64,000 bases of DNA. It comes from Natrialbaceae archaeon AArc-T1-2. Lineage in GTDB: Archaea > Halobacteriota > Halobacteria > Halobacteriales > Natrialbaceae. Numbering within the stretch: the stretch's first letter is position 1; the number at the start of each line of letters is the position of its first letter. The stretch lies in NCBI RefSeq assembly GCF_030273315.1, contig NZ_CP127174.1, positions 930,001 through 994,000 on the forward strand. Direction: 5' to 3'. Positions 1-64,000 of this stretch are shown one piece after another. The notes under the pieces were generated by a model. The model had not been told where the DNA came from and did no database searches. It saw nothing but the letters and a program-made list of their open reading frames with translations. The position numbers were made by a program, and so were the translations under genes.

Positions 1-1127
1 GCTTCCTCGCGCTCGTACCCCGTTACCGACTCGAACGCCGGATTGACGTACTCGATCTCTCCGTCGTCGTCGGTGATGAGTACGACGTGACCGGCGTGTT
101 CGACCGCGTTGTGAAACCGTCTGCAGTCGACTTTCAGACGTATGGCGGATATCGCGTGGGCGATCTCGGGTCCGAGCTCCGACAGAAACGGTGGTCCGAT
201 GCCACGCCGTGCGGTCGTCACCGCCGCAACGAGGACGTGACGGCGCTCGCCTACTGCGGTCGAGTGAACCGTCAGTCGGTCGTCCGCCTCGAGGTCGATT
301 CCGGCGGGGACGCGTCGCACGTCGTCGCCGGCCTCGACGGTCACCGGACGATCCGTTCGGATCGCATCGACGAGGACGTCGCAGGTCGCGTCGTGACAGG
401 CTTCGAGCACCGAGCCGTCGTCGGTCGTCTCCGTTCCGCCAGTCGTCAACATCTCGAGCGTTCCCGTCGTCTCGTCGTAGGTCGCGACCTCGATTCGGGC
501 GACGGGATCGTACTCGAGCAGCGCCTCCCGAACCGTCGTCACCACCCCGTTTCCGTCGTTGTCGGCGGCGATCGGACCCGGATCGATCGTCGACGGCAGC
601 GTGTGGCGGGTGAGTCGCCGGCTGATCCGCCGACGGGCCTCGAGGGCTGTCGCCGTCGTCTGAGCCCGGTACCGAACGGCGGCGTTTACGATCCGGGCGG
701 CGAGAATCTCGCGTCCGCCACCTCCCGTTCGAACGCAGTCGGCTCCCTCGACGGCGAGTAGCTCCCGAACGAACGACTCGTCGGTGTCGGCGTCGGTGTA
801 ACAGACGACCGGCAGGCGTGACGCCCGGTTCCGAACCGACTCGAGCAGCGACAGGACCGTCTCCGCCGCCATCGTCGGCCCGAAGACGAGACAGTCGACG
901 CTGCCGGCTTCGACGGCCTCGATGGCGGCTCCCGCGTCCGTCTCGACCGTCACCGAGAGACGGCCGCGCCGTCGTTCGAGCCACGTCGCCGTCTGCGCCG
1001 CGGTGTCGCCGCCGTCGTCGGTGTCGAGGTAGCAGACGGGTATCGGTCCGTCCTCGAGCGGACCGTCCGACGCCGACGCCGTACTCGGAGCTATTCCACC
1101 CCCGAGGCGTCCGTCATCCTGATCCAT
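1..1127 (-). CDS. PAS-domain sensor/regulator, 3' part outside window
   Basis: Reading starts at ATG 1127 and runs off the window at position 1, giving at least 375 residues. Residues 30-150 look like a response-receiver fold, but the usual phospho-acceptor position reads VDCLVFGPTM, so the aspartate appears to be lost. A middle region (about 200-320) resembles the GAF-type domains of bacterio-opsin-activator-like proteins, and the last visible residues (LITDDDGEIEYVNPAFE) begin a typical PAS domain. Proteins of this layout are cytosolic haloarchaeal sensors or transcription regulators that often end in an HTH or a histidine-kinase module; that end is not visible here. It is divergent from the USP gene starting at 1269. 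Confidence 0.8.
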   Translation of the reverse strand, partial: MDQDDGRLGGGIAPSTASASDGPLEDGPIPVCYLDTDDGGDTAAQTATWLERRRGRLSVTVETDAGAAIEAVEAGSVDCLVFGPTMAAETVLSLLESVRNRASRLPVVCYTDADTDESFVRELLAVEGADCVRTGGGGREILAARIVNAAVRYRAQTTATALEARRRISRRLTRHTLPSTIDPGPIAADNDGNGVVTTVREALLEYDPVARIEVATYDETTGTLEMLTTGGTETTDDGSVLEACHDATCDVLVDAIRTDRPVTVEAGDDVRRVPAGIDLEADDRLTVHSTAVGERRHVLVAAVTTARRGIGPPFLSELGPEIAHAISAIRLKVDCRRFHNAVEHAGHVVLITDDDGEIEYVNPAFESVTGYEREE

Positions 1128-1268
1128 CTTCTACACCATAGCCTACCGACGCTATTACGTTCTTTGGCCGCAATGAGGACGGAAATCAAAACACTCTCGC
1201 GACGCGATACGCCGTCGGTTGGGCCCACCGTTAAGGCGGCTGGGCTGGTACCGTTTCTCGGACCCGGC

Positions 1269-1700
1269 ATGTACGAGGCGATCCTCGTCGCGATCGATCG
1301 GAGCGAGACGGCACGTGTCGTCCTCGAGAGCGCGATCGAGCTGGCCGACGGCCTCGAGGTGACGGTACACGTCCTCACCGTCGTCGAGCCATCTGGAAGC
1401 CCCAGACGGTTCGGCGTCGCGGAGGTCGACGCACTCAACCGTGCGGCCGAGCGTCTCGTCGACGACGTCGTCGACGCCTACGACGCTCGTCCCGATCGGG
1501 ACGTCGACCTCTCCGTCGAACTTCGCCGCGGCCGACCGACCGAGGTGATCGTCGCGTACGCCGACGAGATCGACGCCGACTTGCTCTGTGTCGGTCGAAG
1601 GTCTCGAGGACGTCCGGCCAGCGTAGGAAACACGACCGATCACCTCGTACGGTCGTCGCCCGTCCCGGTCGTCGTCGTTCCGGATCCGAACGCCGACTGA
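1269..1700 (+). CDS. Universal stress protein (UspA) family
   Basis: A 143-residue single USP domain beginning MYEAILVAIDRSE. An upstream in-frame ATG at 1164 is less likely because the extra residues do not resemble the USP fold and overlap the divergent promoter region. The nucleotide loop is divergent (VGRRSRGRP followed by GNTTDHL where GS(V/A) is normal), so ATP binding may be weakened. The role is a presumed small cytosolic stress/nucleotide-binding protein. The TGA stop is directly followed by TACGG, a motif repeated at other gene ends in this window. Confidence 0.85.
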   Translation: MYEAILVAIDRSETARVVLESAIELADGLEVTVHVLTVVEPSGSPRRFGVAEVDALNRAAERLVDDVVDAYDARPDRDVDLSVELRRGRPTEVIVAYADEIDADLLCVGRRSRGRPASVGNTTDHLVRSSPVPVVVVPDPNAD

Positions 1701-1747
1701 TACGGACCGCCACAATACATTTCCCCCCGGCCTGCGTCCGGCCGACC

Positions 1748-2170
1748 GTGACACACTACCTGGTTCCGACCGACGGCTCCGAACAGGCGACCGAAGCGCT
1801 CCGTCACGTCCTCGAGCGGGACGCAGACCCCGAAGTGACGGTCCTCTACGTGGTCGAACTCGGCCGCACCGGACCGGAAGAGTTCACGCCGAAGTGGGTC
1901 GACGCCGAGCTCCAACACGACGCCGAGAAGCGAGCCGAGGAGACGCTCGAGGACGCACAGTCACTCGCCGCGGAGTACGACCTCGAGATCGAGACGGCGA
2001 CCGCCATGGGAAAGCCGGCGCGGTCGATCGTCGAGTACGCCGAGAAAGCGGACGTCGACCACGTCGTGATGGGAAGTCACGGCCGTGACGGCCTGTCCCG
2101 GGTCCTGTTAGGAAGCGTGGCCGAGACCGTCGTTCGTCGGGCATCCGTCCCGGTGACAGTCGTCCGGTGA
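1748..2170 (+). CDS. Universal stress protein (UspA) family
   Basis: A 140-residue protein starting with GTG at 1748 (M)THYLVPTDGSEQ, the standard USP N-terminus, so the GTG start is credible. It has the canonical ATP loop MGSHGRDGLSRVLLGSVAE near the C-terminus. It lies in the same direction as the preceding USP gene, 47 bases downstream of it, and an AT-rich stretch near 1710-1717 could serve as its own TATA box. Expected role: cytosolic ATP-binding stress protein; the specific partner is unknown. Confidence 0.9.
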   Translation: MTHYLVPTDGSEQATEALRHVLERDADPEVTVLYVVELGRTGPEEFTPKWVDAELQHDAEKRAEETLEDAQSLAAEYDLEIETATAMGKPARSIVEYAEKADVDHVVMGSHGRDGLSRVLLGSVAETVVRRASVPVTVVR

Positions 2171-2246
2171 CGGGAGCAGGCGTGCGTTCTCGAGGCAATC
2201 TCGCAACCGACAACGCTTCATTGCTGCAGTCGTTGCCTGCGTCTAG

Positions 2247-5213
2247 ATGAGCACGGAGCACATCGAGGTGCGAGGTGCACAGGAACACAACCTGAAGGAC
2301 CTCGACGTCTCGATTCCTCGCGAGGAGCTCACCGTCGTCACCGGGCTCTCGGGCTCGGGGAAGTCCTCGCTCGCGTTCGAGACCGTCTACGCCGAGGGCC
2401 AGCGTCGGTACATCGAGAGTCTCTCGGCGTACGCCCGGAACTTCCTGGGCCAGATGGACAAACCCCAGGTCGAGACCGTCGAGGGGCTCTCGCCGGCGAT
2501 CTCGATCGACCAGAAAAACGCCGCCAACAATCCTCGCTCGACGGTCGGGACGGTGACGGAGCTACACGACTACCTCCGGCTGCTGTACGCCCGCGTCGGG
2601 ACGCCACACTGTCCGGAGTGCGGTCGCGAGGTCGGCGAGCAGTCGGCCCAGAACATGGTCGAACGGCTGTTCGAGCTCCCCGAGGGAACGAAAGCGAAAC
2701 TCGCGGCCCCCGTCGTCCGCGACCAGAAGGGAGCGTTCGAGGACCTGTTCGAAGAACTCGTCTCGGAGGGATACGCCCGCGTCGAGGTCGACGACGAGGC
2801 CTACGACCTGACGGTCGACGACCCCGAGTTAGACGAGAACTACGACCACACCGTCGACGTGATCGTCGACCGCGTGAAGATCAGTGCCGCGGACCGGCCC
2901 CGCATCGTCGACAGCGTCGAGACCGCCCTCGCGGAGGGAGAGGGCATCCTGAAGGTGATCCTGCCGGATCCGCCCGCGGAGGCCGCAGACGACCTCGGCG
3001 AGGAGGCCCGGTCGACGGGCGCACTCGGCGACGAGAGCGAGAGCGACGACGACCGCCTCGTCGTCGAGTTCTCGAAGGACCTCGCGTGTACCCACTGTGG
3101 CATCGACGTCCCCGAAGTCGAGACTCGCTCGTTTTCCTTTAACTCGCCCCACGGTGCCTGTCCCGAGTGCGAGGGACTCGGCGAGACCAAGGAGGTCGAC
3201 GAGGGTCTCGTGATCCAGGACGAATCAAAGCCCCTGAAGGAGGTCTTCGAACCCTGGAGCTACAACCGGTCGTACTACCGGACCCGGCTGGACGCCGTCG
3301 CTGCCCACTTCGACGTCTCCCTCGAGACGCCCTTCTCGGCGGTCGATCCGGAGATCCGGGAGGCGTTTCTCTACGGCACCGACGAGGAGGTGGTGTTCAA
3401 ACGGCAGACGAAAAACGGCACCCGCCGGAAGAAAAAGCGCTTCGAGGGGATCATCCCCAATTTGGAGCGGCGCTACCTCGAGACGGATTCGGACTCCACC
3501 CGCGAGCACATCGAGGACTACATGTCGGTGACGGAGTGTCCAGCCTGTGAGGGCACGCGGCTGAAACCTGCCTCTCGCGCGGTGCTTATCGACGACGTCT
3601 CGATCACCGCGGTCAACGCGATGAGCATCGGCGACGCCCTGGAACACTTCGAGTCGATGGAGGCCGACCTGACCGAACGCGAGAAGGTCATCGCCGAGGA
3701 GATTCTCAAAGAGATCCGCGCCCGGCTGGGGTTCATGTGCGAGGTCGGCCTCGAGTATCTCACCCTCGATCGGGAGGCGTCGACGCTCTCCGGTGGTGAG
3801 AGCCAGCGCATTCGCCTCGCCACGCAGATCGGTTCCGGGCTCGTCGGCGTGCTGTACGTCCTCGACGAGCCCTCGATCGGGCTCCACCAGCGGGACAACG
3901 ACCGGCTGCTCGACACCTTGGAGGAACTGCGCGACCTCGGCAACACCCTGATCGTGGTCGAACACGACGAGGAAACGATGCGTCGCGCGGACAACGTCAT
4001 CGACATGGGTCCCGGCCCCGGCAAACGCGGCGGCGAGGTCGTCGTCAACGGTCCCGTCGAGGAGCTCAAGGCCTGTGAGGAGTCGATCACCGGCGAGTAC
4101 CTCTCCGGGCGAAAACAGATCCCGGTGCCCGACGACCGGCGAGACCCCGACGGCGCACTGACGGTGCTCGGTGCCCGCCAGCACAACCTCGACGATCTGG
4201 ACGTCGACCTCCCGCTCGGCTGTTTCACGGCGATCACCGGCGTCTCGGGCTCGGGCAAGTCCACCCTGATGCACGAGGTGCTGTACAAGGGACTCGCTCG
4301 CGAGATGAACGACAACACCTCGGTTATTCCAGGCGACCACGACGCGATCGAGGGCATCGAGGAGATCGAGACGGTGCGGCTGATCGACCAGTCGCCGATC
4401 GGCCGGACCCCCCGTTCGAATCCCGCGACCTACACCGGCGTCTTCGACTACATCCGGGAGCTGTTCGCCGAGACCAAGCTCTCGAAACAGCGGGGCTACG
4501 AGAAGGGGCGGTTCTCGTTCAACGTCTCGGACGGCCGCTGTGAGGAGTGTGGTGGCCAGGGGACGGTGAAGATCGACATGAACTTCCTCTCCGACGTCTA
4601 CGTCCCCTGCGAGGAGTGTGACGGCACCCGCTACAACGACGCCACGCTCGACGTCACCTACAAGGACAAGACGATCGCCGACGTGCTCGAGATGTCCGTC
4701 GAGGAGGCTTACGACTTCTTCGAGTCCTCGAGTCGCATCCGCCGGCGGCTCCAGCTACTCAAAGACGTCGGGCTGGATTACATGAAACTCGGCCAGCCAT
4801 CGACGACGCTGTCGGGTGGGGAGGCCCAGCGGATCAAACTCGCCGAAGAACTGGGGAAGAAAGACACCGGCGACACGCTGTACCTGCTCGACGAGCCCAC
4901 GACCGGCCTCCACAGCGAGGACGAGCGCAAACTCATCGACGTCCTCCACCGGCTGGTCGACGACGGCAACACCGTCGTCGTCATCGAACACGAACTCGAT
5001 CTCGTGAAAAACGCCGACCACGTCGTCGACCTCGGCCCCGAGGGCGGCGAACACGGTGGCGACGTGGTGGCGACGGGCACCCCCGAGGAGATCGCCCGCC
5101 TCGAGGACTCGCATACGGGTCGGTACCTCCGGGACCTGCTTCCGGACGTCGACCTCGAGGGCCCGCGTGGCGAACGCGTCGAACCTGTGACAGCACCGAC
5201 CGACGACGACTGA
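2247..5213 (+). CDS. uvrA: Excinuclease ABC subunit A (UvrA)
   Basis: A 988-residue UvrA, the DNA-damage recognition ATPase of bacterial-type nucleotide excision repair, which haloarchaea acquired. The first Walker A is [13 protein letters not shown] near residue 30. Zinc-finger pairs appear as CPEC and CTHC/CPEC, and the third zinc module as CEEC...CEEC. ABC signatures [12 protein letters not shown] and [14 protein letters not shown] are intact, as is the second Walker [14 protein letters not shown]. An acidic insert around residues 250-270 (GDESESDDD) is typical of halophile adaptation. uvrB and uvrC are not in the window. The gene stands alone on the plus strand and converges on the zincin gene at 5218. 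Confidence 0.97.
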
Positions 5214-5217
5214 CGAT

Positions 5218-5637
5218 CTAAGCCACGTCCTCGAGGACGCGGTGGGCGTAGAACGCGACCGAAAAGTCCTGCGGGCTCGGCAGGGCACAGCCGAGCCAGC
5301 CGACGACGGCCGCCGTCGCGACGGGATCGTCCGCCCCCGGAAGGTGGCCGCCGACGCCGAGTGCGAGCACCGGCACGGCGAGTGCAAGCGGCATCAGCGC
5401 CGCGATCCGGAGCACCCACGGCGACTCGTGGCCGGTCGGCCGCGGTTCGACCCGCGCCCACGGCGTGCTCGCGAGCGCGGCGACGACGCCGTCGGATCGG
5501 TCGGGAACGTACTCGAGCGTGTACTCGACGCCGGCGAGTTCGAGGACGAACGCGTGGGCGTGTTCGTGTACGATCAATCCGACCACGACGGCGAACGCGA
5601 GAACGGGGGCAGCGACGATCAGGTCCGATCCGATCAT
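5218..5637 (-). CDS. Membrane zincin-like protein with HExxH (DUF3267-like)
   Basis: A 139-residue protein from ATG 5637 (MIGSDLIV); a longer frame upstream adds Arg/Ser-rich residues unlike the rest and overlaps the neighbouring promoter. The first helix carries a zinc-protease motif HEHAH at residues 24-28, followed by a soluble stretch and further hydrophobic segments near residues 75-95 and 105-125. The pattern matches small membrane-embedded putative metalloproteases (DUF3267-like). No second zinc ligand can be assigned with certainty. It converges with uvrA with only four bases between stops. Confidence 0.7.
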   Translation of the reverse strand: MIGSDLIVAAPVLAFAVVVGLIVHEHAHAFVLELAGVEYTLEYVPDRSDGVVAALASTPWARVEPRPTGHESPWVLRIAALMPLALAVPVLALGVGGHLPGADDPVATAAVVGWLGCALPSPQDFSVAFYAHRVLEDVA

Positions 5638-5710
5638 TCGTCCGCCGGATTCGTCGACCCGGCTATCAATCCGTCGGTTCCGTTCCGAACGCGGACGGCT
5701 CACAGCCAAC

Positions 5711-5720
5711 AGTTAAATAT
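5711..5720 (+). promoter_or_regulatory. TATA box of the GNAT gene at 5742
   Basis: The sequence AGTTAAATAT lies 22-31 bases before ATG 5742. That is the spacing of an archaeal TATA box for a leaderless or nearly leaderless transcript, and it stands out in very GC-rich surroundings. Confidence 0.6.
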
Positions 5721-5741
5721 AGGGAAGTGCTACCGCAGCCC

Positions 5742-6473
5742 ATGCCATTCACCGAGGATCTCGAGTTCGGTCACGAGGACCGAAAGCGAATCTACGAGTA
5801 CGTCGAACGACACGGGGCGGTCGAGCCCGATGAGATTCGGAAACAGTTGAATCTCGATCCGGGCGGGGCGCGCCATCACATCGCGATCCTCAAACGGGAC
5901 GGTCGCCTCGAAAACCGGAACGGAACCCTCCAGGTCACGATCGACGCTGGAGCCGAAGAGGAGTACAGAAAAGAGGACCTCGAGTTTCACATCCGACCGG
6001 CCAGACAGGACGACCTCTCGGGCATCGTCGGTGCCATTCGACAGGTCGCCAGAGAGCGGACGTACATCGTCGCCGAGAGCGTCGCCGACGAGATCGACCA
6101 CGAGGACGCACTGTTGCGGTACAACGAGGTCGAATCGCGGATGTTCTTCGTCGCGACGGTCAGCGACGAGGTCGTCGGCTGGGTTCACCTCCACAGTCCC
6201 GAACTCGACAAACTAAGCCACACTGCCGAGCTCACCGTCGGCGTCTTAGAGGAGTATCGCGGCCACGGCATCGGCTCACACCTGCTCTCGCGCGGGCTCG
6301 AGTGGGCCAGCTCGAACGGCTACGAGAAAGTGTACAACAGCGTTCCCTCGACGAACAAGGAGGCGATCGCCTTCCTCGAGTCACATGGCTGGGAGACCGA
6401 AGCGGTCCGGGAGGACCACTACAAGCTCAACGGTCACTACGTCGACGAAGTGATGATGGCCCTCAAGCTGTGA
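5742..6473 (+). CDS. GNAT acetyltransferase with N-terminal winged helix
   Basis: A 243-residue protein whose first 60 residues form an HTH of the ArsR/MarR kind (EDRKRIYEYVERHGAVEPDE, then GGARHHIAILKRDGRLE). Residues 75-243 form a GNAT fold with the acetyl-CoA loop YRGHGIGSHLL. The ATG at 5742 is chosen because a TATA-like box lies 22-31 bases upstream; longer upstream frames lack similarity to either domain. Such proteins probably acetylate a small amine or a protein N-terminus, and the HTH may let them bind DNA or simply act as a dimerisation module. The substrate cannot be told from sequence. Confidence 0.88.
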   Translation: MPFTEDLEFGHEDRKRIYEYVERHGAVEPDEIRKQLNLDPGGARHHIAILKRDGRLENRNGTLQVTIDAGAEEEYRKEDLEFHIRPARQDDLSGIVGAIRQVARERTYIVAESVADEIDHEDALLRYNEVESRMFFVATVSDEVVGWVHLHSPELDKLSHTAELTVGVLEEYRGHGIGSHLLSRGLEWASSNGYEKVYNSVPSTNKEAIAFLESHGWETEAVREDHYKLNGHYVDEVMMALKL

Positions 6474-6494
6474 TCGGTCGTCGACGGGGGCGGT

Positions 6495-6746
6495 TCAGGC
6501 CGGCGCTCCCTCGCTGTCGGCGATCTCGAACAGATACTCGTCCATCCCGAACCGTTCGACGTCGTCGACCGTCTCGAGGAACCGCCCGATCTCTTCGGGA
6601 AGCTGCGCGCCGAGGTTGTCCGCGTCGCCGGGCTGGACGCGTTCGGAGAGGGTCAGAAGCGTCGCCCGGGTGATATTCAGCGCCGCCTCGCGGGAATCGA
6701 GCTGTGCTCGGTGTTGGACCTCGCCGATGAAGTCGTCGTACTGCAT
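6495..6746 (-). CDS. Short DUF2267-family protein
   Basis: An 83-residue protein starting MQYDDFIGEVQHRAQL. It matches the N-terminal half of DUF2267 (helical repeat with LTLSERVQPGDADNLGAQLP), but the usual family length is about 120-140 residues with two such repeats. This looks like a natural single-repeat form, since it has a clean start and stop. Function is unknown; family members are often found near stress genes, and here the next upstream gene is a USP on the same strand (gap about 100 bases). Confidence 0.8.
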   Translation of the reverse strand: MQYDDFIGEVQHRAQLDSREAALNITRATLLTLSERVQPGDADNLGAQLPEEIGRFLETVDDVERFGMDEYLFEIADSEGAPA

Positions 6747-6847
6747 ACGCGACGGTTCGTAGCTCGAGCCGATGAGTCCAAACCTTTCAGGTGTAAGCGT
6801 ACCGCCTTCCCGACTGTCGGTCGGTTCGCGTACCGCACTCGGACCGA

Positions 6848-7282
6848 TCACCGCACGATCGTCACCGGCACCGGCGAGCGACGAGCGACTTTCTCCGCGA
6901 CACTACCCAGCAGGATCCGGCTGGCACCTGTTCGTCCGTGGCTGCCGATGGCGACGTGGTCGACGTCCGCTTCCTCGGCGTACTCGATGATCGATCGGGA
7001 GACGCCGCCGATTACGTGCTCCGTTTCGATCTCGACGCCCTTCTCGTCCGCCCGGTCGCGGACGTCCCCGAGGAGGTTTTCGGCTCGCTGCTCGTGGTTT
7101 TCGCGGATCTGTTCGTAGTTCGCCATCGCGCCCCCCTCGATCCCGGTCGCCGCATAGAAGTCGGCCGGATCGATGACGTGGAAAGCCGTAATCGTCGCGT
7201 CCGGGTACTCCTCGAGGGCGAACTCGAGGGCTTGCATCGACTGCTCCGACTCGTCGACCGGGACGAGGACGTGTTCTGCCAT
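6848..7282 (-). CDS. Universal stress protein (UspA) family
   Basis: A 144-residue protein from ATG 7282 (MAEHVLVPVDESEQ) with the full ATP-binding loop IGSHGRTGASRILLGSVAEK near the C-terminus. A 21-codon upstream extension is rejected because a likely TATA stretch (ACTTATTTCC on the minus strand, about 7302-7311) would lie inside it and fits a leaderless transcript starting at 7282. It probably acts as a nucleotide-binding stress protein. Confidence 0.92.
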   Translation of the reverse strand: MAEHVLVPVDESEQSMQALEFALEEYPDATITAFHVIDPADFYAATGIEGGAMANYEQIRENHEQRAENLLGDVRDRADEKGVEIETEHVIGGVSRSIIEYAEEADVDHVAIGSHGRTGASRILLGSVAEKVARRSPVPVTIVR

Positions 7283-7467
7283 GGTCCGGCTATTGTCGTC
7301 GGGAAATAAGTATCTAGTCACCTCGGTCGAGCCACGACTGGGCACAGGTTGTCGGTTCGCGATCGGAACTCGGCAGTCGCACGCTCGAGTCGGCGGCAGG
7401 AACGATCACTTCGGTCGTCTCCGACGTCGACGCGTCGGCGAAAAATCGGACGTCGAATCGATATTCG

Positions 7468-8058
7468 TTACTTCGCGCGACCCTGTCCGCCCGTGTTGCT
7501 CGGGCGAACCTTCTCGGCACCCTTACCGCGGGTATCGAGCCCGCGGTTTTTCTTGCCGGCGCTGGTGAGCCCGCGCAGCGCACGGTTCTCGTGGGCGTCG
7601 TCACAGATCCAGTTCAGGTCGTCGTCGTTCTGGATAGCGGGGTGGTTCGGATCCACGAGAATCACTTCGAACCACTTCTGACTGCCGTCCTCGCCGACCC
7701 AGTAGCTGTTTAGCACCCGCAGGTTGGGGTACTTTCGGGTGACGCGTTCCTCACCGATGCGCTGGATGTTCTTCCGGCGACCGATGCGGTTGACGCCCTG
7801 TCGCTTCGAGCGTCGACCGGCCGTGAACCGCTCTTTGCGCGCGGTGCCTTTCCGGACCGAGACGCGAGCGACGACGATGCCTTGCTTTGCCTTGTAGCCC
7901 AGTTCGCGGGCCTTATCGAGTCGCGTCGGGCGGTCGATTCGCTCGATTGCGCCCTGCTTGCGCCACTCCTGTTTTCGTTGCCACTGCAGTTCCCCGAGCT
8001 TCCCGTCGTCGGGGTTCTTCCATGCCTCCTTGATGTGAGAGTAGAAGCTTCGTGCCAT
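7468..8058 (-). CDS. rpl15e: 50S ribosomal protein L15e
   Basis: A 196-residue archaeal/eukaryotic L15e of normal length, starting [13 protein letters not shown]. It carries the conserved basic stretches [20 protein letters not shown] and the family-typical [18 protein letters not shown]. It is a structural protein of the large ribosomal subunit. A likely TATA (GCTTATACT on the minus strand near 8186-8196) implies an untranslated leader of roughly 100 bases, although a closer start cannot be excluded. Confidence 0.97.
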
Positions 8059-8342
8059 CGTATCACCTGCGGGCTTGCTGGTTCAATCCGTCCGTGGATC
8101 ACATCCCGACCTGTGGTAGTTCCGAACAGGTGCCCGCTGGTGCCCGCCGACCAGCGAGTTATCCGAACGTATCCAACTCTCGAGTATAAGCGCTTCGAAC
8201 CGACCTCGTGACGGACGTCTGTCGACCGTCACCCGGAACGGGACACGACAGCACTGCGGGACCGTTCTATATATCTGAATGTGGTTTACCGGTGGCCGAA
8301 ATCCGAATCAGATCCGGCCGATGACGCTCAACAGCGCCTTCG

Positions 8343-9251
8343 TCAGATCGCATCCGCCTCGAGCGATTCGAACGAGCCCGCTTCGATCGCGTTCGCGACA
8401 GTCGCTGTGTCGATCTCGGGCACCACCTGGGGATACTTTCGACGGAAGTAGCCGATCAGGTTCGTGACGTCACGGCGAAGGAACTCCGCGGCGTTTTCGT
8501 GGTCGGTCGGGACGGCCTGGGGCCAGTCGAAGATCGTGACGCCGTCTTCGCTCACGAAGACGTTGTACTCACTCATGTCCGCGTGGACGTACCTCGATTC
8601 GTGTGCTCGCGCGAGTTCGCGAAGCAGTAACTCGAGGACGCCGAGGACCTGATCGTCCTCGAACGTCGCTCGCGAGAGTTCGACGCCGTCCATCTTCTCC
8701 ATGACGATCGCGTGACGGTTCTGGTCGATCGGCCGTGGTACCGACACGTCGGGATACAGCGTCTCGAGGGTCTCGTACTCGCGTTCGGCGGCCTTCCGGG
8801 CGGTGTACATCCAGGAGACGTGATCTCTGTCCGCCGTGTAGTCCCGTTCTTTGTGTACCTCCCGAAAGTTCGTGTACCCCTCGCGATGGTACTTCAACGC
8901 GAGCGGTTTGTACGACCGGACCTCGTAGACGTCGCTTTCCTTGCCGACCCCGAGCGAGGATCCGAACTCGGAGATCGTATCGCGTTCGACGAGCGTGTGC
9001 AACGCGAGCGCGTCGTAGCCTTCGAACGCGAGGGTGTAGCCTTCGTACTGGATCGTCTTTTTCTCGATCAGCCCGCGTTTGAGACAACGCTCGAGGCGGT
9101 ACTCGACCTCCTCGGGAGTCAGTCCCGAAAACGTGGGGAGTTTCTCGCGTTGGACCCACTCGGAGAAGCGCATCCCCTGTTCGATCCCCGACAGCAAGTA
9201 GAAGTCTTCCGTCTCGAGTTCCGGCAACAGGCCGGCGACGTTCCGCACCAT
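8343..9251 (-). CDS. rio2: RIO-type serine/threonine kinase, RIO2 family
   Basis: A 302-residue protein: an N-terminal winged helix (about residues 1-85) followed by the RIO kinase core. Visible motifs are the P-loop region GVGKESDVYEV, the catalytic loop VHADMSEYNVFV (Asp and Asn) and the metal loop IFDWPQAV. RIO2 acts as an ATPase/kinase in maturation of the small ribosomal subunit. ATG 9251 (MVRNVAGLLPELE) begins exactly at the winged-helix domain; upstream codons are not family-like. It is not in an operon with rpl15e (285-base gap), although both serve ribosome biogenesis. Confidence 0.93.
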   Translation of the reverse strand: MVRNVAGLLPELETEDFYLLSGIEQGMRFSEWVQREKLPTFSGLTPEEVEYRLERCLKRGLIEKKTIQYEGYTLAFEGYDALALHTLVERDTISEFGSSLGVGKESDVYEVRSYKPLALKYHREGYTNFREVHKERDYTADRDHVSWMYTARKAAEREYETLETLYPDVSVPRPIDQNRHAIVMEKMDGVELSRATFEDDQVLGVLELLLRELARAHESRYVHADMSEYNVFVSEDGVTIFDWPQAVPTDHENAAEFLRRDVTNLIGYFRRKYPQVVPEIDTATVANAIEAGSFESLEADAI

Positions 9252-9471
9252 ATCCTCCGTAGCCGGCGTGCACGTAAAAACGTCGTGACGGGTGATGACC
9301 AAGATAAACCAAATATAGCTATATGGAATTCCAGGGCGAGCTACCGGCAGGAGCACACGAGGAAAGACGTGTGACTCACAGCGGTCCGTATATCGAACAC
9401 AGTCCGAACGGCCGGAAGCTTCGAGACCGGAGACAACGCCGAGTTACACCGACCTCGAGTCGGCGCGGCCG

Positions 9472-9936
9472 TCACTCCATGACGTCCAGATCGCGGAAGT
9501 ACGTGACCGAACACGGCGCAGAAAGGATGATCTCTTTGGACACCGAACCGAGGACAGCCCGCTGTGCTGGCGACCCCCGCTGGCCGGCGAGAATCAGCCG
9601 ATCCGCGTCGACGTCTCTCGCGAGTTCGACGACGGCCTCGTCGACGTCGCCGCGTTTTCCCCGGATCGCGGTGTCGACACCTGCCTCCTCGAGTCTCGAT
9701 TGTAGATCCCCGACCGGCGGACGACGGGCGGCGACCTCGTCGGGATCGACGTCCTCGGCCCGGGCCTCGAACCCGAGGTTCTCACGGAAGTCCTCGTACT
9801 CCTCGGTCGTGAACGCGTGTCCGATCACCACGGTCGCATCGAGCGGCTCGGCGAGTTCGAGGGCCGTCTCGGCGAGGTCGTCCGCACGCGCCGTATCCAT
9901 CGGCCCAACTGCAAGTAAAATTGTCTCGATCGCCAT
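9472..9936 (-). CDS. Universal stress protein (UspA) family
   Basis: A 154-residue protein starting MAIETILLAVGPMD at 9936, the natural USP start inside a much longer open frame. The ATP loop LAGQRGSPAQRAVLGSVSKE is recognisable. It has a longer than usual insert between strands 2 and 3 (RAEDVDPDEVAARRP). The long upstream frame has no domain signal, so it is treated as chance. Confidence 0.88.
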   Translation of the reverse strand: MAIETILLAVGPMDTARADDLAETALELAEPLDATVVIGHAFTTEEYEDFRENLGFEARAEDVDPDEVAARRPPVGDLQSRLEEAGVDTAIRGKRGDVDEAVVELARDVDADRLILAGQRGSPAQRAVLGSVSKEIILSAPCSVTYFRDLDVME

Positions 9937-10278
9937 ACTCGCATGTGCCGATTCCACCCGCTTAAGGGTTCTCGTCGGTGGCGGTGACGGTCCGAACGCA
10001 CTCGAGACGTGGCTGCCCGGATCTGTCCGGCGAAAAACGCCGACGGGGTTCGGGGCCTCGGTTCTCACCTCGGCATCACGTTCCGTGGCCGCTGAGACGG
10101 ACCGTTGTACGTCTTCACCGGCGCACTCGCGACCGTTCTGCGGGTGTACCGAGGCGTCGGTACAGCAATCCGCATAAAGTAGCCGGACAGATACGGCGTC
10201 AACAACATCCTGCAACAGTCCGAGCGGGGACACCGCGTCGTCGTAATCGCTAACTCGCTCGCCGACGAGACCTCGAGT
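9937..10278. other. 342-base intergenic region, no gene recognised
   Basis: This lies between a minus-strand USP gene and lplA. It is GC-rich with no convincing small gene. In the lplA frame, codons are open from a TAG near 10171 up to ATG 10279 and read GHRVVVIANSLADETSS just before the ATG, but no ATG, GTG or TTG occurs there, so the extension is not taken as coding. Confidence 0.5.
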
Positions 10279-18872: not shown

Positions 18873-19286
18873 CTACGCGAACTCGACTGCCTCGCGTTCG
18901 AACCGTTCTGACTCCTCGCGCCATCGCCAGGATCCGATCTCGGGGTCGTCGGCGAGCGAGACGATGACGTACGATCGATCGGGCCAGGCCGCCGCCTCGA
19001 CGTCCGTCTCGCTCGGCGAGAGTGGGCCACGTGGATGTGAGTGATAGAAGCCGACGATCTCTTCGCCGCGGTCCTCGAGTCGCTCGAAGATCGCCAGTTG
19101 CTCTTCGGGATCGATCCGGTACCGATTCAGAGGGGTGTCGGCCGCGTTTTCGGCGGGGTAGTGCGAGCGAACGCGACTGCATTTCTCGTCGAACTCGCCA
19201 CCGAAGACGCCACAGATCTCCCGTGGGCTGCCCGCTCGAGCGTGTTCCAGGATCGCCTCGCGAACGTCGGCCGGGATGGAGATCAC
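18873..19286 (-). CDS. JAMM/MPN+ metalloprotease (desampylase type)
   Basis: A 137-residue JAMM protein with the zinc motif GFYHSHPRGPLSPSETD (HSHP, Ser, Asp) and an upstream catalytic Glu in PREICGVFGG. The length is close to the haloarchaeal JAMM1 desampylase, which removes SAMP ubiquitin-like modifiers, so that role is likely. It starts with GTG at 19286, and the GTGA overlap with the stop of the BtuF-like gene (19283-19285) makes translational coupling likely. The PAN gene of the proteasome system is elsewhere in this window. Confidence 0.9.
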   Translation of the reverse strand: MISIPADVREAILEHARAGSPREICGVFGGEFDEKCSRVRSHYPAENAADTPLNRYRIDPEEQLAIFERLEDRGEEIVGFYHSHPRGPLSPSETDVEAAAWPDRSYVIVSLADDPEIGSWRWREESERFEREAVEFA

Positions 19287-20206
19287 GGCTCCGTCGCCTC
19301 GCGTTCGAGGTCGGCGACCGAAACGGCGACGTCCGTGGGCGGCCCCACAAAGTGGTCGGGCTGGACGATCGCCGCGAGGTACTCGAGGGTGTCGACGAGT
19401 CGCGGGCCGGGCCGGTTGACGTAGTGGTGGCCGTCCATCGCCCACACCCGATCCTCGCGGACGGCGGTGAGGTCGCTCCAGCCCTCACGCTCGGTGAGAT
19501 CACCGATATTTTCGGTGATCTGCTCGAGGTCGAACCCGCAGGGGGCGACGACGAGTACCTCGGGATCGTACGCGAGCACGTCGTCCCACTCCCGTGGCGT
19601 CGATCGATCGGCCGGATCGGCCATGCCGTACTCCCCGCCGGCGGCTGTGACGAGTTCGGGGGTCCAGTGACCGGCCACCATCACGGGGTCGGTCCAGTCG
19701 AGGACGGCGACGCGTGGCCGCTCGAGGGCGTCCGAAGCTGTCTCGCGCACGTCGTCGATCCGCTCGCGACGTCGCCGAACGATCTCGGTCGCCCGGCGTT
19801 CGCGGTTGGTCACCCGACCGATCCGTTCGATGTCGCCGAGAACGTCCGCGACCGTGTGCGGATCGGTCGTCACGATTTCGGGATCTGCCGTAATCGCTTC
19901 GACGGCGCGTTCGATTACCGCCTCGTCGACCGCACAGACGTCACACATTCCCTGGGTGACGATCACGTCCGGCTCGAGGTCATCCAGTAACCCGACGTCG
20001 ACCTCGTAGACACCCTCGTCACCCGTCTCACGGACCTGCCGATCGATCTCGGTGCTCGACGCGTCGGCGTCGATTCGCGAGGTCGTGACCGAGGGAATCT
20101 CCCCGACCCAGGGTGGGTAGTCACACTCGTGGGAGACGCCGACCGGCTCGAATCCGAGTTCGGCGACGATCTCCGTCGCGGAGGGTAACGTCGTGACGAT
20201 TCGCAT
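19283..20206 (-). CDS. BtuF-like cobalamin/siderophore-binding fold protein, no signal peptide
   Basis: A 307-residue protein of the COG0614 binding-protein fold (MRIVTTLPSATEIVAELGFE, then EPDVIVTQGMCDVCAVDEAV, VLDWTDPVMVAGHWTPELV, GGEYGMADPADRSTPREWDD). It has neither a signal peptide nor a lipobox, so it is a cytosolic member of the family and not an ABC-transporter receptor. It may bind a corrinoid or another tetrapyrrole or metal complex. No permease or ATPase is adjacent. Its stop overlaps the GTG of the JAMM gene. Confidence 0.87.
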   Translation of the reverse strand: MRIVTTLPSATEIVAELGFEPVGVSHECDYPPWVGEIPSVTTSRIDADASSTEIDRQVRETGDEGVYEVDVGLLDDLEPDVIVTQGMCDVCAVDEAVIERAVEAITADPEIVTTDPHTVADVLGDIERIGRVTNRERRATEIVRRRRERIDDVRETASDALERPRVAVLDWTDPVMVAGHWTPELVTAAGGEYGMADPADRSTPREWDDVLAYDPEVLVVAPCGFDLEQITENIGDLTEREGWSDLTAVREDRVWAMDGHHYVNRPGPRLVDTLEYLAAIVQPDHFVGPPTDVAVSVADLEREATEP

Positions 20207-20243
20207 ACGTCAGATACGAACCCCGACGGCAAAAGGAGTCGCG

Positions 20244-20849
20244 TTAGCGGATCCCACGTGGGCCGTCTTCGTCCTCGTTCTTACCGTCGTCCTCGTCGAG
20301 TCCGCCGCCGTCGGCACCATCGGCCGGCGTCTCCGGATCGTCGTCCGTCGGCGCCTCGGTGACGTCGATCTCGGTGACGGTCGACTCGTCGGCGGTCTCG
20401 TGGCCGCCGGCCGACTCGAGATCGGTCCGTTCGACGTCGCCGTCCTCGAGCGCGTCGTCGACAGCGCCTTCGTCGATCTCGATGACGACCCCGTCGGCGG
20501 TTTCGCGACGGCCGAGTAGCGTCTCGAACGCCGTCTCCGTCTCTTCGTTTACGGCCCAGGCGAATCGGAGCAGCCGGTCGAGTTCCGGGTCGACGTCGGT
20601 GCCGAGCCGATCACGGGTGAGCTGGTCGATGCTTCGTGCGCCTTCGGGGTGGAGATACTGGAACGGGTGATCGTTCGGAACTTCGCGCAAGTCGACGTCG
20701 AACGACCACAGGTACGGCACCACCTGTACGGCGTATCCCTGTGGTTTCGGGGCGCGCCTGCCTGCGGCCGTCAGTGCGATCGTCAGTGCCGTCGAGCGGG
20801 CGTCCGTATCGTAGTAGACGCCCGGGACGCCGGGAATCGAGAGTCTCAT
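20244..20849 (-). CDS. Haloarchaeal conserved hypothetical protein with acidic tail
   Basis: A 201-residue protein. The N-terminal 120 residues (MRLSIPGVPGVYYDTDARST, AVQVVPYLWSFDVDLREVPN) look globular. The C-terminal 80 residues are a low-complexity acidic tail (DEDDGKNEDEDGPRGIR at the end). No enzymatic motif is seen. It is followed by the BtuF-like gene on the same strand with a 37-base gap, so the two may share a transcript. Confidence 0.7.
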   Translation of the reverse strand: MRLSIPGVPGVYYDTDARSTALTIALTAAGRRAPKPQGYAVQVVPYLWSFDVDLREVPNDHPFQYLHPEGARSIDQLTRDRLGTDVDPELDRLLRFAWAVNEETETAFETLLGRRETADGVVIEIDEGAVDDALEDGDVERTDLESAGGHETADESTVTEIDVTEAPTDDDPETPADGADGGGLDEDDGKNEDEDGPRGIR

Positions 20850-20990
20850 CGTCGGGAGGTGGCGCGCGCTCGGCGTGAACGTGTACCCGGCACAGTCAGC
20901 CCCGTTTTGTAGGGACGGACATCGTCTGGACCGATGGTTGCTTCAGGTCACAGAAAATCCGGACGACGGTTCGAATCGGTACAGTGGCCG

Positions 20991-21734
20991 TCAGAATCCC
21001 GTGAACTTGTCCCGCCGGTAGAGATCGAGTTCGGACACCGAGGAGTGCTCTCGCGTCGCGGCGAACGCGATCGCCTCGGCGATCTCTTCGGGTTCGGTGA
21101 CCTCGCCCTCCTCGAACCGCTCGGCGAACGTATCGCCGTCGGTCGTCTCGAACTCCGAGCGGACCTCCGAGGGGTTGACGATCGTCACTCCGATGCCGTC
21201 GTCGCCGACCTGTGCGGCGACGCTCTTGGCGAAGCCACGGACCCACCACTTCGTCGCCGCGTAGGCGGGGTTGAACGGCCGCGGGTACTGTCCCGCGAAA
21301 CTCCCCACGAAGATCAGGTGTCCCTCGCGCTCGCGAACGTGAGGGATCGCTTCCCGCGTCGCGAAGAAGACACCGTCGACGTTCGTCTCCTGCATCGTCC
21401 GGTAGTCCTCGGTGGCCATCGTCTCGACGTCGCTGCCACGGCCCAGCCCCGCGTTGTTCACCAGGACGTCGAGTCCGCCGAACCGATCGACGGTCGCCTC
21501 GACGAGCGCCTCGACCTCCGCTTCGACGCGAACGTTCGTCGGCGCGACCAGCACCTCGACGTCGTACTCGGCCTCGAGGTCGGCCGCGATCTCCTCGAGT
21601 CTCGCCTCCCTGCGGGCTGCAATCGTCACGTTCGCGCCCTCGGCTGCGAGTTCGTGGGCCGTTGCCGTGCCGATGCCGGCGCTCGCCCCGGTGACGATCG
21701 CCGCCTGTCCCTCGAGTCGTCGGTCGTTCGTCAT
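20991..21734 (-). CDS. Short-chain dehydrogenase/reductase (SDR)
   Basis: A 247-residue classical SDR: cofactor loop TGASAGIGTATA (TGxxxGxG), NNAGLGRG, catalytic Ser in FVGSFAGQ and YAATK (Tyr and Lys), then the PSEVRSEF loop. The residues after strand 2 (ARREARLEE) favour NADP(H). It oxidises or reduces an alcohol/ketone substrate that is not predictable from sequence. Confidence 0.95.
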   Translation of the reverse strand: MTNDRRLEGQAAIVTGASAGIGTATAHELAAEGANVTIAARREARLEEIAADLEAEYDVEVLVAPTNVRVEAEVEALVEATVDRFGGLDVLVNNAGLGRGSDVETMATEDYRTMQETNVDGVFFATREAIPHVREREGHLIFVGSFAGQYPRPFNPAYAATKWWVRGFAKSVAAQVGDDGIGVTIVNPSEVRSEFETTDGDTFAERFEEGEVTEPEEIAEAIAFAATREHSSVSELDLYRRDKFTGF

Positions 21735-21782
21735 GGCCGGAGCAACGTCGTCGACCTTGTTCGGTGTTTCGCTCCGCGGGGA

Positions 21783-23309
21783 TCAGTACCCCTCGAGGTC
21801 GTACAGCTCGCCGTACTTCGATTCGGCGTACTCGAGGAAGGGGTCGGCCGTCAGCCGCTCGCCGGTCGCCCGTTCGATCAGCTCGGGAGTGGTGTAGCGT
21901 TTGCCGTGGGCGTGGACGTTCTCGCGGAGCCAGCCGTTGAGGTCGTCGAACGCGCCCTCGCGGGTCCGGTCGTCGAGGTCGCCGAGGTCGTCCTCGGCAG
22001 CCGCGTACAGCTGTGCGGCGAGCACGGAGCCAAGCGAGTACGTCGGGAAGTAGCCAAAGGAGCCGTGCGACCAGTGGATATCCTGCAGACAGCCCTCCGC
22101 GTCGGTCTCGGGGCGGACGCCCAGATACGCCTCGTACTTGTCGTTCCAGACCTCGGGGACCTCGGCGACCTCGAGCTCGCCCCTGATGAGCTCGCGTTCG
22201 ATCTCGAACCGGATCACGATGTGGAGGTGGTAGGTGAGCTCGTCCGCCTCGACCCGGATGAGGTTGTCGTCGTAGACCTGGTTTGCGGCCTCGTAGGCCT
22301 CGGCTGGCGTGACGTCGTCGGTCGCGGGGAACCTGTCGGCGACGGCAGGGAGAAACCGCTCCCAGAACGGCCGCGAGCGGCCGACGTGGTTCTCCCAGAG
22401 CCGGGACTGGGACTCGTGGACCGAGAGGTCACGGGCCTCGCCGAGTGGGGTGGCGTACCCCTCGTCGGGCAGCCCGAGGGTGTAGTTCGCGTGGCCGAAC
22501 TCGTGGACCGTCGAGGTGAGCGAGCCGAGCAGATCCGTCTCGTCGAACCGGGTGGTCACGCGGGCGTCGAACTGAGTTCCCGAGGAAAAGGGGTGTGGCG
22601 CGGTGTCGAGTCGACCCCGGTCCCAGTCATAGCCCAGCGTGTCGAGGACGTCGCGACACAACGCTTCCTGGGCGTCCGGATCGAACTCGCCGTCGAACGC
22701 GTCCGTCGCGAGGTCGGCGTCAGCGTCGCCGATCGCGTCGATCAGTGAGACGAGTTCGTCGCGCAACCGCTCGAGGACGTGTTCGGCGGTCTCGAGGTCG
22801 ACGTAGGGTTCGAACTCCGCGAAGAGCACGGCGTAGGGATCCGCGTCGGGGTCGACGTGCTCGGCGTACTCGCGTTTGAGCGAGACGAGTTCCTCGAGGA
22901 CGGGTGCGAACGTCTCGAAGTCGTCCTCGGCTTTCGCTTCCTTCCACGTGGGGTGGGCGTTCGTCGTCGTCTCCGAAATCCGCTCGACGAGCTCTCGGGG
23001 GACGCTCGTCTGGCGATCGTACTCCCGGCGAATCTCCCGAACGACTGCGGCTTGCTCGTCGGCGAGGTCGGCCGACTCGAGTTCCTCGAGGAGGTCGCCG
23101 GTCTCCTCGTCGGTCAGCAGTTCGTGAGAAAGCGACGACAGCGTCGAGAGCTGCTGTGCCCGGGCTGGCGTCCCCTCGTCGGGCATCACGACCTCCTGGT
23201 CCCACTTGAGCACGCCGGCGGCGTTGTCGACGTTTCTGATTCGCGTGACTCGCTGCTCGAACTCCGCGTAGACGTCCGGGTCCGTCGTCGAGGTCTGGTC
23301 TGTCGCCAT
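21783..23309 (-). CDS. Carboxypeptidase Taq, M32 family metallopeptidase
   Basis: A 508-residue M32 carboxypeptidase of full length with the zinc motif TVHEFGHANYTLG (HExxH) and the family motif SVHESQSRLWENHVGRSR containing the third ligand region. The end region (IHWSHGSFGYFPTYSLGSVL) is also typical. It is a cytosolic zinc or cobalt carboxypeptidase with broad specificity. It is alone in its orientation block with the SDR. Confidence 0.96.
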   Translation of the reverse strand: MATDQTSTTDPDVYAEFEQRVTRIRNVDNAAGVLKWDQEVVMPDEGTPARAQQLSTLSSLSHELLTDEETGDLLEELESADLADEQAAVVREIRREYDRQTSVPRELVERISETTTNAHPTWKEAKAEDDFETFAPVLEELVSLKREYAEHVDPDADPYAVLFAEFEPYVDLETAEHVLERLRDELVSLIDAIGDADADLATDAFDGEFDPDAQEALCRDVLDTLGYDWDRGRLDTAPHPFSSGTQFDARVTTRFDETDLLGSLTSTVHEFGHANYTLGLPDEGYATPLGEARDLSVHESQSRLWENHVGRSRPFWERFLPAVADRFPATDDVTPAEAYEAANQVYDDNLIRVEADELTYHLHIVIRFEIERELIRGELEVAEVPEVWNDKYEAYLGVRPETDAEGCLQDIHWSHGSFGYFPTYSLGSVLAAQLYAAAEDDLGDLDDRTREGAFDDLNGWLRENVHAHGKRYTTPELIERATGERLTADPFLEYAESKYGELYDLEGY

Positions 23310-23363
23310 CGAATCGGGGTACGGCTGGAGGAGCTATCAACGTCGGGGTTCGAGGACGGACGC

Positions 23364-23645
23364 TCACTCCGCGTCCCGTTTCGACTCGCTCGAGTCCGAG
23401 TCTGGCTCGCCCGCGTTCTGGTCGCCGACGACCGCGCCCACGACTCGTTTTGCGAGCAGCGCGGGCACGTCCGTCGGCAGCGTGAGATACTGTTTGCCGG
23501 CTACGAGCCCACCGGCGAGCACCAGCAGGGCCGTCCCGACGACCGGCTCGCCACGGACGAGTACGAACTCGAGGCCGGCCAGCGCGGCCGGAATCGCGAG
23601 AATCAGCGTGCCGGCGAGCGTGATCGTATCGAGGATCCCTGCCAT
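23364..23645 (-). CDS. Small membrane protein (DUF7533-like)
   Basis: A 93-residue protein with two predicted membrane helices (about 5-28, ITLAGTLILAIPAALAGLEF, and 33-52, VVGTALLVLAGGLVAGKQYL) and a charged C-terminal tail. It resembles a common haloarchaeal small membrane family; function is unknown. It lies 54 bases beyond the M32 gene start on the same strand and may be in one transcript with it. Confidence 0.75.
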   Translation of the reverse strand: MAGILDTITLAGTLILAIPAALAGLEFVLVRGEPVVGTALLVLAGGLVAGKQYLTLPTDVPALLAKRVVGAVVGDQNAGEPDSDSSESKRDAE

Positions 23646-23723
23646 CGGCCGACAGGACGTGGGCGACGCCCAAAAACACGACGACCCGGAACGGCTTTCC
23701 CCTATCGCCCGTCATCCACGGCT

Positions 23724-24323
23724 ATGTTCACGGGAATCGTCGAGGAGACGGGTGAGATCCTCGCCCGGACGGCAACGGACGACGGGCTGCGACTGCAGAT
23801 CGGGGCCGACGAGGTCGCGACGGACCTCGAGCACGGCCAGAGCATAAGCGTCAGCGGGGTCTGTCTCACGGTCGAGACGTTCGAGGAGGGCGAGTCCTTC
23901 GAGGTCTTCCTGGCCGAGGAGACGATTTCCCGGACGTACCTCGGTGATCTCGAGGACGGCGACGTGGTCAACGTAGAACGGGCGATGCCCGCGGACGGCC
24001 GGTTCGACGGTCACGTCGTCCAGGGTCACGTCGACGCGGTGGCGACGGTCGAAGCCGTCGAGTCAGCGGGCGAGGACTGGTTCTTCGAGTTCCGGCTGCC
24101 GGAGGGGTACGACCGCTACGTCGTCGAGAAGGGCTCGATCACGCTCGATGGCATCTCGCTGACCGTCGCCGACCTCGCCGAGGACCGCGTGACCGTCGCG
24201 ATCGTGCCGACGACCTACGAGGTGACGACGCTCTCTGCGAAGGAGCCCGGCGATCCGGTCCACCTCGAGGTCGACGTGATCGCGAAGTACGTCGAGGGGC
24301 TGCTCGAGGGATACGTCGAATAG
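23724..24323 (+). CDS. ribE: Riboflavin synthase, alpha-chain type (RibE)
   Basis: A 199-residue two-repeat lumazine-binding protein starting MFTGIVEETGEIL. Repeat 1 has SVSGVCLTVETF and repeat 2 has KGSITLDGISLTVADL. It dismutates 6,7-dimethyl-8-ribityllumazine to riboflavin. Many archaea use an unrelated riboflavin synthase, so presence of the bacterial-type enzyme is a haloarchaeal trait. A longer in-frame extension upstream is not homologous and is ignored. It ends two bases before the stop of the converging PrsW gene. Confidence 0.95.
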   Translation: MFTGIVEETGEILARTATDDGLRLQIGADEVATDLEHGQSISVSGVCLTVETFEEGESFEVFLAEETISRTYLGDLEDGDVVNVERAMPADGRFDGHVVQGHVDAVATVEAVESAGEDWFFEFRLPEGYDRYVVEKGSITLDGISLTVADLAEDRVTVAIVPTTYEVTTLSAKEPGDPVHLEVDVIAKYVEGLLEGYVE

Positions 24324-24325
24324 CC

Positions 24326-25339
24326 CTAGCGTCGCGAGGGATCGAACTCGGTCAGCTCCGATCGGGGCTCGCCGGTGTCGCCGGCGCTTACGTCGCGGTA
24401 GGTACGGCGGTAGTGGGCGATCTTGCGATAGAGGTAGTAGCCGATCGCGACGTTGTATCCGACGACGTAGGTGACGAAGACGGCGTCGGCGGTGACGGGG
24501 TAGAGACCCGCGACGAAGCCGGGAATGAAGCCGACGGTGATGTTGTACGTCGCGTGGACGAATGCGGCGACGAGCAGTCCCTTGGCGATGAGCGGCCCTG
24601 CGTACTGGCGGTTGAACTTCGCGAGTCCGAGGTAGTAGCCCGCGATGGCGGAGTAGATGACGTGGCCGGGACCGACGAGCGCGCGGACGGTCGCGATCTC
24701 GGTCGCAGCCGTGTACAGCCCCGCCTCGGGACCGACCTCGGCGACAACTTGCGTAATGTAGATGACGTTCTCGATCGCCGCGAAGCCGAGGCCGGCGACG
24801 GCGCCGTACACCGTGCCGACGATGACGGCGTCGAAGCTCTCGCTTCGGTAGGCGAAGACCCGGACGGCGAGCAGCTTGACGATCTCCTCGACAGGGCCGA
24901 CGATCAGGTAGAAAAAGAGGGCGGCACCGACGACCGGGATCGGGTAGAAGACGCCGGCACCGATCGTGTTGATGACGGCGGCGAACGTCGCAAACAGGAC
25001 CGCGAGTGCGAACGTGGCCACGAGCAACCCGAGTGGCTCCCGCGTCGTGATGTCCGCCCGCCAGATGTACGCCGCGAGCAAGAGGGCGGGCACGATCGAC
25101 AGCAGGAAGAAGACGCTGATCGCGGGCTCGTCGGCGACGAGCACGGCCGGCGAGGCGAGCAACGCGAGCGTGAACATGAACGCGGCCGCAAGAACGACCC
25201 CTCGGAGACCGTAGTTCAGTGCCGCGTAAACGCTGTACGCGAGGTGATCGAGCGTCGATCGGGGCTCCCACGTCGAGACGTCGTAGAGGTCGACGGAGTC
25301 GTCTGCGGCTCGCTCGACCGGATCGCGCCTGCGTGTCAT
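24326..25339 (-). CDS. PrsW-type intramembrane metalloprotease
   Basis: A 337-residue multi-spanning protein from ATG 25339 (MTRRRDPVERAADD). The glutamate-zincin motif GPVEEIVKLLAVRVFAY is followed by FAAIENVIYITQVV, GPGHVIYSAIAGYYLG and FVHATYNITVGF, the conserved PrsW histidine/glutamate helices. Around eight membrane segments are visible. In bacteria PrsW cleaves anti-sigma factors; the haloarchaeal substrate is unknown. Confidence 0.9.
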   Translation of the reverse strand: MTRRRDPVERAADDSVDLYDVSTWEPRSTLDHLAYSVYAALNYGLRGVVLAAAFMFTLALLASPAVLVADEPAISVFFLLSIVPALLLAAYIWRADITTREPLGLLVATFALAVLFATFAAVINTIGAGVFYPIPVVGAALFFYLIVGPVEEIVKLLAVRVFAYRSESFDAVIVGTVYGAVAGLGFAAIENVIYITQVVAEVGPEAGLYTAATEIATVRALVGPGHVIYSAIAGYYLGLAKFNRQYAGPLIAKGLLVAAFVHATYNITVGFIPGFVAGLYPVTADAVFVTYVVGYNVAIGYYLYRKIAHYRRTYRDVSAGDTGEPRSELTEFDPSRR

Positions 25340-25514
25340 GCCCGCACGTACGGGTTCCGCCCCGGTAATACGTTGGTTCGCGGAACCGTCTTCGACGGAG
25401 GATATGCGGCCGACGACTCGGAATCCACAAAGGCACCGCGTTCTAACTCGAGGGCATGTACTTCGACCGACGACTGCGGCCGATCGATCCGTGGACGGGG
25501 GTGGCCGGTCGACG

Positions 25515-26960
25515 ATGACGACCGTTCGCGTTCGTGGCATCTACACGACGGCAGTGACCAGGCTGCTCGAGACGGCCGACTGTGAGGTCGTCCAGGCTTC
25601 CGAGCCGATCCGGGACCGGTTCGACGAGACGTTCGGGTTCGAGCCCGCCGACGTCACAGTCGAGACGACTCGCGACCGACAGGGCGTCTCGGTGTCGGGC
25701 GAACCGGACGCCGTCGAGGCGGTCACAGCCGAACTCGAGTCGGTCGCGATCGACACGTTCCGGTGGGACGCAGACGCTCCGCGAGGGGCGGTTTTCGACG
25801 CCGAGGTCGTCCAGACGGCCGGCGGCGGCGGTGCGGTCGAACTCGGCGACACCGTCCGGGGCTATCTACCCTACGACGACGTCGACGGCTACGTCGACGT
25901 TGGTGACCGCTACCGGGTACAGGTCCAGGATCCGAAGCCGCCGTGGGACGACGACCGTCCGCTCGTGCGCCCGACCCTCGCAGTCGAGGGCGGACTCCTC
26001 TCGCTCTCGCGGGACCGGACCGGCGTCTCGGCGGCAACCGACGGCGAGGAGGCGACCGAACTCGTGGGCATGACCGACCTGCTGTCGGCCGAGCCGCCGG
26101 AGGGGTGGGGGGTGCGCTGGAACCGCATCGCAGCCGAGGCCAATCTCGAGGCGATGGACGACGCGCTTGCACGTGCAGCCGAACAGGCGCGAACGCTCGA
26201 GGACGCCCTCGGAGGCGTCGACGACGAGCCGGGCAAGCCACGACGGCTCGCGACACCCGAAGCGACGGTGTGGCTCTGGTTCGGTCGCGAATCCAGGTTC
26301 GCGCTGGACGGAGTTCGTCGCGACGTCGAGACGACGATGCCCGGCCATCACCGGATCAAGGCCGCGGATCGAACGGCGAGTGCGGCCGTCGACTTCGCCG
26401 AATCGGTCTGTGGATCGCAGTGGAACGACGACGGCGACGACGATGGCGACGCGTTCGCGTTCCCGTTCGACGCCGTCTCGCGTCGGTTCGGCCCCTCCGA
26501 CGACGATCGGCTCGCGCTCGGCCACGGCAAACCCGACGGCCGCCTGCTCACGCTCGGGACCGGCGACGTGACCGACTGGGATCCCGAGGGAACGATCACG
26601 CTCGAACGCCGGATGCACGGCGGCGGAACCTACGACGCACTCGACGTGCCGAAGGAAGACGGCGACGTCGCGGTCACCAAGCTCCGGGAAGGTCGGTGGT
26701 GGTATCCGACGACGTACAAAAACGAAGACGGGGAGACGAAGGGCACGTACGTCAACGTCTGTACGCCCGTCGAACTCTTTCCCGACTGTGCCCGGTACGT
26801 CGACCTCTACGTCGACGTGGTCCGTCACCGCGACGGTACCGTCGAGGTCGTCGACGACGACGAACTCGAGGCGGCCGTCGACGACGGGCTCGTCTCGACG
26901 GCGCTGGCCGAAACGGCACGGAACGTCGCAAGCGCCGTCGAGCGAGCGCTCTCGAAGTGA
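25515..26960 (+). CDS. FAU-1-type RNA-binding protein (RNase E/G-like with DUF402)
   Basis: A 481-residue protein from ATG 25515 (MTTVRVRGIYTTAVTRLLE). An S1-like/RNase E/G-type N-terminal region (VFDAEVVQTAGGGGAVELGD, VGDRYRVQVQDPKPPWDDD) is followed by a DUF402 C-terminal domain (YDALDVPKEDGDVAVTKLRE, WWYPTTYKNEDG, NVCTPVELFPDCARYVDLYV). The family includes the archaeal AU-rich RNA-binding protein FAU-1, reported to have RNase activity toward rRNA precursors. The role here is probably rRNA or mRNA processing. Confidence 0.9.
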   Translation: MTTVRVRGIYTTAVTRLLETADCEVVQASEPIRDRFDETFGFEPADVTVETTRDRQGVSVSGEPDAVEAVTAELESVAIDTFRWDADAPRGAVFDAEVVQTAGGGGAVELGDTVRGYLPYDDVDGYVDVGDRYRVQVQDPKPPWDDDRPLVRPTLAVEGGLLSLSRDRTGVSAATDGEEATELVGMTDLLSAEPPEGWGVRWNRIAAEANLEAMDDALARAAEQARTLEDALGGVDDEPGKPRRLATPEATVWLWFGRESRFALDGVRRDVETTMPGHHRIKAADRTASAAVDFAESVCGSQWNDDGDDDGDAFAFPFDAVSRRFGPSDDDRLALGHGKPDGRLLTLGTGDVTDWDPEGTITLERRMHGGGTYDALDVPKEDGDVAVTKLREGRWWYPTTYKNEDGETKGTYVNVCTPVELFPDCARYVDLYVDVVRHRDGTVEVVDDDELEAAVDDGLVSTALAETARNVASAVERALSK

Positions 26961-27067
26961 CGACGTGGACGCGACTCGGCCTCGACGGTTCGGTGCCAGT
27001 AAGACAAGTCCGGCAAACGCAGCCGCACAACCGAACCCCTATCAAGGCAGCCCAGTAAGGAGCGGGT

Positions 27068-27967
27068 ATGACAAAGCGGCACGTCTCGCTCCCCGACGAG
27101 GCCGAGGCGGGTATGCGTGAGTTCATCGAGACAGTCGACGAGCGACTCTCGAGCGACGAGGACACGTGTTCGATCGTCGAGGACGTCCTGGTCGACCTCT
27201 CGGGCGACCGAGACGCATACGACCGATGGCAGGCAGGTGCGGACGTCTCGCCCGCCGAACGGATCCGGCTCCAGAGTTACGACCCCTGTAACACCACCCT
27301 CGAGAGCGAGTACTACGCCGAGAAAGACGAAGCGAAGTTTCGCCGATCGAAACACCTCCAGTGGCTGTGGCGCCAGTTCGACAGCCTCCCGATCGCGGAC
27401 AACGTCGAATTCGCCTTGCGGTTCCGACAGATGCTCGCGAACCACCTCTTCGAGGAGTGTGGCGAAAAATGCCGGTTCTTCAAGGGTATCACGTTCACCT
27501 ACGGACACAACATCTCCGTCGGCGACAACGTCGTGATCCACGACGACGTCCACTTAGACGACCGCGGCGAACTCTCGATCGGCGATCGCGTTTCGATCTC
27601 CGACGGCGTCCACGTCTACAGCCACGATCACGACGTCGTCGACCAGACAGAGGTCCGCAACTACCACACGATAATCGAAGACGACGTCCGGCTCACCTAC
27701 GACGCCGTCGTCCGTTCGGGCTGTAGGGTCGGCGAGAACGCCATCGTCGGCGCTCGCGGCGTCGTCCAGAACGACGTGCCCGCCCACCACATCGCCGTCG
27801 GCATGCCGGCAAAGAGCGTCAAGATCAAACCCGGCTGGGAGTCGACCGCGACGCCGGTCGACGAGGCCGGCGTCAACCGACAGGAACAGCGCCGGATCGA
27901 GTACGACCTCCCCGACGACCTCAAGCAGTTCGACGAGTTCGGACGCGACCTCGAGCCACCACGGTAA
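27068..27967 (+). CDS. Hexapeptide-repeat acyltransferase (maltose O-acetyltransferase-like)
   Basis: A 299-residue protein with an N-terminal helical region of about 140 residues (including CNTTLESEYYAEKDEAKFRR) and a left-handed beta-helix (about 145-260) with YGHNISVGDNVVIHDDVHLD, SIGDRVSISDGVHVYSHDHD and VGENAIVGARGVVQNDVPAH. The catalytic His of SHDHD is present. It probably O-acetylates a sugar or sugar-containing acceptor with acetyl-CoA. The N-terminal extension is longer than in bacterial maa/nodL proteins. Confidence 0.88.
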   Translation: MTKRHVSLPDEAEAGMREFIETVDERLSSDEDTCSIVEDVLVDLSGDRDAYDRWQAGADVSPAERIRLQSYDPCNTTLESEYYAEKDEAKFRRSKHLQWLWRQFDSLPIADNVEFALRFRQMLANHLFEECGEKCRFFKGITFTYGHNISVGDNVVIHDDVHLDDRGELSIGDRVSISDGVHVYSHDHDVVDQTEVRNYHTIIEDDVRLTYDAVVRSGCRVGENAIVGARGVVQNDVPAHHIAVGMPAKSVKIKPGWESTATPVDEAGVNRQEQRRIEYDLPDDLKQFDEFGRDLEPPR

Positions 27968-28047
27968 CTCGTTCACATTCCCGTGACGGTCGCGGGTAGT
28001 GACGGGCCACGGAATATCCAAGTGCTTCGAGAACGTATGTCACACCG

Positions 28048-28353
28048 ATGGAGCTCTGGGGCTGGCTCGTCGGGTACGTGGTCCTGTTCGCCCTGCTTCA
28101 CCTGTTACTGTACTACGCCTACGTCCGCCGTGGAAGCGACGACGGCTCCCCGATGCCGTCCTTTGCCGACGGCAACCGCGCCGGTACCCAGTACTCTTCG
28201 AGCTCCGACGGCTACTCCGGATCGGGCGACGACACCGACGCCGAACCGGAGTTCGACGGCGAGACGATCAGGTGTCCCCACTGCGGCGTCCGGAACGACG
28301 CCGACAAGACGTACACGTACTGCTGGAACTGCATCTCGACGCTTCGGCAGTGA
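28048..28353 (+). CDS. Membrane-anchored zinc-ribbon protein
   Basis: A 101-residue protein with one N-terminal membrane helix (residues 4-26, WGWLVGYVVLFALLHLLLYY), a Ser/Gly/Asp-rich linker and a C-terminal zinc ribbon with CPHCG and CWNC. The ribbon should face the cytosol. This layout is common in haloarchaea (DUF7577-type); function is unknown. Confidence 0.82.
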   Translation: MELWGWLVGYVVLFALLHLLLYYAYVRRGSDDGSPMPSFADGNRAGTQYSSSSDGYSGSGDDTDAEPEFDGETIRCPHCGVRNDADKTYTYCWNCISTLRQ

Positions 28354-28482
28354 TCGGCTGGTGGCAAGTTCCGCCACGAGTGACGCCCGCCCGGACAGCC
28401 AATCTCTCTCCGGTTGAAACGCACCACGAATCTGTACATCTAACCGAAAGTTCTGTAAATACTACGGGTAATAAACGATTGC

Positions 28483-28491
28483 GTTTTATAT
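28483..28491 (+). promoter_or_regulatory. TATA box of the HalOD1 gene at 28521
   Basis: TTTTATATC lies 30-38 bases before ATG 28521 in an AT-rich island (28450-28495), a good match in sequence and distance for an archaeal TATA box. Confidence 0.55.
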
Positions 28492-28520
28492 CAGGAGTTC
28501 TCTCGCAAAGACGCGATCGT

Positions 28521-28844
28521 ATGTACGACCGAGACCCCACGTCCAACCACGACACGCCACGTCCTCCCGCAGTGTATCGCGTCACGCACGACCCGGACGG
28601 TCCCGCCACGCTTAGTACGACAGTCGTGCACGCACTCGCCGACTGCCTCGGCGTCGACGTCACCGACGCGACGTTCACGCTGTACGACTCGATCGACCCC
28701 GACGCGCTCGATGCCATCTTTCGACCACGTTACGACGGGGCGGCCCGCACCGGCGGTCACGTCTCGTTCGTCGTCCAACGACACTACGTCACGGTCTACG
28801 CCGACGGCGAGATCCTGATCGAGCCGACCGAGGCTACTCGGTAA
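28521..28844 (+). CDS. HalOD1 output-domain protein
   Basis: A 107-residue protein: about 25 N-terminal residues, then the HalOD1 domain (LSTTVVHALADCLGVDVTDA, LYDSIDPDALDAIFRP, GGHVSFVVQRHYVTVYADGE). It has its own promoter. It is convergent with the TraB-family gene, and the two coding regions overlap by 11 bases at their 3' ends. Signalling output is presumed; the partner is unknown. Confidence 0.88.
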   Translation: MYDRDPTSNHDTPRPPAVYRVTHDPDGPATLSTTVVHALADCLGVDVTDATFTLYDSIDPDALDAIFRPRYDGAARTGGHVSFVVQRHYVTVYADGEILIEPTEATR

Positions 28845-29559
28845 TCGCCGTCTCGAGCGCCTCGAGGTGATCGATCCCGACCACGGCGACGACGTCACCA
28901 CGGTTGCGAATCGACTCGAGGCGATCGACCATACACCGTTCGCGCGTTTCGTCACGATACGCGGACGCGCCGTTGTCGTCCCCGATCAGCGCCCGAACGC
29001 CGGCGACGTGGGTCCGCTCGTGTGCTGCCTGGCGGGCCGGCGGATCGGCGTGATCCACCGCGTACTCGATCCGGTCGTCACACGCGACCGTCATCGCGGT
29101 CGTACGTGTCACCGTCGCTGCGAGTCGACACGTCATCGCCTCACGGGTCGCACTGCCGAGTCCCGACATCACCCGTTTCGCGGTCTCGAGCGGGACGCGA
29201 TCGGCGACGAGTCGCGCGATCAACCGGCGCAGAAACGACCAGTTCGGCGCGTCGATTCCGACGACGTCGGCGTCGGGTGCGGCCTGGATCGCCGCGCTCA
29301 TCTCGCCGCCGAACCGCGGCGGCGTCGCGTCCTCCCGGGCGTACATCCGATACAGATCGATCGCGGCGGAGGGCAACTCGAGGGCGAGCACGGCCGGTCG
29401 AACCGACTCGAGAACGCTCCGGACGCGGGCGACGCTCGCCGGATGATCGTGGACGACGCCGACGAGGAAGACGTCGCCGTCGTCGCCCGAAATTCGACGA
29501 CAGAACCGGGGATCGACCCGGGGGTCGTCGAACGTAGCGGCAAACGAAGAGTCGGCCAT
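28834..29559 (-). CDS. TraB/PrgY-type domain protein
   Basis: A 241-residue soluble protein with the N-terminal motif FLVGVVHDHPASVARVRSVL followed by RPAVLALELPSAAIDLY, and near the C-terminus VVAVVGIDHLEALE. These match the TraB/GumN/PrgY (Tiki/EreA-like) fold with its GxxH and GxxH motifs, although here the first is VHDHP rather than GTAHV. It may be a metal-dependent hydrolase. A larger TraB protein with membrane segments occurs at 48289-50061. Confidence 0.75.
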   Translation of the reverse strand: MADSSFAATFDDPRVDPRFCRRISGDDGDVFLVGVVHDHPASVARVRSVLESVRPAVLALELPSAAIDLYRMYAREDATPPRFGGEMSAAIQAAPDADVVGIDAPNWSFLRRLIARLVADRVPLETAKRVMSGLGSATREAMTCRLAATVTRTTAMTVACDDRIEYAVDHADPPARQAAHERTHVAGVRALIGDDNGASAYRDETRERCMVDRLESIRNRGDVVAVVGIDHLEALETAITE

Positions 29560-29862
29560 GAACTCGCATGGACGTACGTGAGCGGCGATATAATCCTTCT
29601 GTTCCTCGGCTCAACGTCAGCTTGATCGAGCGGACGCTGAATGAGAATCTCGGCCCCAACGCGTTCTCGTCGCGGAACTCGATCGTTTCTGATGCCAATC
29701 GTCCGTTTTACCGACCGTTTTGGGATAACTGGGGGCGAGTCGGCAAAACGACGGCGTCGCTTTATTGCCGTCTCGACCGTCTGCTTTCGCAGGTCGTGAG
29801 AAAGGATCGACCGTGACGCCTCCCAGCCCGTCTCGCGGTCGTGACGACTATCGGATATACAC

Positions 29863-30108
29863 ATGTCCAGAACGACACTCACCGCGGACGACGAGGGGAA
29901 ACGCGTCCTGAACACCGACGGAACGGCAGTCGGCCGAATCGTCGATGTCGAGGACGGTCGCGGCTACGTCGAGCCGGATCCGAGCCTCACCGACACGATC
30001 AAGGCAAAACTCGGCTGGGGCGACGTCAGCGAGACCGCTCACCCGCTCGACGAGGGCAGCATCGAGAGGATCACCGACGACGAGGTGTACCTCCGCGGCA
30101 ATCTCTAA
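29863..30108 (+). CDS. PRC-barrel domain protein
   Basis: An 81-residue beta-barrel protein: LTADDEGKRVLNTDGTAVGR, IVDVEDGRGYVEPDP and RITDDEVYLRGNL. Stand-alone PRC-barrel proteins are frequent in haloarchaea; one relative, CdpB1, works with SepF in cell division, but these proteins are diverse and the role here is open. Confidence 0.85.
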   Translation: MSRTTLTADDEGKRVLNTDGTAVGRIVDVEDGRGYVEPDPSLTDTIKAKLGWGDVSETAHPLDEGSIERITDDEVYLRGNL

Positions 30109-30596
30109 GTCGACCGAGTGTCGACCGCGTCGTGTCGCACCACCAGGTGTTCGCGTCGAGTGATACGCATCGAGAAAGATGGTGACGTTGGAACGGAAAG
30201 TGAATCGAGTATGGTGCCCTCGCTGTCTCGACTCACATGTCCAGTATCGCTTGACCTGGATCGTGTGACCCTGGTTAGCCCGATACCGGACGCCCCATCG
30301 GAGTAGGACCTGCTGGCCCTCTTACGCCATCCTCCGCCCGTCCAACCACCCCGACCGTTCGTGGCCGTCGTCGCCAGGTGGGACATGGGAAACCGGCGTA
30401 TTTAGCGTTGTGGCCGCCTGCTCAGAGGGCTTAGCTCTTGTGGCCGACGGCGAGATAGACGTCCGAGCTCCGGGTTCGTTTCGGATCGATCGACGGCCCA
30501 CGGGGCGTGTGATACTGCCGGACGTACGTCGTGAACGATTCTTGCCGCCCCGAAGTGGCGAGAACCGTCACACAGTTACGTCCGATAGTATGAGAC
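30109..30596. other. 488-base gene-poor region with dispersed repeat
   Basis: No convincing coding region is seen on either strand. The stretch contains the first copy of a 40-base dispersed repeat (30555-30594) and partial echoes such as GTGGCCG near 30410 and 30440. The mixed base composition and broken short frames suggest decayed DNA. Confidence 0.5.
30555..30594 (+). repeat. Dispersed 40-base repeat, copy 1
   Basis: It begins GTGGCGAGAACCGTCACACA and ends TTACGTCCGATAGTATGAG. Copy 2 at 35349-35388 has the same length and differs at two positions only. The core ACGTCCGATAGTAT also occurs inverted at 36169-36182. This copy is three bases from the 3' end of the minus-strand gene at 30597. 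Confidence 0.8.
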
Positions 30597-30821
30597 CTAC
30601 CGCATCTCCTCTAGCGTTTGAACGGTGTCCGACATGATCCACGCCGTTTCGCTACCAGGCTCTTCGAGGCAGATCGCAAAGAACGAATCTCGTCCATCGT
30701 CGACAGTAATCCGGTACCCACGGCTCGTTAGCACCTGGCCCTCGTCGGGAGGGGATTCACGACTAGTCACGGTTGTACTTCGAGGCAGTCGCGGATAACG
30801 ACCTCGGTTCGCGACGAGCAC
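30597..30821 (-). CDS. Small hypothetical protein (DUF7331-like)
   Basis: A 74-residue frame with a GTG start at 30821 (start uncertain). The C-terminal half, GYRITVDDGRDSFFAICLEE followed by AWIMSDTVQTLEEMR, resembles small haloarchaeal proteins of the DUF7331 kind that end in an AWI-S pattern. The N-terminal part is basic and may not belong to the gene. Function is unknown. Confidence 0.5.
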   Translation of the reverse strand: MLVANRGRYPRLPRSTTVTSRESPPDEGQVLTSRGYRITVDDGRDSFFAICLEEPGSETAWIMSDTVQTLEEMR

Positions 30822-30921
30822 AGGAGCGGTCGACGATCTCGAGTGACGGAAGCGATGCGCCGTCGAATCCAGCAGACGGAGGCGTGGATCACCGCACGAG
30901 GAGACAGAACCGGGTCCGGTA

Positions 30922-30992
30922 TGCGCCGGCCGGGAATTGAACCCGGGCTATGAGCTTGGGAAGCTCATGTCCTACCACTAGACCACCGGCGC
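30922..30992 (-). tRNA. tRNA-Gly (CCC anticodon)
   Basis: 71 bases on the minus strand. The acceptor stem GCGCCGG/CCGGCGC is followed by discriminator A. The anticodon stem TGAGC/GCTCA encloses loop TTCCCAA (anticodon CCC), and the T arm has CGGGTTCAATTCCCG. There is no intron. It lies divergently ahead of nadE. Confidence 0.97.
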
Positions 30993-31094
30993 TCGTCTAC
31001 GCATTCTTTCCGTTCTGGGCACTTGAACGTAGCGCTCTCGACGGAACGATCACGAATCTTGACGTCCGGTCACTTTTTCGCGGCGAGGCGAGTC

Positions 31095-31113
31095 TATTTG
31101 GCCGCGTCGGCCA
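31095..31113 (+). promoter_or_regulatory. nadE promoter: TATA-overlapping inverted repeat
   Basis: TATTTGGCCGCGTCGGCCA lies 13-31 bases before ATG 31126. The T-rich TATTT resembles a TATA box and overlaps the inverted repeat TGGCCG-N3-CGGCCA (31099-31113). The same arrangement is found before menB (40315-40334), so a shared regulator is possible. Confidence 0.5.
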
Positions 31114-31125
31114 TACGGGCGAGCG

Positions 31126-31920
31126 ATGATGGACCTTCGGTTCTCGGAGGCAGAACTGGAACTGCGACGCGAACACATTACCGACTTCATTCGCGAACAG
31201 GTCGACGCCGCGGGTGTCGACGGAGTCGTCCTCGGACTCTCCGGTGGGATCGACAGTACGCTCACCGCCTACCTCGCGGTCGAGGCCCTCGGTGCCGACG
31301 CCGTCCACGGCCTCGTTCTCCCCGCCCGAGTCAGCGACGACGAGCACATGGGAGACGCCGAACGGGTCGCTCACGACCTCGAGATGCCCGTCGACGTCAT
31401 CGAGATCGAGCCGGTGATCGAGACGCTGCTCGAGGCCTATCCCGAGGCGGAGGACGATCACGTCGCCGTTGGCAACGCTCGGGCGCGCGTACGGGCAGTG
31501 TTCAACTACCTCGTGGCGAACCACGAAGACCGGCTCGTACTCGGCACCGGCAACCGCAGCGAGGCCGCGGTGGGCTATTTCACCAAGTACGGCGACGGCG
31601 CGGTCGACTGTCACCCAATCGGGAACCTCTACAAGGCACAGGTCCGCCAGCTCGCCCGTCACGTCGGCGTGCCGGAGGAACTGGTCACGAAGACGCCGAC
31701 GGCCGAACTGTGGGCCGACCAGACCGACGAAGAGGAGATGGGACTGGACTACGACACGCTCGATGCCATCCTCGCGACGCACGTCGACGGCCCGCTGTCG
31801 TCTGCCGCTGCCGCCCGTCACCTCGCCGTCGACGAGGAGACCGTCGCGACCGTTCGCGGCATGTACGAGGCGAGTGCACACAAACGAACCGTACCGCCGG
31901 CACCCGAGCCGCTCGAGTAG
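31126..31920 (+). CDS. nadE: NH3-dependent NAD+ synthetase (NadE)
   Basis: A 264-residue synthetase without a glutaminase domain, so it uses ammonia. The PP-loop is VLGLSGGIDSTLTAYLAVE. Further motifs are LGTGNRSEAAVGYFTKYGDG and PTAELWADQTDEEEMGLDY. It amidates deamido-NAD with ATP. ATG 31126 or the next ATG (31129) may be used. It converges with the enoyl-CoA hydratase gene with four bases between stops. Confidence 0.96.
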   Translation: MMDLRFSEAELELRREHITDFIREQVDAAGVDGVVLGLSGGIDSTLTAYLAVEALGADAVHGLVLPARVSDDEHMGDAERVAHDLEMPVDVIEIEPVIETLLEAYPEAEDDHVAVGNARARVRAVFNYLVANHEDRLVLGTGNRSEAAVGYFTKYGDGAVDCHPIGNLYKAQVRQLARHVGVPEELVTKTPTAELWADQTDEEEMGLDYDTLDAILATHVDGPLSSAAAARHLAVDEETVATVRGMYEASAHKRTVPPAPEPLE

Positions 31921-31924
31921 CGGA

Positions 31925-32623
31925 CTACTCCCGCAACGCGGCCAGCTCCTCGGCGTGGGCGACGACGAGGTCTGCGAACGCCTCGGCCTCGCGTCGTTCC
32001 TGGCGTTTTCGGTCGCCGTCGTCGCGCAGTCGTCGTTTCAGTACGGAGAGTGCGTCGGCGGCGTTGTCGGCGAGTTCCGTCGCAACCGTCCGGGGGTCGT
32101 CCTCGATCCGCGAGATGAGTCCCATCCGGAGTGCCTCCTCGGCGTCTACCACCCGTCCCGAGAGCGCAAGCTCGAGGGCGTCGCCCTCGCCGAGCACCCG
32201 CGGGAGCCGGACCGTCCCGCCCCACGCACCGAAGAGACCGAACGTTACGCCCGGCTCGCTGAACGTCGCCTCCGGCGTCGCGACCCGGAGGTCACAGGCG
32301 AGTGCGAGTTCGAGACCACCGCCTCGTGCCGGTCCGTCGATCCCGGCGACGACGATCGACGACGACTCCTCGATCGCGGTCGCGACCGCCTGGCCGCGTT
32401 CGGCGAATCGCCGTGCCTCCGGCCCGTCGAGTTCAGCGACGACGTCCAGATCCGCCCCCGCACAGAAGGCTGGTCCGGTTCCTTCGAGATAGACGATCGG
32501 TTCGGTGGCGTCGACGATCGCAGCCTCGAGTTCGTCGAGTCCCTCCCAGGGAAGCGCGTTGCGCGCGTCGGGACGATCGATCGTCACGGTGCAAATCTCG
32601 CCGTCGGCGTCGGGTTCGATCAT
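31925..32623 (-). CDS. Enoyl-CoA hydratase/isomerase family protein
   Basis: A 232-residue crotonase-fold enzyme from ATG 32623 (MIEPDADGEICTVTIDRPDA). The oxyanion-hole motif GPAFCAGADLDVV is present, and the helix motif GPARGGGLELALACDLRVA is followed by EPGVTFGLFGAWGGTVRLPR. The catalytic Glu of the hydratase is in the usual region. It acts on a CoA ester, possibly in fatty-acid oxidation. Upstream in-frame sequence belongs to the opposite-strand gene and is not part of it. Confidence 0.92.
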   Translation of the reverse strand: MIEPDADGEICTVTIDRPDARNALPWEGLDELEAAIVDATEPIVYLEGTGPAFCAGADLDVVAELDGPEARRFAERGQAVATAIEESSSIVVAGIDGPARGGGLELALACDLRVATPEATFSEPGVTFGLFGAWGGTVRLPRVLGEGDALELALSGRVVDAEEALRMGLISRIEDDPRTVATELADNAADALSVLKRRLRDDGDRKRQERREAEAFADLVVAHAEELAALRE

Positions 32624-32680
32624 GCCGAAACGTGGGATGGCGTTTCCAAAGGTCTTTGCCTCCTCCGCCGTAACCCCCCG

Positions 32681-33388
32681 ATGATGGACAGGGCCGCCCG
32701 CTGCCGGCGCGCCGCCCGCGACGCCGTCGCGGACGTCGAACCGCCCCGGTTGCACGACGTTATCACCGACCTGCTCGAGGCCGCATCGATGACGCCGGGT
32801 GTACTCACGCTCGAGAGCGCCGTCGCGATCGACGCCGACGCCGACGCCGACGTCGAACCCGTCCTCGATCGCGCCGCCGGCGTCCAGCTCATCTACGAGG
32901 GCCTGCGCCTGACGCGATCGCTCGCACACGCCGAACCGTGGGCAGACGCCAACACCCACACCTACACCGATGCCGACGTCGTAAGCGACGACCTCGATGC
33001 CGACCTCGAGATCCTCGCCGCCGACATCCTCGTTGCCCGCGGGTTCTACCTGCTCGCACGAACCGGTGCCGCAGAGATGGCCGTCCGGACCGTCCAGGCG
33101 TTCGGCCGCGACCAGACGCTGCGCGAGCAGCCGGACGCCGACGCCGAGGCTATCGACGCCAACCTCGAGTGTGACGTCCTCGAGCTCGCGGTGACTGCCG
33201 GGACGTCCGCGGTCGGGTCGACGCCGCCGGCCGAGCTGTTCGCAATCGCAAACGACGTAAGCGACGCCGTTGGCGTCGGCTTTCCACCTGCGACAGAGTG
33301 TCTGTCCGATCTCGATATATCGGAGATGGACGCGACCCCGGGTGAGGAGGCTGCGACCGATCGAGCAACGTCGGCGACTGACTCGTGA
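32681..33388 (+). CDS. Haloarchaeal conserved protein (DUF7114-like)
   Basis: A 235-residue mostly helical protein starting MMDRAARCRRAARDAVADVE (second ATG at 32684 possible). It includes DADADADVEPVLDRAAGVQL and ETAVRTV-like helices, here AAEMAVRTVQAFGRDQTLRE. It resembles a conserved haloarchaeal family of unknown function, perhaps distantly all-alpha prenyltransferase-like, but no DDxxD motif is visible. It is divergent from the enoyl-CoA hydratase gene. Confidence 0.75.
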   Translation: MMDRAARCRRAARDAVADVEPPRLHDVITDLLEAASMTPGVLTLESAVAIDADADADVEPVLDRAAGVQLIYEGLRLTRSLAHAEPWADANTHTYTDADVVSDDLDADLEILAADILVARGFYLLARTGAAEMAVRTVQAFGRDQTLREQPDADAEAIDANLECDVLELAVTAGTSAVGSTPPAELFAIANDVSDAVGVGFPPATECLSDLDISEMDATPGEEAATDRATSATDS

Positions 33389-33468
33389 TCGCGTGACGCG
33401 CGACGGATGCACACCCCCGTGGTGAATCGAAACCCATAAAGATGACTCCCGGCAACAAGCAAGTGCGT

Positions 33469-33540
33469 GCCTGGGTAGCTTAGCGGTAAAGCGCGTCCTT
33501 GGTAAGGACGAGAGCCCGGGTTCAAATCCCGGCCTAGGCT
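33469..33540 (+). tRNA. tRNA-Thr (GGT anticodon)
   Basis: 72 bases on the plus strand. The acceptor stem GCCTGGG/CCTAGGC has one G-T pair and discriminator T. The D arm is TAGCTTAGCGGTAAAGC. The anticodon stem CGTCC/GGACG encloses loop TTGGTAA (anticodon GGT). The T arm is CCGGGTTCAAATCCCGG. It is followed 28 bases later by a palindromic repeat. Confidence 0.97.
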
Positions 33541-33567
33541 TTGTCGTTTCCTTCAACTCTCATCGCC

Positions 33568-33650
33568 TGATATGGATTGCTGTACTCAGCTACCTGGGCA
33601 ACCGAAAGACGAGTCGCGGTTGCCATGGGCTGACAGTAGTCAGTACGAAT
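33568..33650 (+). repeat. Palindromic intergenic element, copy downstream of tRNA-Thr
   Basis: It starts TGATATGGATTGCTGT and contains the perfect stem GGCAACCG/CGGTTGCC around a 12-base loop; the outer parts pair imperfectly. Its first 37 bases align without gaps with the element at 46105 (28 of 37 identical by eye). It may act as a transcript end or be a REP/MITE-like element. Confidence 0.65.
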
Positions 33651-33738
33651 CGCACTGGCTCGAGACGGGTCTGCTCGGCCGACCTCGAGCAGTCAGACGG
33701 ATTCCCGAAAGCCGAAACTCGGTTTCCGGTGGGTATCG

Positions 33739-34662
33739 CTACGAATCGAACTCGGCTCGGCGTCGATAGACGACCGGCTCGCGGGCGACGCGTTCGACGG
33801 TCCCCTCGCGCTCGAGGCGCTCGAGGTGAGCCGCCGCCTCGCCGGCTCCGAACTTGACGTGGACGTCCGCGAGGTCACCGAACAGCTCGCAGGCGAGTTC
33901 CCACGGCGTCGCCGGGCCGATCGCCTCGAGAGTCCGCGTGACGCGTTCGGTTCGCTCGCGGTGGTGGGCACGGACGACGTCGATGCGATCGGACTCGAGG
34001 CTCGTCCCGTGACCGGGCAGGAGCCGGCCCGGTCGCTCCTCGAGACGGTCGAGTGTGTCGCGATACGTCGCGAGTGGATCGGTCGTTCGGGTGTCGCTGC
34101 CGCCGACGTTCGGGGTGTACGTCGGCAAGACGGCGTCGCCGACGAACGTCACGTCGGCGGTCCCGAACGCGGTGTGACCAAGCGTGTGCCCCAGCGTGGC
34201 CAGCACCTCGAGGCCGGCGACTCGGTCGCCGTCGGAAAGCGTCTCGACCGGGTGGGTGTCGGACATCGACGACGGCTCGTCGCCTGCGATCACCGACGCG
34301 ACCGTTTCGTGGGGGACGCCCCACGACCGCATCGCCGTCGCGTCTCGCTCGAGTCGGTTCTCGCGCTCGGCGGCGTAGTCGGCGACCAGGGTCGCGTCGT
34401 CTTCGCCCATCGCGACCGTCGCGTCCGCCTCCATCGCCAGCCGCGGCGCGAGTCCAGCGTGGTCTGCGTGCCAGTGTGTGACGAGTACGTGTTCGACGTC
34501 TGCGAGCGCTACGTCGGCGCGGTCGAGTCCGGCCCGGAGGTCGTCCCAGGCATCGTCGGTCGGCGGCCCGGGGTCGATTACGACACCCCGGTCGGGCAGG
34601 ACGTACGCGCTGTTCGTTCCTTCCGGCGTTCCCTCGCCGACGGCGACGCGCTCGACGATCAT
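33739..34662 (-). CDS. Metallo-beta-lactamase-fold hydrolase
   Basis: A 307-residue protein from ATG 34662 (MIVERVAVGEGTPEG). The zinc motif is LVTHWHADHAG (HxHxDH). Later ligands are in TLGHTLGHT and FVGDAV, with LLPGHG near residue 215. A winged-helix-like C-terminal region (TPWELACELFGDLADVHVKF, then LERLEREGTVERV) is typical of the LACTB2-type or glyoxalase-II-like branch. The substrate is unknown, perhaps a thioester or RNA. Confidence 0.92.
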   Translation of the reverse strand: MIVERVAVGEGTPEGTNSAYVLPDRGVVIDPGPPTDDAWDDLRAGLDRADVALADVEHVLVTHWHADHAGLAPRLAMEADATVAMGEDDATLVADYAAERENRLERDATAMRSWGVPHETVASVIAGDEPSSMSDTHPVETLSDGDRVAGLEVLATLGHTLGHTAFGTADVTFVGDAVLPTYTPNVGGSDTRTTDPLATYRDTLDRLEERPGRLLPGHGTSLESDRIDVVRAHHRERTERVTRTLEAIGPATPWELACELFGDLADVHVKFGAGEAAAHLERLEREGTVERVAREPVVYRRRAEFDS

Positions 34663-34709
34663 GGCCGATCGATATACCGCGAGTTCCCTTACTCCGACGG
34701 TTTCGGGCC

Positions 34710-35285
34710 CTAGTAATGTTTGAACAACAGCGCACGGACGTCGTCTTTCGTCTGAACGTCCTCGGTCGTGCCGTCGGGAAGGGTGACCCGATACCGGTAG
34801 TCCGCAGACGGCGACTCCGCCCACTTGTCGTCGTGAGTCTCGAGCAGGCTCATCATCCGGTCGAGCATGTCGTCGTCGGTGGCGTCTCCGTTCGAGTCGT
34901 CCGCGGACGCGTCGTCCGAGTCGCTGGCGGTCCCGTCGTTATCCACGTCTTCGGTTGCGTCCGCCGTCTCGAGCTGGCTCTCCTCGTCGTACGACAGCGT
35001 CCCCTCGTCGGTTCCGGAATCGTCGGTCGTCGACGGGGACGGTTCCTCGAGTTCCGTGGCGCCGTTTTTCATCTCCCCCTCCTCTCGCGAAACCGCGAGA
35101 TCGTCCATCGACGGCGCTTCGAACCCGCCATCGACCTCGAGGTCGTCCTCGAGGGTATCGATCAGGAACTGGATGGCGTCGTGGTCGCGGACGTGACCGT
35201 ACTTGCCGACGACCGTTTCGGACAGCTCCTCGCGCAGGCGCTGGACGTAGGCGTACTGCTCGTCGGTGACCTCGAGCGTCTTCAT
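34710..35285 (-). CDS. Haloarchaeal conserved protein with acidic linker
   Basis: A 191-residue protein from ATG 35285 (MKTLEVTDEQYAYVQRLREE). A short N-terminal strand-helix unit, which might be a DNA-binding or dimerisation module, is followed by a 100-residue acidic, disordered linker and a C-terminal module (YRYRVTLPDGTTEDVQTKDD). No catalytic motif is visible. It is upstream of the hydrolase gene on the same strand (48-base gap). Confidence 0.75.
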   Translation of the reverse strand: MKTLEVTDEQYAYVQRLREELSETVVGKYGHVRDHDAIQFLIDTLEDDLEVDGGFEAPSMDDLAVSREEGEMKNGATELEEPSPSTTDDSGTDEGTLSYDEESQLETADATEDVDNDGTASDSDDASADDSNGDATDDDMLDRMMSLLETHDDKWAESPSADYRYRVTLPDGTTEDVQTKDDVRALLFKHY

Positions 35286-35348
35286 GTCTCCCCGATGTCG
35301 TGGCGGGTACATAATAGTTCCAGCACGCACCGTCTCGACGTCACCGGG

Positions 35349-35388
35349 GTGGCGAGAATCGTCACACAGTTACGTCCGATAGTATAAG
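35349..35388 (+). repeat. Dispersed 40-base repeat, copy 2
   Basis: GTGGCGAGAATCGTCACACA continues to TTACGTCCGATAGTATAAG, 38 of 40 identical to copy 1 at 30555. It ends 23 bases before ATG 35412, where a promoter would be expected, so here it may supply or disturb the promoter of the thioredoxin-like gene. Confidence 0.8.
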
Positions 35389-35411
35389 GTCGCCGCCGAG
35401 GTAGGCCCGGT

Positions 35412-35978
35412 ATGGCACTGGAAGAGTCCCGGACGGATCTCGAAGCGGGCGAGCCCGCGCCCGCGTTCGAGCTGCCCGGCACCGACGGCGAGACGTACAC
35501 GCTCGAGTCATTCGCCGACGACGAGGCGCTGTTGGTCGTGTTCACCTGCAATCACTGCCCGTACGCGAAAGCGAAGTTCGACCTGCTCAACGACCTTGCG
35601 TCCGAGTACGACGACGTCTCGGTCGTCGGTATCAACCCGAACGACGCAGCGGAGTATCCCGAAGACTCCGTCGAGAAGATGAAAGCGTACGTCGAAGACG
35701 GAACGATCCAGTACGACGCCTACCTCCGGGACGAGTCCCAGGAGGTCGCTGCCGAGTACGGTGCGGCCTGTACGCCCGATCCGTTCCTCTTCGAACGGGA
35801 CGACGGCGAGTTCCGGCTCGTCTATCACGGCCGGCTCGACGACGCCCTGAACCCCGACGACGAACCCACTCGATACCACATCCGGGAGGCGATCGACGCC
35901 GTGCTGGTGGGCGAGGACGTCGACCTCGAGTGGCAACCCTCGCGGGGCTGTTCGATCAAGTGGAACGACGACTATTGA
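35412..35978 (+). CDS. Thioredoxin-like/AhpC-TSA family protein
   Basis: A 188-residue protein: peroxiredoxin-type N-terminus GEPAPAFELPGTDGETYTLE, active-site region FTCNHCPYAKAKFDLL (CxxC), then VVGINPND and YGAACTPDPFLF with the cis-Pro region. The C-terminus WQPSRGCSIKW adds a further Cys. This subfamily is a probable thiol-disulfide oxidoreductase in the cytosol. Its TGA stop coincides with the outer end of an IS remnant on the other strand. Confidence 0.92.
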   Translation: MALEESRTDLEAGEPAPAFELPGTDGETYTLESFADDEALLVVFTCNHCPYAKAKFDLLNDLASEYDDVSVVGINPNDAAEYPEDSVEKMKAYVEDGTIQYDAYLRDESQEVAAEYGAACTPDPFLFERDDGEFRLVYHGRLDDALNPDDEPTRYHIREAIDAVLVGEDVDLEWQPSRGCSIKWNDDY

Positions 35979-36182
35979 CCTCCTTCCGCGTGAACGCGGC
36001 GGAATCCCACCACGGGATTGTAGGCCGAGCGAAGTGACCTGTTGGTTTCAAGACGCATACGTTCCACGCGTCTCCTGCTGGATTTCAGCATCGGCTTGGG
36101 TGTCTTGTGGCCCGATCATCAGCGTGCTCACACACGTCGCAGATTCCACTCGTTTGCAGGCGTGAGCTATACTATCGGACGT
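35976..36182 (-). mobile_element. Remnant of an IS200/IS605-type (TnpB) right end
   Basis: On the minus strand the stretch 35979-36031 reads as two hairpins, GGGATTCC then CCGCG-TTCA-CGCGG, and closes with GGAGGTCAA. This matches the general layout of haloarchaeal TnpB-element right ends (a GGxATTCC stem-loop ending GGAGG-GTCAA). The preceding 44 codons have no similarity to the DUF389 domain and could be eroded tnpB 3' sequence. No tnpA, tnpB body or left end remains. The identification rests on memory of the element type and has not been searched. Confidence 0.5.
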
Positions 36183-37484
36183 CTCGACCTCGCCACCGCG
36201 CTGTTCGGCAACGATGAACCGAACCTCGACGACGGCCGACTCGTCATGGGCCGAGACCCCGTCGTGGATCCGGTCTGCGAGTTCGGGTAACTGTCCGGGG
36301 TCGTCGCCGGAGACGGTGACGACGACCTGATCGATCGACCGGAACGGGTAGTCGTCGTCGAGGACTACCTCGACCGAATCGAGCTCGAAGTCGTCGTACA
36401 CGGGCTCTTCGAGGGCCGTCTCGACCTCGTCGTCGGCCGCCGACGACAGCTGGGTCGACTGGAAGTCGAGCAGAGTGATGCCGGCAAGTGGCGCGGCGAG
36501 TACGAGTAACGCGACCGCGAAGACGGCCGCATACGTGTAGGTCGGACGGCGGGTCGGCGACACCTCGAACAGCCCCTGGGGACGGTAGCCGGCGACCCAC
36601 AGCGTGGCCAGGGCGGCGAGGTTGATCGAGAGTACGTTGACGGCGACGAGTACGGCGGCACCGGCGGCCGCGCCGTACATCCCCCAGGCGACCGTGATTC
36701 CGACCGCGGCGGCGGGCGGGATGAGCGCGGCGGCGATCATCACGCCGACGATGGCCTCCGAGAATCCTCGAGTGAGACTCAGGATGCCGGCAACGCCAGC
36801 ACCCAGCGCGACCGCGAGCGAGAACACGTTGGGCGAGACCCGCTCTTGTAACTCGGCGACGACGACGATATCGACGCCACCGGGCTCGAGCCCCGCCAGT
36901 CTGGCGAGCGAAGCGAGTCCGATCGAGGCGGCGACGACGACCGCCAGGCCGACGACCTGGTAGCGAAACCCCGTCGCTTTCAGCCCGTCGTCGCCGGTGA
37001 CGATGCCGACGCTCGAGGCGAGTGCGGGGCCGATAAGCGGCGCGATCACCATCGAGCCGACGACGACCGCCGGCGAGTCCGCGAGCAGTCCGGACGTGGC
37101 GACGACGGCGCTTATGAGCAACATCACGACGTAGATGGGAAACGCTGGCGTGAGTTCGTCCGCTTTCGTCCGGAGCACCTGCCGCGAGGTCCGTTCGCCT
37201 TTCGCGCCGTCGTGGCTGTGTTGTTCGAGCAGGTCGTCGAACTGCTGGGAGATGACCGTCTCGGCGTCGACGACGACGACGCGTGCCTCCTCACCGACCC
37301 CGGCCTGGTTCAGGCGGTCGAGCGTCGGCTCGACGGCCCGCGTCGGGAGCGGAAATCGGACGACAGCCTCGTAACCCCGGCCGCTCGTCTCGTCGCTGAC
37401 GACGTAGTCGACTCCTTCGTCCTCGAGGATAGTGAGCACGGCCTGGCGGCGTCCCTCCGGAACTGTGATCTCCAGGTACCGCAT
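36048..37484 (-). CDS. DUF389/TIGR00341 membrane protein with foreign C-terminal tail
   Basis: A 478-residue protein from ATG 37484 (MRYLEITVPEGRRQAVLTIL). An ACT-like N-terminal domain (1-80) is followed by DUF389 with about six membrane helices (YVVMLLISAVVATSGLLADS, VVVGSMVIAPLIGPALASSV, SEAIVGVMIAAALIPPAAAV). A soluble domain follows and should end near EVRFIVAEQRGGEVE. The last 44 residues (from TSDSIAHACKRV to GTYAS) are encoded in the IS remnant and are probably an acquired extension. Transport function is unknown. It is divergent from the BtpA gene. Confidence 0.88.
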   Translation of the reverse strand: MRYLEITVPEGRRQAVLTILEDEGVDYVVSDETSGRGYEAVVRFPLPTRAVEPTLDRLNQAGVGEEARVVVVDAETVISQQFDDLLEQHSHDGAKGERTSRQVLRTKADELTPAFPIYVVMLLISAVVATSGLLADSPAVVVGSMVIAPLIGPALASSVGIVTGDDGLKATGFRYQVVGLAVVVAASIGLASLARLAGLEPGGVDIVVVAELQERVSPNVFSLAVALGAGVAGILSLTRGFSEAIVGVMIAAALIPPAAAVGITVAWGMYGAAAGAAVLVAVNVLSINLAALATLWVAGYRPQGLFEVSPTRRPTYTYAAVFAVALLVLAAPLAGITLLDFQSTQLSSAADDEVETALEEPVYDDFELDSVEVVLDDDYPFRSIDQVVVTVSGDDPGQLPELADRIHDGVSAHDESAVVEVRFIVAEQRGGEVETSDSIAHACKRVESATCVSTLMIGPQDTQADAEIQQETRGTYAS

Positions 37485-37566
37485 GGAGGGTTCGACCACG
37501 GACGGATGGATATACTCTCGGCCGTGATGGCCGACGTATAATCCGTCTCGGACGTAAACGCCGTCC

Positions 37567-38370
37567 GTGACTCACGATCCATTCGATACCGACACTCCCG
37601 TCGTCGGCATGGTCCACCTGCCGCCGTTGCCCGGCTCACCGCGGTTCGACGGCGACCGCGAGGCGATCCGCGAGCGCGCCCTCGAGGACGCCCGGACGCT
37701 CGAGGAAGGCGGCGTCGACGCCGTGCTCCTCGAGAACTTCGGGGACGCACCCTTCTATCCCGAGGACGTGCCGACACACGTCGTCGCCGACCTCGCCTCG
37801 GTCGCGACCGAGCTGACCGAAGCCGTCGACCTCCCCGTCGGGGTCAACGTCCTGCGAAACGACGCGACTGCGGCGCTGTCGGTGGCAGCCGCGTCCGACG
37901 CGTCGTTTATTCGTGTGAACGTCCACGTCGGGACCGCCGCGACCGATCAGGGGCTGCTCGAGGGACAGGCCCACGAGACCCTGCGACTTCGCGAGCGACT
38001 CGAAGCCGACGTGGCGATCCTCGCCGACGTCCACGTCAAACACGCCACGCCGGTCGGGGACGACACGCTCGAGCGAGCCGCCCGCGAGACGGTCGAGCGC
38101 GGGCTGGCCGACGGCGTGATCGTCTCTGGCCCGGGTACCGGTACCGAGACGGCCCTCGAGGACGTCGCCCGCGTCACAGAGACGCTCGCGGATCGAGAGG
38201 TCGGCGTCTTCGTCGGCAGCGGCGTGACGAACGAGACGATCGACGATCTGTTCGCGGCCGGTGCAGACGGTGCGATCGTCGGGACGGCGCTGAAACGAGA
38301 CGGCGAAACGACGAATCCAGTCGCACTCGAGCGGGTTCGAGACGTCGTCGACGCCGTCATCGACCCCTGA
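37567..38370 (+). CDS. BtpA/SgcQ family TIM-barrel protein
   Basis: A 267-residue protein with a GTG start (M)THDPFDTDTPVVGMVHLPPL. Family motifs are HLPPLPGSPRF, VDAVLLENFGDAPFY, VNVHVGTAATDQGLLEGQAH, ILADVHVKHATPVG and GSGVTNETIDDLFAAGADGA. BtpA was named for photosystem I stability in cyanobacteria; archaeal members probably have a metabolic (phosphate-sugar/nucleoside-type) role that is not known. Its TGA stop is followed by TACGGACGATAGTAT, a repeat-like sequence. Confidence 0.9.
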   Translation: MTHDPFDTDTPVVGMVHLPPLPGSPRFDGDREAIRERALEDARTLEEGGVDAVLLENFGDAPFYPEDVPTHVVADLASVATELTEAVDLPVGVNVLRNDATAALSVAAASDASFIRVNVHVGTAATDQGLLEGQAHETLRLRERLEADVAILADVHVKHATPVGDDTLERAARETVERGLADGVIVSGPGTGTETALEDVARVTETLADREVGVFVGSGVTNETIDDLFAAGADGAIVGTALKRDGETTNPVALERVRDVVDAVIDP

Positions 38371-38433
38371 TACGGACGATAGTATGACTGTGGGTAAACG
38401 TTACGTGTATCGATCGCTAGCATTCCATGTGTG

Positions 38434-38802
38434 ATGGTGTCAATTGACAATGCCCCCGGTGAACGCCGGGGCACAGAGACAGGACGTGCGTTCGAACTCG
38501 ACGAGGTGCTCGCGGCCCTGCACACGAGGCGGCGACGGTACGTCGTCTACTATCTGCAGGAGGTCGAGGTGGCGACGGTCAAAGAACTCGCCCAGAAGAG
38601 CCTCGAGCTCGAACCCGACGGGACGGACGTGCAGGCGACGGACGTAGAGTGCCGGCGTCAGCGACTCGTCCACGGCGATCTCCCACAGCTCGCGACCCTC
38701 GACGTTCTCGAGTACGATCCGGCGAGCGAAACGGTTCGATACGACGATCCGCCGGCAGTACTCGACGGGATCTTGCACGTTTGCAAAGAACTCGAACGGT
38801 GA
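38434..38802 (+). CDS. Winged-helix protein (DUF7344 type)
   Basis: A 122-residue protein from ATG 38434 (a GTG at 38431 is also possible). The HTH is visible as FELDEVLAALHTRRRRYVVY and VEVATVKELAQKSL, followed by a wing region (LPQLATLDVLEYDPASETVR). Such haloarchaeal proteins are presumed DNA-binding regulators. The target is unknown; neighbours do not suggest one. Confidence 0.82.
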   Translation: MVSIDNAPGERRGTETGRAFELDEVLAALHTRRRRYVVYYLQEVEVATVKELAQKSLELEPDGTDVQATDVECRRQRLVHGDLPQLATLDVLEYDPASETVRYDDPPAVLDGILHVCKELER

Positions 38803-38820
38803 CTCGAGCGCTGCCCGCTC

Positions 38821-39267
38821 TTACGGCTCGGTCGTCGCCGCCGAAACCAGCGTCGAAACGCGTGCGTTCTCTTTGATCCGGATGCCGCCGTCGGCGACCG
38901 ACAGTGGCACGAGCGGCAGATGCGACCGAACCCGCACGGACGGGTGTGAGCCGCCGCGGGCGAGCAGGTCGTTTCGCGGCTGGAGGAGGGCCGGCTCCTC
39001 GAGATCGGTGAGAAACTCGTTGTGCTGGAGGACGTACTGGCCGCCCTCGAGGTGCCACCACTCGTAGTCGTCGTCGGGATTCCGTAGCTCGGTCGGGTGT
39101 GGCTCGAAGTCGGCGTCTTCGAGTTCGTCGCCGCCGAAGTCGAGGCGGCCGGGGGCAGCGACCTCGTAGATGGCGCTGACGGTGAGGTCGACGCCGTGGT
39201 CGTGGACCTGGACGGGTTCATACACCAGGTTGTCGACGCGTTCCGCGAGCGGATGTTCCGCGGACAT
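38821..39267 (-). CDS. dCTP deaminase/dUTPase-fold protein
   Basis: A 148-residue protein starting MSAEHPLAERVDNLVYEP. The C-terminal part, FLTDLEEPALLQPRNDLLAR followed by GSHPSVRVRSHLPLVPLSVA, resembles the dUTPase/dCTP-deaminase fold around its GRSSLAR motif. The catalytic Glu region of dCTP deaminase is not recognisable and the protein is shorter than the enzyme, so it may be a non-catalytic or altered relative. It overlaps no neighbour and converges with the HTH gene. Confidence 0.72.
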   Translation of the reverse strand: MSAEHPLAERVDNLVYEPVQVHDHGVDLTVSAIYEVAAPGRLDFGGDELEDADFEPHPTELRNPDDDYEWWHLEGGQYVLQHNEFLTDLEEPALLQPRNDLLARGGSHPSVRVRSHLPLVPLSVADGGIRIKENARVSTLVSAATTEP

Positions 39268-39379
39268 ATCACGCGGGACAACGGAACGAGCGGAGAAAAA
39301 GGTGAGCACTCGGCGTCGACCGCGACGACGGGGCCGGGTTCGGCGGGAGAGCTTTGGGACGCGAACCCGACGGTCGACT

Positions 39380-40042
39380 ATGGTCCTGACAGACGAGGTC
39401 GCCCGGTTCGTTCGCGCGATCGGACCCGACCCGGACGAGACGCTGATCGAGATGGACGAGTACGCCGCCGCCGAGGGCTTTCCCCACGTCGGCCCCGAGG
39501 TCGGCGCGTTCCTACGGCTGCTCGCCCGGATGGTCGACGCCGAGCGAGCCTTCGAGTTCGGCTCCGGCTACGGCTACTCGGCGTACTGGCTCGCCGAGGC
39601 GTTACCCGACGACGGCGAGATCGTCCTCACGGAGGTCGACGAGGACGAACTCGAGCTCGCCCGTGAGTACATGGCCGACGGCGGCTACGACGAGCTCGCC
39701 CGCTACGAGCTCGGCGACGCCCTCGAGACGATCGAACGCTACGACGGCCCGTTCGACGTGGTCCTGATCGATCACCAGAAACACCGCTACCTGGAGGCGT
39801 TCGAGGCGGTTCGAGAGCAGGTACCCGTCGGAGGCGTCGTCGTCGCCGACAACGCGATCGCGGCGACGCCGATCCAGACCGAGAAGCTGCTGGCGATTCT
39901 CGACGGCGAGTCACCGTCCGAGCTCACCAAAGAGACCCGCGGCGTCGCCGACTACCTCGAGGCGGTGACAACCGATCCCGACTTCGAGACGGTCGCAGTG
40001 GCGCTCGGGGAAGGGATCGCGGTCAGCTACCGTACCGCCTGA
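39380..40042 (+). CDS. SAM-dependent O-methyltransferase
   Basis: A 220-residue class I methyltransferase of the catechol-O-methyltransferase-like group (COG4122). SAM-binding motif I is AFEFGSGYGYSAYWLAEALP, then IVLTEVDEDELELAREYM, and the metal/active-site motif is VVLIDHQKHRYLEAFE. It probably methylates a catechol-like hydroxyl in a divalent-metal-dependent way. The stop codons of this gene and the small membrane gene on the other strand are directly adjacent (40042/40043). Confidence 0.93.
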   Translation: MVLTDEVARFVRAIGPDPDETLIEMDEYAAAEGFPHVGPEVGAFLRLLARMVDAERAFEFGSGYGYSAYWLAEALPDDGEIVLTEVDEDELELAREYMADGGYDELARYELGDALETIERYDGPFDVVLIDHQKHRYLEAFEAVREQVPVGGVVVADNAIAATPIQTEKLLAILDGESPSELTKETRGVADYLEAVTTDPDFETVAVALGEGIAVSYRTA

Positions 40043-40198
40043 TCAGACGACGAGGTCCATCAGGGGATCGCCGACGAAGTAGAGAACGACGCCTGCGAGC
40101 ACGATGATCAACACCCAGAGGATGAGATAGATCATGGTCTTTCGGACGAGCGCCTGTCCCTCCTCGAGTGAGGGTGCTTCGGATTCGTTGGTCACCAT
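40043..40198 (-). CDS. Small single-span membrane protein (51 residues)
   Basis: A short gene on the minus strand from ATG 40198 with sequence MVTNESEAPSLEEGQALVRK, then a hydrophobic helix MIYLILWVLIIVLAGVVLYF (about residues 22-42) and the end VGDPLMDLVV. The acidic N-terminus with the single helix is a common haloarchaeal small-protein pattern. Function is unknown. Codon use is like its neighbours. Confidence 0.75.
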   Translation of the reverse strand: MVTNESEAPSLEEGQALVRKTMIYLILWVLIIVLAGVVLYFVGDPLMDLVV

Positions 40199-40314
40199 GA
40201 GCGGGTGTAGATCTCACCATCACTAAAAGTTGCCGGCATACGCCACTAAAACTTGCCAGTACGCCCCGCTGTTGCCGGTAGCCAGCTCCGGTCGGCGTCG
40301 CCAGGGACGGGAAC

Positions 40315-40334
40315 CTATTTGGCCGTCTCGGCCA
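40315..40334 (+). promoter_or_regulatory. menB promoter: TATA-overlapping inverted repeat
   Basis: CTATTTGGCCGTCTCGGCCA lies 12-31 bases before ATG 40346. TGGCCG and CGGCCA are separated by three bases (40320-40334) and the T-rich TATA-like part precedes them, as in the nadE promoter at 31095. Distance to the start codon is nearly the same in both. Confidence 0.5.
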
Positions 40335-40345
40335 CAACTCGAGAC

Positions 40346-41233
40346 ATGGTTTCGGCACTGTTCGATCCGGACCGGTGGGAACCGATCGACGAGCTCGACA
40401 CTCGGGATATTACCTATCATCGAGCCGTCGACGGAGGCACCGTTCGGATCGCGTTCGACCGCCCCGAAGTACGAAACGCGTTCCGTCCCGGCACCGTCGA
40501 CGAGCTCTACGACGCCCTCGACCACGCGAAGCGCCAGACCGACGTCGGCTGTGTCCTGCTTACGGGCAACGGTCCCTCGCCGGAGGACGGAGGTTGGGCC
40601 TTTTGCTCGGGCGGCGACCAGACGATTCGCGGCGACGCCGGCTACGAGTACGAGGGAACCGAGGAACGAGCATCCGAGCAGGGCCGGCTGCACATCCTCG
40701 AGGTCCAGCGGCTCATCCGGCACATTCCGAAGGTCGTCGTCTGCGTGGTGCCCGGCTGGGCCGTCGGCGGCGGTCACTCCTTACACGTCGTCTGTGACCT
40801 GACGCTTGCGAGCGAAGAGCACGCGAAGTTCCTCCAGACCGACCCGGACGTCGGCAGTTACGACGCCGGCTTCGGTTCCGCGTACCTCGCCCGCCAGGTC
40901 GGCCAGAAGAAAGCCCGCGAGGTCTTTTTCCTCGGAAAGACCTACTCCGCGGAGGAAGCCGCCGAGATGGGCATGGTCAACGAGGTCGTCCCCCACGAGG
41001 AACTCGAGGAACGCGCCCTCGAGTGGGGCGAGGAGATCAACGCGAAGAGTCCGAACGCGATGCGGATGCTCAAGTACGGCTTCAACATGGCAGACGACGG
41101 GCTCGTCGGTCAGCAGGTCTTTGCGGGCGAGGCCACCCGGCTGGGGTACATGACCGATGAGGCCAAAGAAGGCCGGGACGCCTTCGTCGAGGACCGGGAG
41201 CCGGACTTTTCGGAGTTCCCCTGGCACTATTAA
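40346..41233 (+). CDS. menB: 1,4-dihydroxy-2-naphthoyl-CoA synthase (MenB)
   Basis: A 295-residue crotonase-fold protein starting MVSALFDPDRWEPIDELDTR. Diagnostic MenB motifs are FCSGGDQTIRGDAGYEYEG, VCVVPGWAVGGGHSLHVVCD and TDPDVGSYDAGFGSAYLARQ. It closes the second ring of the naphthoquinone in menaquinone synthesis. Other men genes are not in the window. The promoter carries an inverted repeat shared with nadE. Confidence 0.95.
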   Translation: MVSALFDPDRWEPIDELDTRDITYHRAVDGGTVRIAFDRPEVRNAFRPGTVDELYDALDHAKRQTDVGCVLLTGNGPSPEDGGWAFCSGGDQTIRGDAGYEYEGTEERASEQGRLHILEVQRLIRHIPKVVVCVVPGWAVGGGHSLHVVCDLTLASEEHAKFLQTDPDVGSYDAGFGSAYLARQVGQKKAREVFFLGKTYSAEEAAEMGMVNEVVPHEELEERALEWGEEINAKSPNAMRMLKYGFNMADDGLVGQQVFAGEATRLGYMTDEAKEGRDAFVEDREPDFSEFPWHY

Positions 41234-41316
41234 TCGGCTGATACTTCGTTCAAGCTGTGTGAACGTCGCATGAGCGGGAACCAACCCTTTTACGCCGGAT
41301 TCGCCTTCTCTCCAAC

Positions 41317-41745
41317 ATGGACCGGCCGGACGACCGTGACCTCCTCGCACACGCCCTCGTCCCCGTCGCCCACGCCGAGGACGCCCGAAAGACCGCCCGT
41401 GCACTCGAGGTTTACGACCCCGCTCACGTGACGGCGCTGCACGTCGTCGAAAAAGGCGAGGGCGTCCCGGACAAGACGCCCGTCGAGTATTCACACGAAC
41501 TGGCCGAGGAGTCCCACGCCGCCGTCCGCGAAACCTTCCCCGAGGCCGGAGAGCACATCGCCTACGCACGCGACGTCGTCGGGGCCACCCTCGAGGCCGC
41601 CGACGAGGTCGACGCCAGCGCCATCGTCTACCGCTCACGCGGGGGTGGACGGATCGTGCAGTTTCTCTCGGGAGACCTCTCGGTGAAACTCGTCATCCGG
41701 GCTGGCCGCCCCGTGGTCGCGCTGCCGACCGATTCCGGCGAGTGA
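41317..41745 (+). CDS. USP-domain protein upstream of APC transporter
   Basis: A 142-residue USP-fold protein (LLAHALVPVAHAEDARKTAR, then VTALHVVEKGEGVPDKTPVE). The nucleotide loop is altered (YRSRGGGRIVQFLSGDLSVK), so ATP binding may be lost. Its TGA overlaps a GTG of the next gene (GTGA at 41742-41745), and it may regulate that permease. A likely TATA lies near 41290 (CTTTTACGCC). Confidence 0.82.
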   Translation: MDRPDDRDLLAHALVPVAHAEDARKTARALEVYDPAHVTALHVVEKGEGVPDKTPVEYSHELAEESHAAVRETFPEAGEHIAYARDVVGATLEAADEVDASAIVYRSRGGGRIVQFLSGDLSVKLVIRAGRPVVALPTDSGE

Positions 41746-43994
41746 CCGTCGCGGCCTCTCGCTATCGAATGGTTTCACACGACGCGGACACCGAACTTAC
41801 GCGGGATCTGGGCACGTTCGCGGTCTTTACCACTGCAGCCGGCACCATGATCGGGGCTGGCATCTTCATCCTTCCCGGGCCGGCTGCGGCCGGAGCGGGA
41901 CCCTCCGCGGCACTCTCGTTTACCTTCGCCGGGATTATTGCGCTGGTCGCGACCATGTGTGCCGTCGAACTGGCGACGGCCATGCCTCGGGCCGGCGGCC
42001 CCTACTTCTTCGCGAGCCGAGCAATGGGACCGCTGGTCGGCACGGTCATCGGCCTCGGAGCCTGGCTCGCGCTCATCTTCAAGGGCTCGTTCGCCCTGGT
42101 CGGGCTCGGATGGTACGTTACCTACTTCTCGGCTGTTCCAGTGCTCGCCGTCGCCGTCGTCGGTGGTCTCCTTCTGATCGTGATAAACTGGGTGGGTGCG
42201 GAGAAAAGCGGCGGGCTTCAGAACCTCGTCGTGATCGGACTCGTCGCCATCCTCGCCGTCTTCGCCGGCCGGGGGATCTTCGCCGTCGAGACCGCGACCC
42301 TCTCGCCGTTCCTCGAGGATGGCTGGGGCGGCGTGGTCACCACGACCGGCCTCGTCTTTATCTCCTATCTGGGGATCGTCAAGGCCACCGCGATCGCAGG
42401 CGAGGTCAAAGAGCCGGGGACCACGCTCCCACGGGCGCTGCTCGCCGCCGTGGTGTTCGTGACGACTCTGTACGCAGCGGTCATGGTGATCGTCACTGGC
42501 GTGTTGCCGATCGACGCGGTCGTGGAGAGTACGGCTCCGGTCGCTGACACCGGGGAGGTGTTCCTCGGCGCGCTCGGCGGTGCGCTCGTTGCCCTCGCTG
42601 GCATCTTCGCGACGGTCTCGACGGCGAACGCGGCGATCCTCTCCTCGTCACGGTTCCCCTTCGCCATGGCTCGAGACGGCCTGATGACTCCGAAACTGCG
42701 CCAGTCCTCGCCCCGGTTTGGGACGCCGACGCGGTCGATCTGGCTGACCGGTCTCGTCATGATCGCCCTCGCGCTCGCCTTCGACGTCGAGGGACTGGCC
42801 AAACTCGGCGGCACGTTCGGCATCCTCGTATTCGCGCTGTTGAACGTGACCGTCGTCCTTCTGCGGAGTGCACGACCGGAGTGGTACGATCCGGACTTCC
42901 GGGTGCCGTTCTCGCCGATCCTCCCGCTCGCCGGTGCGGCGGCCGCACTTCTCTTGATCCCATTTATGGGACTCCTCTCGCAGGTGAGTGCGATCGCCTT
43001 CGTCCTGCTCGGGATCGTCTGGTACTACGCACAGACTCGAATCGGCGAACCGGTCGAGCCGGACCACAACATCGGCGATCAGCTCCAGCGGGTCCAGTAC
43101 CGGAAAGCACTCGAGGAAAAAGAGTCACAGCTCGCCGACGGGTCGGCGGCGGGGCCGAAGATCGTCGTCGAGGTCGTCGAGGAGAAAGAAAACGAGGACC
43201 TACTCTCGATCGTCGCAGCCTTTGCCGACCGCCTCGAAGCGGACCTCGAGACCGTCGTCATCTCCGAGGTCCCGCCGCATATCCCGCTGTCGGAGTACGA
43301 CCACGACATCGACGAGGAGTGGGTCGCCACGCTCTGGCAGCGACTGGAAGAGAAAGACTGCGAAGTCGACATCGAGCACGTCCTCGCTCGTGATCGGACC
43401 GACGCCCTGCTCGATTTGATCGACGACCGGACGGAACTCGTCGTCGTCGACTGGCACGGCCCGATCAGGGAGCGTCATCTCCGGGAGAGTCACGTCGACG
43501 AGGTCCTCCGGTCGGAACTCCCGGTTCGGGTGGCCGTGTTGAAACACCGGGATACGAGCGATCTCACGGACATCGTGGTCGCCACCGAGGAGAAACCCTA
43601 CGACCGCGCCGAGGTCGAACTGGCCGATGCGATCGCCGCCGCGACGGACGCGACGCTGACGCTGACGAAAGTCATCCCCGAGGACGCCTCCGAGGAGAGG
43701 ATCACCACGGCCGAGGAGTACCTTGCCAGCCTGGAAGAACTGGTCAGAAGCCCCGTCGAGACCGAACTGATCCAGCGCGACGACGTCAGAGCGGCCCTGG
43801 TCGAACGGGGCAACGCCGCGGATCTACTGGTACTCGGTGCCCCCTCCCACCCGGATCGGCTCCACGACTTCTTCGGTCAGACCACGGACGTCGTCGCCGC
43901 CGAAACCGAGGCGTCCGTCCTCGTGGCAAACGAGGCGGAAACACACCTCCCGTGGTACCGACGGGTGAAACGACGGATCGTGGGCGAAGGGTAA
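41742..43994 (+). CDS. APC-superfamily permease fused to tandem USP domains
   Basis: A 750-residue fusion. The start is GTG 41742 (overlapping the previous stop) or ATG 41769 (MVSHDADTELTRDLGTFAVF). Residues up to about 440 form an APC transporter with about 12 helices, including TAAGTMIGAGIFILPGPAA. The cytosolic C-terminal half carries two USP-type domains (KIVVEVVEEKENEDLLSIVA, then LTDIVVATEEKPYDRAEVEL and DLLVLGAPSHPDRLHDFFGQ). It probably transports an amino acid or amine, with USP domains as nucleotide or stress sensors. The GTGA coupling with a separate USP protein supports this. Confidence 0.92.
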   Translation: MTVAASRYRMVSHDADTELTRDLGTFAVFTTAAGTMIGAGIFILPGPAAAGAGPSAALSFTFAGIIALVATMCAVELATAMPRAGGPYFFASRAMGPLVGTVIGLGAWLALIFKGSFALVGLGWYVTYFSAVPVLAVAVVGGLLLIVINWVGAEKSGGLQNLVVIGLVAILAVFAGRGIFAVETATLSPFLEDGWGGVVTTTGLVFISYLGIVKATAIAGEVKEPGTTLPRALLAAVVFVTTLYAAVMVIVTGVLPIDAVVESTAPVADTGEVFLGALGGALVALAGIFATVSTANAAILSSSRFPFAMARDGLMTPKLRQSSPRFGTPTRSIWLTGLVMIALALAFDVEGLAKLGGTFGILVFALLNVTVVLLRSARPEWYDPDFRVPFSPILPLAGAAAALLLIPFMGLLSQVSAIAFVLLGIVWYYAQTRIGEPVEPDHNIGDQLQRVQYRKALEEKESQLADGSAAGPKIVVEVVEEKENEDLLSIVAAFADRLEADLETVVISEVPPHIPLSEYDHDIDEEWVATLWQRLEEKDCEVDIEHVLARDRTDALLDLIDDRTELVVVDWHGPIRERHLRESHVDEVLRSELPVRVAVLKHRDTSDLTDIVVATEEKPYDRAEVELADAIAAATDATLTLTKVIPEDASEERITTAEEYLASLEELVRSPVETELIQRDDVRAALVERGNAADLLVLGAPSHPDRLHDFFGQTTDVVAAETEASVLVANEAETHLPWYRRVKRRIVGEG

Positions 43995-44047
43995 TGGTGG
44001 GTCGATGACATTGCGCTGTACGACCACATCAGGTGCGAAATGTGAGT

Positions 44048-45028
44048 CTAGGACAGCGAGAGGCCGCGAATTTCGACGCTGTTACCGTCTTCTACCCGCC
44101 CAATCACCCGGCCGTCGGTCTCGGCGACGAGGTTCTCGGCTCGATCCTCGGAGACGGCGACGACGAAGCCGGTTCCCATGTTGAACGTCCGGTGCATCTC
44201 CTCGTCGGAGACGTTGCCCTCCGCCTGAACGAACTCGAAGACCGGCCCTGCCGGGAGTGGGTCGTCGATGACGTAGGCGTACTCGCCCATCCGGAGTAGG
44301 TTCGTCCACCCGCCACCCGTGACATGGGCTGCGGCGTTGACTCCGTGGGAACGCATCGGCTCGAGTAAGTCCGTGTAGATCCGAGTCGGCCGGAGCAGTT
44401 CCTCGCCGATCGTTCGCTCCTCGTCGCCCGGGAACGGGTCGGTGTACTCGTGGTCGCGGGTGACGGCCTCGCGGGCCAGCGTCAGCCCGTTGGAGTGAAT
44501 GCCGTTCGACGGGAAGCCGACGAGCACGTCGCCGACCTGGGCCTCGCCCTCGAAAATCTCGTCTTTCTCGGCCAGTCCCACACAGGTCCCCGCGAGGTCG
44601 AAGCCCTTCACGACCTCGGGCATGACGGCGGTCTCGCCGCCCAACATCGCGAGGTCGGCCGTCTCGAGGCCGACGGCCAGCCCCTCGCCGACCTCGTTCG
44701 TGACGTCCTCGTCGGGCTCGTCGATCGCGAGGTAGTCGACGAACGCCACGGGGGTAACGCCGGCCGCGACGAGGTCGTTGACGTTCATCGCGATGCAGTC
44801 GATGCCGATCGTCGAGTAGTCCTCGATGGCCTCGGCGACGAGCAGCTTGGTGCCGACGCCGTCGGTCGCAAGCGCCAGGTAGCGGTCGCCGATGTCGAGC
44901 AGGCCGGCGTACTCGGTCGTCAGGCCGCTGCCGAAGGCCTCGAGCAGCGCCGCCGTGGCGTCCTCGCTGGCCTCGATGTCGACTCCGGTGTCGGCGTAGG
45001 TGAGTCCGTCGTCGTCTCGATCGCTCAT
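44048..45028 (-). CDS. purM: Phosphoribosylformylglycinamidine cyclo-ligase (PurM)
   Basis: A 326-residue AIR synthetase starting MSDRDDDGLTYADTGVDIEA. Motifs are LATDGVGTKLLVAEAI, IGIDCIAMNVNDLVAAGVTP, MLGGETAVMPEVV, FPSNGIHSNGLTLAR and AHVTGGGWTNLLR. It forms aminoimidazole ribonucleotide with ATP in purine synthesis. It stands alone here with respect to other pur genes. Confidence 0.97.
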   Translation of the reverse strand: MSDRDDDGLTYADTGVDIEASEDATAALLEAFGSGLTTEYAGLLDIGDRYLALATDGVGTKLLVAEAIEDYSTIGIDCIAMNVNDLVAAGVTPVAFVDYLAIDEPDEDVTNEVGEGLAVGLETADLAMLGGETAVMPEVVKGFDLAGTCVGLAEKDEIFEGEAQVGDVLVGFPSNGIHSNGLTLAREAVTRDHEYTDPFPGDEERTIGEELLRPTRIYTDLLEPMRSHGVNAAAHVTGGGWTNLLRMGEYAYVIDDPLPAGPVFEFVQAEGNVSDEEMHRTFNMGTGFVVAVSEDRAENLVAETDGRVIGRVEDGNSVEIRGLSLS

Positions 45029-45121
45029 ACCCGGGAGAGCACGGGGCGCGAGCAAAAGGCCACCGGTCCGGGCTCGTGTGACGACGGAGGGCCCGATCGA
45101 GATCGGCCTCGCCGGCGTCCA

Positions 45122-45511
45122 TCACTCCGGCCGGGCGGAACGGTAGCCGGCGACGGCCTCGTCGACGAAATAGACGAGGACGGTGAGGACGACGACGGCG
45201 ATCCCGACCGACTCCAGCTCGACGCCGACGATGGAGCGATCCCCGGCGGAGACGATCACGGCTCCGGCCCCGAGGAGGACGACGAGCATCGCCAGGTACC
45301 GCCACCGTGCCTCGACGGGGACAATCCCGCCCTCGCCACGGAGAGCGAGATAGAGGTGTGCGCCGCCGAAGACGAGCCCGTAGAACAGCAGTGCCACCCA
45401 GACCGGTGCCGGCCCCGTCTCCGGTAGGATGCCGGCGTACTCGAGGGCGAACAGCAGGAACACCGCAAGCAGGACGGCACAGACGTGGACGATCGTTTCG
45501 CGGGAGACCAT
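45122..45511 (-). CDS. Four-helix membrane protein of unknown function
   Basis: A 129-residue protein with four membrane helices (about 5-24 IVHVCAVLLAVFLLFALEY, 34-56 PVWVALLFYGLVFGGAHLYL, 68-86 and 96-116). Charged residues lie between helices 2 and 3. No family is recognised. It is upstream of purM on the same strand with a 93-base gap. Confidence 0.75.
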   Translation of the reverse strand: MVSRETIVHVCAVLLAVFLLFALEYAGILPETGPAPVWVALLFYGLVFGGAHLYLALRGEGGIVPVEARWRYLAMLVVLLGAGAVIVSAGDRSIVGVELESVGIAVVVLTVLVYFVDEAVAGYRSARPE

Positions 45512-45615
45512 ACGCGTACCTGCTCGAGTCGCGCAAAAAACGTTGCGTCGGTGTCGGATGGAACGCGTCTCCCACGAGCGGTACTGACTTCCCCTCGAGC
45601 GACGATACGTCAGCT

Positions 45616-46107
45616 ATGACCGACGATCGCCTCGAGTACGAACCGATCGGAACGATCCACACGCCGTTCGAGTCGCCGGAGGAGATGCCGATCCAGCCCG
45701 CCGGGGCAGACGCGGACGGGACTGTCGAGCTGGCGCCCGCGTACACCGAGGGATTGCAGGATCTGGACAGGTTCAGCCACTGCCTGTTGCTCTATCACTT
45801 CCACGAATCGAACGACGAGGTCGCCATGACCGTTGAGCCGTTTCTCGACGACGTCTCGCGCGGTCTCTTCGCGACGCGAGCCCCCCAGCGACCGAATCCT
45901 ATCGGCCTCTCGGTCGTCGAAATCGACGCGATCGACGAGAACGAGCTGACCGTCACCGGCGTCGACGTCGTCGACGGGACGCCGCTGCTCGACGTCAAAC
46001 CGTTCGTCCCCCAGTTCGACGTTCCGGCGGACGACGTCGAGACCGGGTGGCTGGACGCCTCGACGTCCGCGATCGAATCGACGCGAGCGGACGACAGGTT
46101 CGTCTGA
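45616..46107 (+). CDS. trmO: tRNA m6t6A37 methyltransferase, TrmO/TsaA family
   Basis: A 163-residue TrmO-type beta-barrel protein: EYEPIGTIHTPFESPEEMPI, DLDRFSHCLLLYHFHESN and the SAM-binding signature FATRAPQRPNPIGLSVVEI, ending with TPLLDVKPFVPQFD. It N6-methylates threonylcarbamoyl-adenosine 37 in certain tRNAs-Thr, although family specificity in archaea is not proven. Its TGA stop begins a palindromic element (TGATACGGATTGCTGT). Confidence 0.93.
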   Translation: MTDDRLEYEPIGTIHTPFESPEEMPIQPAGADADGTVELAPAYTEGLQDLDRFSHCLLLYHFHESNDEVAMTVEPFLDDVSRGLFATRAPQRPNPIGLSVVEIDAIDENELTVTGVDVVDGTPLLDVKPFVPQFDVPADDVETGWLDASTSAIESTRADDRFV

Positions 46108-46189
46108 TACGGATTGCTGTCCCTGTGTCCCGGGGCAACCGCGGCCCGTCTGTGGGTTCGCCGGTACTGATTTACATCGGACCGTATTA
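46105..46189 (+). repeat. Palindromic element spanning stop to stop between trmO and E2-OsmC gene
   Basis: It starts with the TGA of trmO (TGATACGGATTGCTGT) and ends with the complement of the TAA stop of the converging gene, read on the minus strand as TAATACGG. The inner arms carry GGGGCAACC and, on the other strand, CCGGCGAACC. It shares its first 37 bases (28 identical) with the element at 33568. A bidirectional terminator or a REP-like element is the best guess. Confidence 0.65.
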
Positions 46190-47566
46190 CGCCCGGCTCC
46201 AGCCGAGGTCGGTCTCGAGGTCTGCCCGAAGCAGCTCCGCGACGTGGCAGGTCCGTTCGCCGGCCTCGACGATCCGCTCGAGGACGTCGTCGTCGGCGTC
46301 GGCGTCGATCGTCACGTCGAGCGCGATCGATTCGACGGACTCGCTGTCGTCCGCCGGTGAGCCGACCGCCCGAACCTCGAGGGTCGCGAGATCGACGTCG
46401 CGGATGTCGGCCTGGATGCCGATGCTCGAGGCCAGACAGGCAGACAGCGCCCCCAGGAAGTAATCGACGGGCGTCGGTGCACTGCCGCCGCCGAAGTCCT
46501 CGGTGACGTCGAAGGGCCAGCGCTCGCTGCCGGCGTCGACCGCCCCCGAGAGGTCGGGCTCGAGGCTCGCGGTGACGTCCCGTTCCGGGAGTTCGACCGC
46601 GCCCGCGCCGTCGCCCCGCCAGTCGACGTCCGCCGGGACGTCCGCGGCCGTCACGTCGGGAAGCAACGGCCAGGGCTCCTCGAGGTGGCCGACCAGCGTC
46701 TCGAGGAAGCGGGCGGCGTCGGCCCCGTCGACGACGCGGTGGTCGAACGAAAGATCGACCGGAAGCGTCCGCCGGACCGTGAGTTCGCCGTCGCGGGCGA
46801 CCGGCCGTTCCCGCAGGGCGTCGACGCCGAGGATGGCGACCTGTGGCGGGTTGATGACGGGGTCGAACGATTCGACACCGAGCGGACCGAGGTTCGTGAC
46901 GGTGAACGTGGCACCGGTGAGATCCGTCATGGTGTACTCGCCAGAGCGTGCCCGGTCGGTCATCCTGGCTCGTTCGCAGGCGAGATCGCCGATCGAGCGC
47001 TCGTCGACGTCCCTGACGACCGGGGTGAGCAGTCCGTCCTCGACGTCGACGGCGACGGCAATGTGATGTGACTCGTGGAGTCGGTGGACGCCGCCCTCGA
47101 AGGTCGCGTTGAACGACGGGTGTTCCTCGAACGTCGCCGAGAGGGCGGCGAGGAGGACGTCGGTCACCGTCACCGACTCCTCGTGGACGAAAGCGGCGGC
47201 CGTCGCGGCGGCGCGGAGCTCCTCGGCGTCGGCGATCCGGCGTTCGGTGACGTGGACGGCCTCGCGGTAGCTCCTGCCGAGTCGGTCGCTGATCGTCCGT
47301 CGCATTCCGTCGAGGGGGCGTTCCTCGAGAATTCCCTCGGGCGTGTCGTCGTTCTCCTCGTCCTCTTCGGCTTCGGTCTCGACGTCGTCGACCGGTTCGT
47401 CACCGCCGTCGGTCATCGCCTCGAGCCCGACGGTTGCCTCCCCGGATTCGACCGCCCCGCTCCGTTCTCCTGTCGCGACTGGCTCACCCTCGTCGACGAA
47501 CCAGGCCGGGAGTCTCACGCGATCGCTCCCCGTCTCGAGGTCCGGAATCTCGACTCCGTCTCTCAT
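46187..47566 (-). CDS. E2-type acyltransferase fused to OsmC domain, degenerate lipoyl domain
   Basis: A 459-residue protein from ATG 47566 (MRDGVEIPDLETGSDRVRLP). Residues 5-50 look like the first half of a lipoyl domain, but the lipoyl lysine position reads ESGEATV, with Glu43 instead of Lys. The second half-domain and a peripheral subunit-binding domain are missing; an acidic linker (58-82) follows. Residues 85-300 form the 2-oxoacid dehydrogenase E2 catalytic domain with DHRVVDGA (His276, Asp280). Residues 312-459 form an OsmC-type domain with both cysteines (SACLAS Cys377, RTCHVAE Cys440). No E1 or E3 gene is adjacent, so it may be an acyltransferase or thiol peroxidase outside the classic complex. 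Confidence 0.88.
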   Translation of the reverse strand: MRDGVEIPDLETGSDRVRLPAWFVDEGEPVATGERSGAVESGEATVGLEAMTDGGDEPVDDVETEAEEDEENDDTPEGILEERPLDGMRRTISDRLGRSYREAVHVTERRIADAEELRAAATAAAFVHEESVTVTDVLLAALSATFEEHPSFNATFEGGVHRLHESHHIAVAVDVEDGLLTPVVRDVDERSIGDLACERARMTDRARSGEYTMTDLTGATFTVTNLGPLGVESFDPVINPPQVAILGVDALRERPVARDGELTVRRTLPVDLSFDHRVVDGADAARFLETLVGHLEEPWPLLPDVTAADVPADVDWRGDGAGAVELPERDVTASLEPDLSGAVDAGSERWPFDVTEDFGGGSAPTPVDYFLGALSACLASSIGIQADIRDVDLATLEVRAVGSPADDSESVESIALDVTIDADADDDVLERIVEAGERTCHVAELLRADLETDLGWSRA

Positions 47567-47668
47567 GGAGAGACCAACACCAGGCGACGGCATAAAGTCG
47601 GGGAGTGGACGATCCACAGCCGTCAGCTCGAGTCGAGAGTGTCGAATGAGGAGGCGGTCCGAGTCGGT

Positions 47669-48292
47669 CTACCACCAGAATCCGAACACGAGGAAGAAGC
47701 CGACGAGCAAGGCGACGCTCAACGCGAACGTGCCGGCGAAGACGGCTTTGCTCCACCCGAGGACGGATTTACCATCCAGCGGGCCAAACGGGATCATGTT
47801 GAACGCGGCCAGAAAGAGGTTGATCAAGACCCCGAGGTGGCCGATCACGCCTAAGACGCCGGGGAACGCGATCAACGGGAAGAAAAGCACCGCGAGCACG
47901 AGGTTCGTCGACGGTCCGGCGACCGCGATCAGCCCGTTCTCTCGCTCGGTGATCCGGCCGCTGTGATAGACTGCACCCGGTGCAGCGACGAGAAAGCCGA
48001 TCAGGGCGCTCATGACCGCGAGAAACAGCATCTGGTAGTCCGCCCGGAACTCGGCGACCTGTCCGAACTCGATCGCGACGACCTTGTGGGCGAGTTCGTG
48101 TGCCAGGAAGGCGACGCCGACGGTGACGAAGCTCAACGCCGTAAGCGTCAGAAACGAGCCGATCTCGAAGCCGCCCGCCGCCGGCGGGTCGAGAAACAAC
48201 GCGAACGCGACGCTCAGGGTAACCCAGGCGACGCCGAGGTCGAACCGCTCTTTATCGCTGAAGGAAATCTCGGGTTCGGTACGGTAGCTCAC
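47669..48292 (-). CDS. M50/site-2-protease-family membrane metalloprotease
   Basis: A 207-residue protein starting with GTG 48292 (VSYRTEPEISFSDKERFD). It has about six helices with the zinc motif AFLAHELAHKVVAIEFG (His65, Glu66, His69) and the second motif NMIPFGPLDGKSVLGW, whose Asp is the third ligand. Members cleave membrane-bound substrates. The GTG overlaps the stop of the TraB-family gene (GTGA), so the two are probably co-translated and might act together at the membrane. Confidence 0.93.
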   Translation of the reverse strand: MSYRTEPEISFSDKERFDLGVAWVTLSVAFALFLDPPAAGGFEIGSFLTLTALSFVTVGVAFLAHELAHKVVAIEFGQVAEFRADYQMLFLAVMSALIGFLVAAPGAVYHSGRITERENGLIAVAGPSTNLVLAVLFFPLIAFPGVLGVIGHLGVLINLFLAAFNMIPFGPLDGKSVLGWSKAVFAGTFALSVALLVGFFLVFGFWW

Positions 48293-50061
48293 GAGATCAC
48301 CTCCCGGATCCCCTCGAGGGTGTTCTCGGCACCGGCGAGCAGTTCGGCCATCAGGGCATCGACACCGCCGATGTCGGGCGCGAGCCAGGGCAACACGACG
48401 AACGGGAACAGGACGGTCGCGATCATGCTCCCGACGTTCGTCAGCGCGACGATCATGATGAGCCGAAACAGGGGCACGTCGAGCATCTCCTCGAACAGCT
48501 CCCCGATCGGTTTCTCGGTGTCGCCGATGATGTCGTTGAGAAGCTGGATGTCGCCGACGTTGACCGGCCGGTGGCGCAGTTCGACGTAGCCGGCGAACCA
48601 GCCCGGAGCGAGCAGCGGATTGATGCTCGTCAGCCACGCGACCGCACCGCCGACACCCGCGCTGGTCCATCGCGCGCCGGCCAGGCGAGCAAGCGTGAAC
48701 GCGAAGACGCCGTTGAACAGCACCCAGGCGAGAAACACCTGGAGCAAGAAGGTGTTCTGGACGCCCGCCATGAGAAGCAGGAAGAAAAAGCCGACAAAGC
48801 CGATCATGACGAGGTAGCTAAGGACTTTCAGCACCGAGAACCGTCGCCCCGAGTCGGTGCCGGTGATCGACTCCATCGGCGGCAACGAGTCGGGAGCCTC
48901 GAGGTGCCGTTCGATACCGGCTTTGTGGCCGGCGCCGACGACGGCGACGACGTCGTATCCCTGCTCTCGTAACGCGTGGAGCTTGTGGGCGATGTAGGCG
49001 TCGCGTTCGTCGATCAAGGCGTTTGCGCCCTGGGGACTGAAGCGTCGGAACTCCTCCATCATCGCCGAGACGACGTCGCCGTCGGTCAGCTGTTCGATGT
49101 CGATCTCGTCTAGCTCTTCGGGGTCGTCCGCGAGGGCATCGAGGGCGATTCCGATCATACCGCCGACGAGCACGCCCAGTCCCAGTCCGGCGAGTGCGCC
49201 GACACTTCCGCGGATCGTCAGGGTGCCGGCACTCTCGAAGGTGGTGGCCTCGAGCGGGCCGATTCCGGTTCCGGTGACGACGAGCGCGAGCGACCCGACG
49301 ACGCCGATTCCGGCACCGGCGAACAGCCGCATCGAGAAGCCATCGAGGAGTCCGCCGGTGTACTCCGGGGCGTTCTCGAGCGACGGCAAGAACAGCAGTC
49401 CGAGTAAGAGTCCACCGACGACGCCGATCCCGCCCGCGCCGACGTACTGCAGCGTCGCGGAGTCAGTGACGCCGAGTGCGAGCGTCTCGCCCAGCCCGAG
49501 AAGCGGCGCGACGAACGCGGCGAAGATTAGACCGACGAAGACGCCGAGTCCGGCACCGAGAGAGAAGCCGATCGTCCGCGGATCGGTGATTCCGAGCGCG
49601 AGCCCGCCGACCATCCTCAGTTTTTCGGAAACCGAAAGCCGGGCCCAGAACCGCTGGATCGTCACCTGGATGTCCCGATCGACGAGGGCGACCCCGGAGC
49701 CGTTTCGCTCGGCGGCGTCGATCGCAGCCTGCATGTCAGCGCCGGGTTCGATGTCGAAGCGCTCGCCCAGCCGGGACTGGACGTACGACAGCATCCAGTA
49801 GGCGAGAAACTGGAAGACGGTGTTGCCGCTCAACAGATCACGGGCCTCGATGTCCTCGGGGGTTCCACCTTGCATCTGGCGGAACCGACTCTCGTCGAGT
49901 TCCACGGCGACGACGTCCGGTCGCTCCGCATCGACGGTCTCGTGTACCTCCTCGACGCTCGCCTCCGAAACGTGTGCCGTGCCGAGAACCGTGACGTCGC
50001 CACGCTCGCGTTCCGGCGGATCAGGAGGGTCCGGAACGCTCGCGTCGCCTGCATCACTCAT
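48289..50061 (-). CDS. TraB-family protein with multiple membrane segments
   Basis: A 590-residue protein from ATG 50061 (MSDAGDASVPDPPDPPERER). The N-terminal TraB domain shows VTVLGTAHVSEASVEEVHET and PDVVAVELDESRFRQM; a later piece, VVAVVGAGHKAGIERHLEA near residue 370, completes the fold. Long hydrophobic stretches (about 170-330 and 400-590) add a dozen or so membrane segments, some unusually Gly/Ala-rich (GLALGITDPRTIGFSLGAG). TraB relatives include pheromone-shutdown proteins and mitochondrial TRABD; the archaeal role is unknown. Confidence 0.9.
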   Translation of the reverse strand: MSDAGDASVPDPPDPPERERGDVTVLGTAHVSEASVEEVHETVDAERPDVVAVELDESRFRQMQGGTPEDIEARDLLSGNTVFQFLAYWMLSYVQSRLGERFDIEPGADMQAAIDAAERNGSGVALVDRDIQVTIQRFWARLSVSEKLRMVGGLALGITDPRTIGFSLGAGLGVFVGLIFAAFVAPLLGLGETLALGVTDSATLQYVGAGGIGVVGGLLLGLLFLPSLENAPEYTGGLLDGFSMRLFAGAGIGVVGSLALVVTGTGIGPLEATTFESAGTLTIRGSVGALAGLGLGVLVGGMIGIALDALADDPEELDEIDIEQLTDGDVVSAMMEEFRRFSPQGANALIDERDAYIAHKLHALREQGYDVVAVVGAGHKAGIERHLEAPDSLPPMESITGTDSGRRFSVLKVLSYLVMIGFVGFFFLLLMAGVQNTFLLQVFLAWVLFNGVFAFTLARLAGARWTSAGVGGAVAWLTSINPLLAPGWFAGYVELRHRPVNVGDIQLLNDIIGDTEKPIGELFEEMLDVPLFRLIMIVALTNVGSMIATVLFPFVVLPWLAPDIGGVDALMAELLAGAENTLEGIREVIS

Positions 50062-50183
50062 TAGCGACTGTAAACGGACCACGACTTTTACCAGTATCGA
50101 AGCGCCCACCGGAGACGGCCGAGAAGAAACGAGGCCATGATCGGACGGGAAGACTGATCTCTCTCCCTCGGCAACCACCGCCG

Positions 50184-50630
50184 ATGACCGACCTGATGGA
50201 GACCTACATCGAAAACCGCGAGATGGTCCAGCCGAACCACACGAACATGCTCGGGACGACCCACGGCGGGACCGTCATGAAGTGGATGGACGAGATCGGC
50301 GCGATGTCCGCGATGCGGTTTTCCGGCGAAACCTGTGTCACCGCCTGGGTCAACCAGATGAACTTCGAGCGGCCGATCCACCTCGGCGACACCGCCTTCA
50401 TCACCTCCTACGTCTACGACGCGAGCGAGACGAGCGTCAACGTCCGATTGCGCGTCTATCGCGAGAACCTCCGGACCGGCAACCGGGAGAAGACGACCGA
50501 ATCGTACTTCGTCTTCGTCGCCATCGACGACGACCACAACCCGACGTCCGTCCCCGAACTCACCGTCGCCACCGAGAAGGGCGAACGGCTCCGACAGGAG
50601 GCGATCGAGGGCGAGGCTGGCAGCCGGTAA
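50184..50630 (+). CDS. Acyl-CoA thioesterase, hotdog fold
   Basis: A 148-residue hotdog-fold thioesterase of the YciA/BACH group: NHTNMLGTTHGGTVMKWMDE (conserved His-Gly-Gly and Asp), CVTAWVNQMNFERPIHLGD and VRLRVYRENLRTGNREKTTE. It hydrolyses acyl-CoA esters in the cytosol; chain length is not known. Confidence 0.93.
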   Translation: MTDLMETYIENREMVQPNHTNMLGTTHGGTVMKWMDEIGAMSAMRFSGETCVTAWVNQMNFERPIHLGDTAFITSYVYDASETSVNVRLRVYRENLRTGNREKTTESYFVFVAIDDDHNPTSVPELTVATEKGERLRQEAIEGEAGSR

Positions 50631-50644
50631 CCGAACGGTGGCTT

Positions 50645-51430
50645 CTACCCGTCGAGGACGGTCTCGAGGTCGGCGAGTGACTCGAGCACGTGATCCGGTT
50701 CGATCGACGACCGCTCGAGGTCGGCTCGCGTCGTGAGCCCGGTCAGGACGACGGCGGTGGTCATCCCGGCTCGTTCCCCGAGCGCGACGTCGGTGTCGAG
50801 TCGGTCGCCGACGACGATCGTGTCCGTGGGATCGGCTCCGAGCCGTTCGAGTGCGGCGTCGGCGGCGATCGACGACGGTTTGCCGAGGATGGCGTCCGGC
50901 TCCCGTCCCGCGATCGCTTCCATCGCGGCCAGTATCGCTCCCGAGCCCGGGACGGCCCCGTTCTCGGTCGGGATCGTCGCGTCGGGATCCGTGCCGTAAA
51001 AGGGGACGTCGCGCTCGAGGGCCACCAGAGCGTCCTCGAGGCGATCGTAGCCGAACGACCGATCGATCGATCCGACCACGAGATTCGCCGCCGTCGGATC
51101 GTCGGTCAGACTGAGACCGGCCGCACGCAAGATTGCGGCGAGACGGTCCTCGCCGACGAGGTAGACGGCGTCCCCGTGGTGGTTCGCCGCGAGATACTCG
51201 GCCGTAACCGTCGCCGACGTGAGCGCGTTCTCGGGGCCGATCTCGATCCCGTGAGTCTCGACCCGCGTTCGGTAGTGAGCCCCGCCACGCGTCGGGTTGT
51301 TCGAGAACAGAAGCGGCGAGATCCCCGCCGCCTCGAGCGCCGCCAGCCCGTCGGTCGCGCCCTCGAGCAGCCGATCGCCGCGGAGGATCGTCCCGTCGAC
51401 GTCGACGATGGCCGCCTCGTAGCCTGTCAT
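50645..51430 (-). CDS. HAD-IIA family phosphatase (NagD-like)
   Basis: A 261-residue HAD hydrolase: AAIVDVDGTILRGDRLLEGA (nucleophile DxD), LFSNNPTRGGAHY (Thr region), GKPSSIAADAALERLG (Lys) and VVGDRLDTDVALGERAGMTT (metal Asp). The IIA cap is present (about 80-180). Substrate may be a nucleotide, a sugar phosphate or phosphoglycolate. Confidence 0.94.
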   Translation of the reverse strand: MTGYEAAIVDVDGTILRGDRLLEGATDGLAALEAAGISPLLFSNNPTRGGAHYRTRVETHGIEIGPENALTSATVTAEYLAANHHGDAVYLVGEDRLAAILRAAGLSLTDDPTAANLVVGSIDRSFGYDRLEDALVALERDVPFYGTDPDATIPTENGAVPGSGAILAAMEAIAGREPDAILGKPSSIAADAALERLGADPTDTIVVGDRLDTDVALGERAGMTTAVVLTGLTTRADLERSSIEPDHVLESLADLETVLDG

Positions 51431-51682
51431 CGCTCGGAGAGACGAGCGCGGACCGGTTGAGCGTTCCGGGTTCCGCGGAAGGGAGACGAAGAGGCGATGG
51501 AACGAAACACGATACGCACCGCGTAGAATCGCTGTCGGTCGACGTCGATCACTGGAACGACGCCCTCGACTTCGGCGACGGGACTTGGGACGGCTCTACC
51601 CTCGAGGGTTCCGTCTCAGCGACATCTCAGAGTGCGACACCGGCGAAGAGGCAAGCCACGGCGGGGGACTCCGATCACGCGT

Positions 51683-52945
51683 CTAGAAGCCGCCGCCGGT
51701 GATGAGTTCGATAAAGTCCTGGACGGACAACGCCGCCAGCACGATCGCGAGAAACACCAACGCGGCGTTGGCGACGTTCAGCCGCCGCGAGTTGCGGTGT
51801 TCACCCATCGTCTCGCGGTCGTTGACCGCCCAGAACAACAGGACGGCCGCGACCGGCAGCGCGAAGATCCCGTTGTACATCGGAAACAGGATCACCATGT
51901 CCACGACCGACAGCTCGAGCCACCAGCTCACGGCCGGCGAGAGGACGCCGATGCCGGTCAGCGACGCGAAGATCACGTTGAACAGGCGATCGCCCTTGCT
52001 GACGTCGTAGCCGGCAGCCTGCGGAACGATGTACGCCGGCGTCCACATGATCGGGATGATACTGTTGAACGCGGCGGCGATCACGCCACCGACGAACAAC
52101 ACCATCGCCCACACTCCCAGCACTTCGACGAGCGCTTCGCCCGGCGTGATGAACGACTCGAGGGTCGTATACCCCATCGGACGCAACAGGGCAGCAGAGG
52201 CGATGAGGATAGCGATCGTCGTCACCCCGCCGACCGCGTAACCGACCGTCAGGTCCACGCGCGCGTCGGACAGGTCGCTCTTTTCGGTCCACCCCTTCTG
52301 GTAGACGAGGATCGACTCGAGAAAGAAGTTCGGCCACAGCGCGGTCGTCCCGAGCAAGCCGGCGGCCATCGCCAGCGCGCCGAACGTGTCCATCGTCGGC
52401 ACGAACCCGACCGCTACCCCACCGGGATCGGCACCGCTTGGCAACGCGACGATGACGTAGACGACCATCAACGAGAGCATCATCGCGATCATCAGGTTCT
52501 CGACGGCGTCGTAGTTCAACACGCCGACGGCGATCGCCGCGAACGTCGTCACCACGGCGATCGGTTGCCAGGGAATCGTTCCGCCGAGCAGAAACGAGAC
52601 GCCGGCGCCGACGGCCGCGACGAGCCCGAGCGTCCACGCTACGCAGCCGACCGACAGGAATATCGCGATCGCTGTGGCCGCGGGTCGACCGAGCTTCTCG
52701 CGGACGAACACCATCAGTGAATCGCCGTGAATGCCCAGTCGGGCGCTCATGTCTTGTGCCATAAACCCGAGCAGCGCGGCGCCGACGACGGCCCACAGCA
52801 ACGTGTATCCGTGCATCACGCCCGCCTGGCTGGCAATGAACACCGACCCGGATCCGAAGTAGCTGGCGACCATCACGAACGCCAGCCCGTACTGCTGGAC
52901 GTGACCGGTCAGATCCTCGACGAGGGTAGCTTCTCGGAGACTCAT
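51683..52945 (-). CDS. NRAMP-superfamily transporter with non-canonical metal motifs
   Basis: A 420-residue protein with about eleven helices. The overall fold follows the NRAMP family (for example GYTLLWAVVGAALLGFMAQD, where NRAMPs have GYKLLW and so on). However, the TM1 metal motif DPGN is replaced by GSGS (residues 31-34, YFGSGSVFIASQAG), and the TM6 MPH motif by LWP (residues 203-205, TTALWPNFFLES). Coordinating Asp and Asn in TM1 and Met in TM6 are therefore absent. It may transport a different substrate from Mn or Fe. Confidence 0.85.
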   Translation of the reverse strand: MSLREATLVEDLTGHVQQYGLAFVMVASYFGSGSVFIASQAGVMHGYTLLWAVVGAALLGFMAQDMSARLGIHGDSLMVFVREKLGRPAATAIAIFLSVGCVAWTLGLVAAVGAGVSFLLGGTIPWQPIAVVTTFAAIAVGVLNYDAVENLMIAMMLSLMVVYVIVALPSGADPGGVAVGFVPTMDTFGALAMAAGLLGTTALWPNFFLESILVYQKGWTEKSDLSDARVDLTVGYAVGGVTTIAILIASAALLRPMGYTTLESFITPGEALVEVLGVWAMVLFVGGVIAAAFNSIIPIMWTPAYIVPQAAGYDVSKGDRLFNVIFASLTGIGVLSPAVSWWLELSVVDMVILFPMYNGIFALPVAAVLLFWAVNDRETMGEHRNSRRLNVANAALVFLAIVLAALSVQDFIELITGGGF

Positions 52946-53323
52946 ACGTCGATCCTCGAAGAAGGAGGCGTTCTCGAGCGCGAGGGGCAGTCTCTATCGT
53001 GTGATACCCGTTCGTCGTATCGAAGGTCGAACGTCGATGAGGGTCGATGCATGGTAGTTGTATTCGCGTTTGTGACGTGTCTCCGACCGAATAGTTACCG
53101 TTCGCGAGGGCGTTCGGTAGCTGGCTCCCAAACCCGAACCGACGTGGTCGTCATTGTAGCCGTTCCGGGGAGAGAACACTCCCGGAATATTCAAACAATT
53201 AACAGGGCTGACCTCTCCGTCTTGCCGTATGCGGGACGGTCAGCCTATCTCTCGTCACTGTGTCCGTTCGGGATCTCGAGACGACGTGGGAATCCTTATC
53301 CACGAACCCGCCCAACGGCGGGT
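52946..53323. other. 378-base intergenic region with hairpin
   Basis: No gene is seen. A hairpin TTCCGGGGAG/CTCCCGGAA (53163-53187, one bulge) is followed by the AT-rich AATATTCAAACAATTAACAG (53186-53205), which could hold a promoter for either the divergent NRAMP-type gene (leader of about 200 bases) or the 53324 gene. Confidence 0.45.
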
Positions 53324-53794
53324 ATGGGACTCGAAGTCGATCCACCGGAACCGCCCGAGCTGTCGTTCGTCGACCCGAACGAGTACGAAGACGCCACGAT
53401 CGGTGACGGCACCGCCACCGACGTCGACTATCGACGCGAGGAGCTCCAGGCGTTTCTCGAGAACGGTGCCTGGGCGGAAGCGTTCGACGAGTGGGCCGCC
53501 GAGACCGACCTCACCAACAGGGAGTACGAGATCGCCCGTGATCTCGAGTTGTTCGCCGAGTTCGATTTCTTCTGGGACGACTTCGCCGACCGGGTCGGCT
53601 ATCACGCGCCGGGCATCCCGGAAGACTGGCAGGAACGGGCGTATCACTCCGAACTCGACTCCTGGGGGACAGTCTCGTCGATCAACGCCGAACTCACGGA
53701 GTTCGGTCAGATCGTCTGTGTAACGCTGAAATCGGAGTATATCGACTGGGAAGCCGAGTACGAGCCGCCGGAAGATCTGCCTGACTTCGAGTGA
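53324..53794 (+). CDS. Haloarchaeal conserved hypothetical protein
   Basis: A 156-residue acidic protein starting [21 protein letters not shown] helical core ([40 protein letters not shown]) is followed by a strand-rich part ([20 protein letters not shown]). No catalytic motif is seen. It lies 59 bases upstream of the PAN gene on the same strand and may be transcribed with it. Confidence 0.72.
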
Positions 53795-53853
53795 AGAAAT
53801 CCGTCCGGGACCCAAAGGCACATTTACGGGCACCGACTAAGCGCACACATCAG

Positions 53854-55083
53854 ATGTCTCGAAGCCCGTCTTTACCCGACCGCCCTCGACGTGAGATCGA
53901 TCCGGACCTCCCGGACGACGAGCGGCTCGAGGCGCTTCGTGATCACTTCACGGACATCGTCGACGTCCACCAGCAGCTTTCGGAACAGCTCGAGACGGCA
54001 CAGCAGCGCCGGCAGGATCTTCGCGAGAAGGTCGACCGCATCGAACGCGAAAACGAGACGCTAAAGAGTACCTCGCTGTACATCGCGACCGTCGAGGACG
54101 TCCTCGAGGCGGAGGTCGTCGTCAAACAACACGGCAACAACCAGGAGGTGTTGACCGAGGTCTCGCCACAGATGCACGACCGCCTCGAGGCGGGCGACCG
54201 CGTCGCCGTCAACGACTCTTTCGGTATCCAGACGATCCTGAACGCCGAGACCGACGCCCGCGCTCAGTCGATGGAGATCGACGAGAGCCCGTCGGTCGGC
54301 TACGAGGATATCGGCGGCATCGACGAGCAGATCCGCGAGGTGCGTGAGGCCGTCGAGCAGCCGCTTTCTCAGCCGGAGATGTTCGAGAAGGTCGGCATCG
54401 ATCCGCCCTCGGGCGTGTTGCTGTACGGCCCGCCGGGGACCGGCAAGACGATGCTCGCGAAGGCCGTCGCGAACCAGACCGACGCCACCTTCATCAAGAT
54501 GGCCGGCTCCGAACTCGTCCGGAAGTTCATCGGCGAGGGGTCGCGGCTGGTCCGTGACCTCTTCGAGATGGCCCGCGAGCGCGAACCCGCAATCATCTTC
54601 ATCGACGAGATCGACGCCATCGCCTCGAAGCGCACGGAGTCGAAGACCTCCGGTGACGCCGAAGTCCAGCGGACCATGATGCAACTCCTTTCGGAGATGG
54701 ACGGCTTCGAGGCACGCGGCGACGTTCGGATCATCGCCGCGACGAACCGCTTCGACATGCTCGATCGCGCCATCCTCCGGCCGGGGCGGTTCGATCGCCT
54801 CATCGAGGTTCCCGAACCCGACCACGAGGGTCGCGAGCAGATCTTCGAGATCCACACCCGCGGCATGAGCGTCGCCGGCGACGTCGACTTCGACGACCTG
54901 GCCGACGAGACGGACGGCTACAGTGGCGCAGAGATCGAAAGCGTCGCCACCGAAGCCGGTATGTTCGCCATCCGCAACGACCGCACCGACGTCCAGATGA
55001 CCGACTTCGAGAACGCACTCGAGAAGATCGAAGACGACGACGGCAGCGACGTCATCTCCTCTGCTGGCTACTTCTATCAGTAA
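53854..55083 (+). CDS. pan: Proteasome-activating nucleotidase (PAN)
   Basis: A 409-residue AAA+ ATPase from ATG 53854 ([18 protein letters not shown]). An N-terminal coiled coil (about 25-75), an OB domain (about 76-150) and the AAA module are all present: Walker [18 protein letters not shown], Walker [12 protein letters not shown], second region of homology [17 protein letters not shown]. The C-terminus SAGYFYQ ends in an HbYX motif for docking on the 20S proteasome. It unfolds substrates for the proteasome. A likely TATA (ACATTTACG) lies about 30 bases upstream. Confidence 0.97.
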
Positions 55084-55219
55084 CGGGCAACTCGCTCGAG
55101 CGGTGTCGACGTAACAAACCCACTAGAAGACGACGCGACGAAATCGAGAATACGCCGAGGACAGCGACCGGGTCCGAGAGCTGTGAGCCGGCCGATCCGG
55201 GAAGACAGGTCCGTGACGA

Positions 55220-56476
55220 TCAGGGGAACGAGCCGGCTTCCTCGAAAGAGTCGACGACGCGTTGAATCGCGACGATGTACGCCGCTTGCCGGAGCGTCTC
55301 GAGGTCGTGTTTCTCGTAGGCGTCGGTCAGGGCGTCGAAGCCGTCGACGATGATCCCCTCGAGTTCCTCGTTGACCTTCTCCTCGCTCCAGTAGAACCGC
55401 TGGCGGTTCTGGACCCACTCGAAGTAGGAAACGGTGACGCCGCCGGCGTTTGCCAGAATATCAGGAATGATGAGAACGTCCTCGGTTGCCAGCACCTCGT
55501 CGGCGGCAGGGGTAAGCGGCCCGTTTGCGGCCTCTGAGATCACGTCGGCACTAACGTCCTCGGCGAGATCGGCGTCGATTGCGTTCTCGAGGGCGGCGGG
55601 GATGAGAAGGTCGACGTCGAGGGTGAGCAGTTCCTCGTTCGTGAACTCCTCGTTGGCCTCGCTGTAGCCCGAGACCGTCCCGGTCTCGTTTTTGAACGCC
55701 TTGACGTCGCGAGCGTCGAACCCGTCCGCGTTGTAGATCGCGCCGCTCGAGTCGGAGACGGCGACGACGTCCGCCCCACGGTCCTCGACGAGTTTCGCGG
55801 CGATCCAGCCGGCGTTGCCATAGCCCTGGATGGCGACGGTCGCGTCAGAGAGGTCACGCCCGAGGTAGTCGAAGGCCTCGCGGGCAGCGATGATCGTCGA
55901 GCGGCCGGTCGCCTCGACGCGACCCTCGCTGCCGCCGCTGTCGAGTGCCTTCCCGGTGATGACTCCTGGCTCGGTCGTGTTCTCTAAGGTCTCGTAGGTG
56001 TCTTTGATCCAGTTCATCTCCCGCTGGCCCGTGTTGACGTCGGGTGCGGGAATGTCTTTGTCCTCGCCGATGAACGGGCGGAGCTCCTTTGCGAACGCGC
56101 GTGTGAGCCGTTCGATTTCGCTGTCGCTGTACTCGGTGGGATCGACGACGATGCCGCCTTTGCCGCCGCCGAACGGGATGTCGACGACAGCACACTTGTA
56201 GACCATCCATCCCGACAGCGCCGTGACTTCGTCGCGGGTGACGTTTGGGTGGTACCGGATACCGCCTTTGTACGGCCCGCGGTCGCCGTTGAACTGGGAC
56301 CGAAAGGCGGTAAAGCGCTCGAGCGACCCGTCGTCGAGCTCGACGGTGAGGTTCGTCTCGAGCACGCGTTCGGGGTGTTTGAGCCGCTCGATGACGTCGT
56401 CGCCAACGTCTAAGTATTCGGCGGCGTCGTCGACCTGTGACTGCAAGCTCTCGAACGGGTTCGCTTCCTCGGACAT
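55220..56476 (-). CDS. gdhA: Glutamate dehydrogenase (hexameric, Glu/Leu/Phe/Val family)
   Basis: A 418-residue dehydrogenase from ATG 56476 ([20 protein letters not shown]). The substrate lysine motif is [10 protein letters not shown]; the catalytic Lys/Asp region [15 protein letters not shown] and [12 protein letters not shown] are intact. The cofactor loop is [16 protein letters not shown]. It interconverts glutamate and 2-oxoglutarate plus ammonium. The TATA-like CTTAATTT (56501-56508 on the minus strand) lies 25-32 bases upstream, which fits a leaderless transcript, and three palindromes lie further upstream. Confidence 0.96.
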
Positions 56477-56543
56477 TGTACTGGATTTTCGGCGACCCCA
56501 AATTAAGCGTGTCGAATAACGCCGAAGGTATGAGATATAATAG

Positions 56544-56590
56544 CATATCATATGTAAATACAGTATTTATCCCATTGTATGGTAATACCA
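56544..56590 (-). promoter_or_regulatory. Cluster of three odd-centred palindromes upstream of gdhA
   Basis: CATATCATATG (56544-56554), TAAATACAGTATTTA (56555-56569) and TGGTAATACCA (56580-56590) are perfect inverted repeats around a single central base. They lie 36-89 bases upstream of the TATA-like box of gdhA, in an AT-rich patch of an otherwise GC-rich genome. They are candidate sites for an Lrp/AsnC-type or similar regulator of nitrogen metabolism. Confidence 0.5.
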
Positions 56591-56633
56591 CCGTTCGTCT
56601 TCGAGGGTGTTATCGAAGAAAACGAATGTTCAG

Positions 56634-57497
56634 TTATACGGCATCGTCGTCGACGTCGGCTGCTCCGGCGCGCTCGAGGATGCGCTCGGCCTGGGCGATC
56701 AGCGGGGCGTCGATCATCTCGCCGTCGACGGCGAAGACGCCCCGATCTTCGACGTCGGCCTCGCGTTCCCCCTCGAGGACGGCCCGGGCCCACTCGAGGT
56801 CGTCCGGGTCCGGCGTGAACGCTTCGTTGATCGTGGCGACCTGATCCGGATGGATCGCCAGCTTGCCGTCGTAGCCGAGTCCGATGGCGCGTTCGGTGGC
56901 CTCGACGAGCCCGTCTTCGTCCTCGAGATCGGTGAAGACGGTGTCGATCGCGTCGACGTCGAAGGCGGCGGCCGCGGTCACGACGCGTTGGTGGGCGTAG
57001 CGTGTCTCGGCTCCTGTACGGGTGCGGATCGCACCGACGTCGGCGACGAAATCTTCGGCCCCGAAGATCAGCGCGTCCGTCTCGCTGACGGCCGCGATCG
57101 CGTCGGCTTCGAGGACGCCACGAGCGCTCTCGACGAGCGCGAGGATCGAAACGTCGACGTCGTAGCTCGCGAGCCGACTCGACAGCGCTCCAACCTCGTC
57201 TGCGGACTCCACCTTCGGGAGCATGACGCCGTCGAGACGGACGTCTCCGGTGAGCACGCCCTCGAGGTCGTCGTTGACGCCGAAGCCGATGGGGTTGACC
57301 CGCAGGCAGACGTCGCAGTCGGGATCGAACTCGGGATCGGCGAGGACCTCGCGGACGGCCTCGCGTGCGTCCGCCTTTCGGTCCGGTACGACGGCGTCCT
57401 CGAGGTCGAAGACGATCACGTCGGCTCCCGATTCGGGCGCCGTTCGCATCATCCTCGGTCGATCGCCGGGCGTGAACATGACGCTTCTGCGAACCAT
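56634..57497 (-). CDS. HpcH/HpaI aldolase / CitE-like lyase
   Basis: A 287-residue CitE-type TIM barrel from ATG 57497 (MVRRSVMFTPGDRPRMM). Motifs are ADVIVFDLEDAVVPDRKADA, VNPIGFG, GVMLPKVESADEV, LIFGAEDFVADVG and GKLAIHPDQVATINEAFTP. The family covers citryl-CoA, malyl-CoA and beta-methylmalyl-CoA lyases. In haloarchaea such a lyase works in the methylaspartate cycle, which also uses glutamate dehydrogenase. The position between two gdh genes favours that reading but does not prove it. Confidence 0.88.
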   Translation of the reverse strand: MVRRSVMFTPGDRPRMMRTAPESGADVIVFDLEDAVVPDRKADAREAVREVLADPEFDPDCDVCLRVNPIGFGVNDDLEGVLTGDVRLDGVMLPKVESADEVGALSSRLASYDVDVSILALVESARGVLEADAIAAVSETDALIFGAEDFVADVGAIRTRTGAETRYAHQRVVTAAAAFDVDAIDTVFTDLEDEDGLVEATERAIGLGYDGKLAIHPDQVATINEAFTPDPDDLEWARAVLEGEREADVEDRGVFAVDGEMIDAPLIAQAERILERAGAADVDDDAV

Positions 57498-57556
57498 ACT
57501 CACGCTCTCGATAGGCGGCCGTTTCATACTACCGGCGCCTGCGGCCGGCTGTGGGT

Positions 57557-58831
57557 CTACGGCCAGAGACCGCGCATATCGTGGGCTTCGCCGACCCGTC
57601 GCAACGCGACGATGTACGCGGCGTCACGCCAGGTAACGTCGCGATTCTCGTACTCCGTTTGCATCGCCGCCCAGGCGTTGAGCATCTCGTTTTCGAGTTC
57701 CTCGTTGACCCGCGATAGGGTCCACGTGCGGCGGCTGATGTCCTGGAGCCACTCGAAGTACGAAACGGTGACGCCGCCGGCGTTCGCCAGGATGTCCGGG
57801 ATCACGGGGATCTCGCGATCCTCGAAGATCCGGTCGGCCGTCGAGGTCGCTGGCCCGTTCGCGCCCTCGACGATGAGATCGGCCTGGATCTCGTGGGCAT
57901 TCTCGCCCGTCAGGACGTTGCCGACCGCGGCCGGGATGAGGACGTCGACGTCCAGCGTGAGCAGTTCCTCGTTGGTCAGCGACTCCGGAGCGTCGTACCC
58001 CGAAACCATCCCGGGCCGTTCGTCGTGGTCCTCGACGTCGTTGGTGTCGAGCCCGGCGGGATCGTAGATCGCACCGTCGACGTCCGAGACGGCGACGACG
58101 TCCGCGCCGAGGTCCTCGAGGTAGCGGGCCGCGTTCGCGCCGACGCTACCGAATCCCTGGACGGCGACGGTCGTCTCGGTCACGTCGCGATCGTCGTACT
58201 CGAGTGCCTTCCGGGTGACGATGCCGACGCTTCGACCGGGGGCTTCCTCGCGACCGTACGAACCGCCGATGACCGGCGGCTTGCCGGTGACGATCCCGGG
58301 CGTGGTCTCGCCTTCCTGCATCGAGTAGGCGTCCATGAACCACGCCATCGTCTGTGGATCGGTCCCCATATCCGGCGCGGGAATGTCTTTCATCGGTCCG
58401 ATCACCGGCCGGAGCTCCTGGGCCAGCCGTCGGGTGAGTCGTTCTTTCTCGTCTGTGCTCAGGTCCTTGGGATCGACGACGACGCCACCCTTGCCGCCGC
58501 CGAAGGGGATGTCCATCAGCGCACACTTCCAGGTCATCCACATCGCGAGCCCGATACACTCCTGTTCGGTGACGCCTGGATGATAGCGCATCCCGCCTTT
58601 GTAGGGTCCCCGGACGTCGTCGTGGTGAGCCCGGTAAGCGGTGTACACCTCCGTCGAGCCGTCGTCGCGCTCGAGCGGAACCGTGGTCCGGTAGACGGAC
58701 GTCGCACGACGGAGTCGCTCGAGCGTGCTCTCGGTCACGTCGAGGTGAGCGGCCGCCCGCTCGAGCTGGCGGCGGGCGGTCTCGACGGCGGTCTCTTCTT
58801 CCGGTTCGTGAGCTGGGTCAGTAGAAGCCAT
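57557..58831 (-). CDS. gdhB: Glutamate dehydrogenase, second paralogue
   Basis: A 424-residue dehydrogenase starting [20 protein letters not shown]. Motifs are [27 protein letters not shown] and [15 protein letters not shown]. The cofactor loop GFGSVGANA differs from gdhA (GYGNAGWIA), so cofactor preference (NAD vs NADP) may differ. It shares the strand with the CitE-like gene (59-base gap) and gdhA downstream. The symbol gdhB is given by analogy. Confidence 0.94.
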
Positions 58832-59007
58832 GATCGGTCGGCTGTCTCCGGCGTGGAGTCACTGTCGGCGCGACTGGCTGTCGCCGCCGGCGCATTCGGT
58901 CAAATTTGACCGCCGAGATTCTTAGTCCTTGTCACCAATCTCAGGTACGTGCAATATTTGCACCACCGACTGACAGCGTGTCGGACGGCAGCCGTCGGTG
59001 CGACGCA

Positions 59008-59154
59008 CTAGAGGAGCAACGACAGCGCCGCGAGCACCAGGAAGATCAACACGAGCCACTTCGCGATGCTCATGCTGATACCGGCGACGCCTGTCGCACC
59101 GACGGCAGCGGCGATGATCGCGATGACGAAGAACGCGAGCGCGAGTTCTAACAT
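59008..59154 (-). CDS. DUF1328 (UPF0391) small membrane protein
   Basis: A 48-residue two-helix membrane protein: [20 protein letters not shown] then [20 protein letters not shown]. This matches DUF1328 over its whole length. In bacteria these are linked to membrane stress; the function is not known here. ATG 59154 is chosen because the family starts there. Confidence 0.88.
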
Positions 59155-59262
59155 GCTCGGTGATATCGCCGTCGGACCGATAGGACCTCGCCTTGAATAC
59201 GCCACCCATCGCGACGCCTCGACGACACGTGACGGTCGCGGTGAATCGGAGCCGGAACCGGT

Positions 59263-59616
59263 TCAAACCACCGTCGAGATCAGAGTCATATTGACGACGA
59301 CGGCGACGAGCCACGGCAGGGCGAGCCCCGCTGGCACGATTGGCCGGTACGCGGGCTCGAGCAGCGACCGACAGGCGAGTCCGACGCCGACCGCTCCCGC
59401 TTTCAACGCGAGCATTCCGGCCAGCCCCCAGCCGTCGATCGCGGCTCGAGCGATCGGATTCGACTCGGCGAGCCCGAGGTGGAGTCCGACGAACGTCGTC
59501 ACCACGTCGCCGACGAGCGAGATGGCGACCAGCAGCCAGAGATACCACTCGAGGTCAGTCATCCCGTCGAACCCGTCGTCGAGCCGTCGGACCCAGTTCG
59601 CGTCGTCGACGCTCAT
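59263..59616 (-). CDS. Membrane protein (DUF5658-like)
   Basis: A 117-residue protein from ATG 59616 (MSVDDANWVRRLDDGFDGM). Three membrane helices: WYLWLLVAISLVGDVVTTFV (starting near residue 24), WGLAGMLALKAGAVGVGLAC and LPWLVAVVVNMTLISTVV. The helix-1 GDVVTTFVGL and the LAESNPIAR loop are typical of the small DUF5658-type family. Function is unknown. Immediately upstream on the minus strand is a tRNA-like T-arm that does not make a full tRNA. Confidence 0.75.
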   Translation of the reverse strand: MSVDDANWVRRLDDGFDGMTDLEWYLWLLVAISLVGDVVTTFVGLHLGLAESNPIARAAIDGWGLAGMLALKAGAVGVGLACRSLLEPAYRPIVPAGLALPWLVAVVVNMTLISTVV

Positions 59617-59762
59617 AGCCTCCCGGCCGGGATCGAACCGGCCCATACCCCAGCGGTGGGAGCGCGGCGGTCTCGCTATAGGCCGGGATATCGGATCGGC
59701 TATCATTGTTATGTCAACCGTAGACGCCGAGGATCGATCTTAGGGCGTCGTTATTACTGGCT

Positions 59763-61034
59763 TCACCGGTCCTCGAGGACGGCTCGTGCCGCCAGGCGGC
59801 CGCTTTCTATTGCGCCCTGGATCGACGACCACCGCGTGTAGTCGCCGGCGAGGTACACCGGGCCGGCGGGATCGCGGACGTCGGGCAGGTCGTCGTGAAC
59901 CCCGGGCGGCTGGGCGAACTGGGCGAAGGGTACCCGCTCGGTGTGGACGAGTTCGATCCGGTCGAACAGCCGTTCGGGATACCACGACGCGAGCGCCTCG
60001 GCCGTCAGCTCGGCCAGCTCACGGTCGCTTTCCGCGCGGTCGCCGAGGAAGGTCGCGCTCACGAGCGTCGCGTCCTCGGGCGCGTACTCCGGGGCGACCT
60101 CGCTGTGTGGAACGATCTGGTTCGGTCCCGCCTCCCCGGCGTTCAACAGCAGCCGCCCGTCGGTCCCGAGGTCGGTTCCCTCGGACAGCGCGTAGTACTG
60201 GGTCACGCAGGCACGCGCCTCGGTCGGAACGGACTCGAGGCCGGTCAGCTCCGCGGCCGTCGGCGGATCGGTAGCGACGACGACCGCATCGGCCGTCCGC
60301 TTCTCGCCGGCTACGGTGACAGTCGCCGTCTGACCGTTCGCCGACACCGACGTCACCGTGGCGTCGGTCTCGATCGTCGCGCCGGCCTCGCGGGCGCGTC
60401 TCGAGAGCTGTCGCGGGATTGCGGCCATCCCCTCTGCGGGGACGCCGACCTCGCCCGTGGCGAGTGCCCGAAACGTGTACTCGAAGACGCGCTTGGAGGT
60501 CGACAGCGACCGATCGAGCGTGATTCCTCCGTAAAAGGGTGCGACGAAGTTCTCGCGGAACTGTTTGGAGAACCCCTGCTCGCGGAGGTACGTTTCGATC
60601 GAGGTGTCCGGTCCGTCGAAGATCGACGACGGATCCGACGCCGTCAACCGCCGACGGAGTCGGAGCACGCGCAGCTTGTCGCCGATCGTGAGATCGGGGT
60701 TGAAAAGCGTCGCCGGGAGCGCGGTCGGCTCGCGAAGCGGATCCGACAGCGTCGATCGGTGCCCCGGGCGGGCGATGCAGGCCCCCGGCGAGAACGTCCG
60801 GAGGTCGAGGGCCTCGAGGTCGAGCTCTCGTCTGACGGCCGGGTAGGCGGTAAACAACACCTGAAAGCCCCGGTCGAACTGGTAGCCGTCGCGTTCGACG
60901 GTCCTGACGCGGCCACCGATCTCATCGCGGCGTTCGAACACCGCCACCGTCGCCCCGCCGGCCGCGAGGTGGCGGGCGGCGACGAGCCCGGCGAGTCCCC
61001 CGCCGGCGACGATTACGTCCAGTTCCGACGTCAT
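59763..61034 (-). CDS. FAD-dependent amine-oxidase/phytoene-desaturase-like enzyme
   Basis: A 423-residue flavoprotein from ATG 61034 (MTSELDVIVAGGGLAGLVAA). The dinucleotide motif is GGGLAGLVAARHLAAGGATV, followed by EIGGRVRT and FDRGFQVLFTAYP. The C-terminal FAD motif is VYLAGDYTRWSSIQGAIESG. Such proteins are carotenoid- or protoporphyrinogen-oxidase relatives; the exact substrate is open. It is divergent from the threonine-synthase-like gene at 61138. Confidence 0.92.
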   Translation of the reverse strand: MTSELDVIVAGGGLAGLVAARHLAAGGATVAVFERRDEIGGRVRTVERDGYQFDRGFQVLFTAYPAVRRELDLEALDLRTFSPGACIARPGHRSTLSDPLREPTALPATLFNPDLTIGDKLRVLRLRRRLTASDPSSIFDGPDTSIETYLREQGFSKQFRENFVAPFYGGITLDRSLSTSKRVFEYTFRALATGEVGVPAEGMAAIPRQLSRRAREAGATIETDATVTSVSANGQTATVTVAGEKRTADAVVVATDPPTAAELTGLESVPTEARACVTQYYALSEGTDLGTDGRLLLNAGEAGPNQIVPHSEVAPEYAPEDATLVSATFLGDRAESDRELAELTAEALASWYPERLFDRIELVHTERVPFAQFAQPPGVHDDLPDVRDPAGPVYLAGDYTRWSSIQGAIESGRLAARAVLEDR

Positions 61035-61137
61035 GTCAATACGTTCGAACGCGACACATAAAGACGTAGAGCCAATCCAGGTCGGGCCGAACTGAACGGA
61101 TAGACAGGGATTTGGCCGCGGGACCGAAACCACCGGT

Positions 61138-62331
61138 ATGGAGACGAACGAGACGCTCCTCGACCTCGAGTGCATCGACTGCGGGGAGACCGTCGACGCC
61201 GAGACGGCGGCCGCTCGCTGTCCGGAATGCGGAGGGATTCTCGACCCGGTCTACGACTACGACGCGATCGACCTCGATCGCGAGACGCTCGCGTCCCGAC
61301 CGCGTGACTCGATGTGGCGCTACGAGGAGTTGCTCCCGTTCGCCCGCGAGCGGGCGGTGACGACGAACGAGGGGGCAACGCCGCTTGTCGACTGTGGGGG
61401 CCTCGCGGCCGAACTCGGCGTCGAGCGCGTACTCTTCAAAGACGAGGGTCGAAACCCGACGGGATCGATCAGAGACCGCGAGGCTGCCGTCGCCGTCACC
61501 GCAGCCGCCGAGGCCGGCGTCGACGACGTCGCACTCCCCGCCGCGGGCGACGCCGGCCAGGCCGTCACAGCCTACGCCGGACGGGCCGACCTCGAGGCAC
61601 ACGTCTATCTCCCCTCGCGTGCGAGTCACACGACGAAGTCGATGGTGAACGTCCACGGTGGAGAGATGACCGTCGTCGGCGGGCGGTTTCCCGACGCCGC
61701 CGGGGCCTACGAGGAGGCGCTGGCCGAACACGACGGCTGGGAGCCGCTTTCGGCGTTCGATACCCCCTACCGCCACGAGGGAGCGAAGACGATCCTGTTC
61801 GAACTGCTCGAGGACCTCGAGTGGACGACGCCGGACGCAGTCGTCGTCCCGGCCGGCGACGGCGTAGCGCTCGCCGGACTGTACAAGGCCGGCACCGAAC
61901 TGCTCGAACTCGGACTGATCGACGAAATTCCCCCACTGTACGCCGCCCAGGCGGAAGGCTGTGCCCCGATCGTCGAGGCGTTCGACGTGGACGCGGAGGC
62001 CCACGAGCCGATCGACCACCCCGACACCATCTGTGGCGAGATCGAGATCCCCGATCCCGCCGGCGGTGCACTCGTCCTCGAGGCACTCCGTGCGACCGAC
62101 GGCGGTGCGGTCGCGACCGACGACGACGCGATTCTCGAGGCGGGTATCGCCGTCGCGAAAGGCGAGGGCCTCGAGATGGCTCCCTCGGCCGCGGCGGCGG
62201 CAAGCGGGACGTGGGAACTCGGCGAACGCGGGACGTTCGACGGCGACGAGACGGTCGTCGTCCTCAACACCGGCGCGGGTAACAAAGAGAGCGACGTGTT
62301 ACGCAGTCACCTGATGGGCAAGGGGATCTGA
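61138..62331 (+). CDS. Threonine-synthase-like PLP-fold protein lacking the PLP lysine
   Basis: A 397-residue fold-type II protein with an N-terminal zinc ribbon (Cys12, Cys15, Cys28, Cys31). The usual NPTGSFKDR motif reads NPTGSIRDR: position 112, where the Schiff-base lysine belongs, is Arg (codon AGA at 61471). The next PLP loop is AAGDAGQAVTAY rather than SSGN-like, and the C-terminus ends NTGAGNKESDVLRSHLMGKG. All else is colinear with ThrC. It may be catalytically dead, use another mechanism, or be regulatory. A nearly identical 3' end repeats at 63171. Confidence 0.88.
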   Translation: METNETLLDLECIDCGETVDAETAAARCPECGGILDPVYDYDAIDLDRETLASRPRDSMWRYEELLPFARERAVTTNEGATPLVDCGGLAAELGVERVLFKDEGRNPTGSIRDREAAVAVTAAAEAGVDDVALPAAGDAGQAVTAYAGRADLEAHVYLPSRASHTTKSMVNVHGGEMTVVGGRFPDAAGAYEEALAEHDGWEPLSAFDTPYRHEGAKTILFELLEDLEWTTPDAVVVPAGDGVALAGLYKAGTELLELGLIDEIPPLYAAQAEGCAPIVEAFDVDAEAHEPIDHPDTICGEIEIPDPAGGALVLEALRATDGGAVATDDDAILEAGIAVAKGEGLEMAPSAAAAASGTWELGERGTFDGDETVVVLNTGAGNKESDVLRSHLMGKGI

Positions 62332-62354
62332 GACGTCCGAAGAACCGACGACGC

Positions 62355-63110
62355 TTAGTTTCCAGGTCCGACGCCGACGTCCGCCCACGGGACGTCGCCT
62401 TCCTCGAGGATGGTTTCGGGCTCTAACGCGTCGGCGTTGAACGCCGCGGCGAGTGCGGGCTCCGGTGGACGCTCCTCGCCCTCGTAGTCGGGATCTGCGG
62501 GCTCGGTTGCGGGACCGCCTCTCTCCTCACCGACGACGATCCGCATCCCCATGCCGAGGAACTCGTGTGGCGGACAGTACAGGTCCCAGACCCCCGGCTC
62601 GTCGAACGCACACAGCCAGTACGTGCCGGTGTCCATCATCGGCGAGGAGACGGGCTCTGCGTCGTCGGGTGCGCGGTGGGTTCGACCGAAGGCCCTGTGA
62701 AACGCCGCGACGGCGTGATCCGGCGTGTGGAAATCGAACCGGATCACGTCGCCGGGTTCGATCGCCAGCCCCGCGGGCTCGAAGAAAAACTCCGGTGGCC
62801 GATCCTCGTCTTCGTCGGGGTAGTCCATGAGAAGCTCGACGGTGTGGTCGTTCTCGACGGGCTGTTCGTCGTCCATCGAGACCGACGGGTAGCCGTAGCG
62901 AGGATGGAGATCGCCGGTATCACCGTTGCCGTTGCCCCCCTCGTCGTCATCGTCTTCCCCACCGTCGTTGCCGTTTCCACCGTTTTCCCCGTCGTCGGCT
63001 GGTTCCTCGGGGTCGTCGTCGCTTCCGAGACACCCCGCCGTCAACACTCCAGCCCCCACGATACCGCTGTACTGGAGGAATTGCCTTCGACTGTCAGAAT
63101 TTTCTGACAT
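62355..63110 (-). CDS. Cupredoxin-type TAT lipoprotein (halocyanin-like)
   Basis: A 251-residue protein starting MSENSDSRRQFLQYSGIVGA: a twin-arginine signal (SRRQFLQ) and a lipobox LTAGC with Cys27. A Gly/Asn/Asp-rich linker leads to a cupredoxin domain with type-1 copper ligands in TPDHAVAAF (His132) and LYCPPHEFLGM (Cys179, His182, Met187). It is exported folded and anchored to the outer face of the membrane, where it may pass electrons. It ends with an extra 60-residue tail. The gene sits between the ThrC-like gene and its broken duplicate. Confidence 0.92.
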   Translation of the reverse strand: MSENSDSRRQFLQYSGIVGAGVLTAGCLGSDDDPEEPADDGENGGNGNDGGEDDDDEGGNGNGDTGDLHPRYGYPSVSMDDEQPVENDHTVELLMDYPDEDEDRPPEFFFEPAGLAIEPGDVIRFDFHTPDHAVAAFHRAFGRTHRAPDDAEPVSSPMMDTGTYWLCAFDEPGVWDLYCPPHEFLGMGMRIVVGEERGGPATEPADPDYEGEERPPEPALAAAFNADALEPETILEEGDVPWADVGVGPGN

Positions 63111-63449
63111 TATATCCACACGATCATTTCGAAACCGGTTACAAAAGCGTGTCGGTTCAGCTATCGAACGCAGTGGACGTCGGAACTCGGCGAACGCGGG
63201 ACGTTCGACGGCAACGAGGCAGTCGTGATCGTCACCACCGCCGCGGGAAACGACGGGAGCGACGTGTCATGCAGTCACCTGATAGCGGATCCCGAGTTCG
63301 CTCCCTCGCAGGTTGAAATCGCGTAGCGGAGCTTTGGCCGGTTTGGCTGATCGCTCCCGTGCTTGTGCCATCTCTTATCCCTGAATTTTACTCCGTACAA
63401 CAGACTTATCTCACCGATAGAAATACCCCTACCGGTCGATGAGCCGGTA
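63111..63449. other. 339-base intergenic region containing the threonine-synthase fragment
   Basis: This lies between the minus-strand cupredoxin gene and the plus-strand 7TM gene. Apart from the broken 3' copy of the threonine-synthase-like gene (see 63171-63326), it has an AT-richer patch (63371-63430) that could carry the promoter of the 63450 gene. Confidence 0.55.
63171..63326 (+). pseudogene. Broken 3' copy of the threonine-synthase-like gene
   Basis: The frame reads ELGERGTFDGNEAVVIVTTA, then AGNDGSDVSCSHLI, and stops at TAG 63324. It corresponds to the end of the gene at 61138-62331 (ELGERGTFDGDETVVVLNTG, AGNKESDVLRSHLM). About 85% of bases match by eye over roughly 96 bases. No start or upstream domain is present. 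The last 14 codons are unrelated to the parent. It is a remnant of a duplication or recombination. Confidence 0.8.
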
Positions 63450-64000
63450 ATGGCCTCACAAAACAGAACGGTCGAACCATCGACAGGTGTGTCAGGCCGC
63501 CTTCGTTCCGTCGCTTCTACAGTTGGCGTGTACGCGCCACTGATCGGATTGCTCATGACGATCGTCGCCCTCGGTGTGGTGTTCAGAACACAACTCGATT
63601 TCACACAGCAGCCACTCGAGTCCTATCGCATCTTTTTCGAGTTGCTCATCGCCGGACTCATCGTCGCGCTGATTCGAAGCAAGGTCGGTCTCGTCACGTA
63701 TGGGATGTTCGGACCGATCATCATCTCGTTTATCCTGATCGAGAGTGGCATCTTCTGGGGACTCGTCCTGTTCACGAACGTGTTCCTTGTGGCGCTGGGG
63801 ACGTACCTGATTTTCGAGCCGTTCCGACTCGGAACTGCCCACCGGATCGGTGGACTCGTCATGGTCGTCTCGATAGCCATTACGTCGTTTCACGTCATGA
63901 GTGACATCGGCGTGCTTCCGGAACGGGTCGACGCACTGCAGGTGTTCTTCCCGGCGATCGTCACCGCGTGGTACGCAGACCGCTTCGCTCGCGAACTCTC
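63450..64000 (+). CDS. 7TM membrane protein (7TM-transglutaminase-associated type), cut by window end
   Basis: The coding frame opens at ATG 63450 (MASQNRTVEPSTGVSGRLRS) and runs off the window after 183 codons. Hydrophobic helices include VYAPLIGLLMTIVALGVVF, YRIFFELLIAGLIVALIRSK, GMFGPIIISFILIESGIFWG, LVLFTNVFLVALGTYLIFEP and IGGLVMVVSIAITSFHVM. The order and the VGLVTYGMFGPII segment resemble the seven-helix domain usually coupled with an inactive transglutaminase. A full identification needs the rest. Confidence 0.72.
   Translation, partial: MASQNRTVEPSTGVSGRLRSVASTVGVYAPLIGLLMTIVALGVVFRTQLDFTQQPLESYRIFFELLIAGLIVALIRSKVGLVTYGMFGPIIISFILIESGIFWGLVLFTNVFLVALGTYLIFEPFRLGTAHRIGGLVMVVSIAITSFHVMSDIGVLPERVDALQVFFPAIVTAWYADRFAREL

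Follow-up and report, generated by a model that had tools for sequence, protein, structure and literature searches.

An E2-OsmC fusion protein of a haloarchaeon that has lost its lipoyl arm and adjoining E1 genes, and may work with a lipoyl group in trans

E2 enzymes are the textbook case of a tethered swinging arm, and a gene in the genome of Natrialbaceae archaeon AArc-T1-2 raises the question of what such an enzyme does once the arm is gone. The gene lies in the 64,000-nucleotide stretch that we analyzed (positions 930,001 to 994,000 of contig NZ_CP127174.1; hereafter, the window), and a sequence-only reading had described it as a 459-residue frame that joins an E2 acyltransferase core to an OsmC domain. 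Indeed, the frame was found there, on the minus strand, and the E2 core is intact, with His276 and Asp280 as well as OsmC cysteines 377 and 440 all at the positions given by that reading (Table 1). Pfam places a 2-oxoacid_dh domain (PF00198) at residues 81-301 (E 1.5e-66) and an OsmC domain (PF02566) at residues 359-452 (E 1e-14), and it finds no match to a lipoyl (PF00364) or E3-binding (PF02817) domain in the protein even at E 1. Sequence and fold searches both match solved E2 cores (~30-38% identity), and the core has its active-site His/Asp in common with dihydrolipoyl acyltransferase E2s. In contrast to a standard E2, however, the protein has no lipoylatable lysine, no E3-binding domain, and no adjacent E1 or E3 gene, and it carries a C-terminal OsmC domain. 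When the whole AlphaFold2 model was searched with Foldseek, the 50 top matches were E2 entries only, so the OsmC part was compared by sequence profile instead.

Table 1. Location of the fusion gene, its parts and its flanking markers in the window.
Feature	Coordinates	Strand	Basis
E2-OsmC fusion gene, 459 aa	46187..47566	-	ORF and Pfam
Codons 1-50: degenerate first lipoyl half with Glu43 in place of the lysine; evolves fast, disorder predicted	47417..47566	-	alignment, relative rate, AlphaFold2, weaker coding signal
Codons 51-80: acidic linker at the site of the deleted second lipoyl half and binding domain(s)	47327..47416	-	alignment
Codons 81-301: E2 acyltransferase core, DHRVVDGA with His276/Asp280	46664..47326	-	Pfam, PDB E2 matches
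Codons 320-459: OsmC domain, Cys377 and Cys440	46190..46609	-	Pfam, alignments
TATA-like element TTTATG, 30 nt before the fusion start codon, distance as in many homologues	47591..47596	-	
purM-to-fusion stretch; E1-alpha, E1-beta, and acoX of relative G120 absent	45029..46186		
purM, syntenic marker on one flank	44048..45028	-	
M50-like peptidase and TraB-like genes, syntenic markers on the other flank	47669..50061	-	

The same fusion occurs in one continuous frame in 38 of 125 genomes of the family (Natrialbaceae) and also in further haloarchaeal families, which excludes a joining artefact; thus, the frameshift or assembly error near codon 305 that the sequence-only reading had considered is ruled out, and the fusion is conserved across haloarchaea. 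The E2 motif is intact in all 38 family fusions, His276 and Asp280 (DHRxxDG) are invariant in 37 sequences, and the neighboring residues of the window core are unchanged too. In a tree of E2 sequences, the window protein groups with the fusions, and core-only E2s form a clade of their own. The window fusion is a member of the haloarchaeal, AcoABX-linked E2-OsmC family, based on the same fusion and an orthologous locus. It shares its domains and their order, its start, and its promoter position with other members (e.g., G120, L033; G049, L034), and in G120 the locus is the same as well; these members have a full lipoyl domain with its lysine, one or two binding domains, and adjoining E1 genes, whereas the window fusion has neither the domains nor the genes. 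The gene was not found in the congener G122, whose genome is only 67% complete, so its lack there carries no weight. A scan of genome contigs with the fusion protein as the single query matched only an OsmC in a planctomycete, and we found no description of a haloarchaeal E2-OsmC fusion in the open-licence literature, a scope that does not take in the main Haloferax papers on such operons.

What remains of the arm is confined to the N terminus. The first 50 residues align with the first lipoyl half of the relatives (MRDGVEIPDLETGSD...VESGEATVGLEA in the window vs. MGYVVKIPKLGLEMD...IESEKTTGKVEA in relatives), and Glu43 occupies the position of the lipoyl lysine (ESGEAT vs. ESEKT). Beyond these ~50 residues, the protein lacks the rest of the lipoyl domain and the two binding domains, in line with the sequence-only reading, which had noted the loss of the second half and of a subunit-binding domain. 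AlphaFold2 gives residues 1-74 a pLDDT of <50 and folds no lipoyl half-barrel there, and both the E2 and the OsmC domain are folded. Codons 1-50 show a weaker coding signal. Relatives conserve the same start codon, and many of them also have the TTTATG element; translation could conceivably start solely at a downstream Met in the linker, but the position of the TATA element agrees with the first Met instead.

By its own account, the sequence-only reading would be refuted by close homologues that all carry the lysine and a full lipoyl domain. Close homologues do carry both, along with binding domains, which refutes a lysine-less family and leaves the statement on the window protein standing. 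None of the 36 other in-frame fusions of the Natrialbaceae genomes searched has lost the lysine (in-frame N-termini other than that of the window, with G073 left out as frameshifted there), and all seven fusions sampled from other haloarchaeal families keep it too. Two close relatives scanned with Pfam, G085 and G120, both contain lipoyl, two E3-binding, E2, and OsmC domains. A wholly lysine-less subfamily is ruled out, the window fusion being the sole in-frame lysine-less case among the 44 fusions compared. We are confident that the loss of the lysine is a secondary reduction in one lineage and not a trait of the fusion family. The fusion gene of G073 (L008) changes frame within the lipoyl region, through either a sequencing error or a real loss.

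The surroundings of the gene were reduced in the same lineage. In G120, the order is purM, E1-alpha, E1-beta, acoX, fusion, M50-like, and TraB-like; the window has purM, fusion, M50, and TraB in the same order, with E1-alpha, E1-beta, and acoX gone, and tblastn detected no remnants of acoA, acoB, or acoX in the window. G085 is an intermediate: it has no acoA or acoB, retains a frameshifted acoX fragment beside purM, and encodes a fusion with an intact lipoyl domain. The fragment (L032:3751-4247) is a relic of the lost AcoABX genes. Neither the window genome nor that of G085 contains a close AcoA orthologue (best matches ~44%). Most relatives of the fusion adjoin E1-alpha, E1-beta, and AcoX genes, so the sequence-only observation that no E1 or E3 gene is adjacent holds for the window and not for most of the family. 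The same applies to its conclusion that the protein is not a standard complex E2, which is right for the window organism and does not extend to a family with full lipoyl and binding domains and E1 adjoining. The usual form of the family thus runs from a lipoyl domain through one or two subunit-binding domains and the E2 core to OsmC, and it would serve an adjacent AcoA/AcoB-type E1. In the window lineage, the adjoining E1-alpha, E1-beta, and acoX genes have very probably been lost, and erosion has removed the lipoyl and binding domains.

Nine genomes present the mirror image of this arrangement. They have AcoABX and no fusion, and a lipoyl/binding-domain E2 is encoded there instead (L062:10901-12418, minus strand; L061; L133-L139). 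In this pseudo-E2 family, the lysine and binding domains are present and the active-site His is lost, being replaced in all eight aligned sequences (D[AT][RHC] for DHR). An active core-only E2 is found in seven of the nine genomes, within a split operon of E1-alpha, E1-beta, and a free lipoyl protein. Four of the nine have a separate OsmC gene beside acoA, ~40% identical to the OsmC of the fusion, which is absent there (L062:7162-7578, minus strand; L061; L138; L139). These genomes indicate that E2s without lipoyl and binding domains are normal for the split operon. Core-only E2s of this kind (L040, L041, L043, L048) resemble the window fusion in having no lipoyl or binding domain and must take the lipoyl group from a separate protein; they differ from it in lacking OsmC, in being encoded inside the operon, and in forming a separate E2 clade. 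In this group, the lipoyl, docking, catalytic, and OsmC modules have thus been split up between separate proteins on more than one occasion, and an E2 core served by a lipoyl domain in trans is plausible on these grounds.

Does the window genome offer such a domain? It encodes two E2 cores. One is the fusion; the other belongs to a complete PDH-like operon, whose further genes encode E1-alpha, E1-beta, and E3, the single E3 of the genome above cut-off. It also has a split operon, a type found in 55 of the 125 family genomes, that contains no E2 gene and lies ~50 kb from the fusion (L051; C1:1025492-1027793). The free lipoyl protein of this operon has 85 aa, matches PF00364 (E 5e-15), and has the lipoyl lysine. 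It belongs to the single-domain lipoyl proteins, a named class in archaea (PMC3904984), and is a carrier only, with no catalytic domain. Just before the operon there is an extra E1-alpha-like gene (L051 ~5391-6242, plus strand; C1:1024390-1025241). The window itself includes a lipoate-protein ligase-like gene at 10279-11118 on the plus strand (PF21948, E 3e-29; RRxTGGGG..HD motif).

Within the family, the fusion and an E2 core in the split operon are mutually exclusive: the operon core is present in 0 of 28 genomes with the fusion vs. 19 of 27 without (Fisher 8e-9, a value that is overstated because the genomes are related). Placed on the tree, this corresponds to 7-8 state changes with three independent contrasts on well-supported branches and none contradicting, numbers with which significance is out of reach. 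In the other families of the order, the operon core and another E2 of this clade occur together in 1 of 27 genomes (G406, which has both the operon core and a distant-type fusion); where such a further E2 is lacking, the operon core is present in 13 of 49 (Fisher 0.014).

Altogether, the window protein is best read as an orphaned but functional E2-OsmC that depends on a lipoyl arm in trans, with the 85-aa carrier as the likeliest partner, a reading that we regard as evenly balanced. The core would still pass to CoA the acyl groups that it receives from the lipoyl group of a separate protein, most likely that of the E2-less operon, with the lipoyl domain of the PDH-like complex as the alternative. 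OsmC would draw on those same dihydrolipoyl groups for cysteine-based reduction. A dihydrolipoyl partner in trans, which the sequence-only reading had proposed as well, still seems the best mechanism.

The chemistry of the OsmC domain is a separate matter. Both cysteines are kept in the window protein and invariant in all 38 fusions, which bears out part of the sequence-only assignment to the thiol peroxidases; the other part is weakened by the absence of the Ohr-type Arg and Glu from the whole fusion family. In a profile comparison with solved Ohr proteins, the loop of the catalytic Arg is replaced (GGRNG), and the position of the catalytic Glu is Val, NPE having become P[ST]PVD in 38 of 38 fusions. 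The domain thus has the fold and both cysteines in common with the Ohr/OsmC family (PF02566) and differs from it in lacking the Ohr Arg and Glu and in its fusion to E2. Among NCBIfam models, it comes closest to one for OsmC-related (seleno)proteins, with a match far below the cut-off. The Ohr/OsmC family includes the YhfA branch, for which no peroxidase activity has been shown (PMC4069020). A cysteine redox role is likely for a domain of this sequence, and peroxidase activity is doubtful because the Ohr Arg and Glu are missing.

Compatible with the in-trans reading, and differing from it only in the chemistry of OsmC, is the idea that the protein combines acyltransfer with hydroperoxide reduction, OsmC being a true lipoyl-dependent peroxidase. 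Lipoylated proteins serve as reductants of Ohr enzymes (PMC5962072, PMC4069020), and the family fuses OsmC to a lipoyl protein. However, the Ohr-type residues are absent, and in Xylella Ohr the R19A and E51A variants leave residual lipoamide-dependent activity only (PMC5962072). We thus consider true peroxidase activity possible but rather unlikely.

Other haloarchaea argue against a strict need of split operons for such an E2. Outside the family, 36 of 76 split operons are in genomes without an E2 of that clade (E 1e-60), and all 20 sampled split operons have no adjoining E2, so split operons often rely on an E2 encoded elsewhere, whichever it is. The twenty sampled haloarchaea (L142-L161) have split operons with no E2 alongside and no clade E2 in the genome at E 1e-60. 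Since a split operon can use another E2, the window fusion need not be its partner. It might instead be a generalist with no dedicated E1, taking acyl groups from any lipoyl domain (mainly that of the PDH-like E2) or passing them from CoA to small thiols, as the sequence-only reading had also suggested. The intact E2 core residues, the complete PDH-like complex that supplies lipoyl groups, and the many split operons that manage without a clade E2 all fit this idea, but it leaves the rare co-occurrence of operon core and fusion unexplained, and we consider it improbable.

The three parts of the protein have evolved at different rates. In the lipoyl part, the window protein is 40/36% identical to G085/G120, vs. 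78% between G085 and G120; the corresponding values are 78/77% vs. 86% for the E2 part and 71/74% vs. 78% for the OsmC part. A relative-rate test with the nearest outgroup counts 18 changes vs. 2 in the lipoyl part (p 4e-4; more distant outgroups give a weaker result), and counts of 14 vs. 19 in E2 and 6 vs. 14 in OsmC, neither of which is significant. These rates suggest that the E2 core and OsmC have been kept under selection. In the E2 tree, the end branch of the window protein is ~1.6x as long as the path to its sister sequences, which leaves room for mild relaxation.

Slightly less probable than a generalist E2 is that OsmC is the retained function and the E2 core an oligomerizing scaffold that displays it, OsmC being reduced by lipoyl in trans. 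This would agree with the invariant OsmC cysteines, with the lack of significant acceleration in OsmC, and with its well-predicted fold in the window fusion. The E2 His/Asp and their neighbors are unchanged, however, whereas the scaffold-like E2s beside AcoABX have lost the His, and the window genome contains three other OsmC genes. Least probable is an early-stage relic, made useless by the loss of E1-alpha, E1-beta, and acoX and decaying from its 5' end, which would match the eroded lipoyl part, the lost partner genes, the one relative with a partly decayed locus, and the longer E2 end branch, but not the preserved open frame, TATA element, codon usage, catalytic residues, and E2 and OsmC rates.

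Returning to the orphaned E2-OsmC with lipoyl in trans, we tentatively suggest a further step, possible but rather unlikely: the protein could be a two-headed enzyme without an arm of its own, an acyltransferase and a thiol reductase fed by one diffusible 85-aa lipoyl carrier, the same lipoyl group giving its acyl load to CoA or electrons to an oxidant. If true, such an enzyme would be the end point of a visible series in which the lipoyl, docking, catalytic, and OsmC modules of archaeal oxoacid dehydrogenase complexes repeatedly pass to separate proteins. The substrates of the haloarchaeal systems are mostly unknown (PMC8305020). The locus is a natural experiment in which the arm and docking domains were lost and both catalytic heads kept, and living relatives still show an intermediate as well as an intact state like that of the ancestor. 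Two questions thereby become testable: whether one E2 core is common to several E1s of these systems via free lipoyl carriers, and what OsmC does on an E2.

Follow-up and report, generated by a model that had tools for sequence, protein, structure and literature searches.

A threonine-synthase-like protein without the Schiff-base lysine in a haloarchaeal genome, and its lysine-less relatives

The gene described here lies in the window (the whole stretch of 64,000 nucleotides of DNA that was analysed) and encodes a protein of the threonine synthase (ThrC) type in which arginine takes the place of the Schiff-base lysine (Table 1). This residue sits in the context NPTGSIRDRE, and Arg112 aligns with the lysine of GSFKDR in the solved threonine synthases 2zsj, 2d1f and 6cgq; the sequence and this alignment confirm what an earlier, sequence-only reading had claimed, namely an AGA codon at 61471, the motif NPTGSIRDR and a replaced PLP lysine. 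The window protein also differs from its lysine-bearing haloarchaeal relatives (the Lys type) at F111, G115, Q116, N138, K216, G241 and G301, which are spread along the gene, and most of its departures are common to independently sequenced relatives that also lack the lysine (the Lys-less type). Both Asn138 and Gly241 of the Lys type are replaced by aspartate; following ThrC annotation, we assume a cofactor-site role for the two positions, the former as an Asn contact and the latter within the cofactor loop, which we take to hold the cofactor phosphate. The alteration of the second PLP motif, also pointed out earlier, is borne out by the comparison with lysine-bearing relatives.

Table 1. Position of the threonine-synthase-like gene, its motifs and the adjoining gene in the window
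Feature	Position	Strand	Details or basis
ThrC-like fold-type II protein without Schiff-base Lys	61138..62331	+	397 aa plus stop; ATG start; no internal stops
Codon 112, AGA (Arg), PLP-lysine position	61471..61473	+	Sequence; alignment to solved ThrC; relatives
Zinc-ribbon-like Cys pairs C12/C15 and C28/C31 (CxxC...CxxC)	61171..61230	+	Sequence
AAGDAGQ, residues 135-141	61540..61560	+	Counterpart of Asn-bearing SAGNAGQ in Lys-bearing relatives
Altered loop PAGDGV, residues 238-243	61849..61866	+	PTGGGV in the Lys type
Divergent FAD amine-oxidase/phytoene-dehydrogenase-like gene	59763..61034	-	Likely ATG at 61034; longest ORF to 61175

The frame, the zinc ribbon and the fold had been described as preserved, and this holds for all three: the ORF is open, the four cysteines are present, the PALP domain (Pfam PF00291) is matched with 201.6 bits, and an AlphaFold2 model (mean pLDDT 96.9, pTM 0.94, from a 78-sequence alignment of the collected loci) has the threonine synthases 6nmx, 2zsj and 2d1f as its top Foldseek matches. 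The fold, the PALP domain and the zinc-ribbon-like N-terminus are thus common to the window protein and ThrC (EC 4.2.3.1; NCBIfam NF006050 / PRK08197), whereas the Schiff-base lysine is missing, the cofactor loop is altered and the score on TIGR00260 (thrC) is 143.1, under the cut-off of 167.1. On NF006050, named “threonine synthase”, the same protein reaches 340.7 against a cut-off of 303, so a Lys-less protein passes this model although the chemistry-defining residue is missing. Downstream, past a cupredoxin-like gene (62355-63119, minus strand), a 37-aa fragment at 63174-63284 on the plus strand resembles residues 357-393 of the window protein (65% aa identity, E 9.9e-8); its DNA identity to the window gene, 86% over 109 bp, exceeds its identity to each of the eight relatives compared, and the fragment is an incomplete copy of the 3' end of the gene, duplicated fairly recently.

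Relatives came from a genome-contig scan (80 of 89 loci kept), from searches of 293 genomes of the order, which yielded 30 loci, and of 80 genomes picked from these (78 genera, nearly all represented by a single genome, poor genomes omitted), and from 100 regions. Identity to the window protein was 40% or higher at 193 loci, and the 178 distinct, open sequences of no fewer than 365 aa among them formed the analysed set. The family is mostly single-copy per haloarchaeal genome. Position 112 is lysine in 88 of its members and one of 13 other residues in the remaining 90 (L24, A20, T18, V8, R7, Y4, D2, I2, and one each of E, H, Q, F and G); being mostly L, A, T or V, and acidic in just three of the 90, the position is still somewhat constrained in Lys-less proteins. 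All four zinc-ribbon-like cysteines are found in 86 of 88 Lys members and in 78 of 90 Lys-less ones. Scoring the 80-genome sample by residue 112 alone, 42 genomes hold only a Lys-less gene, 29 only a Lys gene, seven both and two neither, and the Lys-less gene is present in 49 of the 80, spread over many genera. No orthologous group conserves Arg112 itself, a point that had been raised as a check: the site is broadly variable, and since arginine occurs in only seven of the 90 Lys-less members and the sole congener found (genome G293; L217, the same protein as L059) has leucine, arginine is a minority state reached several times. In the tree it is found at three or more distinct points (the window gene, the group L033/L197/L199/L202, and L207; also the long-branched L168), which, together with the leucine of the congener, rules out arginine as a conserved functional replacement. 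L176 (G013) and L179 (G205 contig 2, a second copy within genome G205) are divergent Lys-bearing relatives with 44-46% identity and the motif NPTNTFKDRG, and they cluster in the tree.

The genome of the window also holds a lysine-bearing ThrC, as the earlier check had asked. This best Lys-bearing paralogue, L002, shares 37% identity with the window protein, carries NPTGSFKDRG and scores 282.6 on TIGR00260 (cut-off 167.1); homoserine kinase (thrB) is present as well (204.1, cut-off 168.25), and therefore the window protein is probably dispensable for making threonine by the textbook route. The same genome encodes L003, also ThrC-like and lysine-bearing, and L004, whose QRTGAFKIRG motif and C-terminal extension give it, on our reading, the look of a threonine deaminase. 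In Haloferax volcanii, one report describes a thrC3 (HVO_2969) insertion mutant rescued by glycine, serine and threonine (PMC4300041).

The divergent FAD oxidoreductase gene adjoins the window gene and, in several families, orthologues with and without the lysine, and a second gene arrangement in Natrialbaceae likewise houses both forms; other recurrent neighbours are, as we read them, phosphoesterase-like, DtxR-like, GGGP-synthase-like and Sir2-like genes. No functional hint came from these gene neighbours, the FAD oxidoreductase included. They bear on one explanation of the missing lysine, according to which the protein would be a non-catalytic subunit forming heterodimers with an active fold-type II enzyme, be it the canonical ThrC or another paralogue. 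Such an arrangement exists in serine palmitoyltransferase, where Lcb1 is the non-catalytic subunit paired with Lcb2, and it would suit both the kept fold and the presence of L002, L003 and L004 as lysine-bearing paralogues in the genome; we nonetheless regard it as unlikely, as no active paralogue is among the recurrent neighbours, which are the FAD oxidoreductase, phosphoesterase-like and DtxR-like genes. Orthologues in sister lineages, moreover, have an intact Lys site, and therefore the protein was probably once self-sufficient. These Lys-bearing orthologues (NPTGTFKDRG; e.g., L008 and L039), putative enzymes with up to 73% identity to the window protein and the same neighbourhood, keep Lys112, K216, G241, G301 and F111, whereas the window protein does not.

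The loss of lysine goes together with change at other sites of the protein. Five signature residues (F111, K216, G241, V243 and G301), several of which belong to the cofactor site, occur together in 84 of the 88 Lys rows. Of the Lys-less rows, 57 lack all five, 28 have one, four have two and one has three, which makes 85 of 90 with at most one. The exceptions among Lys rows are one with four of the five residues, L163 with two, and L011 and L038 with none. In L011 and L038 (Natrinema) and in L163, Lys112 stands amid an otherwise Lys-less-type signature, the codon in the Natrinema pair being AAG where relatives have ACG for threonine; these three are probably secondary returns to lysine within the Lys-less type. 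Entropy at position 112 is 0 bits in the Lys type and reaches 2.96 bits, the 7th highest of 397 positions, in the Lys-less type. No other position gains as much, and the adjoining D113 and R114 are invariant. Median entropy is 1.38 bits in the Lys-less type vs 0.61 in the Lys type; 46 positions are at least 95% conserved in both forms, and in the Lys-less type taken by itself 50 positions are at least 97% conserved. Invariant positions common to the Lys type and six canonical ThrC number 66, of which 13 fall below 80% in the Lys-less type, among them 112 (3%), 111 (11%), 156 (22%), 138 (71%) and 378 (70%). Over eight positions that we take to be the PLP contacts of M. tuberculosis ThrC, the median entropy gain is 1.71, vs 0.65 for other positions conserved in the Lys type (Mann-Whitney p 0.0026).

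These patterns weigh on a further alternative, namely that the protein is still an enzyme, either holding PLP non-covalently or running a PLP-free reaction in the old pocket. In its favour, canonical ThrC and both forms of the family have 34 conserved positions in common; about 70% of Lys-less members retain Asn138 and Thr378, presumably the Asn and Thr touching PLP, because of which weak non-covalent PLP binding may occur. This alternative seems doubtful to us nevertheless, as Gly241 has mostly become threonine, histidine or serine in Lys-less members, variability is also among the highest at other cofactor positions, and no new conserved lysine was found in the lysine columns of the 90 Lys-less rows.

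Regarding the number of lysine losses, the window gene pairs in the tree with L120, which has alanine at position 112, and belongs to a 37-row clade that is Lys-less save for L011 and L038. Parsimony gives seven changes on the 186-row tree and four on a 101-row tree from which columns 110-116 were removed, with rows thinned at 86% identity and 21 listed outgroup or very long rows omitted. Placing all Lys-less members and the Lys-bearing L011 and L038 in one clade is not rejected by the AU test (p 0.816), the log-likelihood being 34.7 higher under the constraint. A single old paralogue is opposed by the occurrence of both forms at one locus in several families and by the absence of any genome with both among the 58 Natrialbaceae genomes fetched; these two observations speak for change in place, and the signature residues common to Lys-less members favour one origin or strong convergence.

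Selection was assessed by Nei-Gojobori omega on disjoint close pairs with dS of 0.08-1.0. For the Lys-less type, in which the pairs include the Lys-bearing L011/L038 pair, the median was 0.153 (range 0.060-0.215, 21 pairs), and for the Lys type 0.112 (range 0.040-0.277, 34 pairs); constraint on the Lys-less type is therefore only slightly relaxed. Lys-less members are under purifying selection, as measured on Lys-less pairs other than the window lineage because the window gene has no close relative: its comparison with L059 (dN 0.229, dS 0.671) involves too distant a pair and is indicative only. The earlier reading had named homologues of the same clade that all have lysine, together with relaxed selection, as grounds against it; the former is contradicted by the 90 non-Lys members out of 178, and the latter is present to the slight degree just given. 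Decay of the gene, or neutral loss of the lysine through redundant activity, is very improbable. It would agree with the long end branches of many Lys-less rows and with the slightly raised median omega and the higher median entropy, but no internal stop was flagged in Lys-less members of the tabulated genomes, omega does not exceed 0.215 in any of the 21 pairs, 50 positions remain almost fixed, and the state recurs in many genera of the 80-genome sample. As frames are open and omega is low, the Lys-less family is not decaying, and a pseudogene reading is ruled out on the same grounds. A sequencing or assembly error at 61471-61473, which the single step from AAA (Lys) to AGA (Arg) would allow, has a negligible probability, and we reject it because many linked changes run across the gene, and dozens of genomes have non-Lys codons, including CGC or CGG for arginine.

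A second ThrC-like family with a replaced PLP lysine is found in Desulfurococcales (L108-L114, L116 and L237-L244), where the 16 rows have arginine (12), tyrosine (3) or phenylalanine (1) at this position. Its ThrC-like fold recalls the window protein, from which it differs in having about 30% identity and a C-terminal winged helix/HTH; the Pfam HTH matches lie mostly just below curated cut-offs, HTH_24 in L108 being above (25.1 vs 21.9). The family occurs in 10 of 78 genomes searched at E <=1e-80, the genome of the query included, and Lys-bearing paralogues were found in all six of its genomes searched for them. Its lysine loss is probably independent of the haloarchaeal one, and by analogy the winged helix hints at a sensor role. 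Lys-less relatives of PLP enzymes are also known in other fold types, such as Lcb1, antizyme inhibitor and ColD. These three resemble the window protein in using a PLP-enzyme scaffold whose catalytic lysine is missing or replaced, and differ in that none is a ThrC-type fold-type II protein. In the open-access literature, to which our search was mostly directed, no lysine-less threonine-synthase family was found.

On balance, we read the window gene as coding for a conserved pseudoenzyme that does not depend on PLP and descends from a ThrC-like enzyme of haloarchaea. The earlier suggestion of a non-PLP or pseudo-enzyme kept by selection gains support from the Lys-less half of the family, the open frames, the low dN/dS and the joint change of the cofactor site, and from these we infer that PLP is not bound. 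Judging from its residues, the window protein would make neither an internal aldimine nor threonine. The Schiff-base lysine is gone and further PLP-site positions have changed alongside, with the predicted fold kept. The old substrate pocket, in which many residues (G79, T81, K101, N106, T108, G137, Q141, R212 and Q271) are conserved in both forms, would most likely bind a small anionic or amino-acid-like ligand, which is the least certain part of this reading, and the protein might, in response to that ligand, regulate or partner other proteins instead of catalysing a reaction. The Lys-less protein is probably a ligand-binding or regulatory protein; the sensor reading is one of analogy, because the haloarchaeal protein has no DNA-binding domain.

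A broader proposal, which we put forward tentatively and with clearly less confidence, is that a fold-type II PLP enzyme has become a PLP-free ligand sensor or regulator in the majority of the haloarchaeal genomes sampled. The switch might be a single ancient event, after which 13 different residues came to occupy the vestigial Lys site by drift and two lineages regained lysine, or it might have happened in place on several occasions, and the Desulfurococcales family might have made the same move with the fusion of a DNA-binding domain. Lys-less versions probably do a job other than the one their database name implies, and a class of mis-annotated genes is flagged in haloarchaeal metabolic models. 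Furthermore, with sister lineages, one locus and about 90 distinct sequences per form, the family offers a clean comparative system for the passage from cofactor enzyme to pseudoenzyme.

Elsewhere in the window, the minus strand at 55220-58831 carries a pair of genes resembling glutamate dehydrogenase (55220-56551 and 57557-58831, of which Pfam confirms the latter), between which sits an ORF at 56634-57527 that, in our view, resembles a CitE/HpcH-type lyase.
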